The notes under the pieces: generated by a model
Databases searched by the model: none
Told to the model about the DNA's origin: nothing
The model's input: the letters and a program-made list of their open reading frames with translations, nothing else
Source: Phycisphaerae bacterium
GTDB lineage: Bacteria > Planctomycetota > Phycisphaerae > Phycisphaerales > Phycisphaeraceae
NCBI GenBank assembly: GCA_030425705.1
Contig: JAUHZU010000011.1
Coordinates: 62,001 to 126,000 of the forward strand
Reading direction: 5' to 3'
DNA length: 64,000 nt
Part shown: positions 1-64,000 of the stretch, one piece after another
How the letters are laid out: each line of letters opens with the position of its first letter
How positions within the stretch are numbered: position 1 is the stretch's first letter
Translations under genes and position numbers: made by a program

Positions 1-382
1 GGGCGCCGAGTTCCAGCGCCGTGTTGACCTCGCACTCGGCCCCCATCAGCCGACACGCCACCTCGTCGATCGACCAGACCTTGTCGATCGGCAGAACGGT
101 CTCGATCGCGTCCTTGATCTGATGATGCAACTGCACGTAGTACGCGGGCCGGGCCTCGACCAGTGCGATCCCCGGGCAGCGTTGACGCGCCTCGCGCACG
201 CCTGTTCCCGTCTTGACGCCCTGCGCCTTGGCCTCCCGGCTGGCGGCGATGCAGCACGTCCCCTCGCTCACGACCGGGATCACGCCGACCGCCCGGCCAC
301 GCAGCTCGGGCCGGGACTGCTGCTCCGCCGCGGCGAAGTAGCTGTCCATGTCCAGGAACATCCAGCGGATCGGGCCGACCAT
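1..382 (-). CDS. Y-family DNA polymerase (DinB/UmuC-like), 3' part missing
   Basis: Lesion-bypass DNA polymerase of the Y family. The reading frame runs off the left edge, so only the first 127 residues are visible. FLDMDSYFAA at residues 9-18 is the N-terminal palm motif with the metal-binding Asp, and SIDE at 104-107 holds the catalytic Asp-Glu pair. The visible part therefore looks catalytically competent, unlike ImuB-type relatives that lose this pair. The start is the ATG at 382. It lies 32 bases after the stop of the dehydrogenase gene on the same strand, so the two may be co-transcribed. DinB, UmuC and other subfamilies cannot be told apart without the C-terminal little-finger domain. 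Confidence 0.88.
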   Translation of the reverse strand, partial: MVGPIRWMFLDMDSYFAAAEQQSRPELRGRAVGVIPVVSEGTCCIAASREAKAQGVKTGTGVREARQRCPGIALVEARPAYYVQLHHQIKDAIETVLPIDKVWSIDEVACRLMGAECEVNTALELGA

Positions 383-414
383 AACCGTACAAATACCATA
401 CTTTGATGCCGCGA

Positions 415-1389
415 TCAAGCATCCATCAGGACGTAGAGCACGCCCGGCTTCGCCGCCATCTCCAGCGCTGCCGCGCCGTCCGCCAGCTTCATCCGCCGGC
501 TGATCAGGGAGACGACATCGACCTCGTCCGCGGACAAGGCCTCGAGCGCCCCGGCGACCGGGCCGCGTCGGCTGCCGACCACGTTGATCTCTTTCGTCAC
601 GACCGCCGACAACGCCGAGCCCTGGGCCCCGGCCTCGCCGGGCGGTGCGTCGACCGTCTTGAGCACGACCGTCCCGCGCGGCCGGACCATCGCCACCGCC
701 GTCGCCAGGCCGTCGGCCCGGCCGGTGCAATCGACCACGATGTCCTGGTCCTGCCTCAGCCCGACATCGCGGAGCAGGCGGTGCTTCACCCCCCATTTCT
801 CGCAGAGCGCGAGCTTGGCTTCGTGTCGGCCGATGCAGCGCACGGTCGCGTTGAGCTTGCTGAGCACCTGAGCACACAATAGGCCCAGCCGGCCATCCCC
901 CAGCACGGTCAGGTACGGCCGGCCCTCGATCGTGAGCTGCCGCATGATCTGGTACGCCGCTGCCAGCGGCTCGGCGAAGACCGCGCGGTCGTCGTCCACG
1001 TTGTCCGGCACCGTGTGCAGGTTCGCGGCGGGCAGCGTGAACCGCTCGGCAAAACAGCCGTCCCGATCAGTCGTGCCCAGTTCGGTGCGCTGGCGGCAGT
1101 GCGCCTTCAGCCCCGCACGGCAGAGGTCGCACGCGCCGCAGACCACGCCGACCTCGCCGACCACGCGTCGGCCGACCCACGCCTTGTCTGTGTCTTTGCC
1201 GACCGCCTCGACCACGCCGACAAACGCCTGGCCCGGCACACCCGCGCCGCCACCGTGCACCCGCGCCAGGTCGGCCGAGCCGATCGCCAAACGTGTCGGA
1301 CGGATCAACGCCGCGCCCGCGGCCGGCTTGGGCTCCGCCGCGCACGGGTCGACCCGGACCGTCCCGTTTTCAACCACCCATGCCCGCAT
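415..1389 (-). CDS. Medium-chain dehydrogenase/reductase lacking catalytic zinc ligands
   Basis: 324-residue alcohol-dehydrogenase-like protein (MDR superfamily) that probably oxidises or reduces an alcohol/carbonyl with NAD(P). The structural-zinc lobe is intact (CGACDLCRAGLKAHC), as are FAEPLAAA and the nucleotide-binding GDGRLG. The catalytic zinc site is not: the usual ICGTDL reads AIGSADL, and the usual GHEF reads GQAF, so the Cys and the His-Glu are all absent. MRAWVVENG at 1389 is chosen as the start because family members begin this way; the frame stays open upstream but with no family resemblance. It lies just upstream of the polymerase gene on the same strand. Substrate unknown. Confidence 0.85.
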   Translation of the reverse strand: MRAWVVENGTVRVDPCAAEPKPAAGAALIRPTRLAIGSADLARVHGGGAGVPGQAFVGVVEAVGKDTDKAWVGRRVVGEVGVVCGACDLCRAGLKAHCRQRTELGTTDRDGCFAERFTLPAANLHTVPDNVDDDRAVFAEPLAAAYQIMRQLTIEGRPYLTVLGDGRLGLLCAQVLSKLNATVRCIGRHEAKLALCEKWGVKHRLLRDVGLRQDQDIVVDCTGRADGLATAVAMVRPRGTVVLKTVDAPPGEAGAQGSALSAVVTKEINVVGSRRGPVAGALEALSADEVDVVSLISRRMKLADGAAALEMAAKPGVLYVLMDA

Positions 1390-1517
1390 ACACCGCTCCT
1401 GTGGGCTCAACATCGGCGATTCGCGCAGCACCCCTTGACCCCGCCCCAGCCCACGCGCCCGACTACAATCCCCGGCAACCCGTACACCCCACACACGACC
1501 CAGACCCCACGACCCCT

Positions 1518-1805
1518 ATGGCACACGACCACGACCACGGCGACGAGAACCCCCTCCAGGGCTACTTCGATTGGCAGGTCACCACGCTCATGCTCGCACG
1601 CGACCTGGACGAGCCGATCGCCGGCAGCGACGAGCAGGCCCACCACCAACGCCGGCACGAGACCGAGGACCTCGTCCGCGAGCTGACCCTCGGCGTGCTG
1701 CCCGAGCAGTACAAGCACGACGCCTCGCTGGCCTGGCCCCCGGAGCTGATGATGACCATCACCCGCGAGACCCTGCGCCGCGCCGCGAAGATCGCAGGGG
1801 TGTAG
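1518..1805 (+). CDS. Small hypothetical protein with His-rich N-terminus
   Basis: 95-residue protein not recognised as a known family. It begins MAHDHDHGDE, a His/Asp-rich stretch that could bind metal, followed by a mainly helical, charged body without membrane segments or a signal peptide. The ATG at 1518 is preferred; the frame is open upstream but overlaps the divergent dehydrogenase start, and the upstream translation is proline-rich noise. No clear ribosome binding site is visible. It is divergent from the dehydrogenase and convergent with the zinc-ribbon gene. The codon pattern resembles its neighbours, so it is probably a real gene of unknown role. Confidence 0.55.
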   Translation: MAHDHDHGDENPLQGYFDWQVTTLMLARDLDEPIAGSDEQAHHQRRHETEDLVRELTLGVLPEQYKHDASLAWPPELMMTITRETLRRAAKIAGV

Positions 1806-1843
1806 GAACACCACCCACGACGCCTCGCTCAACCGCTTGCGGC

Positions 1844-2509
1844 TCAGGTCGTCGGCCCTCGCCTCAGGTGCAGGCGGATGCAGTAGTACGCGATCTGCCG
1901 TTCACCGAACCGGCCCACGACAAACAGGCCGACCCCGGCGAGAACCATCACAACACCGAGCACCAGCGCGCGGTAGTCCACCGGCCCGGACGACGCGGTC
2001 AACCCCATCACCACGGTGATCACCCCCGCCACGACGAGGACCAGCCCCGCCAGGTAGGCCGGGAGCACGACGTGCGCCAGCAGTGAAAACAGCACGCCGA
2101 CCGGCCCGCCATACCGCACCCAGACCCAGGCGATCAAACCCGCCCAGCCCGCGAACAGGATGAAGCTCGCCGCCAGCAACGCCAACCAAGCCGTAGTCGC
2201 GCCCAGTTGCTGGCCCGCCCGGAGCCCGCCCAGAACCGCGAGCCCCCCGATGATGCCAAACACCAGCCAGGCCACCGGCCCGGTCAGCACATGGAACCCC
2301 GGGGCTTTGTACCAGGGCTTGTCCCACCGGCGCGTGGCGAGTTCCGCCAGGTCGCTGTGCATCCCGCACTCGGGGCAGGCCACGACATAGCCCGGCCTAC
2401 CGGTGGCCGGCAACGCGCCCTCCACCGCCGGCAGGCCGCGCAGGTTGTAGCCGCAGCCCGGGCAGCCCAGGTCCGCCGACGCCGCGTCGGTCGCCGGCGT
2501 GTCAGCCAT
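1844..2509 (-). CDS. Zinc-ribbon integral membrane protein
   Basis: 221-residue protein with an N-terminal four-cysteine zinc ribbon (C16/C19 in CPGCGYNLRGL and C45/C48 in CPEC) followed by about five hydrophobic membrane segments between residues 75 and 205. The CPGCGYNLRG type of ribbon recurs in planctomycete membrane proteins; its function is not known. The start ATG overlaps the stop of the upstream CPBP protease gene by eight bases (ATGGCTGA), which points to translational coupling and a possible functional link with that protease. A second, unrelated-looking ribbon membrane protein lies at 13479-14207. Confidence 0.72.
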   Translation of the reverse strand: MADTPATDAASADLGCPGCGYNLRGLPAVEGALPATGRPGYVVACPECGMHSDLAELATRRWDKPWYKAPGFHVLTGPVAWLVFGIIGGLAVLGGLRAGQQLGATTAWLALLAASFILFAGWAGLIAWVWVRYGGPVGVLFSLLAHVVLPAYLAGLVLVVAGVITVVMGLTASSGPVDYRALVLGVVMVLAGVGLFVVGRFGERQIAYYCIRLHLRRGPTT

Positions 2510-4067
2510 GCCCGACCCCGCCGAGGACGATCAGCAGCATCAGCGTCACCAGCGCATTGTGCACGGCGTGCGCGGTCATGCACGGGATCAGCGAGCCCCG
2601 CCACTCGCGCAGCCCCGCGAGTACAAAGGCGATCGACATCAGCGCCGGGATACCCGCGAACCCCTGCGGGTGGATCGTCGCGAACACGAACGAGCTCATC
2701 ACCGTCGCCAGCAGCCAGCCCGGCACCCCGCGGACTTGGCGAAGGTGGCGGTAGAACGCGGCGCGGAAGACCGACTCCTCGACCAGCGGTGCCCACACCA
2801 CCGCCGAGCCCACCATCAGCACCAGTACCCAGATGCCACCCTCCATCACCTCGTACTGCATCGGGTGGTCCGGGCTCGCATCGGTCATCATGGTGATCAA
2901 GATGGTGATCACCATGCCCACCGCGATCACCGGCAGCCCCGCGACATACCCCGCGAGGCCCGCGCCGACTTCGCGGAAAAAGCCCCGGCCAAGGTGCATC
3001 CCCATGTCCCGCCGGAAGTCCGGCCAACGTACACCCACCACGACCGGCCACAGCAACGCGATCGGCACGAGCAGCAGCATCACCAGCATCAGGTTGATGC
3101 CCGTCAGGAACTGCACGATGCCCAGCACGACCTGCAGGCCGATGAACAGCACCAGGAAGACCGCGACCGTTTCGAGGTAGGCCGTGGGGTGCGACGCCGG
3201 CCCGGTCGGCAGGGCGGTCCGCATCTTGCCGATGCTGAGCAGCACGGCCATGACGACCAGCAGCACGAACCCGACGATTGCCGCGAGGATCGCCGTGCCG
3301 TACAGCGAAAGCAGGCCGACGACCATGTGCATCGCGGACCGTCGCGGGGCCTTGCGGACCGGGTCGGAAGCAGGGTTGTTGTATGTCGCGGCGACCTCGC
3401 CGAACCAGCCGTGCCGGTCCACCAGGCCGTCGCGCTCCGCGGCGGTGGGGGTGTACTGCTGCTCGTAGATCCGTAGCACCAGTTCCGCATCGGCGATCGC
3501 ATCGTCACTCGCGCCGGACGCGCGCCGCTCATCCAACACGGTGCGGAGCGTGTCGTGGTGTGTGGTGACCTGCGCGGGCGATGCGACCTCGACCGCGAGG
3601 ATGGCCTGCCGGGTCTGGTCTTCGAGCGGGTGGGCCGACTCGGCGGTGAGCGCCGCGAACTCCGGCAAGACCTGCTGCCCCCAGCCGGAGACCATCTGGT
3701 CGATGCCCACCGCGTAGCGCGCGAGGTAGAGCGCGTTGAAGCCCGGCCGGGGGTCGTCCCGCACCATCGACTTCATCTCCTGCATGCCCACCGCCTGCAG
3801 CACGAAAAGCGCCCCGGTGCAGATCGCGATCACGGCCCACGCCACAAGCCGGCGGATCTGAACGGACAGCGGGTCCACATAGATTCCCGTTCCGCGGCCC
3901 GCACCCACTTCACCGTAACCGCCCGGCGCAGGATGCGGCCCACGCTGCGGCGGGGGGTCGAGCCCAAGCGCATACCGCGCCTGCGCATCGCTCGGCGGCG
4001 CGTCCCGTCGGGGCGGGGGGAGCCAGGGGTCGTGCCCCGGCGGGTCGGGTTCCAGGCCGTCTTGCAT
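2502..4067 (-). CDS. CPBP (CAAX/Abi) family intramembrane metalloprotease
   Basis: 521-residue multi-pass membrane protein. The last 95 residues carry the three CPBP motifs: EESVFR (430-435), FATIH (462-466) and HAVHN (500-504), the glutamates and histidines that bind the metal in this family. A proline-rich cytoplasmic N-terminus (about 60 residues) precedes the first membrane span, and a soluble segment between spans 1 and 2 (roughly 100-260) is extra compared with minimal CPBP proteins. The start MQDGLEPD at 4067 is preferred over an upstream ATG at 4103 because that one lies against the divergent purQ start. It overlaps the next gene by eight bases. Substrate unknown. Confidence 0.85.
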   Translation of the reverse strand: MQDGLEPDPPGHDPWLPPPRRDAPPSDAQARYALGLDPPPQRGPHPAPGGYGEVGAGRGTGIYVDPLSVQIRRLVAWAVIAICTGALFVLQAVGMQEMKSMVRDDPRPGFNALYLARYAVGIDQMVSGWGQQVLPEFAALTAESAHPLEDQTRQAILAVEVASPAQVTTHHDTLRTVLDERRASGASDDAIADAELVLRIYEQQYTPTAAERDGLVDRHGWFGEVAATYNNPASDPVRKAPRRSAMHMVVGLLSLYGTAILAAIVGFVLLVVMAVLLSIGKMRTALPTGPASHPTAYLETVAVFLVLFIGLQVVLGIVQFLTGINLMLVMLLLVPIALLWPVVVGVRWPDFRRDMGMHLGRGFFREVGAGLAGYVAGLPVIAVGMVITILITMMTDASPDHPMQYEVMEGGIWVLVLMVGSAVVWAPLVEESVFRAAFYRHLRQVRGVPGWLLATVMSSFVFATIHPQGFAGIPALMSIAFVLAGLREWRGSLIPCMTAHAVHNALVTLMLLIVLGGVGHG

Positions 4068-4109
4068 CCGGGCATCATAGGACACACGGCGAATTGATAT
4101 CATGCCCGC

Positions 4110-4892
4110 ATGAGCGTCTCGACCCTGATCCTGAGGACCGCCGGCACCAACTGCGAGGCCGAACTCGCCTTCGCTTTCGAGCAGGCCGGCTCGTCCACAC
4201 AGACAGTCCACCTCGGCCGGCTCATCGACGACCCGACGCTGCTCGAGCGGTTCGACATCCTCGGCTTCCCCGGCGGGTTCTCTTACGGTGACGACATCGC
4301 CGCCGGCCGGATCCTCGCCAACCGGCTGCGCCATCGCCTGCTCGGGCCGCTGCAGGAGGCGGTCCGCCGCGGCGTGCCGATGATCGGGATCTGCAACGGC
4401 TTCCAGGTGCTGGTCAAGCTCGGCCTGCTCCCCGACCCCGAAGCCGCTACGCAGACCGTCACGCTCGGGGATAACGTGTCCGGCCGATTCATCTGCAAGT
4501 GGGTCGGCATAACCGCCGATGCGGGGTCGCGCTGTGTCTGGACCCGCGGACTGGGCGACTTCGAGTTGCCTATGGCCCACGGCGAAGGCAGGTTTACCGC
4601 GCCGCACGATGTGATCGACCGGCTCAATTCACAGGGTCAGGTCGCGCTGCGGTACAGCACATCCGGGACCGACACCAACCCCAACGGTTCGGACGACGCG
4701 ATCGCCGGCATCTGCGACCCGACCGGCCTGGTCTTCGGGCTGATGCCCCACCCCGAGCGTTACACCGTGCCGACCCAGCACCCGCAGTGGACGCGCCAGC
4801 CCAAGGGTTTCGCAGAGCAGACCATGCCGGGGCTGCGTTTCTTCCAGAACGCGGTGGAGCACGCCAAGCAAAACGCCGCCGCGGCGGTGTAG
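4110..4892 (+). CDS. purQ: Phosphoribosylformylglycinamidine synthase, glutaminase subunit PurQ
   Basis: Supplies ammonia from glutamine to PurL for formation of FGAM in purine synthesis. The 260-residue protein is a class I glutamine amidotransferase: nucleophile Cys95 in GICNGFQV and the His214/Glu216 pair in PHPERY. The N-terminal LRTAGTNCE and the oxyanion region GFPGGFSYGDD are typical PurQ. It is somewhat longer than the 220-230 residues of small PurQ proteins, which suggests the longer subfamily used with a separate PurL and PurS. Neither of those is in the window. It starts 42 bases from the divergent CPBP protease gene and converges with a pseudopilin gene. Confidence 0.95.
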   Translation: MSVSTLILRTAGTNCEAELAFAFEQAGSSTQTVHLGRLIDDPTLLERFDILGFPGGFSYGDDIAAGRILANRLRHRLLGPLQEAVRRGVPMIGICNGFQVLVKLGLLPDPEAATQTVTLGDNVSGRFICKWVGITADAGSRCVWTRGLGDFELPMAHGEGRFTAPHDVIDRLNSQGQVALRYSTSGTDTNPNGSDDAIAGICDPTGLVFGLMPHPERYTVPTQHPQWTRQPKGFAEQTMPGLRFFQNAVEHAKQNAAAAV

Positions 4893-4952
4893 CCGGGGCG
4901 GCGAAATGGTTTGCAGATAGATTGTGCCGTAACGCGCCCAGCGGCCGTGGTG

Positions 4953-5720
4953 TTACTCCGCCTCGGGCAGCCAGACCCACCAGCCAAAGTTGCTGGCGAA
5001 CGAGTAGACCCGGATCATCTCGACATTGCTGTGATCGGGGCTGACATTGCCATAGGTCTGCACCGACCCATCCGTGCGCAGGTAGTTCTTGTTGATCGGC
5101 CCGCGCTGGACCCCCGATGGAGTCTCCCAACGCGACCACGCGTTGAGGTTAGAGGGGATGTTCTCTTGGTAGATCGAGAACATATCCTTCGCGGGGTGGG
5201 ACGACTCCCACACGTTGTTGTTGGTGGTGTCGAAGTCCATCGCCAGGACATCGAACTCGATGATCCGGCCCGCGGACTGGAAGGTGTAGCGGTCTTCCGG
5301 GCTCTCCAGCCGCTGGGTGTTCAAGGTCCCCTGCGTAAACTTCCAGTTCCAGTAGAAGCCGTAAGTCGATTCGACCACTGCCGATCCGTTCAGTTCATTC
5401 AGGTCGATCTCCGTAGGAGCGAACGGGCACTGCATCAGGTTAAAGTCAACGTAGCTGCCGACCGCGAAGCGGATGTCCCATGCGTTGAACTTGATGTCGG
5501 TGGGCTTCTGCCCGATCGACTGGGGAGGGAGCGTGCTTTTGTAGTCGGTCGCGTACGCCATCGCGCCAATACCAACCTGGTGCAGGTTGCTGATGCACTG
5601 CACGTTCTTCGCCGACTTGCGCGCCGCGGCGAGTGCCGGGAGCAGGATCGCGATCAGCAGCGCGATGATCGAGATGACCACCAGCAGTTCGATCAGTGTA
5701 AAACCGTCCGACTTCTTCAT
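4953..5720 (-). CDS. Pseudopilin-like protein of cassette A
   Basis: 255-residue type IV pilin-like protein. [21 protein letters not shown] at the N-terminus is the prepilin peptidase site (cleavage after Gly, then Phe) followed by the hydrophobic assembly helix. The globular part contains aromatic-rich, low-charge segments. The C-terminal H-X9-DG box of planctomycete pseudopilins is only partly kept (NYLRTDGS). The ATG at 5720 follows AAGGA by eight bases, so the longer upstream ATG is not used here. It is third in the order ECF sigma, FecR/LamG protein, pseudopilin on this strand. Planctomycete genomes have many such proteins and their export route is not settled. Confidence 0.85.
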
Positions 5721-5830
5721 CGCACAATCCTTGGGCAGAACGCCCATCTTGAGTAGACCCGTCTTCATCAAACACCTCGCACATCACTAAGAGAGAACAA
5801 ACACAGCCGAAAACATCGTGAACCGAAAAC

Positions 5831-5951
5831 CGTACCCCCGAACAAACAGGGGCACGGCGAAGGAGGAAGGCCGTTTTAGCAGACCCCTACCACGCCGCAC
5901 TTAGCGGGGGCAGCCATCGGCCTGCAGCATCGCGCCGCTAAGTGATCTGCT
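5831..5951. other. Structured intergenic element between LamG gene and pseudopilin
   Basis: The 297 bases between the FecR/LamG gene and the pseudopilin of cassette A contain two hairpins. The larger has a perfect 10-base inverted repeat CACTTAGCGG (5898-5907) and CCGCTAAGTG (5935-5944), enclosed by AGCAGA (5878-5883) and TCTGCT (5946-5951). The smaller is CGTaCCCC/GGGGcACG (about 5832-5856). Neither is followed by a T-run on either strand, so a simple intrinsic terminator is unlikely. It may be a processing, stability or attenuation element that sets pseudopilin dosage relative to the sigma/LamG genes. Confidence 0.5.
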
Positions 5952-6017
5952 CTAGGGGGTAGAAATTGCATGAACAAACTCGGGTTTCGGGAACCGGTGC
6001 TCCCATAGATGAACTGG

Positions 6018-7901
6018 TTAGTAGCGATCCGGCCGACCGACTTGGTACATCCGGTTGATCTCGTCGTCGGACATGGACCGGCCGAGAATGACGACCTCAT
6101 CCATCAGCCCCATGAATGCTTCGATCTGCCGCCGGCCGTCCACTTTATGAATATACGCGTCCATGCCGAGCAGCAGGGGCGTGTCTCGGCGTGTCGTGGC
6201 GAGCGGGTTCACACCGGTAAACGTCCCGGCGGGGCTGCCGTCGATGTAGAACGTGACGGTCCCGGCACGGTAGACAGCCGCGACATGGGTCCACTGCTCG
6301 CCCCTGAACGAGCCGCGGTGGGAGTAGTGGAAGTTCTCGCTGACGTTGGAGACCTGCAACTCATTGCCGGCACCGAACTGGAGCTGGTTCGCGTGGATAT
6401 CGCCGTGGAAGAACAGCGAGAACTGGAACGACATATGCCGGATCGGCGAGTCACGAAAGGACAGCAACGTGCCGCCCCCGGGCCCATCGCTGTCGGGAGG
6501 AGTCTTGACCCAGACCGCCAACGTCAAATCTTCGCCCAGTTCCAGGCCGCCAAGACCGTCCACCTGGACCGCACGAGCCAATTCCCGGTCAACAACCCCA
6601 AAGCGCAAGGCCTGCTTCTGCGGGAACCGTCCCTCGGCCCACTGTGGGGCCGACATCGTTTGGCCATCCAGCCCGAGCACGCCGTTCAGTTCGCCTTGCG
6701 TTGAGCCGGCCCGGTTGATCAGATGCGTGGGGGCTTCTTCCTGATTATCGAACGTGTAGTAGGCCAGCATCGCCGGGTCGCGGCGGAGTTGGTAGCTGTA
6801 CGCGAGCCAGGCATCGAACGAGGAACCCGCCTCGGCCCGGACGTTACACTCAAACTCATCGGCACGGACGAAGGCGACCTCGTCGGCGCGGAGTCCGCGG
6901 AGCCGGCCCGCGTCGCTCATGCGCAGGGCACGCCCGGCCGAGACCGTGTGCTCCGAACTTGCCTGAGAAGACCCTCCCAAGCCATCGCCCGCCAGGCGCG
7001 AGATGCGGACGGGGCCGTCAAATGCGTGGGCCTCCACCTGCCGTAAACCGGAGTCGCGCCGGACCGCGAATTCGTTACCGAGGTTCTCGATCAGCGTCTC
7101 GCCGGCCTGGACCGAGAAGCGCGTTTCGGCCGAGTTCCCCCGGCTGACCAGATCGCCCTCGATCAGACGAAGCCCACGCCCCGACACCGGCACGAGGGTG
7201 GCGGGCGCGTTGACGATGATCGTCGCGCCGCCCTCGAATCGAAGCTCGGCCATCCCGGAGACCAGTGTGATCTGTTCGTCCGCCCGGAACTCGCCGAGCG
7301 CGTCGTGGGGCTGGCTGTCGATCATCCAGGTCGCGCCCACCGAAGCCAACTCGGTGCCCACCACGGGAGTCACCCGGCGGGTCGGGCTGGATGATGCATC
7401 GGGCCGGAGGTCCGCGACGGGGGTCCCGGCCTGCGGCGCGGGGCGGGCGATGACAAACACCAGTGTTGCTGCCAGGGCGATCGCGGCGGCAATCCCCCCA
7501 TAGAACACGCTCGTCGGGATACTGATGGTGCGATAGTGACGTTCGTCGGATTCCGAGGTTGGCGGGCGGTATGGCCGGTAGGCCTTATCCATCGCCTGCT
7601 GCTCGGCCAGCATCCGCCGGCTCATCTCGTCCAGGTCCGCGCGGACGTAGTCCATCACCAGATCGAAGTCGATCTCGTGTCCCTGGCCCCGGCTCTCGTT
7701 GATCTGCCGACACGCGGGTGGGTGGCTCGCCCACCACTGGAGCTCCGCGGACTCGGCGGTGTACTGGACATATAGCCGCCTCGCTTCCGGGTCGGTCTTG
7801 ACCAGGTGCTCCAGTTCCTGGAGCTGGTCAGCCGTGAGCGTCCCGCGGGACTGGGCCTCGATCAATGGGGCGAGCGTGTTAAACAGGAGGGGGTCTTTCA
7901 T
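6018..7901 (-). CDS. FecR/LamG transmembrane protein, likely anti-sigma factor (cassette A)
   Basis: 627-residue single-pass membrane protein. A cytoplasmic N-terminus (1-125), predicted to bind sigma factor, precedes a membrane helix at about 129-152. A FecR-like beta-rich domain spans about 180-290 (VSGMAELRFEGGATIIV... GNEFAVR), and a LamG/concanavalin-type jellyroll lies at about 440-615, ending MSDDEINRMYQVGRP. Extracellular LamG domains usually bind glycans. The start overlaps the stop of the upstream ECF sigma gene by four bases (ATGA), so the two are translated together. The layout implies that binding outside the membrane releases the sigma factor; that is inference. It is clearly homologous to 54420-56237. 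Confidence 0.85.
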   Translation of the reverse strand: MKDPLLFNTLAPLIEAQSRGTLTADQLQELEHLVKTDPEARRLYVQYTAESAELQWWASHPPACRQINESRGQGHEIDFDLVMDYVRADLDEMSRRMLAEQQAMDKAYRPYRPPTSESDERHYRTISIPTSVFYGGIAAAIALAATLVFVIARPAPQAGTPVADLRPDASSSPTRRVTPVVGTELASVGATWMIDSQPHDALGEFRADEQITLVSGMAELRFEGGATIIVNAPATLVPVSGRGLRLIEGDLVSRGNSAETRFSVQAGETLIENLGNEFAVRRDSGLRQVEAHAFDGPVRISRLAGDGLGGSSQASSEHTVSAGRALRMSDAGRLRGLRADEVAFVRADEFECNVRAEAGSSFDAWLAYSYQLRRDPAMLAYYTFDNQEEAPTHLINRAGSTQGELNGVLGLDGQTMSAPQWAEGRFPQKQALRFGVVDRELARAVQVDGLGGLELGEDLTLAVWVKTPPDSDGPGGGTLLSFRDSPIRHMSFQFSLFFHGDIHANQLQFGAGNELQVSNVSENFHYSHRGSFRGEQWTHVAAVYRAGTVTFYIDGSPAGTFTGVNPLATTRRDTPLLLGMDAYIHKVDGRRQIEAFMGLMDEVVILGRSMSDDEINRMYQVGRPDRY

Positions 7902-8458
7902 GGCCCCTCCTTCATCGCCAAACGGTTGCTGATGCAGTCATGCAGTGCTAATCGGACCCGCTGGAGGGTTTTATAGGTCGCAGCGACCGTGCGGCCGACC
8001 TGCTTGGCGACCCCGGCCACGGTGGCGTTCGGCTCGTAGCACAGCCGGAGCAACTGCCGGTTACGGTCGCTGATGAGGTCCAGACAGCGCTCCAACGCCT
8101 CCCGGCGGTCTTCAAGCACGTCCGGTTGAGCGTTGTGTTCTTCCTCGACCAGCGAAAGGAACTCGTCGCTGAAGATCAGTTTGCTGCGGGCCTGCTTTTT
8201 CCGGTGGGTCAGGACCTGATACCGAGCGATCGTGCACGCCCAGGCCCCGAAATCCGACCCGGCCTCGAATCGATCGAACTGCTCCCACAGCCGAATCGAG
8301 GTCTCCTGCAGAATCTCGTCGGCGTCGGTCCAATCCGGTACCAGCGACAAGATGTACGCATAAACCCTGCGTTCATTGCGGGTTAGAAGCCTCACGAATC
8401 GCGCATTGCGGTCCTCGGGGCGTTCGGAAGCTGGGCTGGGGGGAAATTGCTGCAGCAT
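7898..8458 (-). CDS. ECF RNA polymerase sigma factor (cassette A)
   Basis: 186-residue sigma-70 family factor of the type widespread in Rhodopirellula and Verrucomicrobia. Region 2 is seen in NERRVYAYILSLVPDWTDADEILQETSIRLWE and the following FGAWACTIARY; region 4 is the C-terminal helix-turn-helix ATVAGVAKQVGRTVAATYKTLQRVR. The ATG at 8458 (MLQQFPPSP) is preferred to an earlier in-frame start because the extra residues are not family-like. It overlaps the FecR/LamG gene by four bases. Target promoters are unknown; autoregulation and control of the downstream pseudopilin are likely by analogy with other ECF systems. Confidence 0.9.
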   Translation of the reverse strand: MLQQFPPSPASERPEDRNARFVRLLTRNERRVYAYILSLVPDWTDADEILQETSIRLWEQFDRFEAGSDFGAWACTIARYQVLTHRKKQARSKLIFSDEFLSLVEEEHNAQPDVLEDRREALERCLDLISDRNRQLLRLCYEPNATVAGVAKQVGRTVAATYKTLQRVRLALHDCISNRLAMKEGP

Positions 8459-8735
8459 AGCTAGGGTGCGTACTACCCTTAGAAGGCGGACGTATGGGCG
8501 ACTGGACACAAACTTAGCGGTTCTGGCATGAAAATCCTAGAAAAACGGCTTGACAAGGCCGGATTGATATGGTGCCGGTTTATCGATCTTGTTACAGTAG
8601 AGGGCTCGACTCTTCGAAGCGTGCCGCCGTGGCCCGCTCTCCACAACCCAGGCGGCCTCACCGTAGGCCGCGACCCGTTGTCTCCTGGCGTGTGCCGGGG
8701 CGGGTATATCCACCCACGAAAGGTACCCCCTCCAC

Positions 8736-10523
8736 ATGGTTAACAAGAACCTCATCGCCACCCTGTCCATCGAAGACAGCGAGGCGGAATCGATGCTCAT
8801 GGACGCCTTCGGCGACGATGTCGCCGGTGGCGACATGGAGTCGCTGCTCGAAGTCAACATCGAAGACTTCACGTCCGGCAAGATCCTCACCGGCAAGGTC
8901 ATCGGCAAGGCCGGCGACGACTTCCTCGTCGACGTCGGGCTCAAGTCCGAAGGCATCCTCGACAAGCACGAGTTCGAAAACCCCGCGGACGTCGAGATCG
9001 GCGATACCGTCGAGGTCCTGCTCGAAGCGGTCGAGGGCGAGGGTGGCATGGTCGCCATCTCCAAGCGCAAGGCCGACCGCATCAAGGGCTGGGAAAAGAT
9101 CATCTCCGAGAAGGGTGAGGACGACCCGGTCGAAGGCAAGGTCATGCGGAAGATCAAGGGCGGCCTGCTCGTCGATATCGGCGTGCCCGTCTTCCTCCCC
9201 GCGTCGCAGGTGGACATCCGCCGGCCCGCGGACATCGGCATCTACATCGGCAAGACGATCGAGGCCCAGATCCTCAAGATCGACACCGAGCGCCGCAACA
9301 TCGTCATCTCCCGCCGCAAGCTCATCGAGGACCGCCGAGCGGTCATGCGTAAGCAGCTGCTGGAGAAGGTCAACGTCGGCGATCTGGTCACCGGCACCGT
9401 CAAGAACATCGCCGACTTCGGCGCGTTCGTGGACCTCGGTGGCATCGACGGGCTCCTGCACATCACCGATATGTCCTGGGGCCGGGTCAACCACCCCAGC
9501 GACGTCGTGAAGATCGACGACAAGATCGAGGTCAAGATCCTCAACATCGACTACGAAAAAGAGAAGATCGCCCTGGGCCTCAAGCAGAAGGACTCTTCGC
9601 CCTGGGAAGACATCGAGGCGAAGTACCCGGCCAACACCCGCGTGACCGGCACGGTTACCAACATCATGTCCTACGGCGCCTTCGTGAAGCTCGAGGACGG
9701 TGTCGAAGGCCTCGTCCACATCTCCGAGATGTCCTGGACCAAGCGGATCAACCACCCCTCCGAGGTGGTCTCGATCGGCGAAGAAGCGGACGTCGTTGTC
9801 CTGGATATCAACAAGGACAAGCAGGAGATCTCGCTGGGCATGAAGCAGACCGAGGTCAACCCCTGGGAACTGGTCGCTGAGAAGTACCCGCCCGGCACCG
9901 TCGTCGAGGGCAAGGTCCGTAACCTCGCCAGCTACGGCGCGTTCATCGAGATCGAGCCGGGCATCGACGGCCTGCTGCACGTCAGCGACCTGTCGTGGAC
10001 CAAGAAGATCAGCCACCCCAACGAGATGCTCAAGAAGGGCGACACCTGCAAGTGCGTCGTCCTCGAGGTCGACCAGCAGAAGCAACGGGTCGCACTGGGC
10101 CTGAAGCAGATGGAAGAAGACCCCTGGGTCGAGGCCATCCCGTCGGCTTACCAGCCGGGCATGATCGTCCACGGCAAGGTGACCAAGATCACCAACTTCG
10201 GCGTCTTCGTCGAGCTGGAAGACGACCTGGAAGGCCTGCTGCACATCAGCGAACTGGCCGACCACAAGGTCGAGAACCCGCAGGACGTCGTCAAGCAGGA
10301 CCAGGAAGTGGAGGTCAAGATCCTCCGCGTTGACCTGGACGACCGCAAGATCGGCCTGTCGCTGAAGCGGGCCCAGTGGACCGCGGACCAGGAAGCCGCC
10401 GCCGAACGCTCCGAGGGCAAGTCCTCCGGCGGTTCGGGCGCTTCGGGCGGCGGGATCGGCGGGCTCGGCGACGGGCTCGACCACCTGGGCACCGACAAGA
10501 TCACCTTCGGCTCGGGCGACTAA
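8736..10523 (+). CDS. rpsA: 30S ribosomal protein S1
   Basis: 595-residue RNA-binding protein that helps mRNA load on the 30S subunit. Six S1 OB-fold repeats are visible: an early pair (GKVIGKAGDDFLVDVG and GKVMRKIKGGLLVDIG) followed by four canonical copies such as GTVKNIADFGAFVDLGGIDGLLHITDMSW and GKVTKITNFGVFVELEDDLEGLLHISEL. The last 45 residues are a Gly/Ser-rich tail. AAAGG lies 12 bases upstream of the ATG. An intrinsic terminator follows 28 bases after the stop, so it ends its own transcript. The long open frame on the opposite strand (8658-10484) is a codon-bias shadow. Confidence 0.96.
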   Translation: MVNKNLIATLSIEDSEAESMLMDAFGDDVAGGDMESLLEVNIEDFTSGKILTGKVIGKAGDDFLVDVGLKSEGILDKHEFENPADVEIGDTVEVLLEAVEGEGGMVAISKRKADRIKGWEKIISEKGEDDPVEGKVMRKIKGGLLVDIGVPVFLPASQVDIRRPADIGIYIGKTIEAQILKIDTERRNIVISRRKLIEDRRAVMRKQLLEKVNVGDLVTGTVKNIADFGAFVDLGGIDGLLHITDMSWGRVNHPSDVVKIDDKIEVKILNIDYEKEKIALGLKQKDSSPWEDIEAKYPANTRVTGTVTNIMSYGAFVKLEDGVEGLVHISEMSWTKRINHPSEVVSIGEEADVVVLDINKDKQEISLGMKQTEVNPWELVAEKYPPGTVVEGKVRNLASYGAFIEIEPGIDGLLHVSDLSWTKKISHPNEMLKKGDTCKCVVLEVDQQKQRVALGLKQMEEDPWVEAIPSAYQPGMIVHGKVTKITNFGVFVELEDDLEGLLHISELADHKVENPQDVVKQDQEVEVKILRVDLDDRKIGLSLKRAQWTADQEAAAERSEGKSSGGSGASGGGIGGLGDGLDHLGTDKITFGSGD

Positions 10524-10551
10524 GCGCCCGACAATCCGGAAGTTCTACCCA

Positions 10552-10582
10552 AGCCCACGGAGCCCCGCTCCGTGGGCTTTTT
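10552..10582 (+). terminator. Intrinsic terminator of rpsA
   Basis: A perfect 12-bp stem (AGCCCACGGAGC / GCTCCGTGGGCT) with a three-base loop is followed by TTTT. It begins 28 bases after the rpsA stop codon. Confidence 0.9.
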
Positions 10583-10692
10583 GCTGAACCGATCCGCCTG
10601 CAGACGCGCTGAATCGGGGGGGCCAAACACCCGATGAAGGTGATACCGCGGGTATGCGTAGCCCGCCGGGGCGACTCAAGGGGATCACCGGC

Positions 10693-12213
10693 ATGACAGA
10701 CGCCAGTGCACAGGGCGGGGCCATCGTCGACAAGCGTCAACAGACCGTCTCGGCGGTCCAGCGGCTGCCCATCGAGCCCGGCCCGTTGGCCGAGGTGCTG
10801 GCGTGTGACCCGGCCGACGCCGACGCCCTGATCGCGGCGCTCGAGCGTTCGCCGGCCCTGGCGGCCCGGGTCATCGGTGTCGCCAATTCAGCGGGCAGCC
10901 GGGCCATCCACCGCATGGAAACCGTTACGCAGTGCGTCCGCTACATGGGCCCACGCGAGGCGCGGTCGGTCGCCCTGGCGATGGCGCTGCGCCAGATGAG
11001 CCAGGGGCTGAAGATCGATGCGGGGCTGCTCGAAAAGCTCCGTGGGTCGGCCGTGCTGAAGGCCAGCGCGTCGCGCCTCGCCGCCGAGGCCATCGTCCCT
11101 GGCCGGGAGGATGCCGCCTTCACCGCGGGCCTCTTGCAGGACCTGGCGCTGCCGATGCTCGCCGCACATGCCCCCGATGCCTTCGCGAAGCTCGGCGCGG
11201 CCAGCTCGCACGGCACCGCCTGGGTCGAGAAAGAACGCGAGCTGTTCGGCATCGACCACGCCGAGCTCGCGGCCCACCTGCTCGAGTCCTGGGGCGTGTC
11301 CAAACCGCTCGTCACCGCGGTCCGCGACCACCACCGCGCGTTCGAGAGCGACGCGGGGACCGACCAGCCGGCCGGCCTGAACTTGGCCGGCGGCATCGCC
11401 GCGCTGCTGCCTCACCTCGACGAGAAGCCCACGAAGAAGCAGGGGGCCTGGCTGGCCGCCGCGCACACGCGCTTCCTCACCGGGCTGGTCCCGACGCCCG
11501 CGGGCCTGCTGACCGAGGCCCGCCGTCGCGCCAACGACAGCGGGCTGTGCAAGACCATCGCCCAGCCCGGGCCGGACCTGATGCTCCAACTCGTCGAGGC
11601 CGTCACGAACGACACCTTCGGGCTCGCCGCGCGGGTCAGCCACCTGGACCGGCAGGTCTGCGAGCACACCGGGGACTTCGCCGAGCTGCAGCGCGACGCC
11701 ATGACCGATCCGCTGACCGGGCTGCTCAACCGCCGCGGGATGGACACGATCGGCCAGCAGGCGCTCACGCGCGCGACCGAGGAACACAAGCCCGTCACCT
11801 GCGTCATGATCGACCTGGACGATTTCAAGCCCGTCAACGACACGCTGGGCCACGACGCCGGCGATCGGCTGCTCAAGGCCACGGCGGAGCTGCTTAAGAC
11901 CGGCGTCGGCCCGCGCGATATCGTCGCCCGGCTCGGCGGGGATGAGTTCGCGCTCCTGCTGATCGGCGCCGACCAGGGACAGGCCCGCGCGGCCGTCGAA
12001 CGCCTCCACGCGAGCTGCAACGGACGCGAGCTGCCGGTGTCCAACGGCCAAAAGGCCACCCTCCGCATGAGCATCGGCGGGCTGCACCTGCCCACGCTGT
12101 CCAAGACCATGTCGGCGGAGAAGATCCTCGACGCCGCGGACCAACTCATGTACCACTGCAAGCGGAACGGCAAGGCCGGCATCATCTACAAGGCCCTCCC
12201 CGCCGCGGCGTAG
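10693..12213 (+). CDS. HDOD-GGDEF diguanylate cyclase
   Basis: 506-residue cytoplasmic signalling protein with no membrane segment. An N-terminal HDOD domain (about 20-230; LACDPADADALIAALERSPALAARVIGVANS) is joined to a C-terminal GGDEF domain (about 335-500) with an intact RLGGDEF near residue 415, so it should make cyclic di-GMP. The inhibitory I-site RxxD five residues upstream reads GPRD with the first Arg lost, so product inhibition at that site is not expected. The ATG at 10693 is preceded by AAGGGGA; an earlier ATG at 10654 is less likely. Convergent with aroC. Confidence 0.9.
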   Translation: MTDASAQGGAIVDKRQQTVSAVQRLPIEPGPLAEVLACDPADADALIAALERSPALAARVIGVANSAGSRAIHRMETVTQCVRYMGPREARSVALAMALRQMSQGLKIDAGLLEKLRGSAVLKASASRLAAEAIVPGREDAAFTAGLLQDLALPMLAAHAPDAFAKLGAASSHGTAWVEKERELFGIDHAELAAHLLESWGVSKPLVTAVRDHHRAFESDAGTDQPAGLNLAGGIAALLPHLDEKPTKKQGAWLAAAHTRFLTGLVPTPAGLLTEARRRANDSGLCKTIAQPGPDLMLQLVEAVTNDTFGLAARVSHLDRQVCEHTGDFAELQRDAMTDPLTGLLNRRGMDTIGQQALTRATEEHKPVTCVMIDLDDFKPVNDTLGHDAGDRLLKATAELLKTGVGPRDIVARLGGDEFALLLIGADQGQARAAVERLHASCNGRELPVSNGQKATLRMSIGGLHLPTLSKTMSAEKILDAADQLMYHCKRNGKAGIIYKALPAAA

Positions 12214-12245
12214 CTGCCCTTGGCAACCAACTGCGGTCGGGATCG

Positions 12246-13343
12246 CTACAGCGCCGACTGGGCGCGCTGCCGCAGCATGTGGTCCGCCAGCACCAACGCC
12301 ATCATTGCCTCACCCATCGGCACAAACCGCGGCAGCAGGCACGGGTCGTGCCGGCCGCGCGTCGCGATGGTGGTGGGCTTGCCGTGCTTGTCGACGGTCG
12401 GCCGGTCCTGCGGGATGCTGCTCGTGGGCTTGACCGCGCAGCGCAATACGATCGGAAGCCCCGACGAGATCCCGCCGAGCATCCCGCCGTGCCGGTTGGT
12501 CGCGGTGGTGATGGGAGGTGCCTGATCCGCCGCGGGCACAAACGTGTCGCTATGCCCGGTACCGCGTGCCGTCGCGACGCCGAAGCCCTGGCCGAACTCG
12601 ACGCCCATGACCGCGGGAAGGGAGAACATCGCCTTGCCCAGATCGGCACGGAGCTTATCGAACACCGGCTCGCCCCAGCCGGCCGGGACATGGCGGGCGA
12701 CGAGCGTCGCCGCGCCGCCGACCGAGTTCTGCTCTTTGCGCACCTGCTTGATGAGCGACTCCATCTGCTCCGCCATCGCGGGGTCGGGGCAGCGTACCGG
12801 GTTCGATTCGACCTGATCGAGTGTCACCTGCTCGGGGTGTTCCGTGGTGTAGCGCAGCTCGCCGACCTGGTCGACGTAGCCGACGATCTCGATGCCGTGC
12901 GTGGCGTGGAGCAGCTTCTTGGCGATGGCCGCGGCCGCGACGCGGGCGGTGGTCTCGCGGGCCGAGCTCCGCCCGCCGCCGCGGTAGTCGCGGAAGCCGA
13001 ACTTCGCGTCGAAGGTGAAATCGGCGTGGCCGGGGCGGTACTTGTCCTTGATGTCGCCGTAGTCGCGCGACCGCTGGTCCTGGTTGCGGATCAGGATGGC
13101 GATGGGTGTGCCGGTGGTCCGGCCTTCAAAGACGCCGGAGAGGATCTCCGGGGTGTCGTCTTCCTTCCGCGGGCTGACGATGCGCGACTGCCCCGGCCGA
13201 CGCCGGGCGAGGTCGGGCAGCAGGTCGTCGACCGACAGCTCCAGCCCCGATGGGCAGCCATCGACGATGCAGACATTGCCCGGCCCGTGCGATTCGCCGG
13301 CCGTGGTCACACGGAACAGGGTGCCAAAGGTTGATCCTGCCAT
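12246..13343 (-). CDS. aroC: Chorismate synthase
   Basis: 365-residue enzyme that converts 5-enolpyruvylshikimate-3-phosphate to chorismate with reduced FMN, the last step of the shikimate pathway. The family signatures are clear: GESHGPGNVCIVDGCPSGL near the N-terminus, RRPGQSRIVSPRKEDD, the RGGGRSSARETTARVAAAAIAKKLL segment, and GMLGGISSGLPIVLR near the C-terminus. Length matches the family. It starts at the ATG at 13343. No other aro gene is nearby, so it appears to be a single-gene unit, convergent with the HDOD-GGDEF gene. Confidence 0.97.
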   Translation of the reverse strand: MAGSTFGTLFRVTTAGESHGPGNVCIVDGCPSGLELSVDDLLPDLARRRPGQSRIVSPRKEDDTPEILSGVFEGRTTGTPIAILIRNQDQRSRDYGDIKDKYRPGHADFTFDAKFGFRDYRGGGRSSARETTARVAAAAIAKKLLHATHGIEIVGYVDQVGELRYTTEHPEQVTLDQVESNPVRCPDPAMAEQMESLIKQVRKEQNSVGGAATLVARHVPAGWGEPVFDKLRADLGKAMFSLPAVMGVEFGQGFGVATARGTGHSDTFVPAADQAPPITTATNRHGGMLGGISSGLPIVLRCAVKPTSSIPQDRPTVDKHGKPTTIATRGRHDPCLLPRFVPMGEAMMALVLADHMLRQRAQSAL

Positions 13344-13478
13344 AGGGTCTCTATCGTGCCTGTGAGTGTCGCATACCTTAGCAAAGTTGCGACCGTGCTA
13401 TGGCAGGGCGCATCCAACCGGAGGGGCACATCATCCAAGGCAACCACTGTCCGGACTGAGCCGGCCGTGAGCCCCGGC

Positions 13479-14207
13479 CTATAGAACCATCAGATAAAAG
13501 CCATAGACCGTGAACGCAAGTGCGGGTGCGATGAGCACACTCCCCAGCACGAGGCCAGTTTTCGCATGCGCCCAGCCGTGCATACCTTCTCGCGCCTGGA
13601 TCCCACAATAAGCATGGCGTCCCATCAGAACTGCGAGTGTTGACAAGATCAGCCCGATGATTGGGATGAAGAACGAGACCACGCTCAGGATGCCGCAGAC
13701 CATCGACCAGCGAGCCGTCCATGGGGCTTTAGCATCGGGGCCCCGCGGGACCGCCTGCAGGGTGTAGGGGACGCTGAGATCGAAAGGCCTGCCGCACTCC
13801 GGGCACCTGTTCCCTTCCACCATATTCAATATGTAGCCACACGACCTGCAAGACAGCAACATCGCGGCACGGTCCACAGGACGCGCGGCAGATTCACGGA
13901 CCGCAATTGCAAGCTCAGGGTCCTCCTGTCGATCACGCAGCACAGCCAAAGCGATGAGTCCAACAATACCAAACACCCCCATTGCCCCCCACCATGCACT
14001 GTGCCCTTTCGCCCGTGCATGCAAGGCCAAGCCCCATACGATGAGGCCTGATCCACCCCATGTCACCGCCATCACGATGGGGAAGACGCCGGCTGGCAGG
14101 TCGCCGTTCGTGTCCTGCTCGAAAAGGCCGTACATCAGCCCAAGGCACTGAAGGCCCACCCCGATCCCGCCGACCCACAAGCTGCGTTTGTTCTGTCGCT
14201 GATCCAT
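13479..14207 (-). CDS. Membrane protein with central zinc ribbon
   Basis: 242-residue protein of unknown function. Three membrane segments occupy residues 10-95, then a cytoplasmic four-cysteine ribbon (C120/C123 and C135/C138; CRSCGYILN...CPECGRPFD), then two or three further segments (about 168-240). The last half (WSMVCGILSVVSFFIPIIGLILSTLAVLMGR) resembles DUF4190-type membrane modules, usually found next to zinc ribbons. It stands alone between aroC and the S41 protease terminator. Ribbon architecture is shared with 1844-2509 but the membrane parts are not obviously homologous. Confidence 0.65.
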   Translation of the reverse strand: MDQRQNKRSLWVGGIGVGLQCLGLMYGLFEQDTNGDLPAGVFPIVMAVTWGGSGLIVWGLALHARAKGHSAWWGAMGVFGIVGLIALAVLRDRQEDPELAIAVRESAARPVDRAAMLLSCRSCGYILNMVEGNRCPECGRPFDLSVPYTLQAVPRGPDAKAPWTARWSMVCGILSVVSFFIPIIGLILSTLAVLMGRHAYCGIQAREGMHGWAHAKTGLVLGSVLIAPALAFTVYGFYLMVL

Positions 14208-14225
14208 CGGACCATCATAGAAAAA

Positions 14226-14245
14226 CCCCCGCCTTGCGGCGGGGG
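14226..14245 (-). terminator. Intrinsic terminator of the S41 peptidase gene
   Basis: An 8-bp GC stem CCCCCGCC/GGCGGGGG with loop TTGC is flanked by AAAAA on the plus strand, which is a T-run in the minus-strand transcript. It lies 40 bases after the S41 peptidase stop. The same hairpin with the same loop recurs at 18734-18753. Confidence 0.85.
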
Positions 14246-14285
14246 CTATTAGGTTTCATCGGGTTTGAGGCGTGCGACGATACGC

Positions 14286-16502
14286 CTACTCGTCCCGCTG
14301 TGCGAACGCCTCGTCGCTGGTCGACAGGCGTTGGGCCTGGAGGTAGAGCAGGGCGGCTTCGAGCTGGGTGTCCATGCCGTCGGCGAGGATGTCGTCGGGG
14401 TTGACGCGGGGGTTGTCCGGGTCGCGGTCTTCTTCGGCGATGATGACGTCCGCGTCGCGGCGGGCTTCGAGCCAGTCGCCGATCTCCTTGGTCGTCATGC
14501 GGACGGCTAGGTCGGGCTGGATGCCCCAGACCACGGCGTCATCGGTGCGGTGGATGATCCGTCCCATAGGGAGCTGGTAGTGCTGGGTGGTGCACTTGAA
14601 ATACGCCTCCTGCCGGCCGAGGGGGAAGATGTCCTGGACCGAGCCCTTGCCGTAGCTGTTCTCGCCGATGATGAAGGCCCGGCCGTAGTCCTGCAGCGCG
14701 CCGGAGACGATCTCCGAGGCCGACGCAGAGCCGCGGTTGATCAGCACGACGACGGGCAGGTCGGCGGGGTAGGTGTTGCGGCGGTGGGCGTTCTGGCTGC
14801 TGGTCATGCGCCCGGTGCCGTCGACGGTGGAGACGATACGCCCGCCGTCGATGAAGCGGTCGACGACCTCGACGGCCGTGGACAGCAGCCCGCCGGGGTT
14901 GAACCGCAGGTCGAGGATGAGCCCGTTGAGGTCGCCCTCGGCGCGGAGCTGCGCGATCGCGCGGTCCATGTCTGTCGCGGTCTGGCGGAGGAACTGGGAC
15001 ATGCGGATGTAGCCGATGCCGGCCTCGCGGTCGACCCAGTAGTCCCAGCCGCCTTCCTCGCGGTGGGCCCAGCCCTTGATCGATTCGAGCTCGATCTTGC
15101 GGCGGACAATCGTGAAGTCGATCGGGTCGTCGACGCCGGGCCGGATGATCGTCAGGTGCACCTCCGTGCCCTCGGGGCCGGTGATCTCGCGAACGGCCTT
15201 GTCGATGCTCCAGGTGCTGGTGGATCGGCCGTCGACGCGGGCGATGATGTCTTCGGCCTTGATGCCCGCTTCCATGCCGGGCGTGCCTTCGAGCGGGGTG
15301 ACGACAACGAGCTTGCCGTCGATCCGCTGGATCTGCACCCCGACGCCGACGAAGTCGCCGGAGATGGACCGGCTGAACTGCCGCAAGTCCTCGGGCCAGA
15401 TCACGGTGGAAAACGGGTCCAGCTCGCCGGTCGCGCCAGTGGTGAGTTCGTAGACCACGACGGATTCGGGCAGGCCCACGGAGTTCGTGTTGGCGTCGAG
15501 CACTTCTTCGATCAGGTCCGAGGCGCTGCCCCGCGTCAGCCGGCGACCCGGCCGCTGCACGTCGGCGAGCTTGGCCTCGAGCACCGCGCGCAGCGTGCTG
15601 ACTTTCTCGGCGTCACCCAGGCCGGGGAACACGTCCTCGAGCCCTTCGGTGTCGAGCACCGCGAGCAGGCCCTCGAACGCCCCGGCCAGCAGCACCGGGT
15701 ACGGCTGCTGGTCGATGTGTCGGCTGGTCGCCTGCGACAGCGACTGGAACATCTGGTCCCGGGTCACGCCGGCCAGCTTGATCGTCCAGTCCTCGAGGTC
15801 TTCCTCGTCAACCTCTTCGTCGCTGAGCAGCGGGTTGTCCTCGTCGCCGATGCGCTCGGCACGCTCGCGGTAGAGGTCGCGGAGCAGGAGCGGGTTGTAG
15901 AGCTGCAGGATGCGGATGTGGCTGGCGGCCTGCTCGTATTGTTCGTGGTAACGCCGCGAGTCCTCGTGCAGCAGGTCCAGCAAGCGGTACATCGCTAACG
16001 CCTCGACCCAGTCCGCGTCCCTCGCCGCTGCCTCGGCACGCTCCGCGACCTGCCGGGTCAGCGCGACCACCTGCTCGTCCTGCAGGAACGCCGCGGGGTC
16101 GTCGGCCAGGTCGTGGGCCTCGATCACCTTGATGAGCGCGTCCTGGAGCTTGCCCTCGTCCAGGCGCTGGCGGGCCTCCTCCATGGCCTCGGCAAACGCC
16201 GTCTCGCGGGCGGCGGTGCGGGCGGCGAGGTGGTTTTCGTAGCGCTGCAGCCCGTCCACCAGCCGGCCGACCTCGACCTGGTCGGGGGCCTTGCCTTCAA
16301 GGGCGTGGAGCAGTTCGTTGAACCGGCCCTGCTCGGCGAGGTCGGCGACCTGGTCGCCGGTGACCTGTGCGGCGGCCGGGCCGGCCAGCATGCCCAGCGT
16401 GAGCAGGAGCGAGGCGGTCAGTCGGGTCTTTCGGCGGGTACGGAGGGTGGGGCTGTGCAAGGCGGGCTCCTGGGAGATAGGGGGCCTGTGGGGTCGGGTC
16501 AT
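14286..16502 (-). CDS. S41 family C-terminal processing peptidase with PDZ domain
   Basis: 738-residue exported serine protease. The N-terminus (TRRKTRLTASLLLTLGMLAGPAAA) is a signal peptide. A long helical region (about 50-290) precedes a PDZ domain (VQIQRIDGKLVVVTPLEGTPGMEAGIKAEDIIARVDG) and the S41 catalytic domain, with the Ser in NRGSASASEIVSGAL and the Lys in GENSYGKGSVQ. The ATG at 16502 is chosen because the longer frame would overlap the clpX terminator. Ctp proteases trim periplasmic or membrane proteins at their C-terminus. It has its own terminator downstream. Confidence 0.9.
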   Translation of the reverse strand: MTRPHRPPISQEPALHSPTLRTRRKTRLTASLLLTLGMLAGPAAAQVTGDQVADLAEQGRFNELLHALEGKAPDQVEVGRLVDGLQRYENHLAARTAARETAFAEAMEEARQRLDEGKLQDALIKVIEAHDLADDPAAFLQDEQVVALTRQVAERAEAAARDADWVEALAMYRLLDLLHEDSRRYHEQYEQAASHIRILQLYNPLLLRDLYRERAERIGDEDNPLLSDEEVDEEDLEDWTIKLAGVTRDQMFQSLSQATSRHIDQQPYPVLLAGAFEGLLAVLDTEGLEDVFPGLGDAEKVSTLRAVLEAKLADVQRPGRRLTRGSASDLIEEVLDANTNSVGLPESVVVYELTTGATGELDPFSTVIWPEDLRQFSRSISGDFVGVGVQIQRIDGKLVVVTPLEGTPGMEAGIKAEDIIARVDGRSTSTWSIDKAVREITGPEGTEVHLTIIRPGVDDPIDFTIVRRKIELESIKGWAHREEGGWDYWVDREAGIGYIRMSQFLRQTATDMDRAIAQLRAEGDLNGLILDLRFNPGGLLSTAVEVVDRFIDGGRIVSTVDGTGRMTSSQNAHRRNTYPADLPVVVLINRGSASASEIVSGALQDYGRAFIIGENSYGKGSVQDIFPLGRQEAYFKCTTQHYQLPMGRIIHRTDDAVVWGIQPDLAVRMTTKEIGDWLEARRDADVIIAEEDRDPDNPRVNPDDILADGMDTQLEAALLYLQAQRLSTSDEAFAQRDE

Positions 16503-16547
16503 TGTAGGGATCGACGTTCGGGGCGGTCCGGCGCAACATCGGGGCGT

Positions 16548-16573
16548 AAAAAACCCCCCGTTTGGCGGGGGGT
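16548..16573 (-). terminator. Intrinsic terminator of clpX
   Basis: Stem CCCCCCG/CGGGGGG with a five-base loop, flanked by A-residues on the plus strand that give a T-run in the minus-strand transcript. It lies about 70 bases after the clpX stop and before the S41 peptidase start. Confidence 0.8.
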
Positions 16574-16640
16574 GTTGCGGGATGCATGGGATGGGCACGC
16601 CCGCGGCCGCCGGTGGGGCCTGTCGGCGTGTCTGGATCGG

Positions 16641-17963
16641 TCAGGCCGATTCCTTGACCTGAGTCTGCCGCAGCTCCTTGAGCGGGCGGGGCGACTCGAT
16701 CGCCGACCGGTCTAGTACGTAGCGAGCCTGCTCGTTGTTCATCTCCGGCAGGTCGTACATCAGGTCCAGCATGACCTCTTCCATGACGGAGCGCAGGGCA
16801 CGCGCCCCGGTGTCGCGGGCGATCGCCTCGTCGGCCAGGGCGAGCAGGGCGTCCTCGGTGAACTCCAGCTCCGCGCCCTCCATCTGGAAGAAGTACTGGT
16901 ACTGCCGGACCAGCGCGTTCTTCGGCTCGGTGAGGATCCGCACGAGCGTATCCGGGGTGAGCTTCTCCAGCGGCGTGATCACGGGCAGCCGGCCGATCAA
17001 CTCGGGGATCATGCCGTAGTGCAGCACGTCGTCCTGCGTCACATGCAGGAGGATGTCCTTGTCTTCCAGCCGCTTGGCGGTCTTGGCTTCCTCGGCACCG
17101 AAGCCGATGGCCTTCTGCCCGAGCCGCTTGCGGATGATGTCGTCCAGCCCGACGAACGAGCCGGAGCAGATGAACAGGATGTTGGTCGTGTCGATCTGGA
17201 TGTACTGCTGCTCGGGGTGCTTTCGGCCGCCCTGGGGGGGGACGTTCGCGGTCGTGCCTTCGAGCATCTTGAGCAGTGCCTGCTGCACGCCTTCGCCCGA
17301 GACATCGCGGGTGATCGAGACGTTCTGGCTGGTCTTCCCGATCTTGTCGATCTCGTCGATGTAGATGATCCCGCGCTGGGCGGCGTCCAGGTCGTAGTCC
17401 GCGGCCTGGAGCAGCTTGAGCAAAAGGTTCTCGACGTCTTCGCCGACGTAGCCGGCTTCGGTGAGCGTCGTCGCGTCGCCGATGGCGAAGGGCACGTTGA
17501 GCGTGCGGGCCAACGTGCGCGCCAGCAGCGTCTTGCCCGAGCCGGTCGGGCCGATGAGCAGGACGTTGGACTTGTCCAGCTCGACCGGGGCGTCTTTCTC
17601 AGCGGCGCTGAGGCGTTTGTAGTGGTTGTGCACGGCGACGGACAGCGCCCGCTTGGCGGTCTGCTGGCCGATCACGTACTGGTCGAGGAACTCGTTGAGC
17701 TGGCGGGGCGAGGGGATGGACCCCAGCGCGGGCCGGCCGGCGTGGACGCGGCGGCGTTCCTGCTTGAAGATGTTCTGGCACAGCTCCGTGCAGTTCGCGC
17801 AGATGTAGACGTCGTTGGGCCCCTCAACCATCGGGCCGACCTCCCGCGAGCTCTTGCCGCAGAAGGAGCAGGTAGTGACCCGCCGGCCCTTGAAGCCGCC
17901 GCCGTCGCCGCCGGAGGTGTCGTTGCCGCCCGGGTTGTCTTGACCGCCGTTCTTATCCGTCAT
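16641..17963 (-). CDS. clpX: ATP-dependent Clp protease ATP-binding subunit ClpX
   Basis: 440-residue AAA+ unfoldase that feeds substrates to ClpP. The N-terminal zinc-binding domain has C32/C35 and C55/C58 (CSFC...CANC). Walker A is GPTGSGKT, Walker B is [10 protein letters not shown], and the sensor and arginine-finger regions are present, as is the RKHPEQQ pore-loop region. The ATG at 17963 ([10 protein letters not shown]) is chosen; the longer frame has no family match. Unusually, clpP is not next door: the upstream neighbours on this strand are a small SHOCT-like gene and trigger factor. Confidence 0.97.
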
Positions 17964-18250
17964 CAGCGTGCTTTCTATTGCAGGCGCATCCGCCTGCCTC
18001 CGTGAATCGAAACGGTGGGCCGAACAACACTTAGGTCGGGCCTCCTGCCATGGACCCATCGTCCAGATCGGGGCCGTCCGTTAGCTGAAAACGGCCTCGT
18101 GGCACCATGCGCGGGTGGGGCGGTGATCTTCGGACCTCCCCACCAGCCCGCACGCATCATCATAGCCGAATCGAGGCGGGGGAGCGTATCGAATGTGCAG
18201 GAAAACAGGGGTTATCGCCCCTGCGAGCCGCTGGGCTGGGGTGCCCGATT

Positions 18251-18613
18251 TTATCGGGAGGCCGGGCTATCCGGGCCGGGCGGTTCCTCCCCGAACCCCG
18301 AGTCATCCACGGGTTGTTCAGGGCCGACCATAGCGTCCGGACTGTCCTCCCCCTCGGCGTCATCCAGCATCGCCCGGCCCTGAGCCAACATCCGGCCCTT
18401 GGCCTGTGCGAACTCTTCGTCAGACAGCTCCCCGTCCTCATGCAGGCGACGCAGGTCCGCCAGCGTGAACCCGATCTGCGGTGCGGCCTGCTCGCCCATC
18501 AACACCCGTCTCAGCACCAGCGCGATGACCCCCAGCACGATCGCCGCCAGCACGATCACACCCAGCCAGAGGAAGATGTCCTTCGAGAATTCCTGGTCCG
18601 CGCACAGCGTCAT
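18251..18613 (-). CDS. Small membrane protein with SHOCT-like C-terminal motif
   Basis: 120-residue protein with one N-terminal membrane helix (about 12-36, IFLWLGVIVLAAIVLGVIALVL) and a cytoplasmic short helical motif IGFTLADLRRLHEDGELSDEEFAQAKGRML that fits the SHOCT pattern (LxxLxxLxxxGxITxEEFxxxK). An acidic tail follows. The ATG at 18613 is preferred because the longer frame has no recognisable content. It sits between trigger factor and clpX on the same strand, where clpP lies in many bacteria. Function unknown; SHOCT motifs are often found in oligomeric membrane proteins. Confidence 0.65.
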   Translation of the reverse strand: MTLCADQEFSKDIFLWLGVIVLAAIVLGVIALVLRRVLMGEQAAPQIGFTLADLRRLHEDGELSDEEFAQAKGRMLAQGRAMLDDAEGEDSPDAMVGPEQPVDDSGFGEEPPGPDSPASR

Positions 18614-18733
18614 CCCACTTAGCGTATGCCGACCCCCGCCCTGTGGCAATAGCCGGACCGGCCGCGGGCGCGCTTCTACACCCACTATCAGGCCCGCCTG
18701 CAGACTGTTGTAGACGCGGCCACGCCATGAAAA

Positions 18734-18753
18734 CCCCCGCCTTGCGGCGGGGG
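18734..18753 (-). terminator. Intrinsic terminator of tig
   Basis: An 8-bp stem CCCCCGCC/GGCGGGGG with loop TTGC and a T-run in the minus-strand transcript, 34 bases after the trigger factor stop. The hairpin is identical to the one at 14226-14245. Confidence 0.85.
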
Positions 18754-18787
18754 CTGGGGAAGTGCGGGTCTAAGACAAGCCGGCCGA

Positions 18788-20254
18788 TTACTCGGCGTCG
18801 TCCGCCTTCTTCGCGGTGGTCTTCTTCTTGCTCGTCTTCTTCTTGGTGGACTTCTTCTTCGCGGCGGGCTTCGCGTCGTCGCCGGCGACCTCGGTCACCT
18901 TGGCCTGCTCGAGGATCTTGTCCAGCGTCTTCTGCTCGCGGATCTGCAGGTAGAGCTGCTCGATCTGGCCCTGCTGCATCATCTCCTGCCGCACCTTCTC
19001 GGGACGCCGGCCGCTCTGGATCGCCATCATCGCGATGCGCCCGTTCAGCTCCTGCTCGTCCACATCGACCTCCAGGTCCTTGCTCGCCTTGTCGAGGATG
19101 AAGAACTGCTTGAGTTGCCGCTGGGCCGCCTCTTCCGATTCGGTCCGCAGTTCGGCCAGCTTCTGCTGCACCTCGTCCTCCGGCGTCCCGCGGTACATCA
19201 TGTCCATCATCTGCCGCTGCAGCACCCGCTCGGTCTGACGCGAGGAGATGCCCGCGGGCAGGTCCAGCGCCACCTTCTCGACGAGCTGGTCGCACGCCTG
19301 CTGGTACATGTCGGCCTTCTGGTTCTGCTCGGCACGCTGCTCAAGCATCGCCTTCACGCGTTCCTGCAGCTCGTCCTCGCTGCCCAGGCCCATCCGCTCG
19401 ATCAGGTCTTCCAGCGGGGCCGGCTCGATCCGGTGGATCGTCGTGACCTCCAGCTTGATCGTGATCGGCTGGTCCTTGATCTTCTCGTTCTCGTGGCTGG
19501 CCGGGCCGATCATCGAGATCGACACCTTGTCGCCGACCTTCTTGCCCGCCAGCTCCTTGCCGAGGTTCTCGACGAGGATGCCCGCGACGTGGCCCTTGTA
19601 ATCCTTGTCCTTGCCGTGCACCAGGACGTGCGCGGCAGGGAAGTGGGCGATCGTCTCGGCGTCTTCGCCCGCGTCTTTGCCTTCGAGGATCATCACGTCG
19701 ACCATCGCGTAATCGTCTTCCTCGATCTGGCCCTCGGTGATCACCTCGGGTTTGCCTGCCTGCTCGCGGGCACGGCGGACCTCGTCGGCGACCTGCTCGT
19801 CGGTCACTTCGGTGACCGTCTTATTGATCTCCAGGGTGTCGAAGGCCGGCAGCTCGACGTCCGGGGTGACCTCGACCTTAACGGTAAACGTCATGTCGCC
19901 GTCGTCGGGCAGGGCGAGGTCTTCGATGCCGTCGACCTCCGGGTCGCCCAGCACGTCCAGGCCGTTCTTCTCGATGGCGTAGGAGTACGACTCGCTGATG
20001 AGCTGGTTCTTCACGTCGTCCCGGATCGACGAGGCGAATCGCTTCTCGAGCAGCCGGCGGGGGGCGCGGCCGCGGCGGAAACCGGGGAGGACCGCGTCGG
20101 ACTGCAGCGTGCCGTAGCCCTCCTCGATCTTGTCCTTGATCCGGTCAGCCGGCACGACGATGGTCATCGCCTTACACGCGGGGCCGGCGTCCGCGATCTG
20201 GACGTCGTATTCCTGGGTCTTGTCTTCGACTGCGGTGTTGGTGTCGTCAGCCAT
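18788..20254 (-). CDS. tig: Trigger factor, ribosome-associated chaperone
   Basis: 488-residue ribosome-bound peptidyl-prolyl isomerase that shields nascent chains. The N-terminal ribosome-binding domain has PGFRRGRAPRRLLEKRF, the usual GFRxGxxP signature. A FKBP-type domain follows (about 170-260), then the helical C-terminal substrate cradle (about 270-455). The last 30 residues are a Lys-rich tail (KKKSTKKKTSKKKTTAKK), not part of the standard fold. The ATG at 20254 follows AGGAGG by nine bases, a strong ribosome binding site. A terminator separates it from the SHOCT-like gene and clpX. Confidence 0.95.
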   Translation of the reverse strand: MADDTNTAVEDKTQEYDVQIADAGPACKAMTIVVPADRIKDKIEEGYGTLQSDAVLPGFRRGRAPRRLLEKRFASSIRDDVKNQLISESYSYAIEKNGLDVLGDPEVDGIEDLALPDDGDMTFTVKVEVTPDVELPAFDTLEINKTVTEVTDEQVADEVRRAREQAGKPEVITEGQIEEDDYAMVDVMILEGKDAGEDAETIAHFPAAHVLVHGKDKDYKGHVAGILVENLGKELAGKKVGDKVSISMIGPASHENEKIKDQPITIKLEVTTIHRIEPAPLEDLIERMGLGSEDELQERVKAMLEQRAEQNQKADMYQQACDQLVEKVALDLPAGISSRQTERVLQRQMMDMMYRGTPEDEVQQKLAELRTESEEAAQRQLKQFFILDKASKDLEVDVDEQELNGRIAMMAIQSGRRPEKVRQEMMQQGQIEQLYLQIREQKTLDKILEQAKVTEVAGDDAKPAAKKKSTKKKTSKKKTTAKKADDAE

Positions 20255-20590
20255 CGCCGTTGCCTCCTAAGGGCAAGTGCTGTGGGGCGGTTGTTGGTTC
20301 TCGTGGGGAGAGAGTTGTCGGGAAGCCCGTCCCAATGGGGGGATGGGGTCGGCCGACCCACGCCTGGCACCCGCGCCCACACGCGGAACCGGTATCTCGG
20401 CCTAGCCCACTAGTTTCGCGGATGACGGCATGGGAGTCAAACCCAGCCGGGTAGCCGCCCGGAACGAATAGGGTTCACCGGGAGGCGGGGCTATCATGGT
20501 GGAGCGGACGCAATGGATCGCCCCGACTGGGCGTTTACCCCGTACGGGATCTTGCGTCCCGCCGTCCGCCGCTCTGCTTGGGGTCCTGTC
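20255..20590. other. Divergent intergenic region, tig / secreted paralogue
   Basis: A 336-base stretch without a convincing gene. On the minus-strand side it holds the tig ribosome binding site (AGGAGG). On the plus side TATCAT at 20492-20497 is the only good -10-like hexamer and has no clear -35. It must contain both divergent promoters. No RNA gene was recognised. Confidence 0.4.
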
Positions 20591-21637
20591 ATGCCAGACG
20601 TTCGCAAACCGACTCGATCGTCACTTTGGGCGCTGGCCGCCTGCCTGGTCTGCGTCGCCTGTGCCCCGGCCGGTCAGGCCCAGGAACCCGCACCCGGCGA
20701 CACGCTGTCCGAGCGTGAACTGGCCAGGATCGACCGGACCTGGAACCGCTACTGGCGGGAGGTCGCGCCGTTCTACCTCGAGCACGAATCCAGCTTCATC
20801 TGTGTGCCCGGCTTCGACCGGCGGCTCCCCAGCAGCGCCGGGGTGACCGTTGATGACTACCGCGAGCAATCGGTCTGGGAGCAGGAATACACCGACGAAC
20901 GCGGCCGCGAACGGACCCGAACCCTGGTTAAGCCCGAGGCCGAAGCCTTTGCCGCCGTCATGACGATCCAGGCTGTCGCGCCCGGGCAGTACGGCTACAT
21001 CCATTCCGGGAACCTGGTCTCGATCGAAGACGACCGGACCGCGGTGCTCAACGCGGTATGGCTGGTAGACGCCGAAGCGGCGCGCGAAGAAAAGCAGGCC
21101 CTGAAGGCCGAGGTCCTCCGCGGCACGTTCGAGGACATCGAGGACGCGGTGCGTGACCGAGGCCGGCAGGAGCGGCGGAACCGGGGTGACGGGATCGCGC
21201 GGCGACGGGCGGCCGAGAACGAGGCGATCGACTGGGGCTTTGAGGAACGCACCAATGCCGCCACGCGGCAGCGCGACCGCGCGTTCTCGCGGTATCGCTG
21301 GACCGTCATCGGGTACCAGACCGATCGGCTGGAAACCGGCGCACGCTGGCCGGCCGGCAACGCCGCCGACGAAGGGCTGCAGCTGATCATCGTGGCGGTC
21401 GACGGCACCCAAGTGACGGCCGTCCCCGCAGCGCTGATCGGTGACGGGCTGAGTGAGCTTCAGTTCCTCGCCTGCCTCGAGCAGCGCGGCATCAGCAAGG
21501 CCCGGTTCGTGGAGATCGTCAACGAGCAGCGCGCCGCCGACCGGACCGGCTACCTGCCCGCCGTGATCTCGGCGATCGAAGGCACGGATACGACAGCCCC
21601 ATCCGAGCCCAACGACACGGTTGAACTCGCCGACTGA
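20591..21637 (+). CDS. Secreted protein of unknown function, paralogue 1 (NDTVELAD tail)
   Basis: 348-residue protein of no recognised family. A signal peptide (RKPTRSSLWALAACLVCVACAPAGQA) is followed by a conserved block RTWNRYWREVAPFYLEHESSFICVP, a helical Arg-rich centre and a conserved C-terminal block (LQLIIVAVDGTQVTAVPAAL, LSELQFLACLEQRGISKARFVEIVNEQR). It ends NDTVELAD. The next gene is a clear paralogue with the same order of blocks and the same final eight residues. The ATG at 20591 fits the signal peptide; an upstream ATG at 20513 would bury it. The pair may be one operon (90-base gap). Confidence 0.78.
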   Translation: MPDVRKPTRSSLWALAACLVCVACAPAGQAQEPAPGDTLSERELARIDRTWNRYWREVAPFYLEHESSFICVPGFDRRLPSSAGVTVDDYREQSVWEQEYTDERGRERTRTLVKPEAEAFAAVMTIQAVAPGQYGYIHSGNLVSIEDDRTAVLNAVWLVDAEAAREEKQALKAEVLRGTFEDIEDAVRDRGRQERRNRGDGIARRRAAENEAIDWGFEERTNAATRQRDRAFSRYRWTVIGYQTDRLETGARWPAGNAADEGLQLIIVAVDGTQVTAVPAALIGDGLSELQFLACLEQRGISKARFVEIVNEQRAADRTGYLPAVISAIEGTDTTAPSEPNDTVELAD

Positions 21638-21727
21638 GTAGCACTGGGACACTGTAACCGGACCTGTTGTATTGCCATCTATCGGTGGTATGCTTTGGAT
21701 GTACGGTGGACCAGCAGGAGCCGAGTA

Positions 21728-22840
21728 TTGCGAGCCGGCAAAACCAGCCTTGCTTCGATCGCCCTGCCGCTCTTCGCGGCGGGCGCAGTGGCCTTGGTGC
21801 CAGCCACGATACGCTCGGTCCCGCTATCCATCGGCGAACCCCGGCAAGCCCAGGACCGTGGCCCGCAGGCCGACCCGCGCGTTGACCGTACCTGGATCCG
21901 GGAGTGGGAGAAGTTCGCGCCTTTCTATCTTGCTTACAACGATCAGTACATCTGCTTCCCGACTTATAGCCCCGACCGACAGAGCAGCGTGGAAAAATCG
22001 GTCGAGACGTACATCCGGGAAACCGCCTACGAAGTCCGGTATCGCGATCGGCAGGGCCGGGCACAGACCTTTGTAATCTCCAAACCCGTTGAAGACGCAC
22101 AGGCAGCGCTCTGGCTGCTCCGCGACCCGCACGTCGGGGCCTACGGCTACATCAGCTGCGGCTACGTCTCGCAAATCATCAATGAGCGCGAACTCATCCT
22201 CCGGTTTGTCCGTCTCATTTTTGGCATGGAGTGGAGCGAGCTCCGGCGTCAGGAGATGCAAGAGGCCCGCGAGGCGCTGCGGGCGATGCTGATCTCTGCC
22301 CCGAACCGTAGCCGCGCTACACAGAAATCGCGCACCGTAGCTCACCCGGCCGCACGGCAGCGTAGGGACGACCTGCTTAGTGTGTCCGACGTCATCGGCG
22401 AAGCGCTGGCATACCGATTTGAGTCGCGGGATGAGGCCATCGAGTACCAACAGAGTGAGGCATTCCAGAGCCGCCACTGGCACATCATCGGGTTCAGTAC
22501 CGACAACATCGTCGCCGAAGAACTCTGGCCTCAGGGTGCCGCCTCGCTCGCGGGCCTGCACCTGGCCATCGTGGCCGTCGATGAAGAGACGATCACCGCG
22601 GTGCCTGCGGCATGGCTGGAGCGTGAACTGACCGAGCTTCAATTCCTGGAAGTCATCGAAAGCCGGGGGCTCACCAAGGCGGGCTTCGTAGACCTGGTCA
22701 ACCAAGCACGGCGGGAACACCGTCGGGATTACATCCCCGCGGTCCTCCAGGCAATGGAAGGCATTGAGGACGACCCCGCGGAAAACGACGACACCGATTC
22801 GTCCGACGGCGTCAACGACACCGTCGAACTCGCGGACTAA
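21728..22840 (+). CDS. Secreted protein of unknown function, paralogue 2 (NDTVELAD tail)
   Basis: 370-residue paralogue of the preceding gene: RTWIREWEKFAPFYLAYNDQYICFP, LHLAIVAVDEETITAVPAAWL and LTELQFLEVIESRGLTKAGFVDLVNQ align with it, and both end NDTVELAD. The proposed start is the TTG at 21728, seven bases after AGGAG; no ATG precedes the hydrophobic N-terminus (TSLASIALPLFAAGAVALV). The last residues before the tail are an acidic linker (DDPAENDDTDSSDG). No catalytic motif is recognised. Convergent with panE, whose stop overlaps its end by a few bases. Confidence 0.75.
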   Translation: MRAGKTSLASIALPLFAAGAVALVPATIRSVPLSIGEPRQAQDRGPQADPRVDRTWIREWEKFAPFYLAYNDQYICFPTYSPDRQSSVEKSVETYIRETAYEVRYRDRQGRAQTFVISKPVEDAQAALWLLRDPHVGAYGYISCGYVSQIINERELILRFVRLIFGMEWSELRRQEMQEAREALRAMLISAPNRSRATQKSRTVAHPAARQRRDDLLSVSDVIGEALAYRFESRDEAIEYQQSEAFQSRHWHIIGFSTDNIVAEELWPQGAASLAGLHLAIVAVDEETITAVPAAWLERELTELQFLEVIESRGLTKAGFVDLVNQARREHRRDYIPAVLQAMEGIEDDPAENDDTDSSDGVNDTVELAD

Positions 22841-23781
22841 CCCGTGCCTTTCGCAGCGACGCGTTGGTCCTCCAGAAACCGCAGTTGCCGATAGACCGCC
22901 TGCATAACCGGCACGCCGCAGCCCGCTGCGATCGCGGCACGCACGGGATCGCCATGGATCGCCTCGACCTCCATCGCCCGCCCCATCTGCCGGTCCACCT
23001 GCATGCTCGGGCGGTACGGGCCCATCTTCGCGGTATTGCTGAGCATCTTCTCGATGAACGGCGAGTCGATGGTGTGCCCACCACACGCTCGCGCCGCGGC
23101 CGCGACCTCCCGCATCAGTGTCTCGACCAATGCCGCAGTGTCCGTGTGAGCCATCAGTCGCTCCGTGTCTACGCCGAGTACCGCCGAGAGCCCGTTGTAG
23201 GGAACGTTCCAGACGAGCTTCTGCCACCGTGCGAGCGCGAGGTCCTCGACCGGCTCGGTCTGCACCGACGCACCGCAGAAATCGGCCGCGATCTCCGCGA
23301 TGCGCTCGGTCATGCCCGGGCTCGCATACTCACCGACCCGGATGTGGTCGAACCGCACCTGTCGGAAATGCCCCGGCCCAACACGGTTCGAGCACAGAAA
23401 GCACAGCCCGCCGACCACCCGCTCCGCGCCGACCAGCCCCGCAACATGCCGCTCAGGGCAGAGCCCGTTCTGCAGCACGAGGACCGCCCCGCCCGGCTTG
23501 ATGGCCGCGGGCAGCATGTCGGCCAGCGCCTCGCTCTGGGTTGTCTTCAGCGCGACCACCGCGACATCGCTCGGCGGCAGGTCCGCCGGATCACCGAACG
23601 CCTCGACCTCGGGCAACTCGAAATCCCCATGCATCGACGCGATACGCAGGCCATGGGCACGGACATGCTCGTAGTCCCCGCGCAGCAGGAACCGCACCGT
23701 GTGACCGGCCTGCTGCAGGCGTGCGCCGTAGTACCCGCCCAGTGCCCCGGTGCCGAGGATCGTATAGCTGCGATGCGCCAT
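22837..23781 (-). CDS. panE: 2-dehydropantoate 2-reductase family protein
   Basis: 314-residue NAD(P)-dependent ketopantoate reductase-type enzyme; in the pantothenate pathway it forms pantoate. The N-terminal Rossmann motif is ILGTGALGGYYGARLQQAG. LKTTQSEALADMLPAAIKPGGAVLVLQNGL and the C-terminal KLVWNVPYNGLSAVLG and DRQMGRAMEVEAIHGDPV segments match the ApbA/PanE family, including the Lys and Asn expected at the active site. The ATG at 23781 is chosen; upstream sequence overlaps a tRNA gene. PanE paralogues with other keto-acid substrates are common, so the exact substrate is less certain than the family. Confidence 0.85.
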   Translation of the reverse strand: MAHRSYTILGTGALGGYYGARLQQAGHTVRFLLRGDYEHVRAHGLRIASMHGDFELPEVEAFGDPADLPPSDVAVVALKTTQSEALADMLPAAIKPGGAVLVLQNGLCPERHVAGLVGAERVVGGLCFLCSNRVGPGHFRQVRFDHIRVGEYASPGMTERIAEIAADFCGASVQTEPVEDLALARWQKLVWNVPYNGLSAVLGVDTERLMAHTDTAALVETLMREVAAAARACGGHTIDSPFIEKMLSNTAKMGPYRPSMQVDRQMGRAMEVEAIHGDPVRAAIAAGCGVPVMQAVYRQLRFLEDQRVAAKGTG

Positions 23782-23846
23782 GCCCGAAGCGTAGCATCTC
23801 GTGCGTTCTGCGTGGCCGGGCTTGGCCCATGAGGCGTTGGAGAGAA

Positions 23847-23919
23847 TAGGGGTGGCAGGATTCGAACCTGCGACCAAGGGATTATGAGTCCCGTGCTCTA
23901 ACCACTGAGCTACACCCCC
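23847..23919 (-). tRNA. tRNA with CAU anticodon (Met or Ile2)
   Basis: A 73-base cloverleaf: acceptor GGGGGTG pairs with CACCCCT, with G1-U72 as a wobble; D-arm AGCTCAGTGGTTAGAGC; anticodon loop CTCATAA (CAU); T-arm GCAGGTTCGAATCCTGC; discriminator A. It lacks the three G-C pairs that mark the initiator anticodon stem, so it is elongator Met or the lysidine-modified Ile2; the GACTCATAATC context leans to Ile2 but does not settle it. No encoded CCA. It follows tRNA-Arg(CCU) by 37 bases on the same strand. Confidence 0.9.
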
Positions 23920-23956
23920 GTGTTGCTCCGGCCGTGCTCGCCGAAGTAACGGGTCA

Positions 23957-24030
23957 TCCGCACGGCAGGGCTCGAACCTGCGACCTATGCTTTAGGAAAG
24001 CATTGCTCTATCCTACTGAGCTACGCGCGG
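23957..24030 (-). tRNA. tRNA-Arg (CCU)
   Basis: A 74-base cloverleaf: acceptor CCGCGCG/CGTGCGG with one G-U pair; anticodon stem ATGCT/AGCAT around loop TTCCTAA (anticodon CCU); T-arm GCAGGTTCGAGCCCTGC; discriminator A. No encoded CCA. It lies between fdhD and the CAU tRNA on the same strand. Confidence 0.93.
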
Positions 24031-24039
24031 CAAATACTT

Positions 24040-24069
24040 ATCTTATGCCGCCGCCCGTCCCGCGAACAA
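24040..24069 (-). promoter_or_regulatory. Possible tRNA promoter
   Basis: On the minus strand TTGTTC and TAAGAT are separated by 18 bases just upstream of the tRNA-Arg(CCU) gene and downstream of the fdhD stop. The match to the sigma-70 consensus is moderate. The tRNAs could also be transcribed from the molybdenum-cofactor operon. Confidence 0.35.
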
Positions 24070-24078
24070 CCCGCGAAG

Positions 24079-24930
24079 CTACACGACCCGGCCCGCGTGC
24101 GTGTAGAGGTTCATCCGGCCCGGTCGGAGAAACCCGACCAGCGTCTGGCCGCTCTCCTGCGCGAGTTCCACCGCGAGGGAGGACGGCGCGGACACCGCCG
24201 CGATGAGCGGGACCCCCGCGGCCAATGCTTTCTGGACGATCTCGAACGACGCCCGCCCGCTGACCATCAGCGCGTGATCGGGCCGCACCATGCCCGGCTG
24301 CCGGACCGCCCAGCCGAGCACCTTGTCGACCGCGTTGTGCCGGCCGACGTCTTCCCGGAGCACCGCGATCCGGCCGGCGGTATCGATGAGCGCTGCCGCG
24401 TGCAGCCCACCGGTCCGGCTGAAGGCCTCCTGACGCTCACGCAACGCCTCGGGCATCGCCTGTAGCACCGCGGCCGGGAATGCCGGGCCGTATGCGACGG
24501 GCGGGAAGCCGCTGCGCACGGCATCGATACTCGCCTTCCCGCAGACGCCGCAGCTCGATGAAGCAAAGACGTGCCGGGTCAGCTTCTCGAAATCGATCGT
24601 GACGTGCGCCGCGAGCGTGACGTTGAGGATGTTGCCGTCGGCCGCCCGGATACAGGGGTCGATACGCGCGATGTCCTGGCTGCTCTGGATCAGGCCCTCT
24701 GACAACAGGAAGCCGATGGCGAGTTCTTCGTCGTGCCCGGGCGTGCGCATCGTGACACTCACGGCTCGGCTGCGCACCCGGATCTCCAGCGGTTCCTCTA
24801 CCACCAATTCATCGTGATCGGCGACCGCTTGCCCGGCACGCCATCGTGTCACCGTCACGCGGCACACCTGCGGGTCGTCTGCGGCGCCGTCCAGCGATAA
24901 ACGAGATGAAGGGGCGGGCTCAGCCATCAT
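24079..24930 (-). CDS. fdhD: Formate dehydrogenase accessory sulfurtransferase FdhD
   Basis: 283-residue protein that passes sulfur to the molybdenum cofactor before its insertion into formate-dehydrogenase-type enzymes. The essential cysteine pair is C127/C130 in SSCGVCGKASID. TRTGG-type segment SRTGGLHAAAL, the REDVGRHNAVDKVLG motif and the C-terminal SGRASFEIVQKAL match the family over full length. The start (ATG at 24930 or 24927) overlaps the end of the oxidoreductase gene by about 10 bases, so the two are translationally coupled; the partner enzyme of this FdhD is therefore very likely that oxidoreductase. Confidence 0.95.
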   Translation of the reverse strand: MMAEPAPSSRLSLDGAADDPQVCRVTVTRWRAGQAVADHDELVVEEPLEIRVRSRAVSVTMRTPGHDEELAIGFLLSEGLIQSSQDIARIDPCIRAADGNILNVTLAAHVTIDFEKLTRHVFASSSCGVCGKASIDAVRSGFPPVAYGPAFPAAVLQAMPEALRERQEAFSRTGGLHAAALIDTAGRIAVLREDVGRHNAVDKVLGWAVRQPGMVRPDHALMVSGRASFEIVQKALAAGVPLIAAVSAPSSLAVELAQESGQTLVGFLRPGRMNLYTHAGRVV

Positions 24931-27238
24931 GGCGGGTCACGGTGACGGGGATGAACTTGCTCGTCGGCGTTCGGCTGCGGTCCGCGAAGCTGTTGGCGGA
25001 GACCAGCGGGTTCATCTCGGGGAAGTACCCTGCGGCGCAGCCGCGCGGGATGTCGCAGGCGACCACACGGTACCCGGAGATAGCGCGGGCCTGCCCGTCG
25101 TCGAAGTGACTCTCCATGTCGGCGAGGTCGTCGGGCTGCATCCCGCGATCGGCGATGTCCTCCGCATGCATGAACACGACCTTGCGTGTCCCGGTAATAC
25201 CCCGGTACCGGTCGTTCATGCCGTAGACCGTGGTGTTGTACTGGTCGTGCGAGCGAAGGGTCATCAGCCGGAGTTGGCCCGAGGGGAGCGAGAGGTCGGG
25301 GATCGGCGCGGGCGTGAACTGCGCCTTCCGGGACGCGGTCTTCCAGTCGTAGTCGGCGGCGCTGTTGCCCAGGTAAAATCCGCCGGGCGATTGGATCTTC
25401 TCGTTGTATCCCTCGAACAGGTCGGGGAGGCAGTCGGCGATCTTGTCGCGGATGCGGCCGTAGTCGTCGGTCAGCCAGCGCCAGTCGATCCCGCCGCCGT
25501 CGTCGCCGAGTGTCGCCACCGCCACGCCCGCGATGATGGCGGGTTCGGACATCAGTTCGGGTGAGGCCGGGGTGTTCCGTCCCATCGATGCGTGGACCTG
25601 CGACATCGAGTCCTCTACGGTCACCCGTTGGGGCCCGCTGGAGCGAAGATCGGTTTCCGTCCGGCCGAGGCAGGGGAGGATCAGCGCATCGGTGCCGACC
25701 GTGGTGTGGCTGCGGTTGAGCTTCGTGCTGACCTGCACGGTGAGTTTACACCTGCCCAGCGCGTCGGCGACGTAGCCGGTGTCGGGCGCAGCGCTCACGA
25801 AGTTCCCGCCCATACCGATGAAGACTTGCGCTTCGCCGGACGCCATCGCGTGGATCGCGCCGACCGCGTCGTAGCCCTCTTCCGTCGGCGGCTCGAACCC
25901 GAAGACGCGGCGGAGCCCGTCCATCAGCGCCGGCGGCGGCTTCTCGAAAATGCCCATCGTGCGGTCGCCCTGCACGTTGCTGTGGCCGCGCACCGGGCAA
26001 GCCCCCGCGCCGGGCCGGCCGATGTTGCCCCGCAGCAGCAGCAGGTTGACCACCATCTGGATCGTCGGCACCGCGTGCTTGTGCTGGGTCAGCCCCATCG
26101 CCCAGCAGGCGATTACCCGCTCGGCCTTCATGTAGGCGTCCGCCAACGCGACGATGTCTTCCCGGCCGACGCCGCTCTGCTCGACGATCTCGTCCCAGCC
26201 CGTCGCCGACACGTCGGCGCGGAGCGCCTCAAGCCCGACCGTGTGCGCCTCGATAAACGCGGCATCGAGCACACCTCCCGGCCCCGCATCCTCCGCCTCC
26301 AGTACGCGTTTGCACACGCCCTTGAACAGCGCCAGGTCGCCGCCGACCAGCGGCTGGAGATACATCGACGCGATCGATGTCGCGTGGTTGGTCAGCATCG
26401 CCACCGGCTTCTGCGGGTGGAGGAACCCAAGCAGCCCCGCCTCCTTCAGCGGGTTGACCGCGATGATCCGGCAGCCACGCTTCGCGGCCTTGCCCAGTTC
26501 GGTCAGCATGCGGGGGTGGTTGGTGCCCGGGTTCTGCCCGATGACGAGGATGAGGTCGGCCTGCTCGAAGTCGTGCAGCCGTACAGTGCCCTTGCCGATC
26601 CCGATCGTCTCACCGAGCGCGACGCCGCTGGACTCGTGGCACATGTTGGAACAGTCGGGCAGGTTGTTCGTCCCGAACCGGCGGACAAAGAGCTGGTACA
26701 GGAACGCCGCCTCGTTGCTCGTTCGGCCGGACGTGTAGAACACCGCGCGGTCCGGAGAATCCAGCCCGCGCAGGGTGTCGCCGACCAGCTCAAAGGCCTG
26801 CGCCCAGGAGACCGGCTCGTACTTGTCGGTCGCGCGGTTGTACCGCATCGGGTGGGTGAGCCGACCCTGTGACTCGAGCCAGTGGTCGGTCTGGGCACGC
26901 AGCTCGGTGACCGTATGCCTGGGGAAAAACTCGGGGCCGACGCGTTTGCCCGTGGCTTCCCAGGCGACGGCCTTGATCCCGTTCTCGCAAAACTCAAAGC
27001 GGGACGGGTCGTCGGGCTCGGGCCAGGCACAGCCCGGGCAGTCGAAGCCCTCGGGCTGGTTGACCTTGAGCAGGGTCTTGAGGGTGGCGGCGGTGTTGCG
27101 CTGGGCGCGGATATGTTTGAGCCCGGCACCCAGAGCGGGCCAGCCGCCGGCCTTGGTCTCGCTCTCGGTGACCTTGCCGGTCTCGGGGTGGTCGGGGGTC
27201 AGTTCGTCGGCAGGCATCAGGCGGGGCTCGCGGGGCAT
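24920..27238 (-). CDS. FdhF/YdeP-family molybdopterin oxidoreductase
   Basis: 772-residue enzyme of the molybdopterin (DMSO reductase) superfamily, YdeP branch. An N-terminal cluster-type motif CPGCAWPEP...FCENG is typical of YdeP proteins. DCSNMCHESSG (about 205-215) is the active-site region, where Cys rather than selenocysteine is found. LILVIGQNPGTNHPRML and PVRGHSNVQGDRTMGI are cofactor-binding segments, and the C-terminal domain contains LRSHDQYNTTVYGMNDRYRG. No twin-arginine signal, so it should be cytoplasmic. The substrate of most YdeP proteins is not established. It follows mobA by 15 bases and overlaps fdhD. Confidence 0.9.
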   Translation of the reverse strand: MPREPRLMPADELTPDHPETGKVTESETKAGGWPALGAGLKHIRAQRNTAATLKTLLKVNQPEGFDCPGCAWPEPDDPSRFEFCENGIKAVAWEATGKRVGPEFFPRHTVTELRAQTDHWLESQGRLTHPMRYNRATDKYEPVSWAQAFELVGDTLRGLDSPDRAVFYTSGRTSNEAAFLYQLFVRRFGTNNLPDCSNMCHESSGVALGETIGIGKGTVRLHDFEQADLILVIGQNPGTNHPRMLTELGKAAKRGCRIIAVNPLKEAGLLGFLHPQKPVAMLTNHATSIASMYLQPLVGGDLALFKGVCKRVLEAEDAGPGGVLDAAFIEAHTVGLEALRADVSATGWDEIVEQSGVGREDIVALADAYMKAERVIACWAMGLTQHKHAVPTIQMVVNLLLLRGNIGRPGAGACPVRGHSNVQGDRTMGIFEKPPPALMDGLRRVFGFEPPTEEGYDAVGAIHAMASGEAQVFIGMGGNFVSAAPDTGYVADALGRCKLTVQVSTKLNRSHTTVGTDALILPCLGRTETDLRSSGPQRVTVEDSMSQVHASMGRNTPASPELMSEPAIIAGVAVATLGDDGGGIDWRWLTDDYGRIRDKIADCLPDLFEGYNEKIQSPGGFYLGNSAADYDWKTASRKAQFTPAPIPDLSLPSGQLRLMTLRSHDQYNTTVYGMNDRYRGITGTRKVVFMHAEDIADRGMQPDDLADMESHFDDGQARAISGYRVVACDIPRGCAAGYFPEMNPLVSANSFADRSRTPTSKFIPVTVTRHDG

Positions 27239-27253
27239 GAATCGTGGGCGGGG

Positions 27254-27898
27254 CTACAACCCGGTCAGTCTAAGCCCGCCCGGCAGATCGTGCGGGGACG
27301 TGATGTGCAGGACGTCGTCGAGGTACGAACTTGCACGGACAGCCACGACGGCGCCAACGCTCGGCTTGGGCAGGAACCCCTGGAAAGAACGCCCGCCGTC
27401 GGCGAGGTACGCCGCGAGAGGCGCGATCAAACCGGTATGGAACAGGCCCGGCATCGGGTGCCAGCGATCGGTCCGGCACACGAGGGCACCACAGTCGTCC
27501 GGCAACCCGCGGCACTCATCGATCAGGGCGGTGTAGATCATTGGGTTGCGTGGCAGTGTGTCGCACGCGGTCAGCAGGACCCAGCCCGGGCCGTGCGACT
27601 GCGCGCGGTGGGTCAGCGCGGTGAGCAGCCCCTGGACCGGGCCGCAGCCGGGCGCGGCGTCGGGGATCGTACAGAGCCCAAGGTCGGCGTAGGCGTCGGC
27701 GTTCTGAGCGACGGCGGTCGCCGGGGCACACACACCCGCCAGGCCATCGGCAACGCGGCGGATCAAAGGTGTGCCGTCGATCAAAGCGCGCGCTTTGTCG
27801 CTACCGAACCGCGAGCTTTCGCCGCCCGCCAGGATGTATGCGGGGAACGGTCCGGATGGCTCTGGATCGTACTGGGTTGTCGTAGCTTCGTCGGTCAT
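27254..27898 (-). CDS. mobA: Molybdenum cofactor guanylyltransferase MobA
   Basis: 214-residue nucleotidyltransferase that attaches GMP to molybdopterin, forming the bis-MGD type of cofactor used by YdeP/FdhF enzymes. The N-terminal signature AYILAGGESSRFGSDKA is diagnostic. GPGWVLLTACDTLP matches the metal-binding DxP motif. Its stop is 15 bases from the oxidoreductase start, and its own ATG lies two bases after the mog stop, so it is inside the operon. Its presence fits the cofactor need of the next gene. Confidence 0.93.
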   Translation of the reverse strand: MTDEATTTQYDPEPSGPFPAYILAGGESSRFGSDKARALIDGTPLIRRVADGLAGVCAPATAVAQNADAYADLGLCTIPDAAPGCGPVQGLLTALTHRAQSHGPGWVLLTACDTLPRNPMIYTALIDECRGLPDDCGALVCRTDRWHPMPGLFHTGLIAPLAAYLADGGRSFQGFLPKPSVGAVVAVRASSYLDDVLHITSPHDLPGGLRLTGL

Positions 27899-27900
27899 CG

Positions 27901-28482
27901 TCAGTCGTCGTGGCGGACTACCTTGCCTGTGATCGGCTGCGCGTCGGGCCGGCCGTCGTCTTGCACATCGCCGCGGAGCGTGTCGATCGCGTGGGGCAGG
28001 ATGTCAGCCATGGCCTCCAGCATCTCGGTCGCGCCGCGCACCGAGCCGGGCAGGTTGATGACCAGGGTCCGACCGATCGCGCCGGCCTCGCCGCGCGAGA
28101 GGTAGGTGCGCGGCGTGATGTCGTAGCATCGTCGGCGTGCGAGTTCGAGCAGGCCAGGGTGCCGGCGTTCCAAGACCGCAGCGGTCGCCTCGGGCGTGAT
28201 GTCGCGCGGCGCAAGCCCGGTGCCGCCGGCCGTCAGGACAAGATCGACCGTTGCAGCCGCGTCGCCCTCCGCCGACCCGGCCCACGCCATCAGCGCTTCA
28301 CGGATCGCGTCCGGCTCGTCGGGCACGCAGCGCGTCGCTACAACGCGCGCCGCGAGTTGCTCGGCCGCCAACGCACACACCGCGGGGCCGGTCGTGTCCT
28401 CCGTCTCGCCGCGTGAGCAGCGGTCGCTCACCGTGAGCACGGCCAGACGGATCAGCGGGTTGAGCGGGGCGAGTTCAGCCAT
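27901..28482 (-). CDS. mog: MogA/MoaB-family molybdopterin adenylyltransferase
   Basis: 193-residue protein that adenylates molybdopterin before molybdenum insertion by MoeA. Family motifs: LTVSDRCSRGETEDTTG at the N-terminus, LVLTAGGTGLAPRDITPEAT, YLSRGEAGAIGRTLVINLPGS near the C-terminus. The long RDITPEAT form and length favour the Mog type over MoaB, though the two families overlap. The ATG at 28482 overlaps the moaC stop by eight bases (ATGGCTGA). It sits between moaC and mobA in the operon. Confidence 0.88.
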   Translation of the reverse strand: MAELAPLNPLIRLAVLTVSDRCSRGETEDTTGPAVCALAAEQLAARVVATRCVPDEPDAIREALMAWAGSAEGDAAATVDLVLTAGGTGLAPRDITPEATAAVLERRHPGLLELARRRCYDITPRTYLSRGEAGAIGRTLVINLPGSVRGATEMLEAMADILPHAIDTLRGDVQDDGRPDAQPITGKVVRHDD

Positions 28483-29002
28483 CGGTCGGATCGGTCGGGT
28501 CATCGTGAGGACGGACGGTGCCACGCTTACCGCCACGCTTCTCGATCAGCCGGATGTCTTCGATAACCATCGCGGGGTCGACGGCCTTGCCCATGTCGAT
28601 CACGGTCAGCGCGGCGATACACACAGCTGTGAACGCCTCCATCTCGACGCCCGTGCGCGCGGTCGTCGAGGCCAGGGCACGGAGACGGACGCAGCCGGCC
28701 TCGACCCACACCTGCACGTCGACATGATCCAGCGGCAGAGAGTGGCACAACGGGATCAGCGTGTCGGTCCGCTTCGCCGCCATCACCCCCGCCAGCCGGG
28801 CGGTCTCCAGTAGCGAGCCCTTGGCGAGGTCGTTCGCCGCGATGCGCTCCGCCAGCTCGTCGCTGATCCGGACACGGCCCTCGGCGACCGCCGTGCGCGC
28901 GGTCGCCGGCTTGTGGCCGACATCGACCATCGACGCCTTGCCGACCGCATCGATATGCGTCAGCCGGGCAGGGTCGCTCGGGTTGGGCTTAGGGTCCGAC
29001 AT
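28475..29002 (-). CDS. moaC: Cyclic pyranopterin monophosphate synthase MoaC
   Basis: 175-residue enzyme that acts with MoaA in the first step of molybdenum cofactor synthesis, forming cyclic pyranopterin phosphate. LTHIDAVGKASMVDVGHKPATARTAVA at the N-terminus and LIPLCHSLPLDHVDV, TGVEMEAFTAV and DMGKAVDPAMVIEDIRLIEKRGGK are the conserved blocks, including the catalytic Lys and Asp region. Length is normal apart from an acidic 12-residue tail. The preceding gene is the moaE-moeA fusion (17-base gap) and it overlaps mog. Confidence 0.96.
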   Translation of the reverse strand: MSDPKPNPSDPARLTHIDAVGKASMVDVGHKPATARTAVAEGRVRISDELAERIAANDLAKGSLLETARLAGVMAAKRTDTLIPLCHSLPLDHVDVQVWVEAGCVRLRALASTTARTGVEMEAFTAVCIAALTVIDMGKAVDPAMVIEDIRLIEKRGGKRGTVRPHDDPTDPTDG

Positions 29003-29019
29003 CGGCTAGGGGGTATCCA

Positions 29020-30663
29020 TCAATCGATCGCCCACGGGTAGTACGCGGCACGGTCCAGGTCCATCGTACCCGGCGGCACCTCGATCAGCCCGTCGCTACG
29101 CGCGGCCGAGGCGTAGTCACCCGACCCGCGTGAAACCACGAGCGACGCGCGGCCTAAGCCGGTCACCCGGACCAGCCGGTACACCCACAGCCCGAGCGGC
29201 TTCGCATCGAACCCCTCGACCTCGGCACTCGCCGACGGCGGCAGGGGGTCCGTAAAGCCCGCGAGCCGGCGGAGCGCAACCAGACCGAACCGGCGGAGCG
29301 TCGCCATCGCCGAGACCGGGTTGCCGGGCAGGGCGATAATCGGCTGACCGCTCGGGCCGATCCCACCCAGCAGGGGCCTGCCCGGGCGGACGGGTAGCTT
29401 GTGGAACACGACCTCGCCGCCCACCGCGCGGACGACCGCGGGGATGTAGTCGTGGTCGCCCATCGAGACACCCCCGGTCGTGACGACGGCATCGCACCGT
29501 TCGAGCAGCCCGTGCATCCGCCGTGTGAGTTCCTTTGGATCGTCGGTCCCGCGTTCCACGGACACGGCCTTGATCCACGGCACGCTGCCCAGCATCGCCG
29601 AGACCGCCGGCCCGTTGCTGTCGCGGACCTGCCACGGCTCGGGCGTCGCATCCGCCGGCAACAACTCATCGCCGGTCACCATCAGCCCCACACGGACCCG
29701 GCGGAACACCGACAGGCGGGTGGCCCCAAACCCGGCGGCGACACCCGCTACCGCCGCGGTGCAGCGACAGCCGGCCGCCACCACAGGCGTACCGGCCGAA
29801 CAGTTCTCGCCGCGCCGACGGATGTGCTGGCCCGGCAACAGTGCTGCGCGATCAACCTGCAACTCGATCAGCTCACGTGTCTCCCCGAGGTCCTCGCGCT
29901 TGACGACCAGTTCCGCCCCGGCCGGCACGCAGCCGCCCGTAAAGATGCGCAGGGCCTGGCCCGGCGGCAGCGCGGGCGGGGCGCTGCCGGTCGTGACCTC
30001 GCCGGCGACAGGCAACCGGCCCGCGTCGTCAAAGTCGCCCAGCCGCAGCGCGTAACCGTCCATCGCCGAGACATCGTGGGCCGGGCTGTCACGGTCCGCC
30101 GCGATCGGCTCGGCCAGCACACGCCCCGTTGCATCGGCCAGACCAACCTGCTCGGTACCGACCGGCGAGCAACGGCCCGCCCACGCAAGCACGACCGCGT
30201 CGGGGTGTGCCGGCCACTCAGCCACGGGGCACCTCATCGCTGCGCGACGGCACCCGTGACCGGCTTCTTCCTCGGCCCAAACCGGCACCTTCCACAGCGG
30301 GACCTCCCGCTTCATCCGGTCGATGAACCGATCCATCGCGGCCAGAGATGCCTTGCGGTGGGGCGACGCAACAAGCAGGCGGAACGACACCGCGTGGTTC
30401 GGTACGTGCCCGATGCTGTGCTCGACACGGATCGCCGTGAGCCCATGCCCGTCCAGCGTTTCCCGGGCCAGTCCCATCAGGCCGTCGCGTGTCATCGGCT
30501 CGTACTGCTCGTAGTCCAGGCCGGCGAGCGGTCGGCCGTCTTCGGTGGGGCGAACGACGCCTTCGAACTGCACGACCGCGCCGGCGCTGCGCGGCTGCCA
30601 GGCCCGCGCCGGCGCGAGCGGCCCGTCGTACAGCACGACCTCGATCGGAGGAGGCGTCGACAT
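29020..30663 (-). CDS. MoaE-MoeA fusion protein for molybdenum cofactor synthesis
   Basis: 547-residue two-domain protein. Residues 1-135 are MoaE, the large subunit of molybdopterin synthase: SAGAVVQFEGVVR, HRKASLAAMDRFID and Lys118/Lys125 in KREVPLWK, matching E. coli Lys119/Lys126. The usual C-terminal tail of MoaE is shortened. Residues about 155-547 are MoeA, which inserts molybdate: HDVSAMDGYA, TGDELLP, DSNGPAVSAML, TTGGVSMGDHDYI, LPGNPVSAM. The frame is continuous through the junction with no sign of sequencing error. The ATG at 30663 is preceded by moaD with only a four-base gap. No separate moaE or moeA is in the window. Confidence 0.93.
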   Translation of the reverse strand: MSTPPPIEVVLYDGPLAPARAWQPRSAGAVVQFEGVVRPTEDGRPLAGLDYEQYEPMTRDGLMGLARETLDGHGLTAIRVEHSIGHVPNHAVSFRLLVASPHRKASLAAMDRFIDRMKREVPLWKVPVWAEEEAGHGCRRAAMRCPVAEWPAHPDAVVLAWAGRCSPVGTEQVGLADATGRVLAEPIAADRDSPAHDVSAMDGYALRLGDFDDAGRLPVAGEVTTGSAPPALPPGQALRIFTGGCVPAGAELVVKREDLGETRELIELQVDRAALLPGQHIRRRGENCSAGTPVVAAGCRCTAAVAGVAAGFGATRLSVFRRVRVGLMVTGDELLPADATPEPWQVRDSNGPAVSAMLGSVPWIKAVSVERGTDDPKELTRRMHGLLERCDAVVTTGGVSMGDHDYIPAVVRAVGGEVVFHKLPVRPGRPLLGGIGPSGQPIIALPGNPVSAMATLRRFGLVALRRLAGFTDPLPPSASAEVEGFDAKPLGLWVYRLVRVTGLGRASLVVSRGSGDYASAARSDGLIEVPPGTMDLDRAAYYPWAID

Positions 30664-30667
30664 CAAC

Positions 30668-30919
30668 TCAGCCCCCCCCGAGCATGCCGATGAGCGCAAC
30701 CTCGTCCCCCGGCCGGACGGGGGTATCGCCCGGCGCATAGGCGTGGTTCACGGCGAGCCGGCTCGATGCAAGGCTCGCGACGAGCGCCGGGCACGCCGCA
30801 CCGACCGCCGCGAGGATTTCACGTGCCTGCGTCGTGTCCCCGGCCACCTCGACCGCCACCTCACGCTGCTGCGCGAGCCGGGCCTGCGGGCCAAACAGCT
30901 TGACGGTGTAACGGGCCAA
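30668..30919 (-). CDS. moaD: Molybdopterin synthase sulfur carrier subunit MoaD
   Basis: 83-residue ubiquitin-fold protein that carries sulfur as a thiocarboxylate on its C-terminal glycine. YTVKLFGPQARLAQQ at the N-terminus and GDEVALIGMLGGG at the end match the family. It ends in three glycines instead of the usual two; the terminal codons form a run of eight G. The partner MoaE is the N-terminal half of the next gene. Three bases separate it from moaA. Confidence 0.9.
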   Translation of the reverse strand: MARYTVKLFGPQARLAQQREVAVEVAGDTTQAREILAAVGAACPALVASLASSRLAVNHAYAPGDTPVRPGDEVALIGMLGGG

Positions 30920-30922
30920 CGG

Positions 30923-31894
30923 CTATCCCCCGATATGAGTCATGACGACAAAGCCATCGTGCGGGTGCTCGGGCTGCTTCTGGGCATAGGCCGAGGCGAG
31001 CACGCGGTCGACCGCCTCGGCGTCAAACGCAGGCCGCACCGCATCGAGCAGCGTGCCCCGCGGCCGGTCCATCAGGCAAGGGTATACCGCGCCGTCCGCA
31101 GCGACCCGCAGGCGGTTGCAGTCGGCGCAGAAGTTGCAGCTCATCGGCGTGATAAACCCGATGCGGGCGACGGTCCCGTCATCAAGCACGACATCAAACC
31201 GCCGCGCGGCGTCCGGCCCCTGCGGCAGCGGGGCCCAGGTCCGCACGGCCGGCGCGATCTGCGCCCGCATCTCCGACTCGGTGACATACCGCTCCGACCA
31301 CTGCGACGACAGCGGGCCCATCGGCATCAGCTCGATGAACCGGATCGGTAGGTCCCGCTCGGCCGAGAACCGCACCAAATCCGGAAGCTCCGCATCGTTC
31401 TCGCCCCGTAGCACCACGGTGTTCAGCTTCACCGGCGAAAGCCCGGCGTCGCGCGCGGCGTCCAGTCCGGCCAGCACCCGCTCCAGCCCGTCTACGCCCG
31501 TCATCCGCGCGAACCGCGCAGCGTCCAGCGAGTCCAGGCTGACATTGACCCGGTTCAGGCCCGCATCGGCGTAGTCCCGCGCGTGCTTAGGCAGGGTCAG
31601 GCCGTTGGTTGTCATCGATACGTCGTGCACGCCCTCGATACGTGCGATCCGTTCAATGATCTCGACCAACTCCCGTCGGCTGGTCGGGTCCCCGCCGGTG
31701 AGGCGGACCTTGTACACGCCGTAGCGCTCGACGAGGTACCGCGCGAGCCGCTCAATCTCGGCCGGCGTCAGTACCGGCTCGCCCTTAGGGTGTTCGAGCT
31801 TCTCCGGCCGACAGTACGTGCAACGCATCGAGCACGCCTTGGTCAGCGACAGGCGGAGGTAGCCGATCCCGCGTCCGGTGGGGTCTTGGAGCAT
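30923..31894 (-). CDS. moaA: GTP 3',8-cyclase MoaA (radical SAM)
   Basis: 323-residue radical SAM enzyme that starts molybdenum cofactor synthesis from GTP. The SAM-binding cluster motif is CSMRCTYC near residue 25 and the C-terminal cluster is CNFCADCNRLRVAADGAVYPC. RLTGGDPTSRRELVEII and MTTNGLTL are typical. It ends in the conserved Gly-Gly (THIGG), needed for activity in this family. The ATG at 31894 is preferred; an earlier in-frame start gives a non-family extension. First gene of the operon on this strand; a promoter is expected in the 103 bases before it. Confidence 0.96.
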   Translation of the reverse strand: MLQDPTGRGIGYLRLSLTKACSMRCTYCRPEKLEHPKGEPVLTPAEIERLARYLVERYGVYKVRLTGGDPTSRRELVEIIERIARIEGVHDVSMTTNGLTLPKHARDYADAGLNRVNVSLDSLDAARFARMTGVDGLERVLAGLDAARDAGLSPVKLNTVVLRGENDAELPDLVRFSAERDLPIRFIELMPMGPLSSQWSERYVTESEMRAQIAPAVRTWAPLPQGPDAARRFDVVLDDGTVARIGFITPMSCNFCADCNRLRVAADGAVYPCLMDRPRGTLLDAVRPAFDAEAVDRVLASAYAQKQPEHPHDGFVVMTHIGG

Positions 31895-31997
31895 GGCGTG
31901 AGCAAGAGGGAACGACGGAGTTGCAAGCGGGCACCCGCCCGCCGCGCAGTGCATCCTAGCCGTATCGCCGGCCCAAGTCCTGCGGGTGAAGAGGCCG

Positions 31998-32564
31998 CTA
32001 CCCCTGCGCCCGGTCGAGCGGGCCGACCACGCTGCCGTCGGACGGCGTGTCGGGCCCGGTATCGACGAGGTCCTCCGGGGCGGGGTCTTTCTCTTTAGGC
32101 GGCGGGGGGGTATGGGTGAGCCGCATGACAATCAGCGTCATAAAGACGAACAGGCAGCCGACGATCGCGATCGTATAGTGCCTGAGCCCGATGGCCATCC
32201 CGAGGATCATGGCGAAGAACAGGACGGTCGTGTCCTTGGGGTCACGGAGGGTGGTGCGGTAGCGGATGAGCCCGATCGTGCCCGCCAGGCCGAATGCGCG
32301 GACAACGTTGTTCCCGACCACCAGCCAGACCAGCGCCCCGCCGATGCACAGCATCACCAGCGTGTGGTGCATCGTCGGCCGCAGCTTCTTTCCCGTAAAC
32401 GACAGGCGGTACCCCAGCCCGAGCACCCACCCCACGAGCGCGGCACACGCGAGGCGGGAGAACACCTCGAACATCGATAACTCGTTCGGCTCTTGCGCGA
32501 ACTCGGACATAACGATGTCCATGAACGAGATATCAGAACTCTGCGCAACAAGCTGGGTCAGCAA
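31998..32564 (-). CDS. DUF4956 integral membrane protein
   Basis: 188-residue membrane protein with four to five hydrophobic segments (about 35-150). The conserved block AFGLAGTIGLIRYRTTLRDPKDTTVLFFAMILGMAIGL is the DUF4956 signature, also seen in proteins associated with polyphosphate-polymerase-like (VTC) domains and CotH. No such partner is adjacent. The start is taken as TTG at 32564 because AGGAG lies seven bases upstream; the first ATG in frame (32522) has no ribosome binding site. The C-terminus is an acidic Pro-rich tail. It precedes the molybdenum operon on the same strand but a functional link is not evident. Confidence 0.82.
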   Translation of the reverse strand: MLTQLVAQSSDISFMDIVMSEFAQEPNELSMFEVFSRLACAALVGWVLGLGYRLSFTGKKLRPTMHHTLVMLCIGGALVWLVVGNNVVRAFGLAGTIGLIRYRTTLRDPKDTTVLFFAMILGMAIGLRHYTIAIVGCLFVFMTLIVMRLTHTPPPPKEKDPAPEDLVDTGPDTPSDGSVVGPLDRAQG

Positions 32565-32624
32565 GCGAGCACTCCTGTCGAGCGGGACAGACCGGGCGCA
32601 CCGTACAACATTGCGTCAGAACGC

Positions 32625-33341
32625 TCAAGACGGGTCGGGGTCCCACGTGCCAAGCTGCGGGATCTGCCAGATGATGTCGTCGTTGTCCATCGACCGGTCG
32701 TCCACGTCGTCCTTGGTCAGGCGTTCGACGTGCCAGTCCAGGAAGGTGATGACCGTAGAGGTGTTGTGCCGGTAGGCCACGTCGCTGTCGCGGTCGCGCC
32801 AACGGCCCTTGAACGATACATTGTCGCCGCCCACGTCGCCGTCGAAGTAGGCAACCGTGCTGCTGTGTTCGGGGATCGTGTCGAGCTTGCGGTGCGGGTC
32901 GTACCCCGGCTGGCCGAAGGTCGTCTCCGAGAGCTTGCTGTTCATGCGGTAGCTCTCGAGGGCGAAGCCCTCGCCCGGGGGGACGCTCGGGCAGATCAGC
33001 GACGACTCGTCGGCATCCACGCGCTCCAGGTAGCCGTCCTCGTGCAGCACATCGACCCAGCAGTTGAACTGCATCTGCTGGCCGTTGACCATGACGTTTT
33101 CGTCCCCGCGGTCCTCGTAGGGGAGACGGTTCATGTGGTCGATGGTGTACGCGGAAGTCGCGAGCCCGATCTGACGCAGGTGGTTGGAGCACTGCGTCGC
33201 GCGTGCGTTCTCGCGGGCCCCGCTGAGAGCGACCGCGAGGATCGCGATCAGCACGCCGATCAGGCCGATCACGACCAGCAATTCGATAAGCGTAAAGCCA
33301 CGGACACCCCGGGGGGTTGCTAGACGGAACACACTTCGCAC
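32625..33341 (-). CDS. Pseudopilin-like protein (third copy)
   Basis: 238-residue pilin-like protein: [21 protein letters not shown] after a 15-residue basic leader gives a prepilin peptidase site. The C-terminal box [13 protein letters not shown] corresponds to H-X9-DG with Trp instead of Gly. The start is GTG at 33341, eight bases after GGAG. An extended -10 promoter lies about 160 bases upstream. Unlike the pseudopilins at 4953 and 56556 it has no ECF sigma/LamG pair nearby. It may form a pseudopilus or be an exported surface protein. Confidence 0.83.
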
Positions 33342-33502
33342 TACACAGCTCCAGTCCCCAAATGGGCTTTATTCGTGGCGTCGGCTCCTTCACAACCTCG
33401 GCCTGGCGGGGGCACTCTTCCTGTGGCTGCCGCGTGGATGCTTCGCCGAGACTGCGGGGGTGCAGGCAGGGCTAAGCGACAGCGGATCGCCGTGCTTGCG
33501 AA

Positions 33503-33511
33503 ATTATAACA
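33503..33511 (-). promoter_or_regulatory. Extended -10 promoter for the pseudopilin gene
   Basis: On the minus strand TGT followed directly by a perfect TATAAT forms an extended -10 element in an AT-rich patch that stands out from the GC-rich surroundings. No good -35 lies 16-18 bases upstream, as is usual for extended -10 promoters. Confidence 0.5.
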
Positions 33512-33591
33512 CAAACCGCTTTGATTGCACGCAATCCCCACCCGGGGCCACCACGGCCCGGCCCCGGCCGATCGGTATACTGCCCGCAGCA

Positions 33592-33665
33592 GCCCCTGTA
33601 GCTCAACTGGATAGAGCATCGGCCTTCTAAGCCGACGGTTGCAGGTTCGAGTCCTGCCGGGGGTA
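33592..33665 (+). tRNA. tRNA-Arg (UCU)
   Basis: A 74-base cloverleaf: acceptor GCCCCTG pairs with CGGGGGT, G1-U72 as a wobble; D-arm AGCTCAACTGGATAGAGC; anticodon stem TCGGC around loop CTTCTAA (anticodon UCU); T-arm GCAGGTTCGAGTCCTGC; discriminator A. No encoded CCA. The mnmC gene starts 34 bases downstream on the same strand. In E. coli this isoacceptor carries mnm5U34 made by MnmE/MnmG and MnmC. Confidence 0.94.
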
Positions 33666-33699
33666 TGGGCGACCGAGGCGAGCACGAGAGAGGCCGGCG

Positions 33700-35517
33700 A
33701 TGGACCAGGACGCCCGACACCCACCCCCGGGCTTCGACGCCGCGGGCAGGCTTGTCGCGCCCCGTTACAACGATCCCTATTTCTCGATCACCGACGGCCT
33801 GGCCGAGACCGAGCACGTCTTCCTCCGGGGTAACGGCCTGGCCGAGCGCTTCGCGGCGATGCCGGCCGGCTCGCGGTTCACGATCGGCGAGACCGGCTTC
33901 GGAACGGGGCTGAATTTCCTGGCCGCCGCCCGGCTGTTGGACCGGCACGCACCGGCCGACGCGACGCTCCGCTTTGTGTCCATCGAGAACCAGCCACTGC
34001 CGCCCGAGACGATCCGCCGGGCGCTGTCGCCCTGGCCCGAGTTGTCGCCCTGGCTGGACCGGCTGATTGCGGTGTACCAGCCGCCCCGGCCGGGGGTCCA
34101 CCGATGGATGCTCGACGCCGGGCGGGCGGAACTCGTACTCCTCGTCGGCGAGGCCGATCAGGTGCTCGCGGATTGGCTGGAACCGGTCGATGCGTGGTTC
34201 CTCGACGGCTTCGCCCCGGCACGGAACCCGGCGATGTGGTCGCCTTCCGTCTTCAAGCACGTCGCACGGCTGTCGGCGCCGGGCACAACGCTGGCGACCT
34301 ACACCGCCGCCGGCGTTGTCCGGCGCGGGCTGTCTGCGGTCGGGTTCCAGATCGAGAAGCGGCCGGGCTTCGGCACGAAACGCGACATGACCGTGGGGCG
34401 GTACCAGCCCGATGCCTCACCCACTGCCTATTCAAGCGCCAAGGCCCCAGACGTCATCATCATCGGTGCCGGGCTCGCGGGTAGCTTTGCAGCGCGGGCG
34501 CTCGCCGAACGCGGGTGGAAGGTCACGGTGGTCGATCGGCAGCGGATGGAGCCCGGCGGGCTGGCGTCGATGCGGCCGCGCGTCGCTTTGCTCCAGCCGA
34601 AAATCAGCGATGCGGCCGACCCGACGGGGAACCTGCTCCGGGCGGGCTTAGAGACCGCCCGACGCATTGTGAACGAGCAGCTCCACGCGGACCCGCGCAT
34701 CGGCTGGCTTTCCTGTGGCGCGTTCCACACCGCACATGACGCGCGCCGAGAGAAACGGCTGAAGCGCTTTGTGGAACAGTTCGGACCGACCGGCCTTTGC
34801 CGATGGGTCGAACGAGACCAGACCGAGTCCCAGACCGGCCTGGGTCTGTCGCATAGCGGGGTCCTGATCGACTGCGCGGGGCTCCTGCGGCCCGGCGGGC
34901 TCTGCGAAACGCTGCTGGACCACCCCGCGCTCACCGTGCTCGGCGGGCAGGAGGTCGTCGGCCTACAACGCGACGGCAGCGCGTGGCTCGTGCAGCGGCG
35001 GGACCAGTCTGCGCTGCGAGCCGAAAGGGTCGTCGTCGCCAATGCGATGGACGCACTGCGTCTGGCACCCACGGCGCACCTGGACCTGCGCCCGGTGCGT
35101 GGACAGGTCTCGCTGATCGCGGCCGGTGCTTCCGGTGGCGCAGACGCATTGGCCGGGCTCCGCCGCATCCTCTCCTTCGGCGGGTACCTCACCCCCGCGA
35201 TCGATGGCCGACACACGCTCGGCGCGAGTTTTGTCGCCGGCGATTCATCCACCCAATGGCGAGACGCCGAGCACACCGAGGTCCGCGAACGCTTCGCGCG
35301 GGTTGAGCCGGCCCTGGCCAAGTCCATCGTGTCAGCACACGACGGCGCGGGCTGGGCTGGCGTGCGCTGCACGACGCCGACGCGCATGCCCTACGCCGGT
35401 CCGGTCGAGGAGGATGGCCAGGCACTGCACGGGCTGTACGCCTCGCTCGGCCATGGCTCGCACGGCATCTGCTCCGCCGCGTTCAGCGCCGAACGCATCG
35501 CCGACACCCTCACATAA
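33700..35517 (+). CDS. mnmC: Bifunctional tRNA wobble-uridine modification enzyme MnmC
   Basis: 605-residue two-domain enzyme for the last steps of mnm5(s2)U34 formation: the FAD domain removes the carboxymethyl group and the methyltransferase domain methylates the resulting amine. The N-terminal methyltransferase (1-235) has the SAM motif GETGFGTG (63-70) and WFLDGFAPARNPAMW (166-180). The FAD domain starts with DVIIIGAGLAGSFAARALAERG (251-272) and ends with RTPDRMPxxG-like TRMPYAGPV and LYASLGHGSHG. Both halves are complete. GAGG precedes the ATG by eight bases. It lies 34 bases after tRNA-Arg(UCU), so co-transcription is likely. Confidence 0.94.
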   Translation: MDQDARHPPPGFDAAGRLVAPRYNDPYFSITDGLAETEHVFLRGNGLAERFAAMPAGSRFTIGETGFGTGLNFLAAARLLDRHAPADATLRFVSIENQPLPPETIRRALSPWPELSPWLDRLIAVYQPPRPGVHRWMLDAGRAELVLLVGEADQVLADWLEPVDAWFLDGFAPARNPAMWSPSVFKHVARLSAPGTTLATYTAAGVVRRGLSAVGFQIEKRPGFGTKRDMTVGRYQPDASPTAYSSAKAPDVIIIGAGLAGSFAARALAERGWKVTVVDRQRMEPGGLASMRPRVALLQPKISDAADPTGNLLRAGLETARRIVNEQLHADPRIGWLSCGAFHTAHDARREKRLKRFVEQFGPTGLCRWVERDQTESQTGLGLSHSGVLIDCAGLLRPGGLCETLLDHPALTVLGGQEVVGLQRDGSAWLVQRRDQSALRAERVVVANAMDALRLAPTAHLDLRPVRGQVSLIAAGASGGADALAGLRRILSFGGYLTPAIDGRHTLGASFVAGDSSTQWRDAEHTEVRERFARVEPALAKSIVSAHDGAGWAGVRCTTPTRMPYAGPVEEDGQALHGLYASLGHGSHGICSAAFSAERIADTLT

Positions 35518-35548
35518 CACGGCTCCGAAACACCGGAGTCGCGGTTAG

Positions 35549-37666
<2,118 letters not shown>

Positions 37667-37763
37667 GCGGGGATTGTAGCCCGCAGACCGATGCCCGATG
37701 CTTCCATCGGAACCGCGTTACACGTGACGAGGGCTGGCCGCTACGGCCACGCCTGCCTACAGT

Positions 37764-38702
37764 ATGCCCATGGCTGATGAACTCGATGCCGATCACGCCC
37801 CGCGGCGCATCGCTGTGTCCGGCGCGACAGGCCTGGTCGGCAAGGCCTTGTGCGATGCGCTTCGTGATCGCGGCGACACGGCCTGCCCCATTGTCCGTTC
37901 GTCCAAGGGGCTGCCCGGCGAGGTGCTGTGGGACACCGACCACCACACCTTCGACGCCGAAGCGCTGACCGCTTGCGACTCGGTGGTCCACCTGGCCGGC
38001 GAGAACATCATGGGCCGGTGGACCGAAGAAAAGAAGAAGAGCGTCCGCGACAGCCGGGTCGACAGCACGAGGGCCCTGTCGGAGACCCTCGCGCGGCTCG
38101 ATACCGGGCCACGCACCCTGGTCTGCGCTTCAGCCATCGGATACTACGGCGATACCGGCCAGACAGGGGCACGGAACGAATCCGATCCGCCCGGCGACGA
38201 CTACCTCGCCGAGGTCTGCGTCCAATGGGAGGCCGCGACCCAGCCGGCGTCACAAGCCGGCATCCGCGTAGTCAACCTGCGCATCGGCATCGTGCTGTCG
38301 GCCGACGGCGGCGCGCTGGCTGCGATGCTCCCGCCGTTCAAGCTCGGGCTCGGCGGGCGCGTCGGGGCCGGCACGCAGTGGATGAGCTGGATCGGCCTGG
38401 CCGATATGGTGCGGATCATCCTGTTCGCGATCGACAACGAAACGCTCCGTGGCCCGTGCAACGCCGTCGCGCCCGAGCCGATCCAGAACACCGGGTTCAC
38501 CAAGGCCCTCGGCGGCGTGCTGGGTCGGCCGACCTGCCTGCCGGTCCCCGCGTTCGCGCCGAAGCTGTTGTATGGGCGGGAGGCCGCCGAGGCGCTGGTG
38601 CTCGGCAGCATCCGCGTCGTCCCCGACAAGCTGACTGAAGCGGGCTTCACGTTCGAGCACAGCGACCTGTCCGACGCGTTGCGGCACGAGCTTGGGCGCT
38701 AA
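37764..38702 (+). CDS. TIGR01777-type NAD(P)-dependent epimerase
   Basis: 312-residue protein of the SDR superfamily, YfcH/SulA-homologue branch. IAVSGATGLVGKALCDALRDRG is the NAD(P)-binding Rossmann motif. CDSVVHLAGENIMGRWTEEKKKSVRDSRVDSTRAL and CASAIGYYGDTG (with the Tyr expected at the active site) match the group, and the C-terminal WMSWIGLADMVRIILFAID and LGSIRVVPDKLTEAGFTFEH segments form the DUF1731 end. Substrate unknown. ATG at 37764 or 37770. It is 41 bases upstream of the photolyase gene, a frequent association in this family. Confidence 0.88.
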   Translation: MPMADELDADHAPRRIAVSGATGLVGKALCDALRDRGDTACPIVRSSKGLPGEVLWDTDHHTFDAEALTACDSVVHLAGENIMGRWTEEKKKSVRDSRVDSTRALSETLARLDTGPRTLVCASAIGYYGDTGQTGARNESDPPGDDYLAEVCVQWEAATQPASQAGIRVVNLRIGIVLSADGGALAAMLPPFKLGLGGRVGAGTQWMSWIGLADMVRIILFAIDNETLRGPCNAVAPEPIQNTGFTKALGGVLGRPTCLPVPAFAPKLLYGREAAEALVLGSIRVVPDKLTEAGFTFEHSDLSDALRHELGR

Positions 38703-38743
38703 CCGAGATTGCGCGGCCGCCACGAACCCCGACCGAGCCACCT

Positions 38744-40198
38744 ATGCCAACGACGATCGTCTGGTTCCGCCAGGACCTCCGCCTCGCGGATCACCCGGCC
38801 CTGAGCTTCGCGGCCGAGCGCGGCGCGGTGGTGCCGGCGTTTATCTGGTCACCCGAAGAAGAGGGCGACTGGCCCGTGGGCGCGGCGCGGCGTTGGTGGC
38901 TGCATCAGTCGCTGGGCAAGCTGGCCCATTCGCTGGAGCAGCTCGGCACACGCCTGATCCTCCGCCGGGGCAACGCGCTCGACACCCTGAAGCAGCTCGC
39001 CAAGGCATGTCATGCCGACACCATCGTCTGGCACCGTCGGTACGAGCCCGCCGCCATCGAGCGCGACAAGCGGGTCAAGCGCGGCCTCGCCGACGCGGGC
39101 ATCGACGCCCGCAGCTTCAATGGCCACCTGCTGTTCGAGCCGTGGGAACTGCAGACGCAGCAGGGCCGGCCGTACCAGGTCTTCACGCCGTACTACAAGG
39201 CGATGCAACATTTCCCCGAGCCGGATGCGCCCGAGCCGGCCCCGGAACGGTTGGATGCACCCATGAAGTGGCCGCGGTCGGACGCGCTGGACGACCTGCA
39301 ACTCATGCCAACGATCAAGTGGTACGGCGGGATGGCCGAGGCCTGGGTACCCGGCGAGCAGGGCGGAGCGAAACAGCTCAAACGGTTCGTCGAGGATCCG
39401 ATCGGTGACTACCTCGACGAGCGGAACAACCCGTCGGTCGTCGGCACATCGCGACTCTCGCCGTACCTGCATCACGGCGAGGTCGGCATCCGTCAGGCCT
39501 GGCACGCCGCGCGGAAGCGCACCGCCGGGAACGCCGGCGGGACACTCAAGAACAACGCGCTGGGCTACCTGCGGGAACTCGCCTGGCGCGAGTTCGGCTA
39601 CCACCTGCTCTACCACTTCCCGCGTACCCCCAACCATCCGCTCCGCGAAAAGTATGCCGGCTTCCCCTGGATCGACATGCGCCAGGGCCGGCACTGGCTC
39701 GAGGCGTGGCAGCAGGGAAAAACTGGCTACCCGATCGTCGACGCCGGGATGCGCGAGCTGTGGCACACCGGCTGGATGCACAACCGCGTCCGCATGATCG
39801 TCGCGTCGTTCCTCGTCAAGGACCTGCTGATCGACTGGCGGGAGGGCGCGAGATGGTTCTGGGACACATTGGTCGACGCGGACCTGGCAAACAACACCCT
39901 CGGCTGGCAGTGGGCCGGCGGCTGCGGCGCGGACGCCGCGCCGTACTTCCGCATCTTCAACCCGACGCTGCAGGGCGAGAAATTCGACAAGCACGGCGAG
40001 TACGTCCGCCGGTGGTGCCCGGAGCTGAAGGAGGTCCCCGACAAGTATCTGCACAAGCCCTGGGCCGCGCCGCCGCTGGCCCTGAAGCAGGCGGGCGTGA
40101 CGCTCGGCGAGGACTACCCCGAGCCGATCGTGGACCACAAGGAAGCCCGCGAGCGCGCGCTGGATGCGTTATCGCAGGTCAGCAGCAAAGATGACTGA
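38744..40198 (+). CDS. phrB: Deoxyribodipyrimidine photolyase (class I type)
   Basis: 484-residue light-driven repair enzyme for cyclobutane pyrimidine dimers. The N-terminal alpha/beta domain TTIVWFRQDLRLADHPAL binds the antenna cofactor; the C-terminal FAD domain has VGTSRLSPYLHHGEVG, LRELAWREFGYHLLYHFP, GYPIVDAGMRELWHTGWMHNRVRMIVASFLVKDLLIDW and NTLGWQWAGGCGADAAPYFRIFNP. The Trp residues expected for FAD photoreduction are in place. This makes CPD repair more likely than a cryptochrome role. The photolyase, the epimerase and uvrB together give two DNA-damage functions in 5 kb. Convergent with the MFS gene, 20 bases away. Confidence 0.94.
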   Translation: MPTTIVWFRQDLRLADHPALSFAAERGAVVPAFIWSPEEEGDWPVGAARRWWLHQSLGKLAHSLEQLGTRLILRRGNALDTLKQLAKACHADTIVWHRRYEPAAIERDKRVKRGLADAGIDARSFNGHLLFEPWELQTQQGRPYQVFTPYYKAMQHFPEPDAPEPAPERLDAPMKWPRSDALDDLQLMPTIKWYGGMAEAWVPGEQGGAKQLKRFVEDPIGDYLDERNNPSVVGTSRLSPYLHHGEVGIRQAWHAARKRTAGNAGGTLKNNALGYLRELAWREFGYHLLYHFPRTPNHPLREKYAGFPWIDMRQGRHWLEAWQQGKTGYPIVDAGMRELWHTGWMHNRVRMIVASFLVKDLLIDWREGARWFWDTLVDADLANNTLGWQWAGGCGADAAPYFRIFNPTLQGEKFDKHGEYVRRWCPELKEVPDKYLHKPWAAPPLALKQAGVTLGEDYPEPIVDHKEARERALDALSQVSSKDD

Positions 40199-40218
40199 CC
40201 ATTGGATCACTGGTCGGC

Positions 40219-41424
40219 TTATCCGTCTGGCTCGTCGTACACGGGAGGTTTTCTGGCCCGCGCCAGCGGCCACAACCCACCCACCAGCCCCACAGCAATC
40301 ACCGGCGACAAACCCAGCGTCATGCCGGCGATGGTGCTGCCCAGGGCCGTGCTGAGCTTGTGGCCCGCCATGCCCAGCGCCGGGCCGAGGCAGAACCCCG
40401 CGCCGATGACGGCCTCGTGGTCGCCGCCGGCCTCGACCGACGCGTTCTTCTCGATCATGCCGTAGTACAGCGACGCGGTGTAGATCACCCCGGACGTGAA
40501 GCCGAACACGACCTCGCCGACGAGCACCGGCCAGAGCGTCTCGGGCAGCAGGATCAGCAGCGTGCCGGCCGGCAGCGCTACCGCGCCGATCGCGAGCGGA
40601 AGTTTTCTGCCGTGCCAGCCCGACCACAGCCCGAGCCAGGCGAAGCTGACAACACGCATCGCGTAGAGCACACCCGCCAGCAGGGTCGCCGCCACCACGC
40701 CGTAGCCGAGCTGGTCGAACACCTCCGGCAGGTACGGGCCGAGCACAAACATGAGCGTGTAGCTAGAGAGCATCGACCACCGCGACGACGCGATCAGCGG
40801 GCGGTACCCACGGATGATGTCCGGCGGGATGCGCTCGGGGTGGTCGTCGTGCAGGTGCTCGGCACGCTTGGGGAAGGCCGCGAGCAGGATCACGATGCCC
40901 GCGAGGTTCAGCAGCCCGCACAGGGCGAACAGCGCCGGCTCCCACCACGCGATGAGCAGGCCGGACACGCCGACCGCCAGCACCGCCGACGTCGCCCAGG
41001 TCACATTGAACCGGCTGATCGCAACCGACGCCGCACGTGGGGCCCGACCCGCCACGACGTAGCTCTCAAAGATCGGCCACTGGATGCCCGAGACCGCGCC
41101 GAGCACCGGCCAGGTCCCCCAGAACATCGCGGACGTGGGCGAGAACGTCAGCAGCCCGCCGATGACGACCTGAACACCGAGCAGCAGCAGCAACACAAAC
41201 CGCTCGTTGCCCACGCCCGGCAGCCGGCGGACCATCCACTCCGCCAGGGCGTGGCTGCGGTGCGCCCCGGCCAGGTAGGTCACGCCGAACACCAGCGCGA
41301 GCAGCAGGTTCAGCATCACACCAAAGCCCAGCGCCTCCTTGGTGAAGAAGAACACCGCGTGCTCGGCCGACGCCGTCGCCATGCTGAGCAGGAACACCGC
41401 GATCAGGAGGGGCCTGGCACGCAA
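40219..41424 (-). CDS. MFS transporter
   Basis: 401-residue integral membrane protein with about 11-12 hydrophobic segments in two halves split by a charged loop (PKRAEHLHDDHPERIPPDII, about 195-215), the major facilitator layout. Substrate unknown; no drug- or sugar-specific motif was recognised. The proposed start is a TTG at 41424, two bases after the smpB stop, so it should be translated with smpB. Because TTG starts are common in this window, this is plausible, but an internal ATG (residue 15) would remove most of the first helix. Confidence 0.78.
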   Translation of the reverse strand: MRARPLLIAVFLLSMATASAEHAVFFFTKEALGFGVMLNLLLALVFGVTYLAGAHRSHALAEWMVRRLPGVGNERFVLLLLLGVQVVIGGLLTFSPTSAMFWGTWPVLGAVSGIQWPIFESYVVAGRAPRAASVAISRFNVTWATSAVLAVGVSGLLIAWWEPALFALCGLLNLAGIVILLAAFPKRAEHLHDDHPERIPPDIIRGYRPLIASSRWSMLSSYTLMFVLGPYLPEVFDQLGYGVVAATLLAGVLYAMRVVSFAWLGLWSGWHGRKLPLAIGAVALPAGTLLILLPETLWPVLVGEVVFGFTSGVIYTASLYYGMIEKNASVEAGGDHEAVIGAGFCLGPALGMAGHKLSTALGSTIAGMTLGLSPVIAVGLVGGLWPLARARKPPVYDEPDG

Positions 41425-41426
41425 CG

Positions 41427-41912
41427 TCAGATCCGCTTGCGGGTCATCGCCCGGCGCATGTCGCGCTCGGCGTCACGCTTCTTGATGTCGTCGCGTTTGT
41501 CGTAGCTCCGCTTGCCCTCCGCGAGGCCGATCTCCACCTTGATCCGCCCGTCCTTGAAGTACATCGCCAGCGGAACAAGCGTCACGCCCTTGGCCGTCGT
41601 CTGGCCGTAGAGCTTCTCGATCTGGCGCTTATGCGCGAGGAGCTTACGGACACCTTTTGGCGCGTGCTGGTTGACGCCGGCGTTGGGGTACATCGCGATG
41701 TCTACGTTGTGCATCCACAGCTCCATCGCGTTCGGGTTGACCGCGACGTAGCCCTCGCCGAGCGAGACACGGCCGTAGCGGATCGACTTCACCTCGCTGC
41801 CCTGCAGGACGACCCCGCACTCCAGCGTCTCGCTGATGTGGTAGTCGCGTCGCGCACGGCGGTTCTCGATCCGCGGCTCGAGGTTCTGCTTGTGCTTGTT
41901 CTTCTTGGCCAT
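41427..41912 (-). CDS. smpB: SsrA-binding protein SmpB
   Basis: 161-residue tmRNA-binding protein needed for rescue of stalled ribosomes. YHISETLECGVVLQGSEVKSIRYGRVSLGEGYVAV and LWMHNVDIAMY are the conserved core, with LLAHKRQIEKLYGQTTAKGVTLVPLAMYFKDGRIKVEIGLAEGKRSYDKRDDIKKRD completing the fold. The C-terminal basic tail that enters the mRNA channel ends KRI. The tmRNA gene itself is not nearby. It is just upstream of the MFS gene on the same strand. Confidence 0.96.
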   Translation of the reverse strand: MAKKNKHKQNLEPRIENRRARRDYHISETLECGVVLQGSEVKSIRYGRVSLGEGYVAVNPNAMELWMHNVDIAMYPNAGVNQHAPKGVRKLLAHKRQIEKLYGQTTAKGVTLVPLAMYFKDGRIKVEIGLAEGKRSYDKRDDIKKRDAERDMRRAMTRKRI

Positions 41913-42021
41913 GGCAGGGTGGCGGGTACGGTCGGCGCGAACCGGTGATTGTAGCGGTGCGGAGGGCGGACGGTCGGGCGCGTGCCACGGGTTGTAGGTT
42001 TACCGGGCGAGACCCGATCTC

Positions 42022-43404
42022 TTACTTCCCGACACAGAAGGTTGCGAAGACGCGGCCGATCACCTCGTCGGGCGTCAGCCGGCCGCCGAGCATGGCCAGT
42101 GCGTCCAGCGCCGAACGCAAGGCGTCGGCGAGCAGCTCGATCTCAGGGAGCGGACCCGCGTCGTGGGACCCGCTAAGCAATGAGATCGCCGTGTCCAGGC
42201 GGGCCGCCGCGGTCTGCAGCGCGGATTCGTGGCGGGGCTGTAGCGCAAGCATGTCGCCACCGACACTTACGCCCCGCGACCCGAGCCGCTCGCCCAGCAG
42301 CCCACGCAGCGCTGCGAGCCCCTCGCCTTGCTCGGCACTGACACACAGGTCGGCCCAGGCCTGCGGGGTGTCGCGGGGCAGCAGGTCGACCTTGCTCACG
42401 ACCCGCAGGGCGTCGCCGACAACGTCCGGGAGAGCGCTGTCACCCGTTGCGGTGTCGGCGGGGGTAATGCTCAGCACCAGATCGGCACGCCGGATCGCGG
42501 CGTGGGCGGCGTCCTGCGCGGCGGCGTCGAAAAGCCCCACGCCGGGCGTATCGAGCCCCGCGACATCAACCAGCATCAGCTCGATGGGCCGGCCCGCCGG
42601 GTCCGTCACCGTCAGGGGCTCTTCGATCACGTCGCGCGTCGTGCCCGGCAGGGGGTCGATCACGACACGCTCCCGGCCAAGCAGTGCGTTGAAGAGCGTC
42701 GACTTGCCGGCACTGGGCGGGCCGACCAGGACCACACGCGGCAGCGCCTCGACCGCACCCCACGGCCGGCTATTGCGTAGCAGCCGGTCAAGCGCACTGC
42801 GTTGGGCGGTGAGCCGGTCGCGCAGGTCGGCCGGGGCGATCGGCACGACGTCTTCCTGGTCGGTGAAGTCGATGCCCGCCTCGACCAGCGCGAGCAGGGT
42901 GCCGAGCGATTCGACCATGCCCTGCGCGGCGTGGCCGAGCTTGCCCTGCCGCAGCAGCGTCGCGGCGCGGAGCTGGCTGTCGCTGGTCGCGCTGATGGTC
43001 GCGGCGACGCCCTCGGCCTGGGTCAGGTCGATCCTGCCGGCGGTGTACGCCCGGAACGAGAACTCCCCAGGCTCGGCGAGGCGGGCGTAGCCGCCGGGCG
43101 CACCGATTGCCTGATGCAGCAGGCGATCGAGCAGCGCGGCGTTGCCCGGGACCTGCAACTCGGCGGCGTCCTCGCCGGTATAGCTGGCGGGCGATGCGAA
43201 ACGCAGCAGCAGGGCGGGCAGGCGCGGCCGGCGAATGCGTACCGGGATCAGGCGGCGCGACACGCAGGGTGTCGCTTTGAGCAGGTGGTCCAGCACCCGG
43301 CCGGTGCCCGGGCCGCTGATGCGCAGCAGCCCGCGTGGCGATCGCCCCGGCGGCGAGGCGACGGCGACGATCGTGTCGGGGCCGATGGGGCGGTCGGCGG
43401 TCAC
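42022..43404 (-). CDS. mnmE: tRNA wobble-uridine modification GTPase MnmE
   Basis: 460-residue GTPase that acts with MnmG to place the (carboxymethyl)aminomethyl group on U34 of some tRNAs, the step before MnmC. The N-terminal folate-binding domain starts DTIVAVASPPGR; the inserted G domain has GPPSAGKST, PGTTRD and DVAGLDTPG. The usual NKxD reads SKVD, a conservative change. The C-terminus ends FCVGK, the CxGK motif that provides the active-site Cys. The start is a GTG, five bases upstream of which lies the yidC stop, and the yidC-mnmE order is widely conserved. Confidence 0.95.
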   Translation of the reverse strand: MTADRPIGPDTIVAVASPPGRSPRGLLRISGPGTGRVLDHLLKATPCVSRRLIPVRIRRPRLPALLLRFASPASYTGEDAAELQVPGNAALLDRLLHQAIGAPGGYARLAEPGEFSFRAYTAGRIDLTQAEGVAATISATSDSQLRAATLLRQGKLGHAAQGMVESLGTLLALVEAGIDFTDQEDVVPIAPADLRDRLTAQRSALDRLLRNSRPWGAVEALPRVVLVGPPSAGKSTLFNALLGRERVVIDPLPGTTRDVIEEPLTVTDPAGRPIELMLVDVAGLDTPGVGLFDAAAQDAAHAAIRRADLVLSITPADTATGDSALPDVVGDALRVVSKVDLLPRDTPQAWADLCVSAEQGEGLAALRGLLGERLGSRGVSVGGDMLALQPRHESALQTAAARLDTAISLLSGSHDAGPLPEIELLADALRSALDALAMLGGRLTPDEVIGRVFATFCVGK

Positions 43405-43408
43405 CGGG

Positions 43409-45748
43409 CTACCGCTTGCGCTTCTTCTTAAACTGCTGGGGGCCGCGGTTCTTGCCTTGCTGTCCGGCCTCGGCGCGCTGCTGGGCCTGCTCCTGCGCCT
43501 TCGCCGCGGCGAGCTGCAAGCGGTGCATCAGCCCGCCGGGCTTGGGCTGCTTCTTCTCGAACAGCTTGCCCGACGCCTCCAGCTCCTTCACGTGCTTACG
43601 GACGATGTAGCTGTCGATGATCCCCGCCGCGGTGGACGCGCAGATGTACAGCGTCAGCCCGGACGGCGCGGAGTAGAGCATGATCGGGAACAGGAACGGC
43701 ATGATCCGCATGATCTTCTGCTGCTGGGCCTGCTGCTCGTTCGCGGGCGGCGGGGTCGTGAACTTCATGTTGAAGTAGAACGTCACGGCCATCAGCAGCG
43801 GCAGGATGTTGATCCCCGAGTAATCAAACGTGATCAGCAGCAGGTTGACGGTGCGCGGTTCGTTGAAGAACGTGATGAAGTGGTCCGAGCGGGAGAGGTC
43901 CGCGAGGAAGTGCCAGTTGCCAAAGAGCTGGAACACGCCGTAGAAGGCCGACTCGTGCCGCAGCTCGATCGCGTAGTAGAGCATCGCGTACAGCGCGATC
44001 CAGATCGGCATCTGCAGGAACATCGGCATGCAGCCCAATGCACCGGCTGCGGGGTTGATCCCCTTCTCGCGGAACAGCTTCATCTGTTCCTGCTGTACCT
44101 TCTGCGGGTTGTCGGCGTACTTCTTCTTGAGCTTCGCGATCTCCGGCTGGATCGCCGCCATCTGCTTGCTCATCTTCATCATGTTGATCTGCCCGCGCTT
44201 CGTCAGCGGGTGCAGGCAGACCCGCACGACCAGGACCAGCAGGATGATCGCCAGCCCCCAGTCCCGCAGCACGAAGTGGAACATCTGCAGCAGCCCCATC
44301 AGGCCGTGCGCGAGCCACTGGAACGTGCAGAACCCACACATCCCGCCCAGCGAGTAGCGGATCAGGTTGCCAAACCGCATCGCCGCGTAGGGCGGCTGGT
44401 CGTAGACCGCCTGCTTGCGCGGGCCCAGGAAGACGTCGAGCCCCAGGTCGGCGGGCTCGGTCGTGGCGCCGGGCGCGAGCTTGATCTCCCGGCTGGTGAT
44501 GATGAACAACACCGCGCGGTCGTCGGCCTTGACATCGGGGGCCTCATCGGCCGACGGGATCAGCCGGGTCTGGATCGTGGGGTAGGCCTCCTGCAGCGCG
44601 GTGATCTCCGAGGACTCCTCGGTCCCCGGGTCCGCATGCGCCGACGTGACGACCGCGAAGTAGCGGTTGACCGACGCGAGCCAGGCCAGCTCCTTCTGCT
44701 CGGGGTTGATCCGGGCGTTGGGCCAGACCGAGCCCCAGTCGCCCTCGCCGACCTTCTCGATCAGTTCGTGGCGGGGGACGTACCCGTCGTCGGCGCTGAT
44801 GCTGAACCGGCCCGGGTCGTGCTCGAGGTTGAAGTAGCCCAGCACGTACTGCCGGCTGCGGCCGCGGAGATAGTCGCCGCGGTCCCAGGTCATGTCGCCC
44901 TGCGCGAACTGCTCCCACTGGATCGTCATCGGGGCGTCGGTGAGGTTGCGCACCGACTGGTCGAGCTGCAGCGAGTACGAGCCCGGGTCGATGTGCAGCC
45001 GGCGGGTGATCTCCGCGATGGGCTCTGGCGTCTCGCCTCCGTTGGAGACAATGACCAGCTTGAAGGTGACGCTGCCGGCGTCCTGCACCGCGACCTCCCA
45101 GCCGCCGAGCCAGTGGCCGGCATCGTTGCGCATCACGAGCGGGACGCGCTGGCCGTTGATCACGACGGCGCGGGCGGCGTAGGACCCGAGCGCCGGGGTG
45201 CCTGAATCAGGATCGGCCTCGGCCACCGGCTCGACCAGGGTGTAGTGCGCTTCTTCACCCACATGCTCGAAGTAGTCGGTGAGCTGGACCTCCAGCAGCG
45301 CGGCCCGGTAGGGCGACAGCTCCACCTGCAGCTTGTAGCCGTCGGTGTCGTCGAGCGCGCCCAGCGTGATCGTGTCGAAGCCGCTGGGCAGCTCCGCGAA
45401 CCGCGCGGCGTAGCGTGGCTGCACCGCGTCATCTTCGCCGGGATCGGTCGGGGTGTCGGCCCCGTCGGGGTCGTCTGCCGGGTCCGCGTCGTCGCCGGTT
45501 GTCTCCGGGTTCTGCGCATCAGGTGGCGGTGCGGCTTCGGGGTTGGTGTCCGTCTGCGCATCGGTGTCGCCGTCGTCGTCCGCGGCAGGGGTGTCCGGCG
45601 TTTCGTCGCCGGCCTGGTCGGCGAGCTGCGCGGATGCAGTGCCGCCGGTGGGGTCATCGGTCGCGGTGCCGTTGACGTCACGCATGTACACCGCGACCAC
45701 CACGGCGAGCCCGATGGCGACGGCAAGGAGGGTGAGCACGAGTCTCAT
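43409..45748 (-). CDS. yidC: Membrane protein insertase YidC
   Basis: 779-residue insertase for membrane proteins. An N-terminal membrane helix (1-22) is followed by a long acidic, low-complexity linker (about 25-110, rich in Asp, Thr, Pro), a large periplasmic beta domain (about 110-480), then the conserved five-helix core. The catalytic groove Arg is in LVVRVCLHPLTKRGQINMMKMSKQM, and the cytoplasmic helix MAAIQPEIAKLKKKYADNPQKVQQEQMKLFREKGINP is present. A basic tail ends KKRKR. Unusually long because of the acidic linker. mnmE follows after four bases. Confidence 0.95.
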   Translation of the reverse strand: MRLVLTLLAVAIGLAVVVAVYMRDVNGTATDDPTGGTASAQLADQAGDETPDTPAADDDGDTDAQTDTNPEAAPPPDAQNPETTGDDADPADDPDGADTPTDPGEDDAVQPRYAARFAELPSGFDTITLGALDDTDGYKLQVELSPYRAALLEVQLTDYFEHVGEEAHYTLVEPVAEADPDSGTPALGSYAARAVVINGQRVPLVMRNDAGHWLGGWEVAVQDAGSVTFKLVIVSNGGETPEPIAEITRRLHIDPGSYSLQLDQSVRNLTDAPMTIQWEQFAQGDMTWDRGDYLRGRSRQYVLGYFNLEHDPGRFSISADDGYVPRHELIEKVGEGDWGSVWPNARINPEQKELAWLASVNRYFAVVTSAHADPGTEESSEITALQEAYPTIQTRLIPSADEAPDVKADDRAVLFIITSREIKLAPGATTEPADLGLDVFLGPRKQAVYDQPPYAAMRFGNLIRYSLGGMCGFCTFQWLAHGLMGLLQMFHFVLRDWGLAIILLVLVVRVCLHPLTKRGQINMMKMSKQMAAIQPEIAKLKKKYADNPQKVQQEQMKLFREKGINPAAGALGCMPMFLQMPIWIALYAMLYYAIELRHESAFYGVFQLFGNWHFLADLSRSDHFITFFNEPRTVNLLLITFDYSGINILPLLMAVTFYFNMKFTTPPPANEQQAQQQKIMRIMPFLFPIMLYSAPSGLTLYICASTAAGIIDSYIVRKHVKELEASGKLFEKKQPKPGGLMHRLQLAAAKAQEQAQQRAEAGQQGKNRGPQQFKKKRKR

Positions 45749-45879
45749 GAGGTCGGTCCGGCTCGGTGGGAAACGCCCGGGTGGGCCAGGGTCAGTCGTT
45801 CACACCCGCGTCGGCCGGGTCGGCCGGTGCCGCGGAATCGAACCGAGGAGTATACCCGGTCTGGTTGATTTGTCGGGGG

Positions 45880-48069
45880 TCAGAGCCCGAACAGCCGGGA
45901 CACGTCGTAGAACAGCGTCGCGAGGAACACGAAGCCGATCACCGCCAGGCCCATGTACAGCGCCACGGTCTGGACCTGCGGGCTGGGGGGCGAGCCCTTA
46001 ATCTTCTCGATCGCCAGGAAGACCATGTGCCCGCCGTCCACGATGGGGATCGGCAGGAAGTTAATGACCGCCAGGTTCACGCTGATCAGCCCGAGGAAGA
46101 ACAGCAGGTAGGGCGGGCCCTGCTGCGCGACGGTCGTGCCGACATGCACGATGCCGACCGGGCCGCGGAGGTTGTAGAGCTTGACGTTGCCCTGCAGCAG
46201 GCGGAGCAGCGTGATGTAGGTCTGTTGGATGAAGTCCTTGGTCTTGTCCACGCCGATGATGAACGCTTCGCCGACGTTGTCGGCCTTGAGCGTCACCATC
46301 TCGGGCAGCGGGAAGAAGTCGTCGTACCCCGGCTCCCAGCCCGCCGCGAGCAGGTCGCCCGCCTGCTTAGCAGACACCGCAAACTCGGCCGTCTCCGAAG
46401 ACGCGCCCGGGATCGGCACGGCGTAGGACACGCTCAAGGTCTCCGGGCGGTCTTCCAACTCGGCCCAGGCGATCAGCACGCGCTGGATATCGCGCCAGTC
46501 GTCGACCGGCTCGCCGTTGATGCGTGTGATGCGCGTGCCGGGCATAAACGGGTCGCCGGCGTTGAGCGCCTGGTGTGCCGGAGAGCCGGCCGTGAGTTCG
46601 CGCACGACGGGCGTGCCGTAGGCGATCCCCAGCGCGATGCCGAGCTTGCCCTTCTGCGGGGTGATGTCGCCGAGTGCGAGCTGCTCGCCATTGCGGAGCA
46701 CCACCACTTCGAGGGGCTGCTTCTTCGTCTCCGCGAGCAGGATCGCGACCTCCACGGTCGCGGTCGGCCAGTCGAGGTCGCCGAGTTTCACAACGATATC
46801 GCCGACCTGGAGCCCGAGTTTCTGCGCCGCGGAATCCTCAGCAACCAGCGTGATCTCGCCGGCCGGCACGAGCCCGAGCAGGTTGGCCGGGCCCACCGCG
46901 TAACGGACCAGGGTGGGGTCCGCCTCGACCTGCACCTCGAAGTCCGCGCCGTCCTCGGTCGGGTCGGACAGCGTGACCGAGACAGGGTAGCCGATGGACC
47001 GGTCAAAAACCCCCAGCAGGTCGCCGTAGGACTCGACCGCGGCCCCACCGGCCGATGCGAAACGGATGCCCCGGCCGCCGCCGCGCTCGGAGGCCGGCGT
47101 CGCTTCGAGCCGCTGGGTGATCCAGTCGACGGTGGGGCCCTCCTGCCCCTGGACATAGCCGACCTGCACGCCCGGGCCGGCGTCGAACCCGACCGACAGC
47201 AGCCGCTCGCCGTCCTCCTGGCGCTCCGGCGTAAGGACGTAGGTCAACGTCTCGCTCTTGCCCGGCTCACTGCCCCGACGCCGGACGGTCAGCTCAACCG
47301 CCTCGCTGCGGCTGCCCAGTGCGGTCGCGATCACCACGTCCTTGAAGTCCTCCGGCGGCTTGCCGTTGACCGCTGTGATCACGTCGCCGGTCCGCAGCCC
47401 GAGGTAGCGCAGGTCGCCATCATGCCCCTCGGCGTAGGTGGTCGCGGCGGGCATCTCGGGCGTGGTGTAACCCACGGTCGCCGAGGGGAACTCGACGCCG
47501 ATCATGAATGCTGCGGTCAGGAACAACGCGCCGAAGATGATGTTCATCACCACGCCCGCGGAGATCACGCACGCCCGCGCCCAGATCGGCTTGTTGTTGT
47601 AAGCACGCGGGTCGGCCGACTTCGCGTTGGGGTCGATGTCTTCCTGCCCCATCATCTTCACATACCCGCCCAAGGGCAGGTAATTCAGCCGGTACTCCGT
47701 CTCGCTGAGCCCGAGTTTGTCGGTCGCGGCGAAGACCTGCTCGTCGGTGTAGTACCGCCGGGGCTCGGGGTCGGGCGTATCGTCGTTCCCTTTCCTCTTC
47801 TTGGGCGGCTCCTCGATACCTAACGGCTCGACGCCGTCCTTCTTGAGTTGCTCGGCCGCCAACCTCCGGAAGTCCGGCTCGGTGCTGCCGATGCGGAAGC
47901 CCACGCCTTTCCGCCAGGCGCAGATCGCGTGGCCGAACCCGATCGCGAACTGCGGGCAACGGATCCCGACCCATTTGGCGACTAGGAAGTGGCCTAGTTC
48001 GTGGACAAAGATCAGGAAGCCGAAGCCCAGGACCAGCAGCAGGAACTCAAAGAGCGGGAATCCAAACAT
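45880..48069 (-). CDS. rseP: RseP-type site-2 zinc metalloprotease with three PDZ domains
   Basis: 729-residue intramembrane protease that cleaves membrane anchors such as anti-sigma factors. The zinc-binding HELGH is in the first membrane helix (FLIFVHELGHFLVAKWVG) and the second ligand Asp is in NFLPIPIVDGGH near the C-terminus. Three PDZ-like segments occupy about 220-540, where E. coli RseP has two, and an extra charged segment (about 50-100) follows the first helix, making it 280 residues longer. dxr lies 23 bases upstream on the same strand, as in many bacteria. It could process the FecR/LamG proteins; no direct evidence. Confidence 0.93.
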   Translation of the reverse strand: MFGFPLFEFLLLVLGFGFLIFVHELGHFLVAKWVGIRCPQFAIGFGHAICAWRKGVGFRIGSTEPDFRRLAAEQLKKDGVEPLGIEEPPKKRKGNDDTPDPEPRRYYTDEQVFAATDKLGLSETEYRLNYLPLGGYVKMMGQEDIDPNAKSADPRAYNNKPIWARACVISAGVVMNIIFGALFLTAAFMIGVEFPSATVGYTTPEMPAATTYAEGHDGDLRYLGLRTGDVITAVNGKPPEDFKDVVIATALGSRSEAVELTVRRRGSEPGKSETLTYVLTPERQEDGERLLSVGFDAGPGVQVGYVQGQEGPTVDWITQRLEATPASERGGGRGIRFASAGGAAVESYGDLLGVFDRSIGYPVSVTLSDPTEDGADFEVQVEADPTLVRYAVGPANLLGLVPAGEITLVAEDSAAQKLGLQVGDIVVKLGDLDWPTATVEVAILLAETKKQPLEVVVLRNGEQLALGDITPQKGKLGIALGIAYGTPVVRELTAGSPAHQALNAGDPFMPGTRITRINGEPVDDWRDIQRVLIAWAELEDRPETLSVSYAVPIPGASSETAEFAVSAKQAGDLLAAGWEPGYDDFFPLPEMVTLKADNVGEAFIIGVDKTKDFIQQTYITLLRLLQGNVKLYNLRGPVGIVHVGTTVAQQGPPYLLFFLGLISVNLAVINFLPIPIVDGGHMVFLAIEKIKGSPPSPQVQTVALYMGLAVIGFVFLATLFYDVSRLFGL

Positions 48070-48092
48070 AACGGGGGGTCTTCTTCGGTGGT

Positions 48093-49298
48093 TTAGTCGC
48101 GGGCGACGGGCGTCTGCGACAGGGTGTCTTCGATGAGGGCGCGGGCCTGGCGGTCGGCGTCGAGCACGGCGTCCAGCGTGTCCGCCGGCCGGACAGGTAT
48201 CGTATCCATCGCCAGCGCCGCGAGTTCGACAATCCGGCCGAAGGGGATACGCAGGTCCAGGAACGCCTGCACGGCGGCCTCATTGGCGGCGTTGAGCACG
48301 GCCCCGGCTGTGCCCCCGGCACGGATCGCGCGGTAGGCGAGTTGCACCGCCGGGAACCGCTGCGGGTCGAGCGGCTCGAAATCCAGCCGGCGGAGCGTCT
48401 GCCAGTCCATCGGCTCGCTGATGCCCGCAGCTCGGCCGGGCCAGGTGAGCGCGGCCTGGATCGGGCCGCGCATATCCGGCGGGCCGAGTTGTGCCAGGAC
48501 CGACCCGTCGCGCAGTTCGACAAAGCTGTGAACGACCGACTGCGGGTGGATGATCGCCTCGATCTGCTCGGCGGGCAGGCCAAACAGGTGGTGGGCCTCG
48601 ATGACCTCCAGGGCTTTGTTCATCATCGTCGCCGAATCGATCGTGACCTTCGGGCCCATGTCCCAGGTCGGGTGCGCCAGGGCCTGCTCCGGCGTCGCGG
48701 CGCGCATCTCGGCGAGGTCGGCCTCGCGGAACGGCCCGCCCGAGGCGGTCAGCACCAGACGACGCACATGGCGCGCATCCCGGCCGTGCAGGCACTGAAA
48801 GACGGCTGAGTGCTCGGAGTCGACGGGCAGGAGTGCCGCGCCGCTGCTTTCGATCAGTGGGCGGATCAGGTCCCCCGCGGCGACGAGCGTTTCCTTGTTG
48901 GACAGGTGGATACGTCGGCCGAGTTCGGCGGCGGCGAGCGTCGCGGGCAGGCCGGCGATCCCGACGATCGCCGCCGCGACATCCGTGCAGTCCACTTCAC
49001 GGACCAGCCGGTCGGCGGCATCGTCGCCGGCATACACCGTCGCGTCGGGCAGCGCAGCGCGGGCCTGCGCCGCGGCGTCTGCATCGCATACCGCGAGGTG
49101 CCGGACACCCAGACGCTGTGCCTGCTCGATCAACAAACCGGCGTTGCGTTGCGCTGCGAGCGCGACGACCCGCAGGTCCATGCCCTGCCGCGCCAGGTGC
49201 TCGGCGACGGCCAGGGTGTTGCACCCGATCGAGCCCGTCGAGCCAAGTACGGCCAACCGGCGCGGGCCGGCCATCGTGTTGTCCGCAGGTTCCGCCAC
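48093..49298 (-). CDS. dxr: 1-deoxy-D-xylulose 5-phosphate reductoisomerase
   Basis: 401-residue enzyme of the non-mevalonate isoprenoid pathway that makes MEP with NADPH. GSTGSIGCNTLAV is the NADPH motif; LSNKETLVAAGDLI, LPVDSEHSAVFQCL and HPTWDMGPKVTIDSATMMNKALEVIEAHHLF contain the metal-binding Asp/Glu residues and the catalytic flexible loop; HPQSVVHSFVELRDGS is also conserved. The GTG at 49298 has AGGAG nine bases upstream; the ATG at 49274 would give a start closer to other family members. It lies 12 bases after rne. Confidence 0.95.
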   Translation of the reverse strand: MAEPADNTMAGPRRLAVLGSTGSIGCNTLAVAEHLARQGMDLRVVALAAQRNAGLLIEQAQRLGVRHLAVCDADAAAQARAALPDATVYAGDDAADRLVREVDCTDVAAAIVGIAGLPATLAAAELGRRIHLSNKETLVAAGDLIRPLIESSGAALLPVDSEHSAVFQCLHGRDARHVRRLVLTASGGPFREADLAEMRAATPEQALAHPTWDMGPKVTIDSATMMNKALEVIEAHHLFGLPAEQIEAIIHPQSVVHSFVELRDGSVLAQLGPPDMRGPIQAALTWPGRAAGISEPMDWQTLRRLDFEPLDPQRFPAVQLAYRAIRAGGTAGAVLNAANEAAVQAFLDLRIPFGRIVELAALAMDTIPVRPADTLDAVLDADRQARALIEDTLSQTPVARD

Positions 49299-49310
49299 GC
49301 GGCGATGCTC

Positions 49311-51755
49311 CTAGTCGCGTGAGGGGCCGACGTTCACGATCTTGTTGCTGTAGCCCGTGCCCTCGTCGGGCGGCGGCGGGGCGTTGCGCTTGCGGACACG
49401 CTTCTTCTTCGAGGGCTTGTTCGCCGTCGATACCGTGTTGCCATCTGCATCCGGCTTCGGGTCCGCAGGCGGCTGGGCCTTGTTGCCGTCCGCGTCGCCC
49501 TCGCCGGCCTGCGCGTCGTCCTTCTTCGCCGCGGACTTGCTGCGGCGGCGGGTGCGCTTGGCCTTCTTCTTGACCGGGGCGTCCCCGGCCACCTGTGGCT
49601 CGTCACCGGCCGGTTCGTCGGCCTTGCGTTCCGCCTCCGCATCCTGCTTCGCGGTGTTTTCTTCCGAGGGCGCGTCTTGTGTCGCTTCGGCATCGTCACC
49701 GTCATCAGCCTTCGACTCTGCAGCACCCTCTTCGGCGGTCTTCTTGCGCTTGCGTCCGCCGCGCCGGCGCCGCCGTCGCTTCTTCTTGCCGCCTTCGCCG
49801 TCGCCTTCGCCAGACTCGCTGTCGCCTGACTCGGCGTTGCTTGCCTCCCCATCGCCGACGACTCCAGACGGCTCCGACGCCGACACCTCGGACGCAACCT
49901 GGCTGTCGCTGTCTTGGGCCGACGCGCCCTCGCTCGGCGATTCGGCATCGTCGGTGTTCTTCTTACGCTTGCGCCCGCCCCGGCGCCGCCGGCGACGCTT
50001 CTTCTTCCCGCCGGACTCGGCCTGCTCCTCGCCGTCGCTTGCAGCGGTCCCGCCCGTGTCGGCCTGCGTGTCGGCATCGTTCCCCGACTCGTCGGCTTCG
50101 GTGTCTCCCGGATCGAGGATCGGGGCTTCCTCGGCGAAGACCGGATCGGCCGTCTCGGGCAGGTCCGGGTCGTCCACGTCGCGGAACGTCTTGTCGCCGG
50201 CCTTGCGGAGCTGCTTGAGCGTCGTCGCCGGGTCGGTGTTGAGTGGGGCGTTACGCGAATCAAACGCGGCGATGAGGATGTGGTCGATCGTCCGCCCGCC
50301 GACGCGCACGAGCACGGGTTTCTTGTGCTGGGTCTCCAGCCGCGTGAGCTCCATGCGTTTGCGGTTGAGCAGTTGAAACGCGACGTCCGGGCTGATGGTC
50401 AACTCCACCCGCGCGACGTCCTGCCGCTGCATCACCAGCGCCAGCCGTCGCATCACGGTCAGCACCACCGACTCGGAGCTCATCGTGTAGCCCAGCCCCG
50501 AACAGTGGCTGCACTCGGTGTGCAGGGACTTTCGGAGCGAGGCGCGCATCCGCTGGCGGGTCATCTCCAGGAGCCCGAACGTGCTGATCGGGCCGATGCG
50601 TGAGCGGGCACGGTCCTTCTTCAGGTTGTCCCGCATCCGCTGCTCGACCTTCTTGCGGTGGCCGGCCTGGTACATGTCGATCAGGTCGTTGACGATGATC
50701 CCGCCCAGGTCGCGCAGCCGCAATTGCCGGCAGATCTCGTCCACCGCCTCCATATTCGTCTTAAAGGCGTTGGTCTCCGCGTCGCGGGCCGACCGGCTCT
50801 TGCCGGAGTTCACGTCGATGGCGACGAGCGCTTCGGTCTGGTCGATGACCAGCGCCCCGCCGGAGGGCAGGGGCACCTCCCGGGCGTTGATCAGGTCGAT
50901 CTGCTGCTCGACACCCGTGCGGTGGAACAGCGGGACCGGGTCGTCGTAGAACTGCACGGCCGTCTTGGTCCGCGGGCTGGCGACACGCAGGAAGTCCCGC
51001 GCCCGCCGGGCGGCGGTCAGGTCGTCGACGACGATGCGGTCGATGTCGTTGGTGAACACGTCACGGATCGTGCGGATGACCAGGTCCGACTCGGCGTAGA
51101 GTTCGCCGGTTCGCCGGGCCTTCTTGCGCTTCTGTTCGATGTTCTTCCAGAGCCGCTGGAGGTACGACAGGTCACGCTTGAGGTCGGTCTTGGTCTGGCC
51201 GATGCCCGCGGTGCGGACAATGAAGCCGAACTCTTCGGGCGGGCTGAGTTCCTTGAGGATCGCGCGGGTTTCCTTGCGGGCGTCGTCGTCCTCGACCTTG
51301 CGGGAGACGCCCAGCCGCTGCATGTCCGGCATCATGACCAGGAACCGGCCAGGGATCGACAGGTAGCTGGTCAGCGTCGGTCCCTTGGTCCCAATGCCTT
51401 CCTTGAGCACCTGCACGAGCACCTCGTCGCCGCGCTTCAGGCACTTCTGGATCGGCGGGCGGTCGCGGCGGGCGGTCTTCTTGCCGACCTTTTCAAACGC
51501 TTCCCGGTCCTTGCCGGGGAAGTATTTGGGGTGGAGGTCGGAGATATGCAGGAAGCCGTTGCGTTCGAGACCGAAGTCGACAAACGCGGCCTGGATGGAG
51601 GGCTCGGTGTTGGTCACCCGGCCCTTGTAGATATTTGAGACGTGGCTCTCGGCCGAGGCCCGTTCCTGGTAGTACTCTTCGAGCTTCCCGTCCTCGACGA
51701 TGGCGATACGGCACTCTTCGCCGGGGACGAAGTTGATCAGCATTTCTTTGGGCAC
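49311..51755 (-). CDS. rne: Ribonuclease E/G with basic repeat tail
   Basis: 814-residue endoribonuclease for mRNA decay and RNA processing. The S1 domain is at about 38-130 (NIYKGRVTNTEPSIQAAFVDFGLERNGFLHI). The catalytic metal ligands are Asp314 (VAIDVNSGKS) and Asp357 (IIVNDLIDM), matching E. coli D303/D346, and the zinc-link is C415/C418 (CSHCSG). From about 540 the protein is disordered, alternating acidic linkers with basic boxes; two boxes are the same 16 residues, KKKRRRRRRGGRKRKK. That tail replaces the degradosome scaffold and should bind RNA. The start is GTG; an in-frame ATG follows at residue 5. Confidence 0.93.
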   Translation of the reverse strand: MPKEMLINFVPGEECRIAIVEDGKLEEYYQERASAESHVSNIYKGRVTNTEPSIQAAFVDFGLERNGFLHISDLHPKYFPGKDREAFEKVGKKTARRDRPPIQKCLKRGDEVLVQVLKEGIGTKGPTLTSYLSIPGRFLVMMPDMQRLGVSRKVEDDDARKETRAILKELSPPEEFGFIVRTAGIGQTKTDLKRDLSYLQRLWKNIEQKRKKARRTGELYAESDLVIRTIRDVFTNDIDRIVVDDLTAARRARDFLRVASPRTKTAVQFYDDPVPLFHRTGVEQQIDLINAREVPLPSGGALVIDQTEALVAIDVNSGKSRSARDAETNAFKTNMEAVDEICRQLRLRDLGGIIVNDLIDMYQAGHRKKVEQRMRDNLKKDRARSRIGPISTFGLLEMTRQRMRASLRKSLHTECSHCSGLGYTMSSESVVLTVMRRLALVMQRQDVARVELTISPDVAFQLLNRKRMELTRLETQHKKPVLVRVGGRTIDHILIAAFDSRNAPLNTDPATTLKQLRKAGDKTFRDVDDPDLPETADPVFAEEAPILDPGDTEADESGNDADTQADTGGTAASDGEEQAESGGKKKRRRRRRGGRKRKKNTDDAESPSEGASAQDSDSQVASEVSASEPSGVVGDGEASNAESGDSESGEGDGEGGKKKRRRRRRGGRKRKKTAEEGAAESKADDGDDAEATQDAPSEENTAKQDAEAERKADEPAGDEPQVAGDAPVKKKAKRTRRRSKSAAKKDDAQAGEGDADGNKAQPPADPKPDADGNTVSTANKPSKKKRVRKRNAPPPPDEGTGYSNKIVNVGPSRD

Positions 51756-51967
51756 GTGGGTCTAAGCCCTGAGGCCCGATGCGGGGGACCGGCTCAAGCC
51801 GCCGCCGGCGCGCACCGCGGGCGGGGCGTGTCGGGTCTGGCGGGGTTGCAACGGGTCTCTCGCATCGGGTCTCAAGACTTCCTTGTCTTGGGTGCCCCCA
51901 CTCCGCTCAGCCGGCGCAGGTCCGCGCGGCGATCGTAGGGGGCACAGTGTTCGGTTGGCAGCCCGGG

Positions 51968-53734
51968 TCAGTAGTTCATGGAACGTCCGGTGAACGTCCC
52001 GGGCATCAGTTTGTTCAGTTCTTCCCGCAGGTGATTATAGACTTCCCTGTCCGAATCGAAGCCGCCCACCTTCCGGGCGACGCGCTTGCAGCGCTCGATG
52101 CCGACCGTCCGGGTCAGCTGCTTGATCTCCGGGATCGCCGGCGGGGAGATCGACAGGGACCGCAATCCCAGCCCGAGCAGGAGCATCGTAAACTCCGGCT
52201 CGCCGCCCATCTCGCCACACAAACTGACCCCGATCCCCGCCCGCTTGGCGTCGCGGACCACGTCTCGGATGAGGGTGATGACCGCGGGGTGGGCCCCAGA
52301 GTACAGGTTGGCGATCCTCTCATTTGATCGGTCAACCGCCACAGTGTACTGGATCAGGTCGTTGGTGCCGATCGAGAAAAAATCCACTTCCTTGGCGAAC
52401 ACATGGGCCTGCAGCGCGGCCGAGGGCACCTCGATCATCATGCCCACCGGCACCTCGCCCAGCTCGCAGCCCTGGTCCTCGAGGTCTTCCCGGACGTCGC
52501 CCAGGATCATCTTGGCCTGCCGGAGTTCCATGATGCTCGAGATCAGCGGGAACATGATCCGCACCGGGCCCAGGGCCGAGGCCCGCAGGATCGCCCGGAG
52601 CTGGGTCCGGAACAGGTCCAGGTGCTGCAGGCACAGCCGGATCGACCGGCAGCCCAGAAAGGGGTTGTACTCGTGGTGGTCGTGGAGCCCGGCGATCCCG
52701 GTGGCGATCTTGTCGGCGCCCAGGTCCAGCGTGCGGATCGTCAGCGGCCGGCCCTCCAGCAGCTTCACGGCTGTGGCGTAGGACTCGTACTGCTCCTCCT
52801 CGGTGGGCTCGTGGTCGGCCCCCATGAACAGGAACTCGGTCCGGTAGAGGCCAACCCCCGACGCCCCGAACTCCAGGGCCTGGGGGATCTCTTCGGGGAA
52901 CTCGATGTTCGCCATCAGCTTGACTTCGGTGCCGTCCGTCGTCACCGCCGGCTCGTCACGGAGCTGACGCAGGACCCGCGCCTGCTCGCGCAGCACCCGG
53001 GCTTCTTGGCGGTACTCGAGCAGCTGCTCAGCGTCGGGATCGATGTGGACCAGCCCGCGGTTGCCATCGATGATGACCTGCTGGCCGTTTCGGACCCGCC
53101 GGGTGATGTCACTGAGCCCCACGATGGCGGGGATGCCCAACGCGTGGGCAAGGATCGCCGTGTGGCTGGTCCGCCCGCCAACATCGATCGCGATACCGCG
53201 GATCATCTTGCGGTCCAGCGAGGCGGTCTGGCTGGGCGTGAGGTCGTGGGCGATCACGATCGACGGCTGATCGATCGAGTCCAGGACGCTCGCCCGCTCA
53301 CCGACCAGGTGCTGGAGGAGCCGGCGTTTGAGGTCGTAGATATCGACCACCCGCTCACGGAAGAACGCGTTGTCCTGGCCGAGGAACTGGTCGGCGAGGT
53401 CCTGCATGACCGAGTAAGCGGCGTACTCGGCCGTAACCTGCTCGCTGTCGATGACGGCGTCCATGCGAGCGGTCAGCGTCTTGTCCGCCAGCATACCGAG
53501 GTGGAACGAGAAGATGTCGGCGAGCTGGTCCCCGAGGACGCTGGCCGTCTCGGCGTGCAGCCCGCGGAGCTCATCCATCGACGCGGCGATCGCCTCGGCC
53601 AGCCGGTCGTGCTCCGCGGCAAGGCCCGACGTCGGCACCGCCCGCCGGGGAACGGCCTCCTCGTCGGTATCGACCACCACGGCCCGGCTGATCGCCACGC
53701 CGGGGGAGACCGGGATGCCCTTACGCGTCTGCAT
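51968..53734 (-). CDS. ptsI: Phosphoenolpyruvate-protein phosphotransferase (enzyme I)
   Basis: 588-residue enzyme I that passes phosphate from PEP to HPr. The phosphorylated residue is His191 in GGRTSHTAILA (E. coli His189). GVGLYRTEFLFMGADHEPTEEEQYE, GCRSIRLCL and the C-terminal MIEVPSAALQ and CGEMGGEPEFTMLLLGLGLRSLSIS blocks are the PEP-binding barrel. Length fits the family. No HPr or EII gene lies nearby, so its role in sugar uptake versus regulation is open. It is first in the minus-strand series leading to rne. Confidence 0.95.
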   Translation of the reverse strand: MQTRKGIPVSPGVAISRAVVVDTDEEAVPRRAVPTSGLAAEHDRLAEAIAASMDELRGLHAETASVLGDQLADIFSFHLGMLADKTLTARMDAVIDSEQVTAEYAAYSVMQDLADQFLGQDNAFFRERVVDIYDLKRRLLQHLVGERASVLDSIDQPSIVIAHDLTPSQTASLDRKMIRGIAIDVGGRTSHTAILAHALGIPAIVGLSDITRRVRNGQQVIIDGNRGLVHIDPDAEQLLEYRQEARVLREQARVLRQLRDEPAVTTDGTEVKLMANIEFPEEIPQALEFGASGVGLYRTEFLFMGADHEPTEEEQYESYATAVKLLEGRPLTIRTLDLGADKIATGIAGLHDHHEYNPFLGCRSIRLCLQHLDLFRTQLRAILRASALGPVRIMFPLISSIMELRQAKMILGDVREDLEDQGCELGEVPVGMMIEVPSAALQAHVFAKEVDFFSIGTNDLIQYTVAVDRSNERIANLYSGAHPAVITLIRDVVRDAKRAGIGVSLCGEMGGEPEFTMLLLGLGLRSLSISPPAIPEIKQLTRTVGIERCKRVARKVGGFDSDREVYNHLREELNKLMPGTFTGRSMNY

Positions 53735-53887
53735 GCCAACAGTTTACCGGCGGCGACCTGCGGGCGTACGCCGGCCCCGAACGCCTGCGCGGCCGGACCC
53801 GGCTGTGTAAGGATTAGGCAAAAATTCTGAAATCGGTGCTAAATGCCGACGTTCTGAGCTGTGTAAACACTGTAGGAGGACGCGCTC

Positions 53888-54427
53888 TTGGCGATTACGC
53901 CCGAGGAACTAGTTCAGACGCTGATCGAAGAACGCGTGAAGGTTCAGGCGTTTATCCGGAGTATCGTCCCGGACTACCACCTTGCCGAGGACGTGTTCCA
54001 GGAGATATCGATCCTGGCGCTGCGCTCCGTGTCGGAGATCAACGACCGCGAGCACCTGATGGCCTGGGTCCGCCGTGCGGCACGGCACCGCGCGATCAAC
54101 GCCGCCAAAAAAGCCAACCGGCGTGCCCTGCCCCTGGACGAGGGGCTGGTGTCGATGCTCGAAAAGAGCTGGGAGGAGCTGGACCACCGGCCGGTCTCCG
54201 ACTCCGCGGAAGCCCTGGAGAAATGCCTGGGCCTGCTCCCGCCGTTCGGGCGACGACTGGTCCACCTCCGCTACACCGAAGGGCTCACGGGGGACCAGCT
54301 CGCCCAGCAGGTCGGCCGGAGCACCTCCTCGACCTACGTCACCCTGTCCCGGGTCCATTCGTCGCTCGCCAAGTGCATCCGTGAACGCCTGGGCCGGCCC
54401 AGCATGGGGGTGAAGTCCCGTGGCTGA
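53888..54427 (+). CDS. ECF RNA polymerase sigma factor (cassette B)
   Basis: 179-residue sigma-70 family factor. Region 2: VQAFIRSIVPDYHLAEDVFQEISILAL and LMAWVRRAARHRAIN; region 4: LTGDQLAQQVGRSTSSTYVTLSRVHSSLAKCIRERLG. The start is TTG, eight bases after AGGAGG, a strong site that makes the non-ATG start credible. It ends in an eight-base overlap with the FecR/LamG gene. The protein is clearly an ECF factor but belongs to a different subgroup from the cassette A factor at 7898-8458. Target promoters unknown. Confidence 0.9.
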   Translation: MAITPEELVQTLIEERVKVQAFIRSIVPDYHLAEDVFQEISILALRSVSEINDREHLMAWVRRAARHRAINAAKKANRRALPLDEGLVSMLEKSWEELDHRPVSDSAEALEKCLGLLPPFGRRLVHLRYTEGLTGDQLAQQVGRSTSSTYVTLSRVHSSLAKCIRERLGRPSMGVKSRG

Positions 54428-56237
54428 GCAACCCAACACCCCCGAGCCGATTGTCGGCCTGACCCTGCGTTTCCTGGACGGCCAGCTCAGCGATGCCGAG
54501 GTCCAGGCCCTGGCGGACAACCTACGAGCCGACCAGGCGCTGGTCGATCGGTTTGTCGAGATCTGCCTGCAGGAACAGCTCGTCGCCGACATGGGCGCGG
54601 CAGGCCTGCACGACGAAGACCCGGACGCCGATGTCTCGACGTCGGTCATGCTCGACATCATCCAGCGCGAGCGGGATGCCCGTCTGCATGAGGCGGCCGC
54701 GGCCGCCAAGGCCAAGCCCGTCGAGCAGCCGTCGTCACCCCGCCGGTTGGTCATCGAGGAGACCCCGCCCCGGCGAGTCATCGTTATCCCGAGCTGGGCG
54801 GTCTACGGGTCCATCGCCGCCGCGCTCCTGATCGCGGCGCTGGTCGTTTTCACGTCCCAGCCGACACCCACGGGCCCCGTCTCGGACCCTACCGCCGATA
54901 CGCAGCCGCCTGCGCCGGACGCGCCATCACCAGTCGCCACCCTGACCCGCGTGCATAGCGCGGTCTGGTACGGGCAGGACGGCCAACCCACGACAGCGCT
55001 TCCGGGGCCGCTGTTAGCGGGCACACACCTGCAGTTGATCGACGGACTGGCCGAGGTAGAGATGGGCGACGGTGCCGTCGTTTACCTCCAGGGGCCGGCC
55101 TCCGTGCATGTCGATACGCCCGGGAGTCTCCGGCTGGACCAGGGGCGGCTGACCGCCAAAGCCGAAGGCCAGGCCGAGGGTTTCGAGGTCTGGACCCCGC
55201 AGGCCCGTATCACCGACCACGGCACGGAGTTCGGTGTCTCGGTCGGCGAGTCGGGCCAGGAGCAGGCCGAGGTCTTCTCCGGACGAGTGATCCTCCAGCC
55301 GACGACCCCCGGCCGCGACGGTCGCGAAGTGACGCTCCGCAGCGGGCAGGGTTTGGCGATCAACCGGGACGGGGACACACGCAGCATCTCGGCCCGCGAG
55401 CTGAGCTACGTCCGCGACCTTGAGTTTGAGGCGCTGGTCCTGGCCGAGACCGGGTCGGCCTATCACCGCTGGCTAGCCTACACCTACCAGGTCCGCCGCG
55501 ACCCCGCAGTGGTGGCCTACTACGTCTTTGACGAGAACGACGTCGGCCGCAACCGGCTCATCAACCATGCCGCCGGGACGGAGATCGCCAGCGACGGCTT
55601 CCTCGGCGACGGCGGGAACACCAGCCCCCCCGAATGGACCGACGGCCGGTTCGAGCAGACCCGGGCCCTGAGCTTCGGCATCGACCCGCACGGCGACTGC
55701 CGGGGGGTGATCGTCCCGGACTCCGACGCTTTGGACTTCGCCGGCGCGATGACCCTCGCGGCATGGATCCGCTTCGACGAAGCCTCCACCGCTTGGAACA
55801 CCATCCTCAGCAAACGCGACATCCCGCCAGCCAACCTCAACTACCAGCTCAGCGTCTCCGGCCAGTGGTACGAGGGCCACTGCAGGTTCCAGTTCGGCAC
55901 CGGCATCGACTCTCAGGACTTCCCGGGATTCACAGAAACACCCAGCGCTACACGGGGCGACACCACCGACTGGCAACACATCGCGGTCGTCAGCGATGGC
56001 ACCACCTTGCGGTTCTACATCAATGGCGAACGCGTGGCGGAAACCAACCAGCCGATGCCCCCGACCGTCAACAACGCGCCGCTGCTCATCGGGACCTCGT
56101 CCCCCGACCTGCAGCCGCCGTGGCAGCACGGCAGACGCCCGCTGAACGGACGCATGAGCGAACTGCTGCTCGCTAACCGTGCGTTCGCCGACCGAGACAT
56201 CCGCTCGCTCTACGAGGCGGGCCGACCCCAGGACTAA
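54420..56237 (+). CDS. FecR/LamG transmembrane protein, likely anti-sigma factor (cassette B)
   Basis: 605-residue paralogue of 6018-7901 with the same order of parts: cytoplasmic N-terminus 1-118 (LRFLDGQLSDAEVQALADNL resembles the cassette A region LIEAQSRGTLTADQLQELEHL), a membrane helix at about 121-145, a FecR-like domain (about 165-300), and a LamG jellyroll (about 420-600) ending DIRSLYEAGRP. The shared block RRDPAxxAYYxFDxN is followed by PxWxxGRFxQxxALxFG in both. The start is GTG at 54420, overlapping the sigma factor stop by eight bases. LamG implies binding of a glycan outside the cell; sensing by release of the sigma factor is inference. Confidence 0.87.
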   Translation: MAEQPNTPEPIVGLTLRFLDGQLSDAEVQALADNLRADQALVDRFVEICLQEQLVADMGAAGLHDEDPDADVSTSVMLDIIQRERDARLHEAAAAAKAKPVEQPSSPRRLVIEETPPRRVIVIPSWAVYGSIAAALLIAALVVFTSQPTPTGPVSDPTADTQPPAPDAPSPVATLTRVHSAVWYGQDGQPTTALPGPLLAGTHLQLIDGLAEVEMGDGAVVYLQGPASVHVDTPGSLRLDQGRLTAKAEGQAEGFEVWTPQARITDHGTEFGVSVGESGQEQAEVFSGRVILQPTTPGRDGREVTLRSGQGLAINRDGDTRSISARELSYVRDLEFEALVLAETGSAYHRWLAYTYQVRRDPAVVAYYVFDENDVGRNRLINHAAGTEIASDGFLGDGGNTSPPEWTDGRFEQTRALSFGIDPHGDCRGVIVPDSDALDFAGAMTLAAWIRFDEASTAWNTILSKRDIPPANLNYQLSVSGQWYEGHCRFQFGTGIDSQDFPGFTETPSATRGDTTDWQHIAVVSDGTTLRFYINGERVAETNQPMPPTVNNAPLLIGTSSPDLQPPWQHGRRPLNGRMSELLLANRAFADRDIRSLYEAGRPQD

Positions 56238-56555
56238 ACACAACCCACACCTGCAAGACAACGATTCCACACCCCGGCATGCCAGACTCGGCATCGCCCA
56301 ACCCCGCGCAACCATGATGACCGTTGACTTCTCACTGCCTTCCTCCTTCCCGGTACCCGGCCGCGTGGCCGGGTGCCGGATTCCCGCCGAACGTTTCGGT
56401 TCCGTTTTTCTGTCAGGAAGCGGTGTGCGTTCGGTTTGCACAACGTAAGCGGCTGTATGGACTTGTGAAGGGCGACCGGACTCGCTGACCCGCCCCAACA
56501 CGGCCACCGCGGCCACACGCCGCCACGAACCCACCTCCCCACCTTGGAGCCAACC
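56238..56555 (+). other. 318-base leader region of the cassette B pseudopilin
   Basis: No gene is seen. It contains a 13-bp stem with a GCGT loop (CCGGTACCCGGCC 56350-56362 / GGCCGGGTGCCGG 56367-56379, one G-U pair), then a short hairpin CCGAA-CGT-TTCGG (56387-56399) and a T-run at 56405-56409. Together this looks like a terminator or attenuator that would end part of the sigma/LamG transcript before the pseudopilin. The ribosome binding site TTGGAG precedes the pseudopilin ATG. Confidence 0.55.
56350..56409 (+). terminator. Terminator-like double hairpin upstream of the pseudopilin
   Basis: A 13-bp GC-rich stem with a GCGT loop and a second 5-bp hairpin precede TTTTT. The spacing of the strong stem to the T-run (about 25 bases) is longer than for a textbook terminator, so an attenuator or partial terminator is as likely. 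Confidence 0.5.
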
Positions 56556-57362
56556 ATGACTCGCCCAACCAAGGCCTTCACCCTGATCGAACTGCTCGTG
56601 GTGATCTCGATCATCGCGCTGCTGATCGGCATCCTCCTGCCCGCGTTGGGCGCTGCACGGCGGTCGGCACGCGCGACCAAGTGCGCCTCCAACCAACGCC
56701 AGATGGGCATCGCCTCCATCGCATTCGCGGCGGACAACAAGGAGTATGTCCCGATCGCCGGCAAGATCTGGTCGCTCACCGAGTCGGAGGTCCCGCAAAA
56801 CGTCTACGGCGGCGACGGCCGACCCCTGCCGCTGCCCGCGGTCCTGTCGGACTACATGAACTTGGGCGTCGACACCAGCACCGCGCTGGCGGTGCAGATC
56901 CAGCAGCAGGACCTCGACTTCATGGAGCCGTTCCTCTGCCCGCTGCAGGACGAGGTCCCGATCGTCGGGCAGTACCTCGAATTCGTCGCGGGGAGCAGCG
57001 GGATGGGTGCCCGCGGGGCGATCAGCTTCGGCTTCAACGAAGCCCTCTTCGGCAACCGTGCCGGGTCGCAACGCGTCGCGGGCAACACCAACCGCGTCAC
57101 CGATACCAGCAGCACCATGATGTTCGGCGACGCCCAGCCCCGCGACGGCTCGGTCTCCACACCCGGCTGGGTCACCTACCCCAACGAGGAAGGCGCCGGC
57201 GGCTACGACGACACCCTCGTCGACCTCTACGACGTCGGCTACACCGTCTTCGACCTCGAACGCCACCGCGGCGATATGAACATCACTTTCCTCGATGGGC
57301 ACGGGAGCACCGAACAACCCAACGCCTTCGAGGATGTCTACCTGTCCAAGGGGATGCGCTAA
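56556..57362 (+). CDS. Pseudopilin-like protein of cassette B, H-X9-DG type
   Basis: 268-residue pilin-like protein. [25 protein letters not shown] is the prepilin peptidase site and assembly helix; the residue before Phe is Ala rather than the usual Gly. The C-terminal [13 protein letters not shown] is a full H-X9-DG box, the mark of a large planctomycete pseudopilin family. The ATG at 56556 is seven bases after TTGGAG. It lies 318 bases after the FecR/LamG gene, with an intervening hairpin, and about 220 bases before the PEP-CTERM gene. Confidence 0.88.
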
Positions 57363-57451
57363 CGACCAAACCAACGCGCGTCGCTCACCTCGACGTTCGC
57401 GTTTCGACCCCGCCAAGAAGAACAAGGAACCGTGAAAGGAGGAAGAGAGAC

Positions 57452-57589
57452 TTGATTGAAGTGTTGTGCCTGTGTGTAGGTAAGACACGTGATTCACTCA
57501 GCCGGCCCGGCCGGCTTACTCATCCGGCGGAACACCAGTGCGGTGCTGCCGCCATCACTTTCGAAACTTATCTTGGAGATCAAAGATGA
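57452..57589 (+). CDS. Possible small leader ORF upstream of the PEP-CTERM gene
   Basis: A 45-residue frame that starts with TTG ten bases after AAAGGAGG, one of the best ribosome binding sites in the window, and stops at 57587-57589, overlapping the PEP-CTERM ATG as ATGA. The peptide has no family match and an arginine/histidine-rich end. A short GC hairpin (AGCCGG/CCGGCT, 57499-57516) lies inside it. It may be a translated leader that couples to the next gene, or the site may be incidental since that gene has its own ribosome binding site. Confidence 0.3.
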   Translation: MIEVLCLCVGKTRDSLSRPGRLTHPAEHQCGAAAITFETYLGDQR

Positions 57590-58290
57590 ACACCCAACTG
57601 CTTCGTACCCTCGGCACCACCGGCGTCCTGCTCTGCGGCGCGACCGCCGGCAACGCCACGATCCTCGGCTTCGGCCAGATCGGCGGCAGCAACACCACCA
57701 TCCAGGCCAACTACGGCTCGAACGCGACCGCCGACAACTTCGGCCTGGTCGTGAGCAACGGCGCGACCCCGAACATCGCGCTGGTGTGGCAGGACAACTG
57801 GGATATCCACCAGTCCACATGGTTCGATGAAATCGAGGGTACGACCGTCGGCGGCGGCGATTGGGACAACGAGGGCGGCACCGCCCGCGTCGGCCAGCTC
57901 GATTTCGACTCCCACACCATCGGGTTTGTGGCCGACGCCGGCTTCGCCTTGGTCCTCAACTCCTTCGACTTTGCCAACACCGAGGAAACCTCGACCACCA
58001 GCGTCTGGGACCTGACCCTCACCGACGAGTCGTCCAACGTGGTCTGGAGCCAGACCGTCACCCTGACCAACCCCAACAGCGATGTCGTCACCGTGACCCC
58101 GGGCTTTACCGGTGTGGCTGGCATGGACTACGTGCTGACGTTCACCGGCGTCTCTGGCGGCGATGGCGATGGCTCGCCGCAGAACGGCCGCCACGCGATC
58201 GATAACCTCAGCTTCAATCAGGTCCCCGAGCCCGGCTCGCTGGCGCTGCTGGGCCTGGGCGGTTTGGCGCTGCTCCGCCGCCGTCGCTGA
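57586..58290 (+). CDS. PEP-CTERM sorting domain protein
   Basis: 234-residue exported protein: a signal peptide (LLRTLGTTGVLLCGATAGNA), a beta-rich domain of low complexity with many Thr, Asn and Gly (about 25-205), and a C-terminal sorting signal VPEPGSLALLGLGGLALLRRRR (Pro-Glu-Pro, membrane helix, Arg cluster). Such proteins are processed by exosortase and anchored or released outside the cell; no exosortase gene is in the window. The ATG follows GGAG by eight bases. A bidirectional terminator follows the stop by 35 bases. Confidence 0.9.
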   Translation: MNTQLLRTLGTTGVLLCGATAGNATILGFGQIGGSNTTIQANYGSNATADNFGLVVSNGATPNIALVWQDNWDIHQSTWFDEIEGTTVGGGDWDNEGGTARVGQLDFDSHTIGFVADAGFALVLNSFDFANTEETSTTSVWDLTLTDESSNVVWSQTVTLTNPNSDVVTVTPGFTGVAGMDYVLTFTGVSGGDGDGSPQNGRHAIDNLSFNQVPEPGSLALLGLGGLALLRRRR

Positions 58291-58325
58291 TCGACGCGAT
58301 TCACCCACTACGTTTCACGGCTACA

Positions 58326-58360
58326 AAAACACCCACCCGCATACAGCGGGTGGGTGTTTT
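58326..58360. terminator. Bidirectional terminator between PEP-CTERM gene and metK
   Basis: A 15-bp perfect stem (AAAACACCCACCCGC 58326-58340 / GCGGGTGGGTGTTTT 58346-58360) with loop ATACA. A-run and T-run on both sides allow termination of the plus-strand PEP-CTERM gene and the minus-strand metK. Confidence 0.92.
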
Positions 58361-58379
58361 GCTTTGCCCAATACTATTC

Positions 58380-59687
58380 TTATAGCCCCGCCGCCTTCTT
58401 GAACTTCTCGGCCAGGTCGGTCTTCTCCCAGGTAAACGTCTCGTAGGTCTTCTTGCCGACGGTGATGGCGCCGGGCTTGCGGCCGAAGTGGCCGTGGGAG
58501 GCGGTGGGAGAGAAGATCGGGGCGCGGAGCTTGAGGTGTTTGAGGATGCCGGCGGGGGTGAGGGGGACCAGGTCGCGGACGAGCTGGGTAATCTTGGGTT
58601 CGGGGATGCGGCCGGTCTTGTAGGTGTCGACGTGGATGGAGGTGGGCTCGGCGACACCGATGGCATAGGAGAGCTGGACCTCGCAGACGTCGCAGATGCC
58701 GGCCTTGACGAGGTTCTTGGCGATGTAGCGGGCCATGTAGGCGGCGGAGCGGTCGACCTTGGAGGGGTCCTTGCCAGAAAACGCGCCGCCGCCGTGTCGG
58801 CCCCGTCCGCCGTAGGTGTCGACGATGATCTTTCGGCCGGTGAGCCCGACGTCGCCGTGGGGCCCGCCGATCTCGAACTGGCCGGTGGGGTTGACGAAGA
58901 CTTTCAGTGCGCCCTTGGGGACGCGGGTCTTGGCGGTGGGGTTGAAAACGAGCTTGGTGGCCTTCTTGTCGTAGAGCTTCTTGGGCAAGCACGGCTCGAT
59001 GATGTGCTTGAAGACTTCTTTGCCGAGTTTGGCCTGACGTGCGTCGCCGTTCCAGTCGGCGGTGTGCTGGGTGGAGAGGACGACGGCGTCGATGCGGACG
59101 GGCTTGTTGTTGATGTCGTACTCAACAGTCACTTGGCTCTTCGCGTCGGGGCGGAGGCCTTTGATCGGCGGGTTTTTCTTGGTACGGACCGCGGCGTGCC
59201 GGGCGACCATCTTGTGCGAGAGGTCGATAGGCAGGGGCATGAGGTCGGCGGTTTCCTTGCAGGCGTAGCCGAACATCAGGCCCTGATCACCCGCGCCCTG
59301 TTCATCTGCCTTGGAACGGTCGACCCCCTGGTTGATGTCCATCGACTGGCTGTGCATCACGCGAAGGACGCCGCAGTTCTCGGCATCGAACTTCATGCCC
59401 AGGTCCCCGTCGTAGCCGATGCGCCGGATCGTATCGCGGGCGGTCTGCTCGGCGTTGGCCAGGGCGCGTTCAGCGCCGATGTTGTGGACGGTGATCTCCC
59501 CGCCGATGACGACCAAGCCAGTCGTGACGAACGTCTCGCAGGCGACACGCGCCTGGGGGTCGTGGGCGAGCAGGGAATCGAGGACCGCGTCGCTGATCTG
59601 GTCGGCGACCTTGTCGGGGTGGCCCATCGAGACGGACTCGGAGGTGAAGAAGTAGTGTTCGTCGAGGGGCTTGTTGTTCTTGGCCAT
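58380..59687 (-). CDS. metK: S-adenosylmethionine synthase
   Basis: 435-residue enzyme that forms SAM from methionine and [82 protein letters not shown] and [31 protein letters not shown] are the conserved blocks, including the catalytic His and the GGAFSGKD phosphate-binding loop. It is about 50 residues longer than the E. coli enzyme, spread over loops. The ATG at 59687 starts [14 protein letters not shown]. The 5' untranslated region contains a run of 11 C (transcript sense), and no ribosome binding site is obvious. Confidence 0.96.
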
Positions 59688-59702
59688 GGTTTTTGTTTCG
59701 AT

Positions 59703-59713
59703 GGGGGGGGGGG
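59703..59713. repeat. Poly-G tract of 11 in the metK leader
   Basis: Eleven consecutive G on the plus strand (C in metK mRNA) 16 bases upstream of the metK ATG, where a ribosome binding site would lie. Such tracts are prone to slipped-strand length change and to sequencing error. Confidence 0.9.
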
Positions 59714-59798
59714 TGCCGTGTGGCGGTTTTATAGAAGGGTTATCCGGCCGTCGGCATTGGACTGTGCTATCGCGGGCGATCCGTCGCACGCGGCCGAG

Positions 59799-59827
59799 TT
59801 TTTAGCGTTTTTATCTTATGAAAGCAA
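59799..59827 (-). promoter_or_regulatory. Possible metK promoter
   Basis: On the minus strand TTGCTT and TAAAAA are separated by exactly 17 bases within the only AT-rich patch of the metK-YceI intergenic region. The hexamers match the consensus only partly (three and four of six). Confidence 0.35.
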
Positions 59828-59966
59828 ACGAAGCGCACCGCAAGCCGTGCTTTTGTGCGGCCCGATCCGCGTAACTTCGACGGCACCTCCGCGTCGATCC
59901 GGTAGCCGGTCGGGAAGGCAATCACACATCTGACTACATCCTCGCTGGACCAGACAGGAACCATCC

Positions 59967-61730
59967 ATGCCCCACTTCAAGACCCTGCTGCTCGTCGCCA
60001 TCCTACTGCTGAACACGGCGCTCGCCGGCGGAGCGCTCTACATCGCTAATCTGTCGCGCGCGGTCGACTACGGCGAATCGGCCGACACGCTCGGCAGCAT
60101 CGACCTGGCACGGGTAGCCGGCTACACGCCCGACGCCGAGCGGGGCGACCTGGCCGTCCCGCTGTCGGCGATGCAGCGCGGCGGCAACTTCCGTATCGAC
60201 TTCACCGCCGGGAAGCAGACCACGTTCGGTCGGGAAGAACACGAGGGCACCTGGGACGAGCTGAGCGGGGCGGTCGTGTACCGGCCGGAGACGCAAGAGC
60301 TGCTGGCGATCGAGATCGCGTTCGCGGTCACCTCGCTCCGCACCGATGCGCTGCCGCTGACCAACACGGTCCTGGCCGGGGAGAAGTGGTTCGACTACGA
60401 GAACCACCCGACGGCGACGTTTGTATGCGACAGGGTGAAGGAGTACGAAGCTCCAGCAGATGACGCCCCATCCGGCTCCGCGACGCACGTACTCGTTGGC
60501 ACGTTCACTCTCAACGGGATTGCGAAGGAGTTAGCGATCCCCGCGGCGCTCGCGTTCTCGGGCCAGGCCCTGACGCTCGACGCATCGTTCGAGCTGCTGC
60601 GCAGCGACTACTCGGTGGCGAAGCGCGAGGGCTCGCTGGCCGGCGCCGCGGGCGGCGCGACCTCGGAGGTGGACGACGCGGTCCGGCTCCGTGTCCGCAT
60701 GACCGCCTCGCCCGACCCCGCCGCGGTGATCGCGGAGTTGGCTGGGGTGTTAGAACGGCAAGAGGAAACAATTGGAAAGATTGATCGGATATTGTCGCAG
60801 ATGGAAGAGCGATTGCGTGTTGTTGAAGCAAGGGCCATGAACCTGCCGTCAGGCACCGCAAATGCCTTGCCTATTGATGTGAGCGAGCTACCCGCCAGGT
60901 TTACGGATTTTTCGCCGATCTACATCAAGGAGAACATGCCCGACGGGCGGGAGGTGCCACGTCTAAACCGACACGTGCCGTTTGATATGGTCCTGGTGCC
61001 CGGCGATTCGGATGCGGGTTTGCACCCGTTTTATCTGTCACGGCTAGAAGTGACCTGGGGCATGATTGAAGCATGGAGTTACTGCAGAGACATCGAAGAT
61101 GTTGACGAGATCAAGCGATTGATCCGGGAGGGGTTGCGGCCTTCTCCGCTGTATGGTGACCCAAGCGTGCTGGTACAGATGAACATCGCAGAAAACCCGG
61201 CACGCGCCGTGTCACGTCTTACCGCCGAGAGCTTTTGCAAGTGGCTGAGCGATAAAACAGGGAGGCAGTATCGGCTGCCGACTGAAGCGGAATGGGAACG
61301 TGCCTTTCTTGCTGGCGGCGGGATGCCAAGCGATCTTAGTGCGAGCGCGTGGCACTTCGAGAACGCACCATATGATGAGTTTTTTGGTGAGCCGGTTGAG
61401 AGCCCGGAACTAATGACGGAAGTGCCCGCCGCGGGGACAAAAAAGGCCAACGCACTGGGTATCCACGACATGCTCGGAAGCGTATCTGAATGGGTGATCC
61501 CTGTGAACCCTGCGGAACGCGCACTGCGCGGGGGCAACATCCGTACCCGGCGGTCCGATCTCGTTTTCGAATGGCGCGAGGTGGAAGACCCTATCGCCTG
61601 GCACGCAGCCTATCCGAATGAACCCAGCCGATTCTGGTACCCGTCGTACGAGTTCGGCGGCATCCGCCTCGTCTGCGAGGCGCAGAGCGTCGTAGACAAT
61701 CCGCCGGCGGGAGAAGCGCCGGTCGAGTAG
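59967..61730 (+). CDS. YceI domain fused to SUMF1/FGE-like domain
   Basis: 587-residue exported or membrane-anchored protein. An N-terminal hydrophobic segment (5-29) is followed by a YceI-type lipocalin-like domain (about 70-246; WFDYENHPTATFVCDRV, GTFTLNGIAKELAIPAAL, RSDYSVAK). A coiled coil (about 252-292) links it to a sulfatase-modifying-factor (FGE) type C-type lectin-like domain (about 335-571; LSRLEVTWGMIEAWSYC, YRLPTEAEWERAF, GVSEWV-type GSVSEWV, GGIRLVCE). The catalytic Cys pair of FGE is absent (RALRGGNIRTRRSDL), so it is unlikely to oxidise sulfatases. The ATG follows AGGA. The 3' half has lower GC than neighbours. Confidence 0.85.
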   Translation: MPHFKTLLLVAILLLNTALAGGALYIANLSRAVDYGESADTLGSIDLARVAGYTPDAERGDLAVPLSAMQRGGNFRIDFTAGKQTTFGREEHEGTWDELSGAVVYRPETQELLAIEIAFAVTSLRTDALPLTNTVLAGEKWFDYENHPTATFVCDRVKEYEAPADDAPSGSATHVLVGTFTLNGIAKELAIPAALAFSGQALTLDASFELLRSDYSVAKREGSLAGAAGGATSEVDDAVRLRVRMTASPDPAAVIAELAGVLERQEETIGKIDRILSQMEERLRVVEARAMNLPSGTANALPIDVSELPARFTDFSPIYIKENMPDGREVPRLNRHVPFDMVLVPGDSDAGLHPFYLSRLEVTWGMIEAWSYCRDIEDVDEIKRLIREGLRPSPLYGDPSVLVQMNIAENPARAVSRLTAESFCKWLSDKTGRQYRLPTEAEWERAFLAGGGMPSDLSASAWHFENAPYDEFFGEPVESPELMTEVPAAGTKKANALGIHDMLGSVSEWVIPVNPAERALRGGNIRTRRSDLVFEWREVEDPIAWHAAYPNEPSRFWYPSYEFGGIRLVCEAQSVVDNPPAGEAPVE

Positions 61731-61764
61731 ACCGACCGTTGCGCAAGCCAACGACGCCTAGATT

Positions 61765-61839
61765 GCCGCCGCGTCACACGCGGCGGCGGGGGGGGGGGGG
61801 CGGATACATCGACGAGCCCGCCGCGTGTGACGCAGCGGC
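61765..61839. repeat. Inverted repeat with G13 between convergent genes
   Basis: Between the stops of the YceI-SUMF1 gene and fhs lie two 22-base arms (61765-61786 and 61818-61839; one mismatch) that could pair as one long stem. Each arm is also nearly self-complementary: the first forms a 10-bp stem GCCGCCGCGT/ACGCGGCGGC with loop CAC. The spacer contains a run of 13 G (61788-61800). It probably serves both genes as a transcription end; no T-run is present. Confidence 0.75.
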
Positions 61840-61894
61840 TAAAATCAATCACGATGTGGCTTGTGAGTTGGCGTAGATGGCTCGCTCGATCCGC

Positions 61895-63586
61895 TCAGAA
61901 CAACCCTACAACCTGGTTGTTCTCGTCCAGATCGATCGCCTCGGCCGAGGGCTGCTTGGGCAGGCCCGGCATCGTCATGATGTCGCCGGTGAGAACGACG
62001 ACGAACCCCGCGCCGGCGGACAACCGGACGTCGCTGATCGGCACGTTGAAGCCCTTGGGCCGGTTGCGCAGTTTCGCGTCGGTCGACAGAGAGTACTGCG
62101 TCTTGGCCATGCACACCGGTAGACCGCCGTGCCCATCCGCCTCGAGCTGACGGATCTTGTTGCGTACGCGGAAGTCCGCCTCGATGTCGTCCGCGCCGTA
62201 GACCTTCTGCGCGACCGACCGGACCTTGTCCCACAGGCCCGCGTCGTTGTCATAAGTCAGCTTCAGGTCGGCCTTCCCCGACTCGGCCAGCGCGACGACG
62301 GCCTTGGCCAGGTCTTCCGCGCCCGCGCCGCCCAGTTCCCAGTGGCGCGACTGGATCACCTCCACGCCGAGCTTGTCGGCTGCGTCGCGGATCGCGGCGA
62401 CCTCCTCGTCGATATCACTCACGAAGGTGTTGATGCACACGACACAGGGGATGCCGAAGCCCTGCACGTTCTCGACGTGCTTGGTCAGGTTCGCCAAGCC
62501 CTTGGTCACGGCCGACACATTGGGCGTACTGAGCTGGTCCTTCTCGACCCCGCCGTGGCTCTTGAGCGCACGCACGGTCGCCACGATGACCGCCGCGTCC
62601 GGCGAGAGCCCGGACTTGCGGCACTTGATGTTCAGGAACTTCTCTGCGCCGAGGTCCGCGCCGAAGCCCGCCTCGGTCACGGTGTAATCGGCGCAACGCA
62701 TCGCCAGCTTGGTCGCCATCACGCTGTTGCAGCCGTGCGCGATGTTGGCAAACGGCCCGCCGTGGACCAGCGCGGGCGTGCCTTCGAGCGTCTGGACCAG
62801 GTTCGGCGCGAAGGCGTCCTTGAGCAGCACGGTCATCGCGCCGTGGACCTTCAAGTCCGAGGCACGGATGGGCATACGGTCGCGGGTATAGGCGACGATG
62901 ATCTTGCCCATGCGCTGCTTGAGCTCGCCCAGGGTCTGCGCAAGGCAGAATATGGCCATGACCTCGGAGGCGACGGTGATGTCGTAGCCGTCCTCGCGTG
63001 CGTAGCCGTTGCCGACGCCGCCGAGCCCGACGGTCACCTTGCGGAGCGCCCGGTCGTTCATGTCGACGACGCGTCGCCAGACGATGCGGCGGGTGTCGAT
63101 ACCCAGCGCGTTGCCATGGTGGATGTGGTTGTCGATTGCCGCGGCGAGGAGGTTGTTCGCGAGCCCGATGGCATGGAAGTCGCCGGTGAAATGGAGGTTG
63201 ATCTCCTCCATCGGCACGACCTGGCTGTGGCCACCCCCGGCCGCGCCGCCCTTCATCCCGAAGCACGGTCCGAGCGACGGCTCGCGCAGGCAGATGCAGG
63301 CCTTCCTGCCGATCCGTGAGAGACCGTCGCCCAGACCGACCGTCGTGGTCGTCTTGCCTTCCCCAGCGGGAGTGGGGTTGATCGCGGTGACCAGCACCAG
63401 CTTCCCCATCGGCGCGTCGGCCCGGGCTGCACAGGCGTCCAGCGTGACCTTGGCCTTGGTCTTGCCGTAGAGCTCGAACTCATCCTCGCCCAGCCCGAGC
63501 TTTGCGGCGATCTCCGGGATCGGGCGCAGCGTCGCGTTGCGGGCAATCTCGATGTCGGGCAGGTAGGTCGTTTGTTTATCGGGCAT
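61895..63586 (-). CDS. fhs: Formate-tetrahydrofolate ligase
   Basis: 563-residue enzyme that makes 10-formyl-THF from formate, THF and [26 protein letters not shown] is the P-loop, [48 protein letters not shown]-type [19 protein letters not shown] and [21 protein letters not shown] are the conserved substrate and ATP sites. It gives a route for formate into one-carbon metabolism. AGGAT precedes the ATG. It is a single gene; the formate-dehydrogenase-like enzyme is 37 kb away, so no operon link is seen. Confidence 0.97.
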
Positions 63587-63698
63587 CGTGATCCTGTCTA
63601 CAGGTCGCGTCGGATACAGCCCCTATCGGCCGTTCAGCGCGGACAGTTACGGAAACTTTGCCATGGAACCCTGCGTGCGTGTCGCCGCGCGAGGCGTG

Positions 63699-64000
63699 CT
63701 AATGCGCCTCGGCCGACCCGCTTTTACCGGCCAAACCGTAGCGTTTGAGCAGCGGGCCGACGGTCAGCCCGCCAACAAGGATGGAGAACGCGACGACGAC
63801 GTAGGCCATGGTCAGCAGGGCGTTTCCGGCCGTGGTGTCTTGTTCAGTGCCGTGGCTCAGCCCATCCATGAGCGACAGCGCCATCGCGATCGAGATCCCG
63901 CCGCGCAGCCCGCCCCAGGTGATGACCTTCACCGCGTGAGGCGAGAAGTCCCGCTTGCGGCGGAGCATGCTCACGACCCCACCCACAGAGATGAACCGCG
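63699..64000 (-). CDS. Na+/H+ antiporter (CPA1/NhaP type), 5' part missing
   Basis: Partial: the frame continues past the right edge, and about the last 100 residues are seen. VKVITWGGLRGGISIAMALSLM is the membrane segment typical of CPA1 antiporters, followed by two more hydrophobic helices (MAYVVVAFSILVGGLTVGPLLKRYGL) and a short hydrophilic tail. These proteins exchange sodium or potassium for protons. The C-terminal regulatory domain that many family members carry is absent, so this is a short-form antiporter. Confidence 0.85.
   Translation of the reverse strand, partial: RFISVGGVVSMLRRKRDFSPHAVKVITWGGLRGGISIAMALSLMDGLSHGTEQDTTAGNALLTMAYVVVAFSILVGGLTVGPLLKRYGLAGKSGSAEAH

Follow-up and report, generated by a model that had tools for sequence, protein, structure and literature searches.

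Two tandem genes in the window (the whole stretch of 64,000 nucleotides that was analysed) encode putatively exported proteins that end in the same peptide, NDTVELAD, and its core, VELA, is invariant in all tail-bearing relatives and always stands exactly one residue before the stop codon. In our opinion, the chances are about even that we are dealing with a tethered short linear motif at the C-terminus, to which one dedicated partner binds outside the cytoplasm and which serves for docking. This reading is based on the anatomy of the proteins, since a folded domain, a disordered linker of free length and an invariant peptide fixed to the carboxylate together resemble a tethered ligand.

The tandem genes and their common tail

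The positions of both genes, their tails and their neighbors are listed in Table 1. The proteins are 38% identical across 323 columns and the longest run of identity between them is the tail itself (8 residues; the second longest has 6). Given a core identity of 34%, eight identical terminal residues have a p-value of about 2e-4. The tail codons for Thr (ACG/ACC), Val (GTT/GTC) and Ala (GCC/GCG) differ between copy 1 and copy 2, all of them synonymously, while 5/8 codons are the same. Since the same codon is used at 57 of the 121 identical residues of the whole pair, this proportion is ordinary and the DNA of the tail is not frozen. The original prediction had described the identical tails with these three synonymous differences and an acidic linker ahead of the tail of copy 2, and both descriptions are correct, including the exact coordinates: 8 of the 17 linker residues are D or E.

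Table 1 Features of the tandem locus (positions in the window)
Feature	Position	Strand	Remarks
Trigger-factor-like gene (tig), upstream neighbor	18788..20254	-	Recognized from translation; order kept in 5/5 genomes of the genus
Copy 1	20591..21637	+	348 aa; putatively exported; unannotated family; ancestral-like copy
Copy 1 flexible linker TDTTAPSEP, 9 aa	21584..21610	+	pLDDT <50 from residue 334 to the C-terminus
Copy 1 C-terminal motif NDTVELAD and stop	21611..21637	+	
Copy 2	about 21695..22840	+	381 aa from TTG at 21695 (alternative TTG at 21728); putatively exported; diverged paralogue
Copy 2 acidic linker IEDDPAENDDTDSSDGV, 17 aa	22763..22813	+	pLDDT <50, residues 358-381
Copy 2 C-terminal motif NDTVELAD and stop	22814..22840	+	Stop shares bases with the convergent gene's end
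Ketopantoate-reductase-like gene, downstream convergent neighbor	22837..23877	-	Recognized from translation; order kept in 5/5 genomes of the genus

The N-terminus of copy 1 is hydrophobic and is followed by AxA-like sites, and a hydrophobic stretch of the signal-peptide type is common to all members of the family, which suggests that the tail-bearing proteins are exported. For copy 2, both the signal peptide and the TTG start are deduced from the sequence, and the position of this start is uncertain. Its stop codon shares 3-4 bases (positions 22837-22840) with the end of the convergent gene. Further downstream, at positions 24079-27238 on the minus strand, the translations indicate an FdhD-like (formate-dehydrogenase-accessory-like) gene that adjoins a molybdopterin-oxidoreductase-like gene.

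Neither copy has a significant match in Pfam, NCBIfam, PHROGs or the PDB sequences. The C-terminal part had the look of an SHD1 domain (PF03983); this homology was rejected, since the Pfam model has no match at either gene. AlphaFold2 predicts a small barrel that is broken by long helices and followed by a helical C-terminal part, with moderate to low confidence (mean pLDDT of 66.7 for copy 1 and 57.1 for copy 2) from alignments of 6-7 sequences. Linker and tail are unstructured in the models of both copies. A Foldseek search with the model gave no match at E <0.001, and VIA-align gave Z-scores of up to 7.3, which are typical of chance. The region matched (135-280) comprises strands of a small S1/tudor-like barrel around a helical hairpin, on which no family claim is based.

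Conservation of the tail

Homologue searches within the taxonomic family, the order and the phylum and in contigs of named genomes assigned the window to the Phycisphaeraceae and yielded 37 distinct homologous proteins, 8 of them with and 29 without the tail. For the contigs of named genomes, the single-protein search gave no matches and the alignment-based search gave six loci. No further tail carriers were found in a phylum-wide sample of 392 genomes. The eight tail-bearing genes, seven of which are from one genus, belong to six genomes of two genera of the Phycisphaeraceae (Planctomycetota); five of the genomes belong to the genus of the window and one (G007) to the other genus.

All eight genes end in [N/G]xxVELA[D/E/Q]-stop. 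Next to NDTVELAD in both copies of the window, we found NESVELAD and NDNVELAD in G019, NDAVELAE in G017, NNEVELAE in both G016 and G018, and GNDVELAQ, which is preceded by Gly, in G007. In the alignment of all eight proteins, no run of fully invariant columns is as long as VELA, the runners-up covering 2 columns, and the distance from VELA to the stop is always a single residue (D, E or Q). The residues before V vary (NES, NDN, NDA, NNE and GND besides NDT), with the N being nearly invariant. Outside the tail, the proteins share only 27-51% identity with copy 2. The stretch that links the last helix to the tail is conserved neither in sequence nor in length (9-28 residues), and D, E, P, A and S are abundant in it. 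With an invariant peptide that keeps the same distance from the stop in 8/8 genes, behind a linker of variable length and predicted disorder (pLDDT <50 in both copies), these proteins show what would be expected of a tethered C-terminal linear motif.

Within the tail-bearing genes, V, E, L and A are encoded by 3, 2, 3 and 3 codon forms, respectively. This synonymous variation indicates that the constraint is on the peptide and not on the DNA. Selection on the peptide, as assumed in the original prediction, is therefore corroborated by VELA in 8/8 genes, by the varying codons and by the unconserved linker. The tail is a genuine conserved motif and not a product of chance. The identity of all eight residues between the two copies has to be seen in a more differentiated way: VELA is invariant and N nearly so, but the D and T positions vary among the relatives, so that the full identity is in part coincidental. 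The tail is kept in the orthologues; its absence there had been named in the original prediction as an observation that would refute it.

The motif is also exclusive to these genes within the genome of the window. Exact matches to VELA[D/E/H/Q]-stop were found there only at the two tandem genes, and in G019 only at their orthologues; a scan allowing up to three mismatches revealed no third perfect site in the genome of the window. Some matches in relatives were discarded: those on G016 C29 and G017 C184 are antisense to long open frames, and the one on G017 C149 reads VEFAE in a frame of 141 aa. In other genera, there are only isolated VELA-stop matches. Two of them, with 470 aa (G008) and 236 aa (G015), might represent real proteins; they are not members of this family and the N-x-x context is absent.

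Origin of the tail and history of the locus

After removal of the tail columns, a maximum-likelihood tree shows the tail-bearing proteins as a cluster (SH-aLRT 92) and the tail requires one change. Judged from this tree with its 29 tail-less relatives, the tail was gained a single time. In the best-scoring tail-less relative (G045), the stop directly follows the last helix.

All five genomes of the genus carry one or two tail genes between tig and the ketopantoate-reductase-like gene (names from translations), and two copies are present only in the genome of the window and in G019. Copy 1 is 49-61% identical to the single or first copies at the same locus in G016-G019 and, of the two copies, it is the one that is nearer to the genes of those genomes of the genus that have a single copy. 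Copy 1 has retained the ancestral position between these two neighbors. Copy 2 pairs with the second copy of G019 (51% identity). The duplication therefore precedes the split between the two genomes, and the tail was kept in both copies. This agrees with the assumption that the duplication is not recent, since G019 has orthologues of both copies. In G007, the tail gene is located elsewhere, with a Rho-like gene upstream and a NuoD-like gene downstream (from translations), so that the neighborhood of tig does not explain the tail.

The genome of the window additionally encodes two remote paralogues that share the domain and have signal peptides, at C14:158551-159249 (L003/L005) and C7:214007-215023 (L004/L006). 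One of them has a long, D/W-rich tail that ends in FFGIPLD, the other one ends in EEDDDD, and neither has VELA. Tail-less proteins from another family of the order (L098, L104 and L112) share the domain and possess repeated ends, for instance SFFEKKYGDK or ERKYGKKDG.

Possible functions of the tail

Sorting, docking and degradation had originally been proposed as functions, and docking is the one that we favor. According to this model, the domain of the exported protein would fold, while the disordered linker of variable length would keep the free C-terminal peptide, [N]-x-x-V-E-L-A-[D/E/Q]-COOH, apart from it. A single dedicated partner beyond the cytoplasm would capture this peptide, which would probably bind as an additional beta strand, with V and L alternating on one side and E on the other, and the fixed distance to the carboxylate would be part of the recognition code. 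The capture would recruit or localize the protein. We infer the existence of the partner, the strand-type binding and the outcome of docking from the anatomy and conservation of the tail. The limitation of the tail to one family points to one dedicated partner, or to the protein itself, and argues against a general sorting signal. No candidate partner emerged from the gene neighborhoods of the genus locus and of G007.

That the protein itself might be the receptor is possible, if rather doubtful. The tail would then act in cis or between the protein's own subunits, as a strand that is added to the own or a neighboring domain and controls assembly or activity. The confinement of the tail to this family would fit such a role and the alternation in V-E-L-A suits a strand. 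However, the same domain is kept in the tail-less relatives, and the tail does not dock on its own domain in either of the AlphaFold2 models, which are monomers from shallow alignments (6-7 sequences).

We consider it unlikely that the tail is a signal for a periplasmic C-terminal protease of the Prc/CtpA type, or for an adaptor, that sets the half-life of the protein or leads to trimming. The tail is indeed C-terminal, flexible and present on putatively exported proteins, and Prc, which recognizes the C-termini of proteins, degrades those that end in nonpolar residues or an SsrA tag (PMC5686067). The last residue of the tail is, however, always D, E or Q and not nonpolar, which argues mildly against such a signal, although the nonpolar L-A could be protected by an acidic last residue for as long as the latter is in place. 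Moreover, Prc-type proteases are not very specific for the ends that they read (PMC5686067), in contrast to the strict invariance of VELA and its restriction to one family.

A tail without any function, which was retained by chance among slowly changing relatives, is very improbable. The small number of sequences would allow for it, but most other positions differ among these proteins, as reflected by the low identity to copy 2, the linker is not conserved and the codons have changed synonymously.

Still less to be expected is a general C-terminal sorting signal comparable to PEP-CTERM, LPXTG or GlyGly-CTERM, which passes exported proteins to an enzyme of the envelope. A short conserved C-terminal motif on putatively exported proteins is reminiscent of such signals. 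Nevertheless, the tail is found in 1-2 genes per genome and always in the same family, while the median number of PEP-CTERM copies per genome is eight and a membrane helix is part of that signal (PMC1569441). In the genome of the window and in G019, the motif is not shared by several unrelated proteins. Neither a transmembrane helix nor a basic cluster follows the motif, both copies lack a hydrophobic stretch near the C-terminus, where the protein ends one residue past VELA, and no sorting-signal model of NCBIfam matches either copy.

The tmRNA tags of other bacteria (NDNVALAA) resemble the tail (NDNVELAD) and clpX-like and tig-like genes adjoin, but a cytoplasmic ssrA-like degron read by ClpX is the least probable of these explanations, since the tmRNA tag of the own genome, ANDNIAGRIGFAPARLAA, differs and those of four relatives are like it, ending in APARLAA, the proteins carry putative export signals, the G007 gene is away from tig and the tail has no AA-COOH end. 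The likeness to ssrA tags was rejected on account of this tag. The tmRNA tags of the genus, as predicted by ARAGORN, are long and unusual (L124 of the own genome; L120-L123 of relatives, including ANDNPIAGRIGFAPARLAA and ANESSDIAGRIGFAPARLAA) and have the constant end IAGRIGFAPARLAA.

Beyond the docking function as such, VELA[D/E]-COOH might be the code of an undescribed peptide-recognition system in the envelope of the Phycisphaeraceae, with a single dedicated receptor and a tail that arose once and was kept on a diverging, lineage-specific family of exported proteins. We put this forward as a tentative suggestion that is rather unlikely to hold. C-terminal linear motifs as a kind are well known; descriptions of this motif, this family or a reader were not found in Pfam, NCBIfam, PHROGs or the PDB sequences, and among the matches listed in the literature search, those for VELAD were unrelated. 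With this tail, an anonymous planctomycete protein family gains a precise, testable handle in the form of five residues that predict a partner.

Comparison with known systems

The PEP-CTERM and GlyGly-CTERM sorting signals (PMC1569441, PMC3237569) resemble the VELA tail in being short motifs at the C-terminus of bacterial proteins that are exported. The substrates of Prc (PMC5686067) likewise have a C-terminal peptide that is read in the periplasm, but the end of the VELA tail is acidic and not nonpolar. The ssrA tag is a C-terminal peptide as well; it is read in the cytoplasm, and the tag of the genus itself shows no sequence relation to the VELA tail.

The EEVD-COOH tails of Hsp70 and Hsp90 are read by the carboxylate clamps of TPR domains. 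Common to these and the VELA tail is that a flexible acidic tail leads to an acidic residue at the C-terminus, the distance to which is fixed, whereas the EEVD tails act in the eukaryotic cytosol, consist of other residues and the reader of the VELA tail is putative. In the bacterial single-stranded DNA-binding protein (SSB), a folded domain is followed by an acidic disordered linker of free length and by invariant last residues that dock partners. SSB is cytoplasmic, has a hydrophobic Phe end and many known partners, and its tip is not related in sequence to the VELA tail, but it shares with the VELA proteins the arrangement of a domain, a disordered linker of free length and an invariant end.
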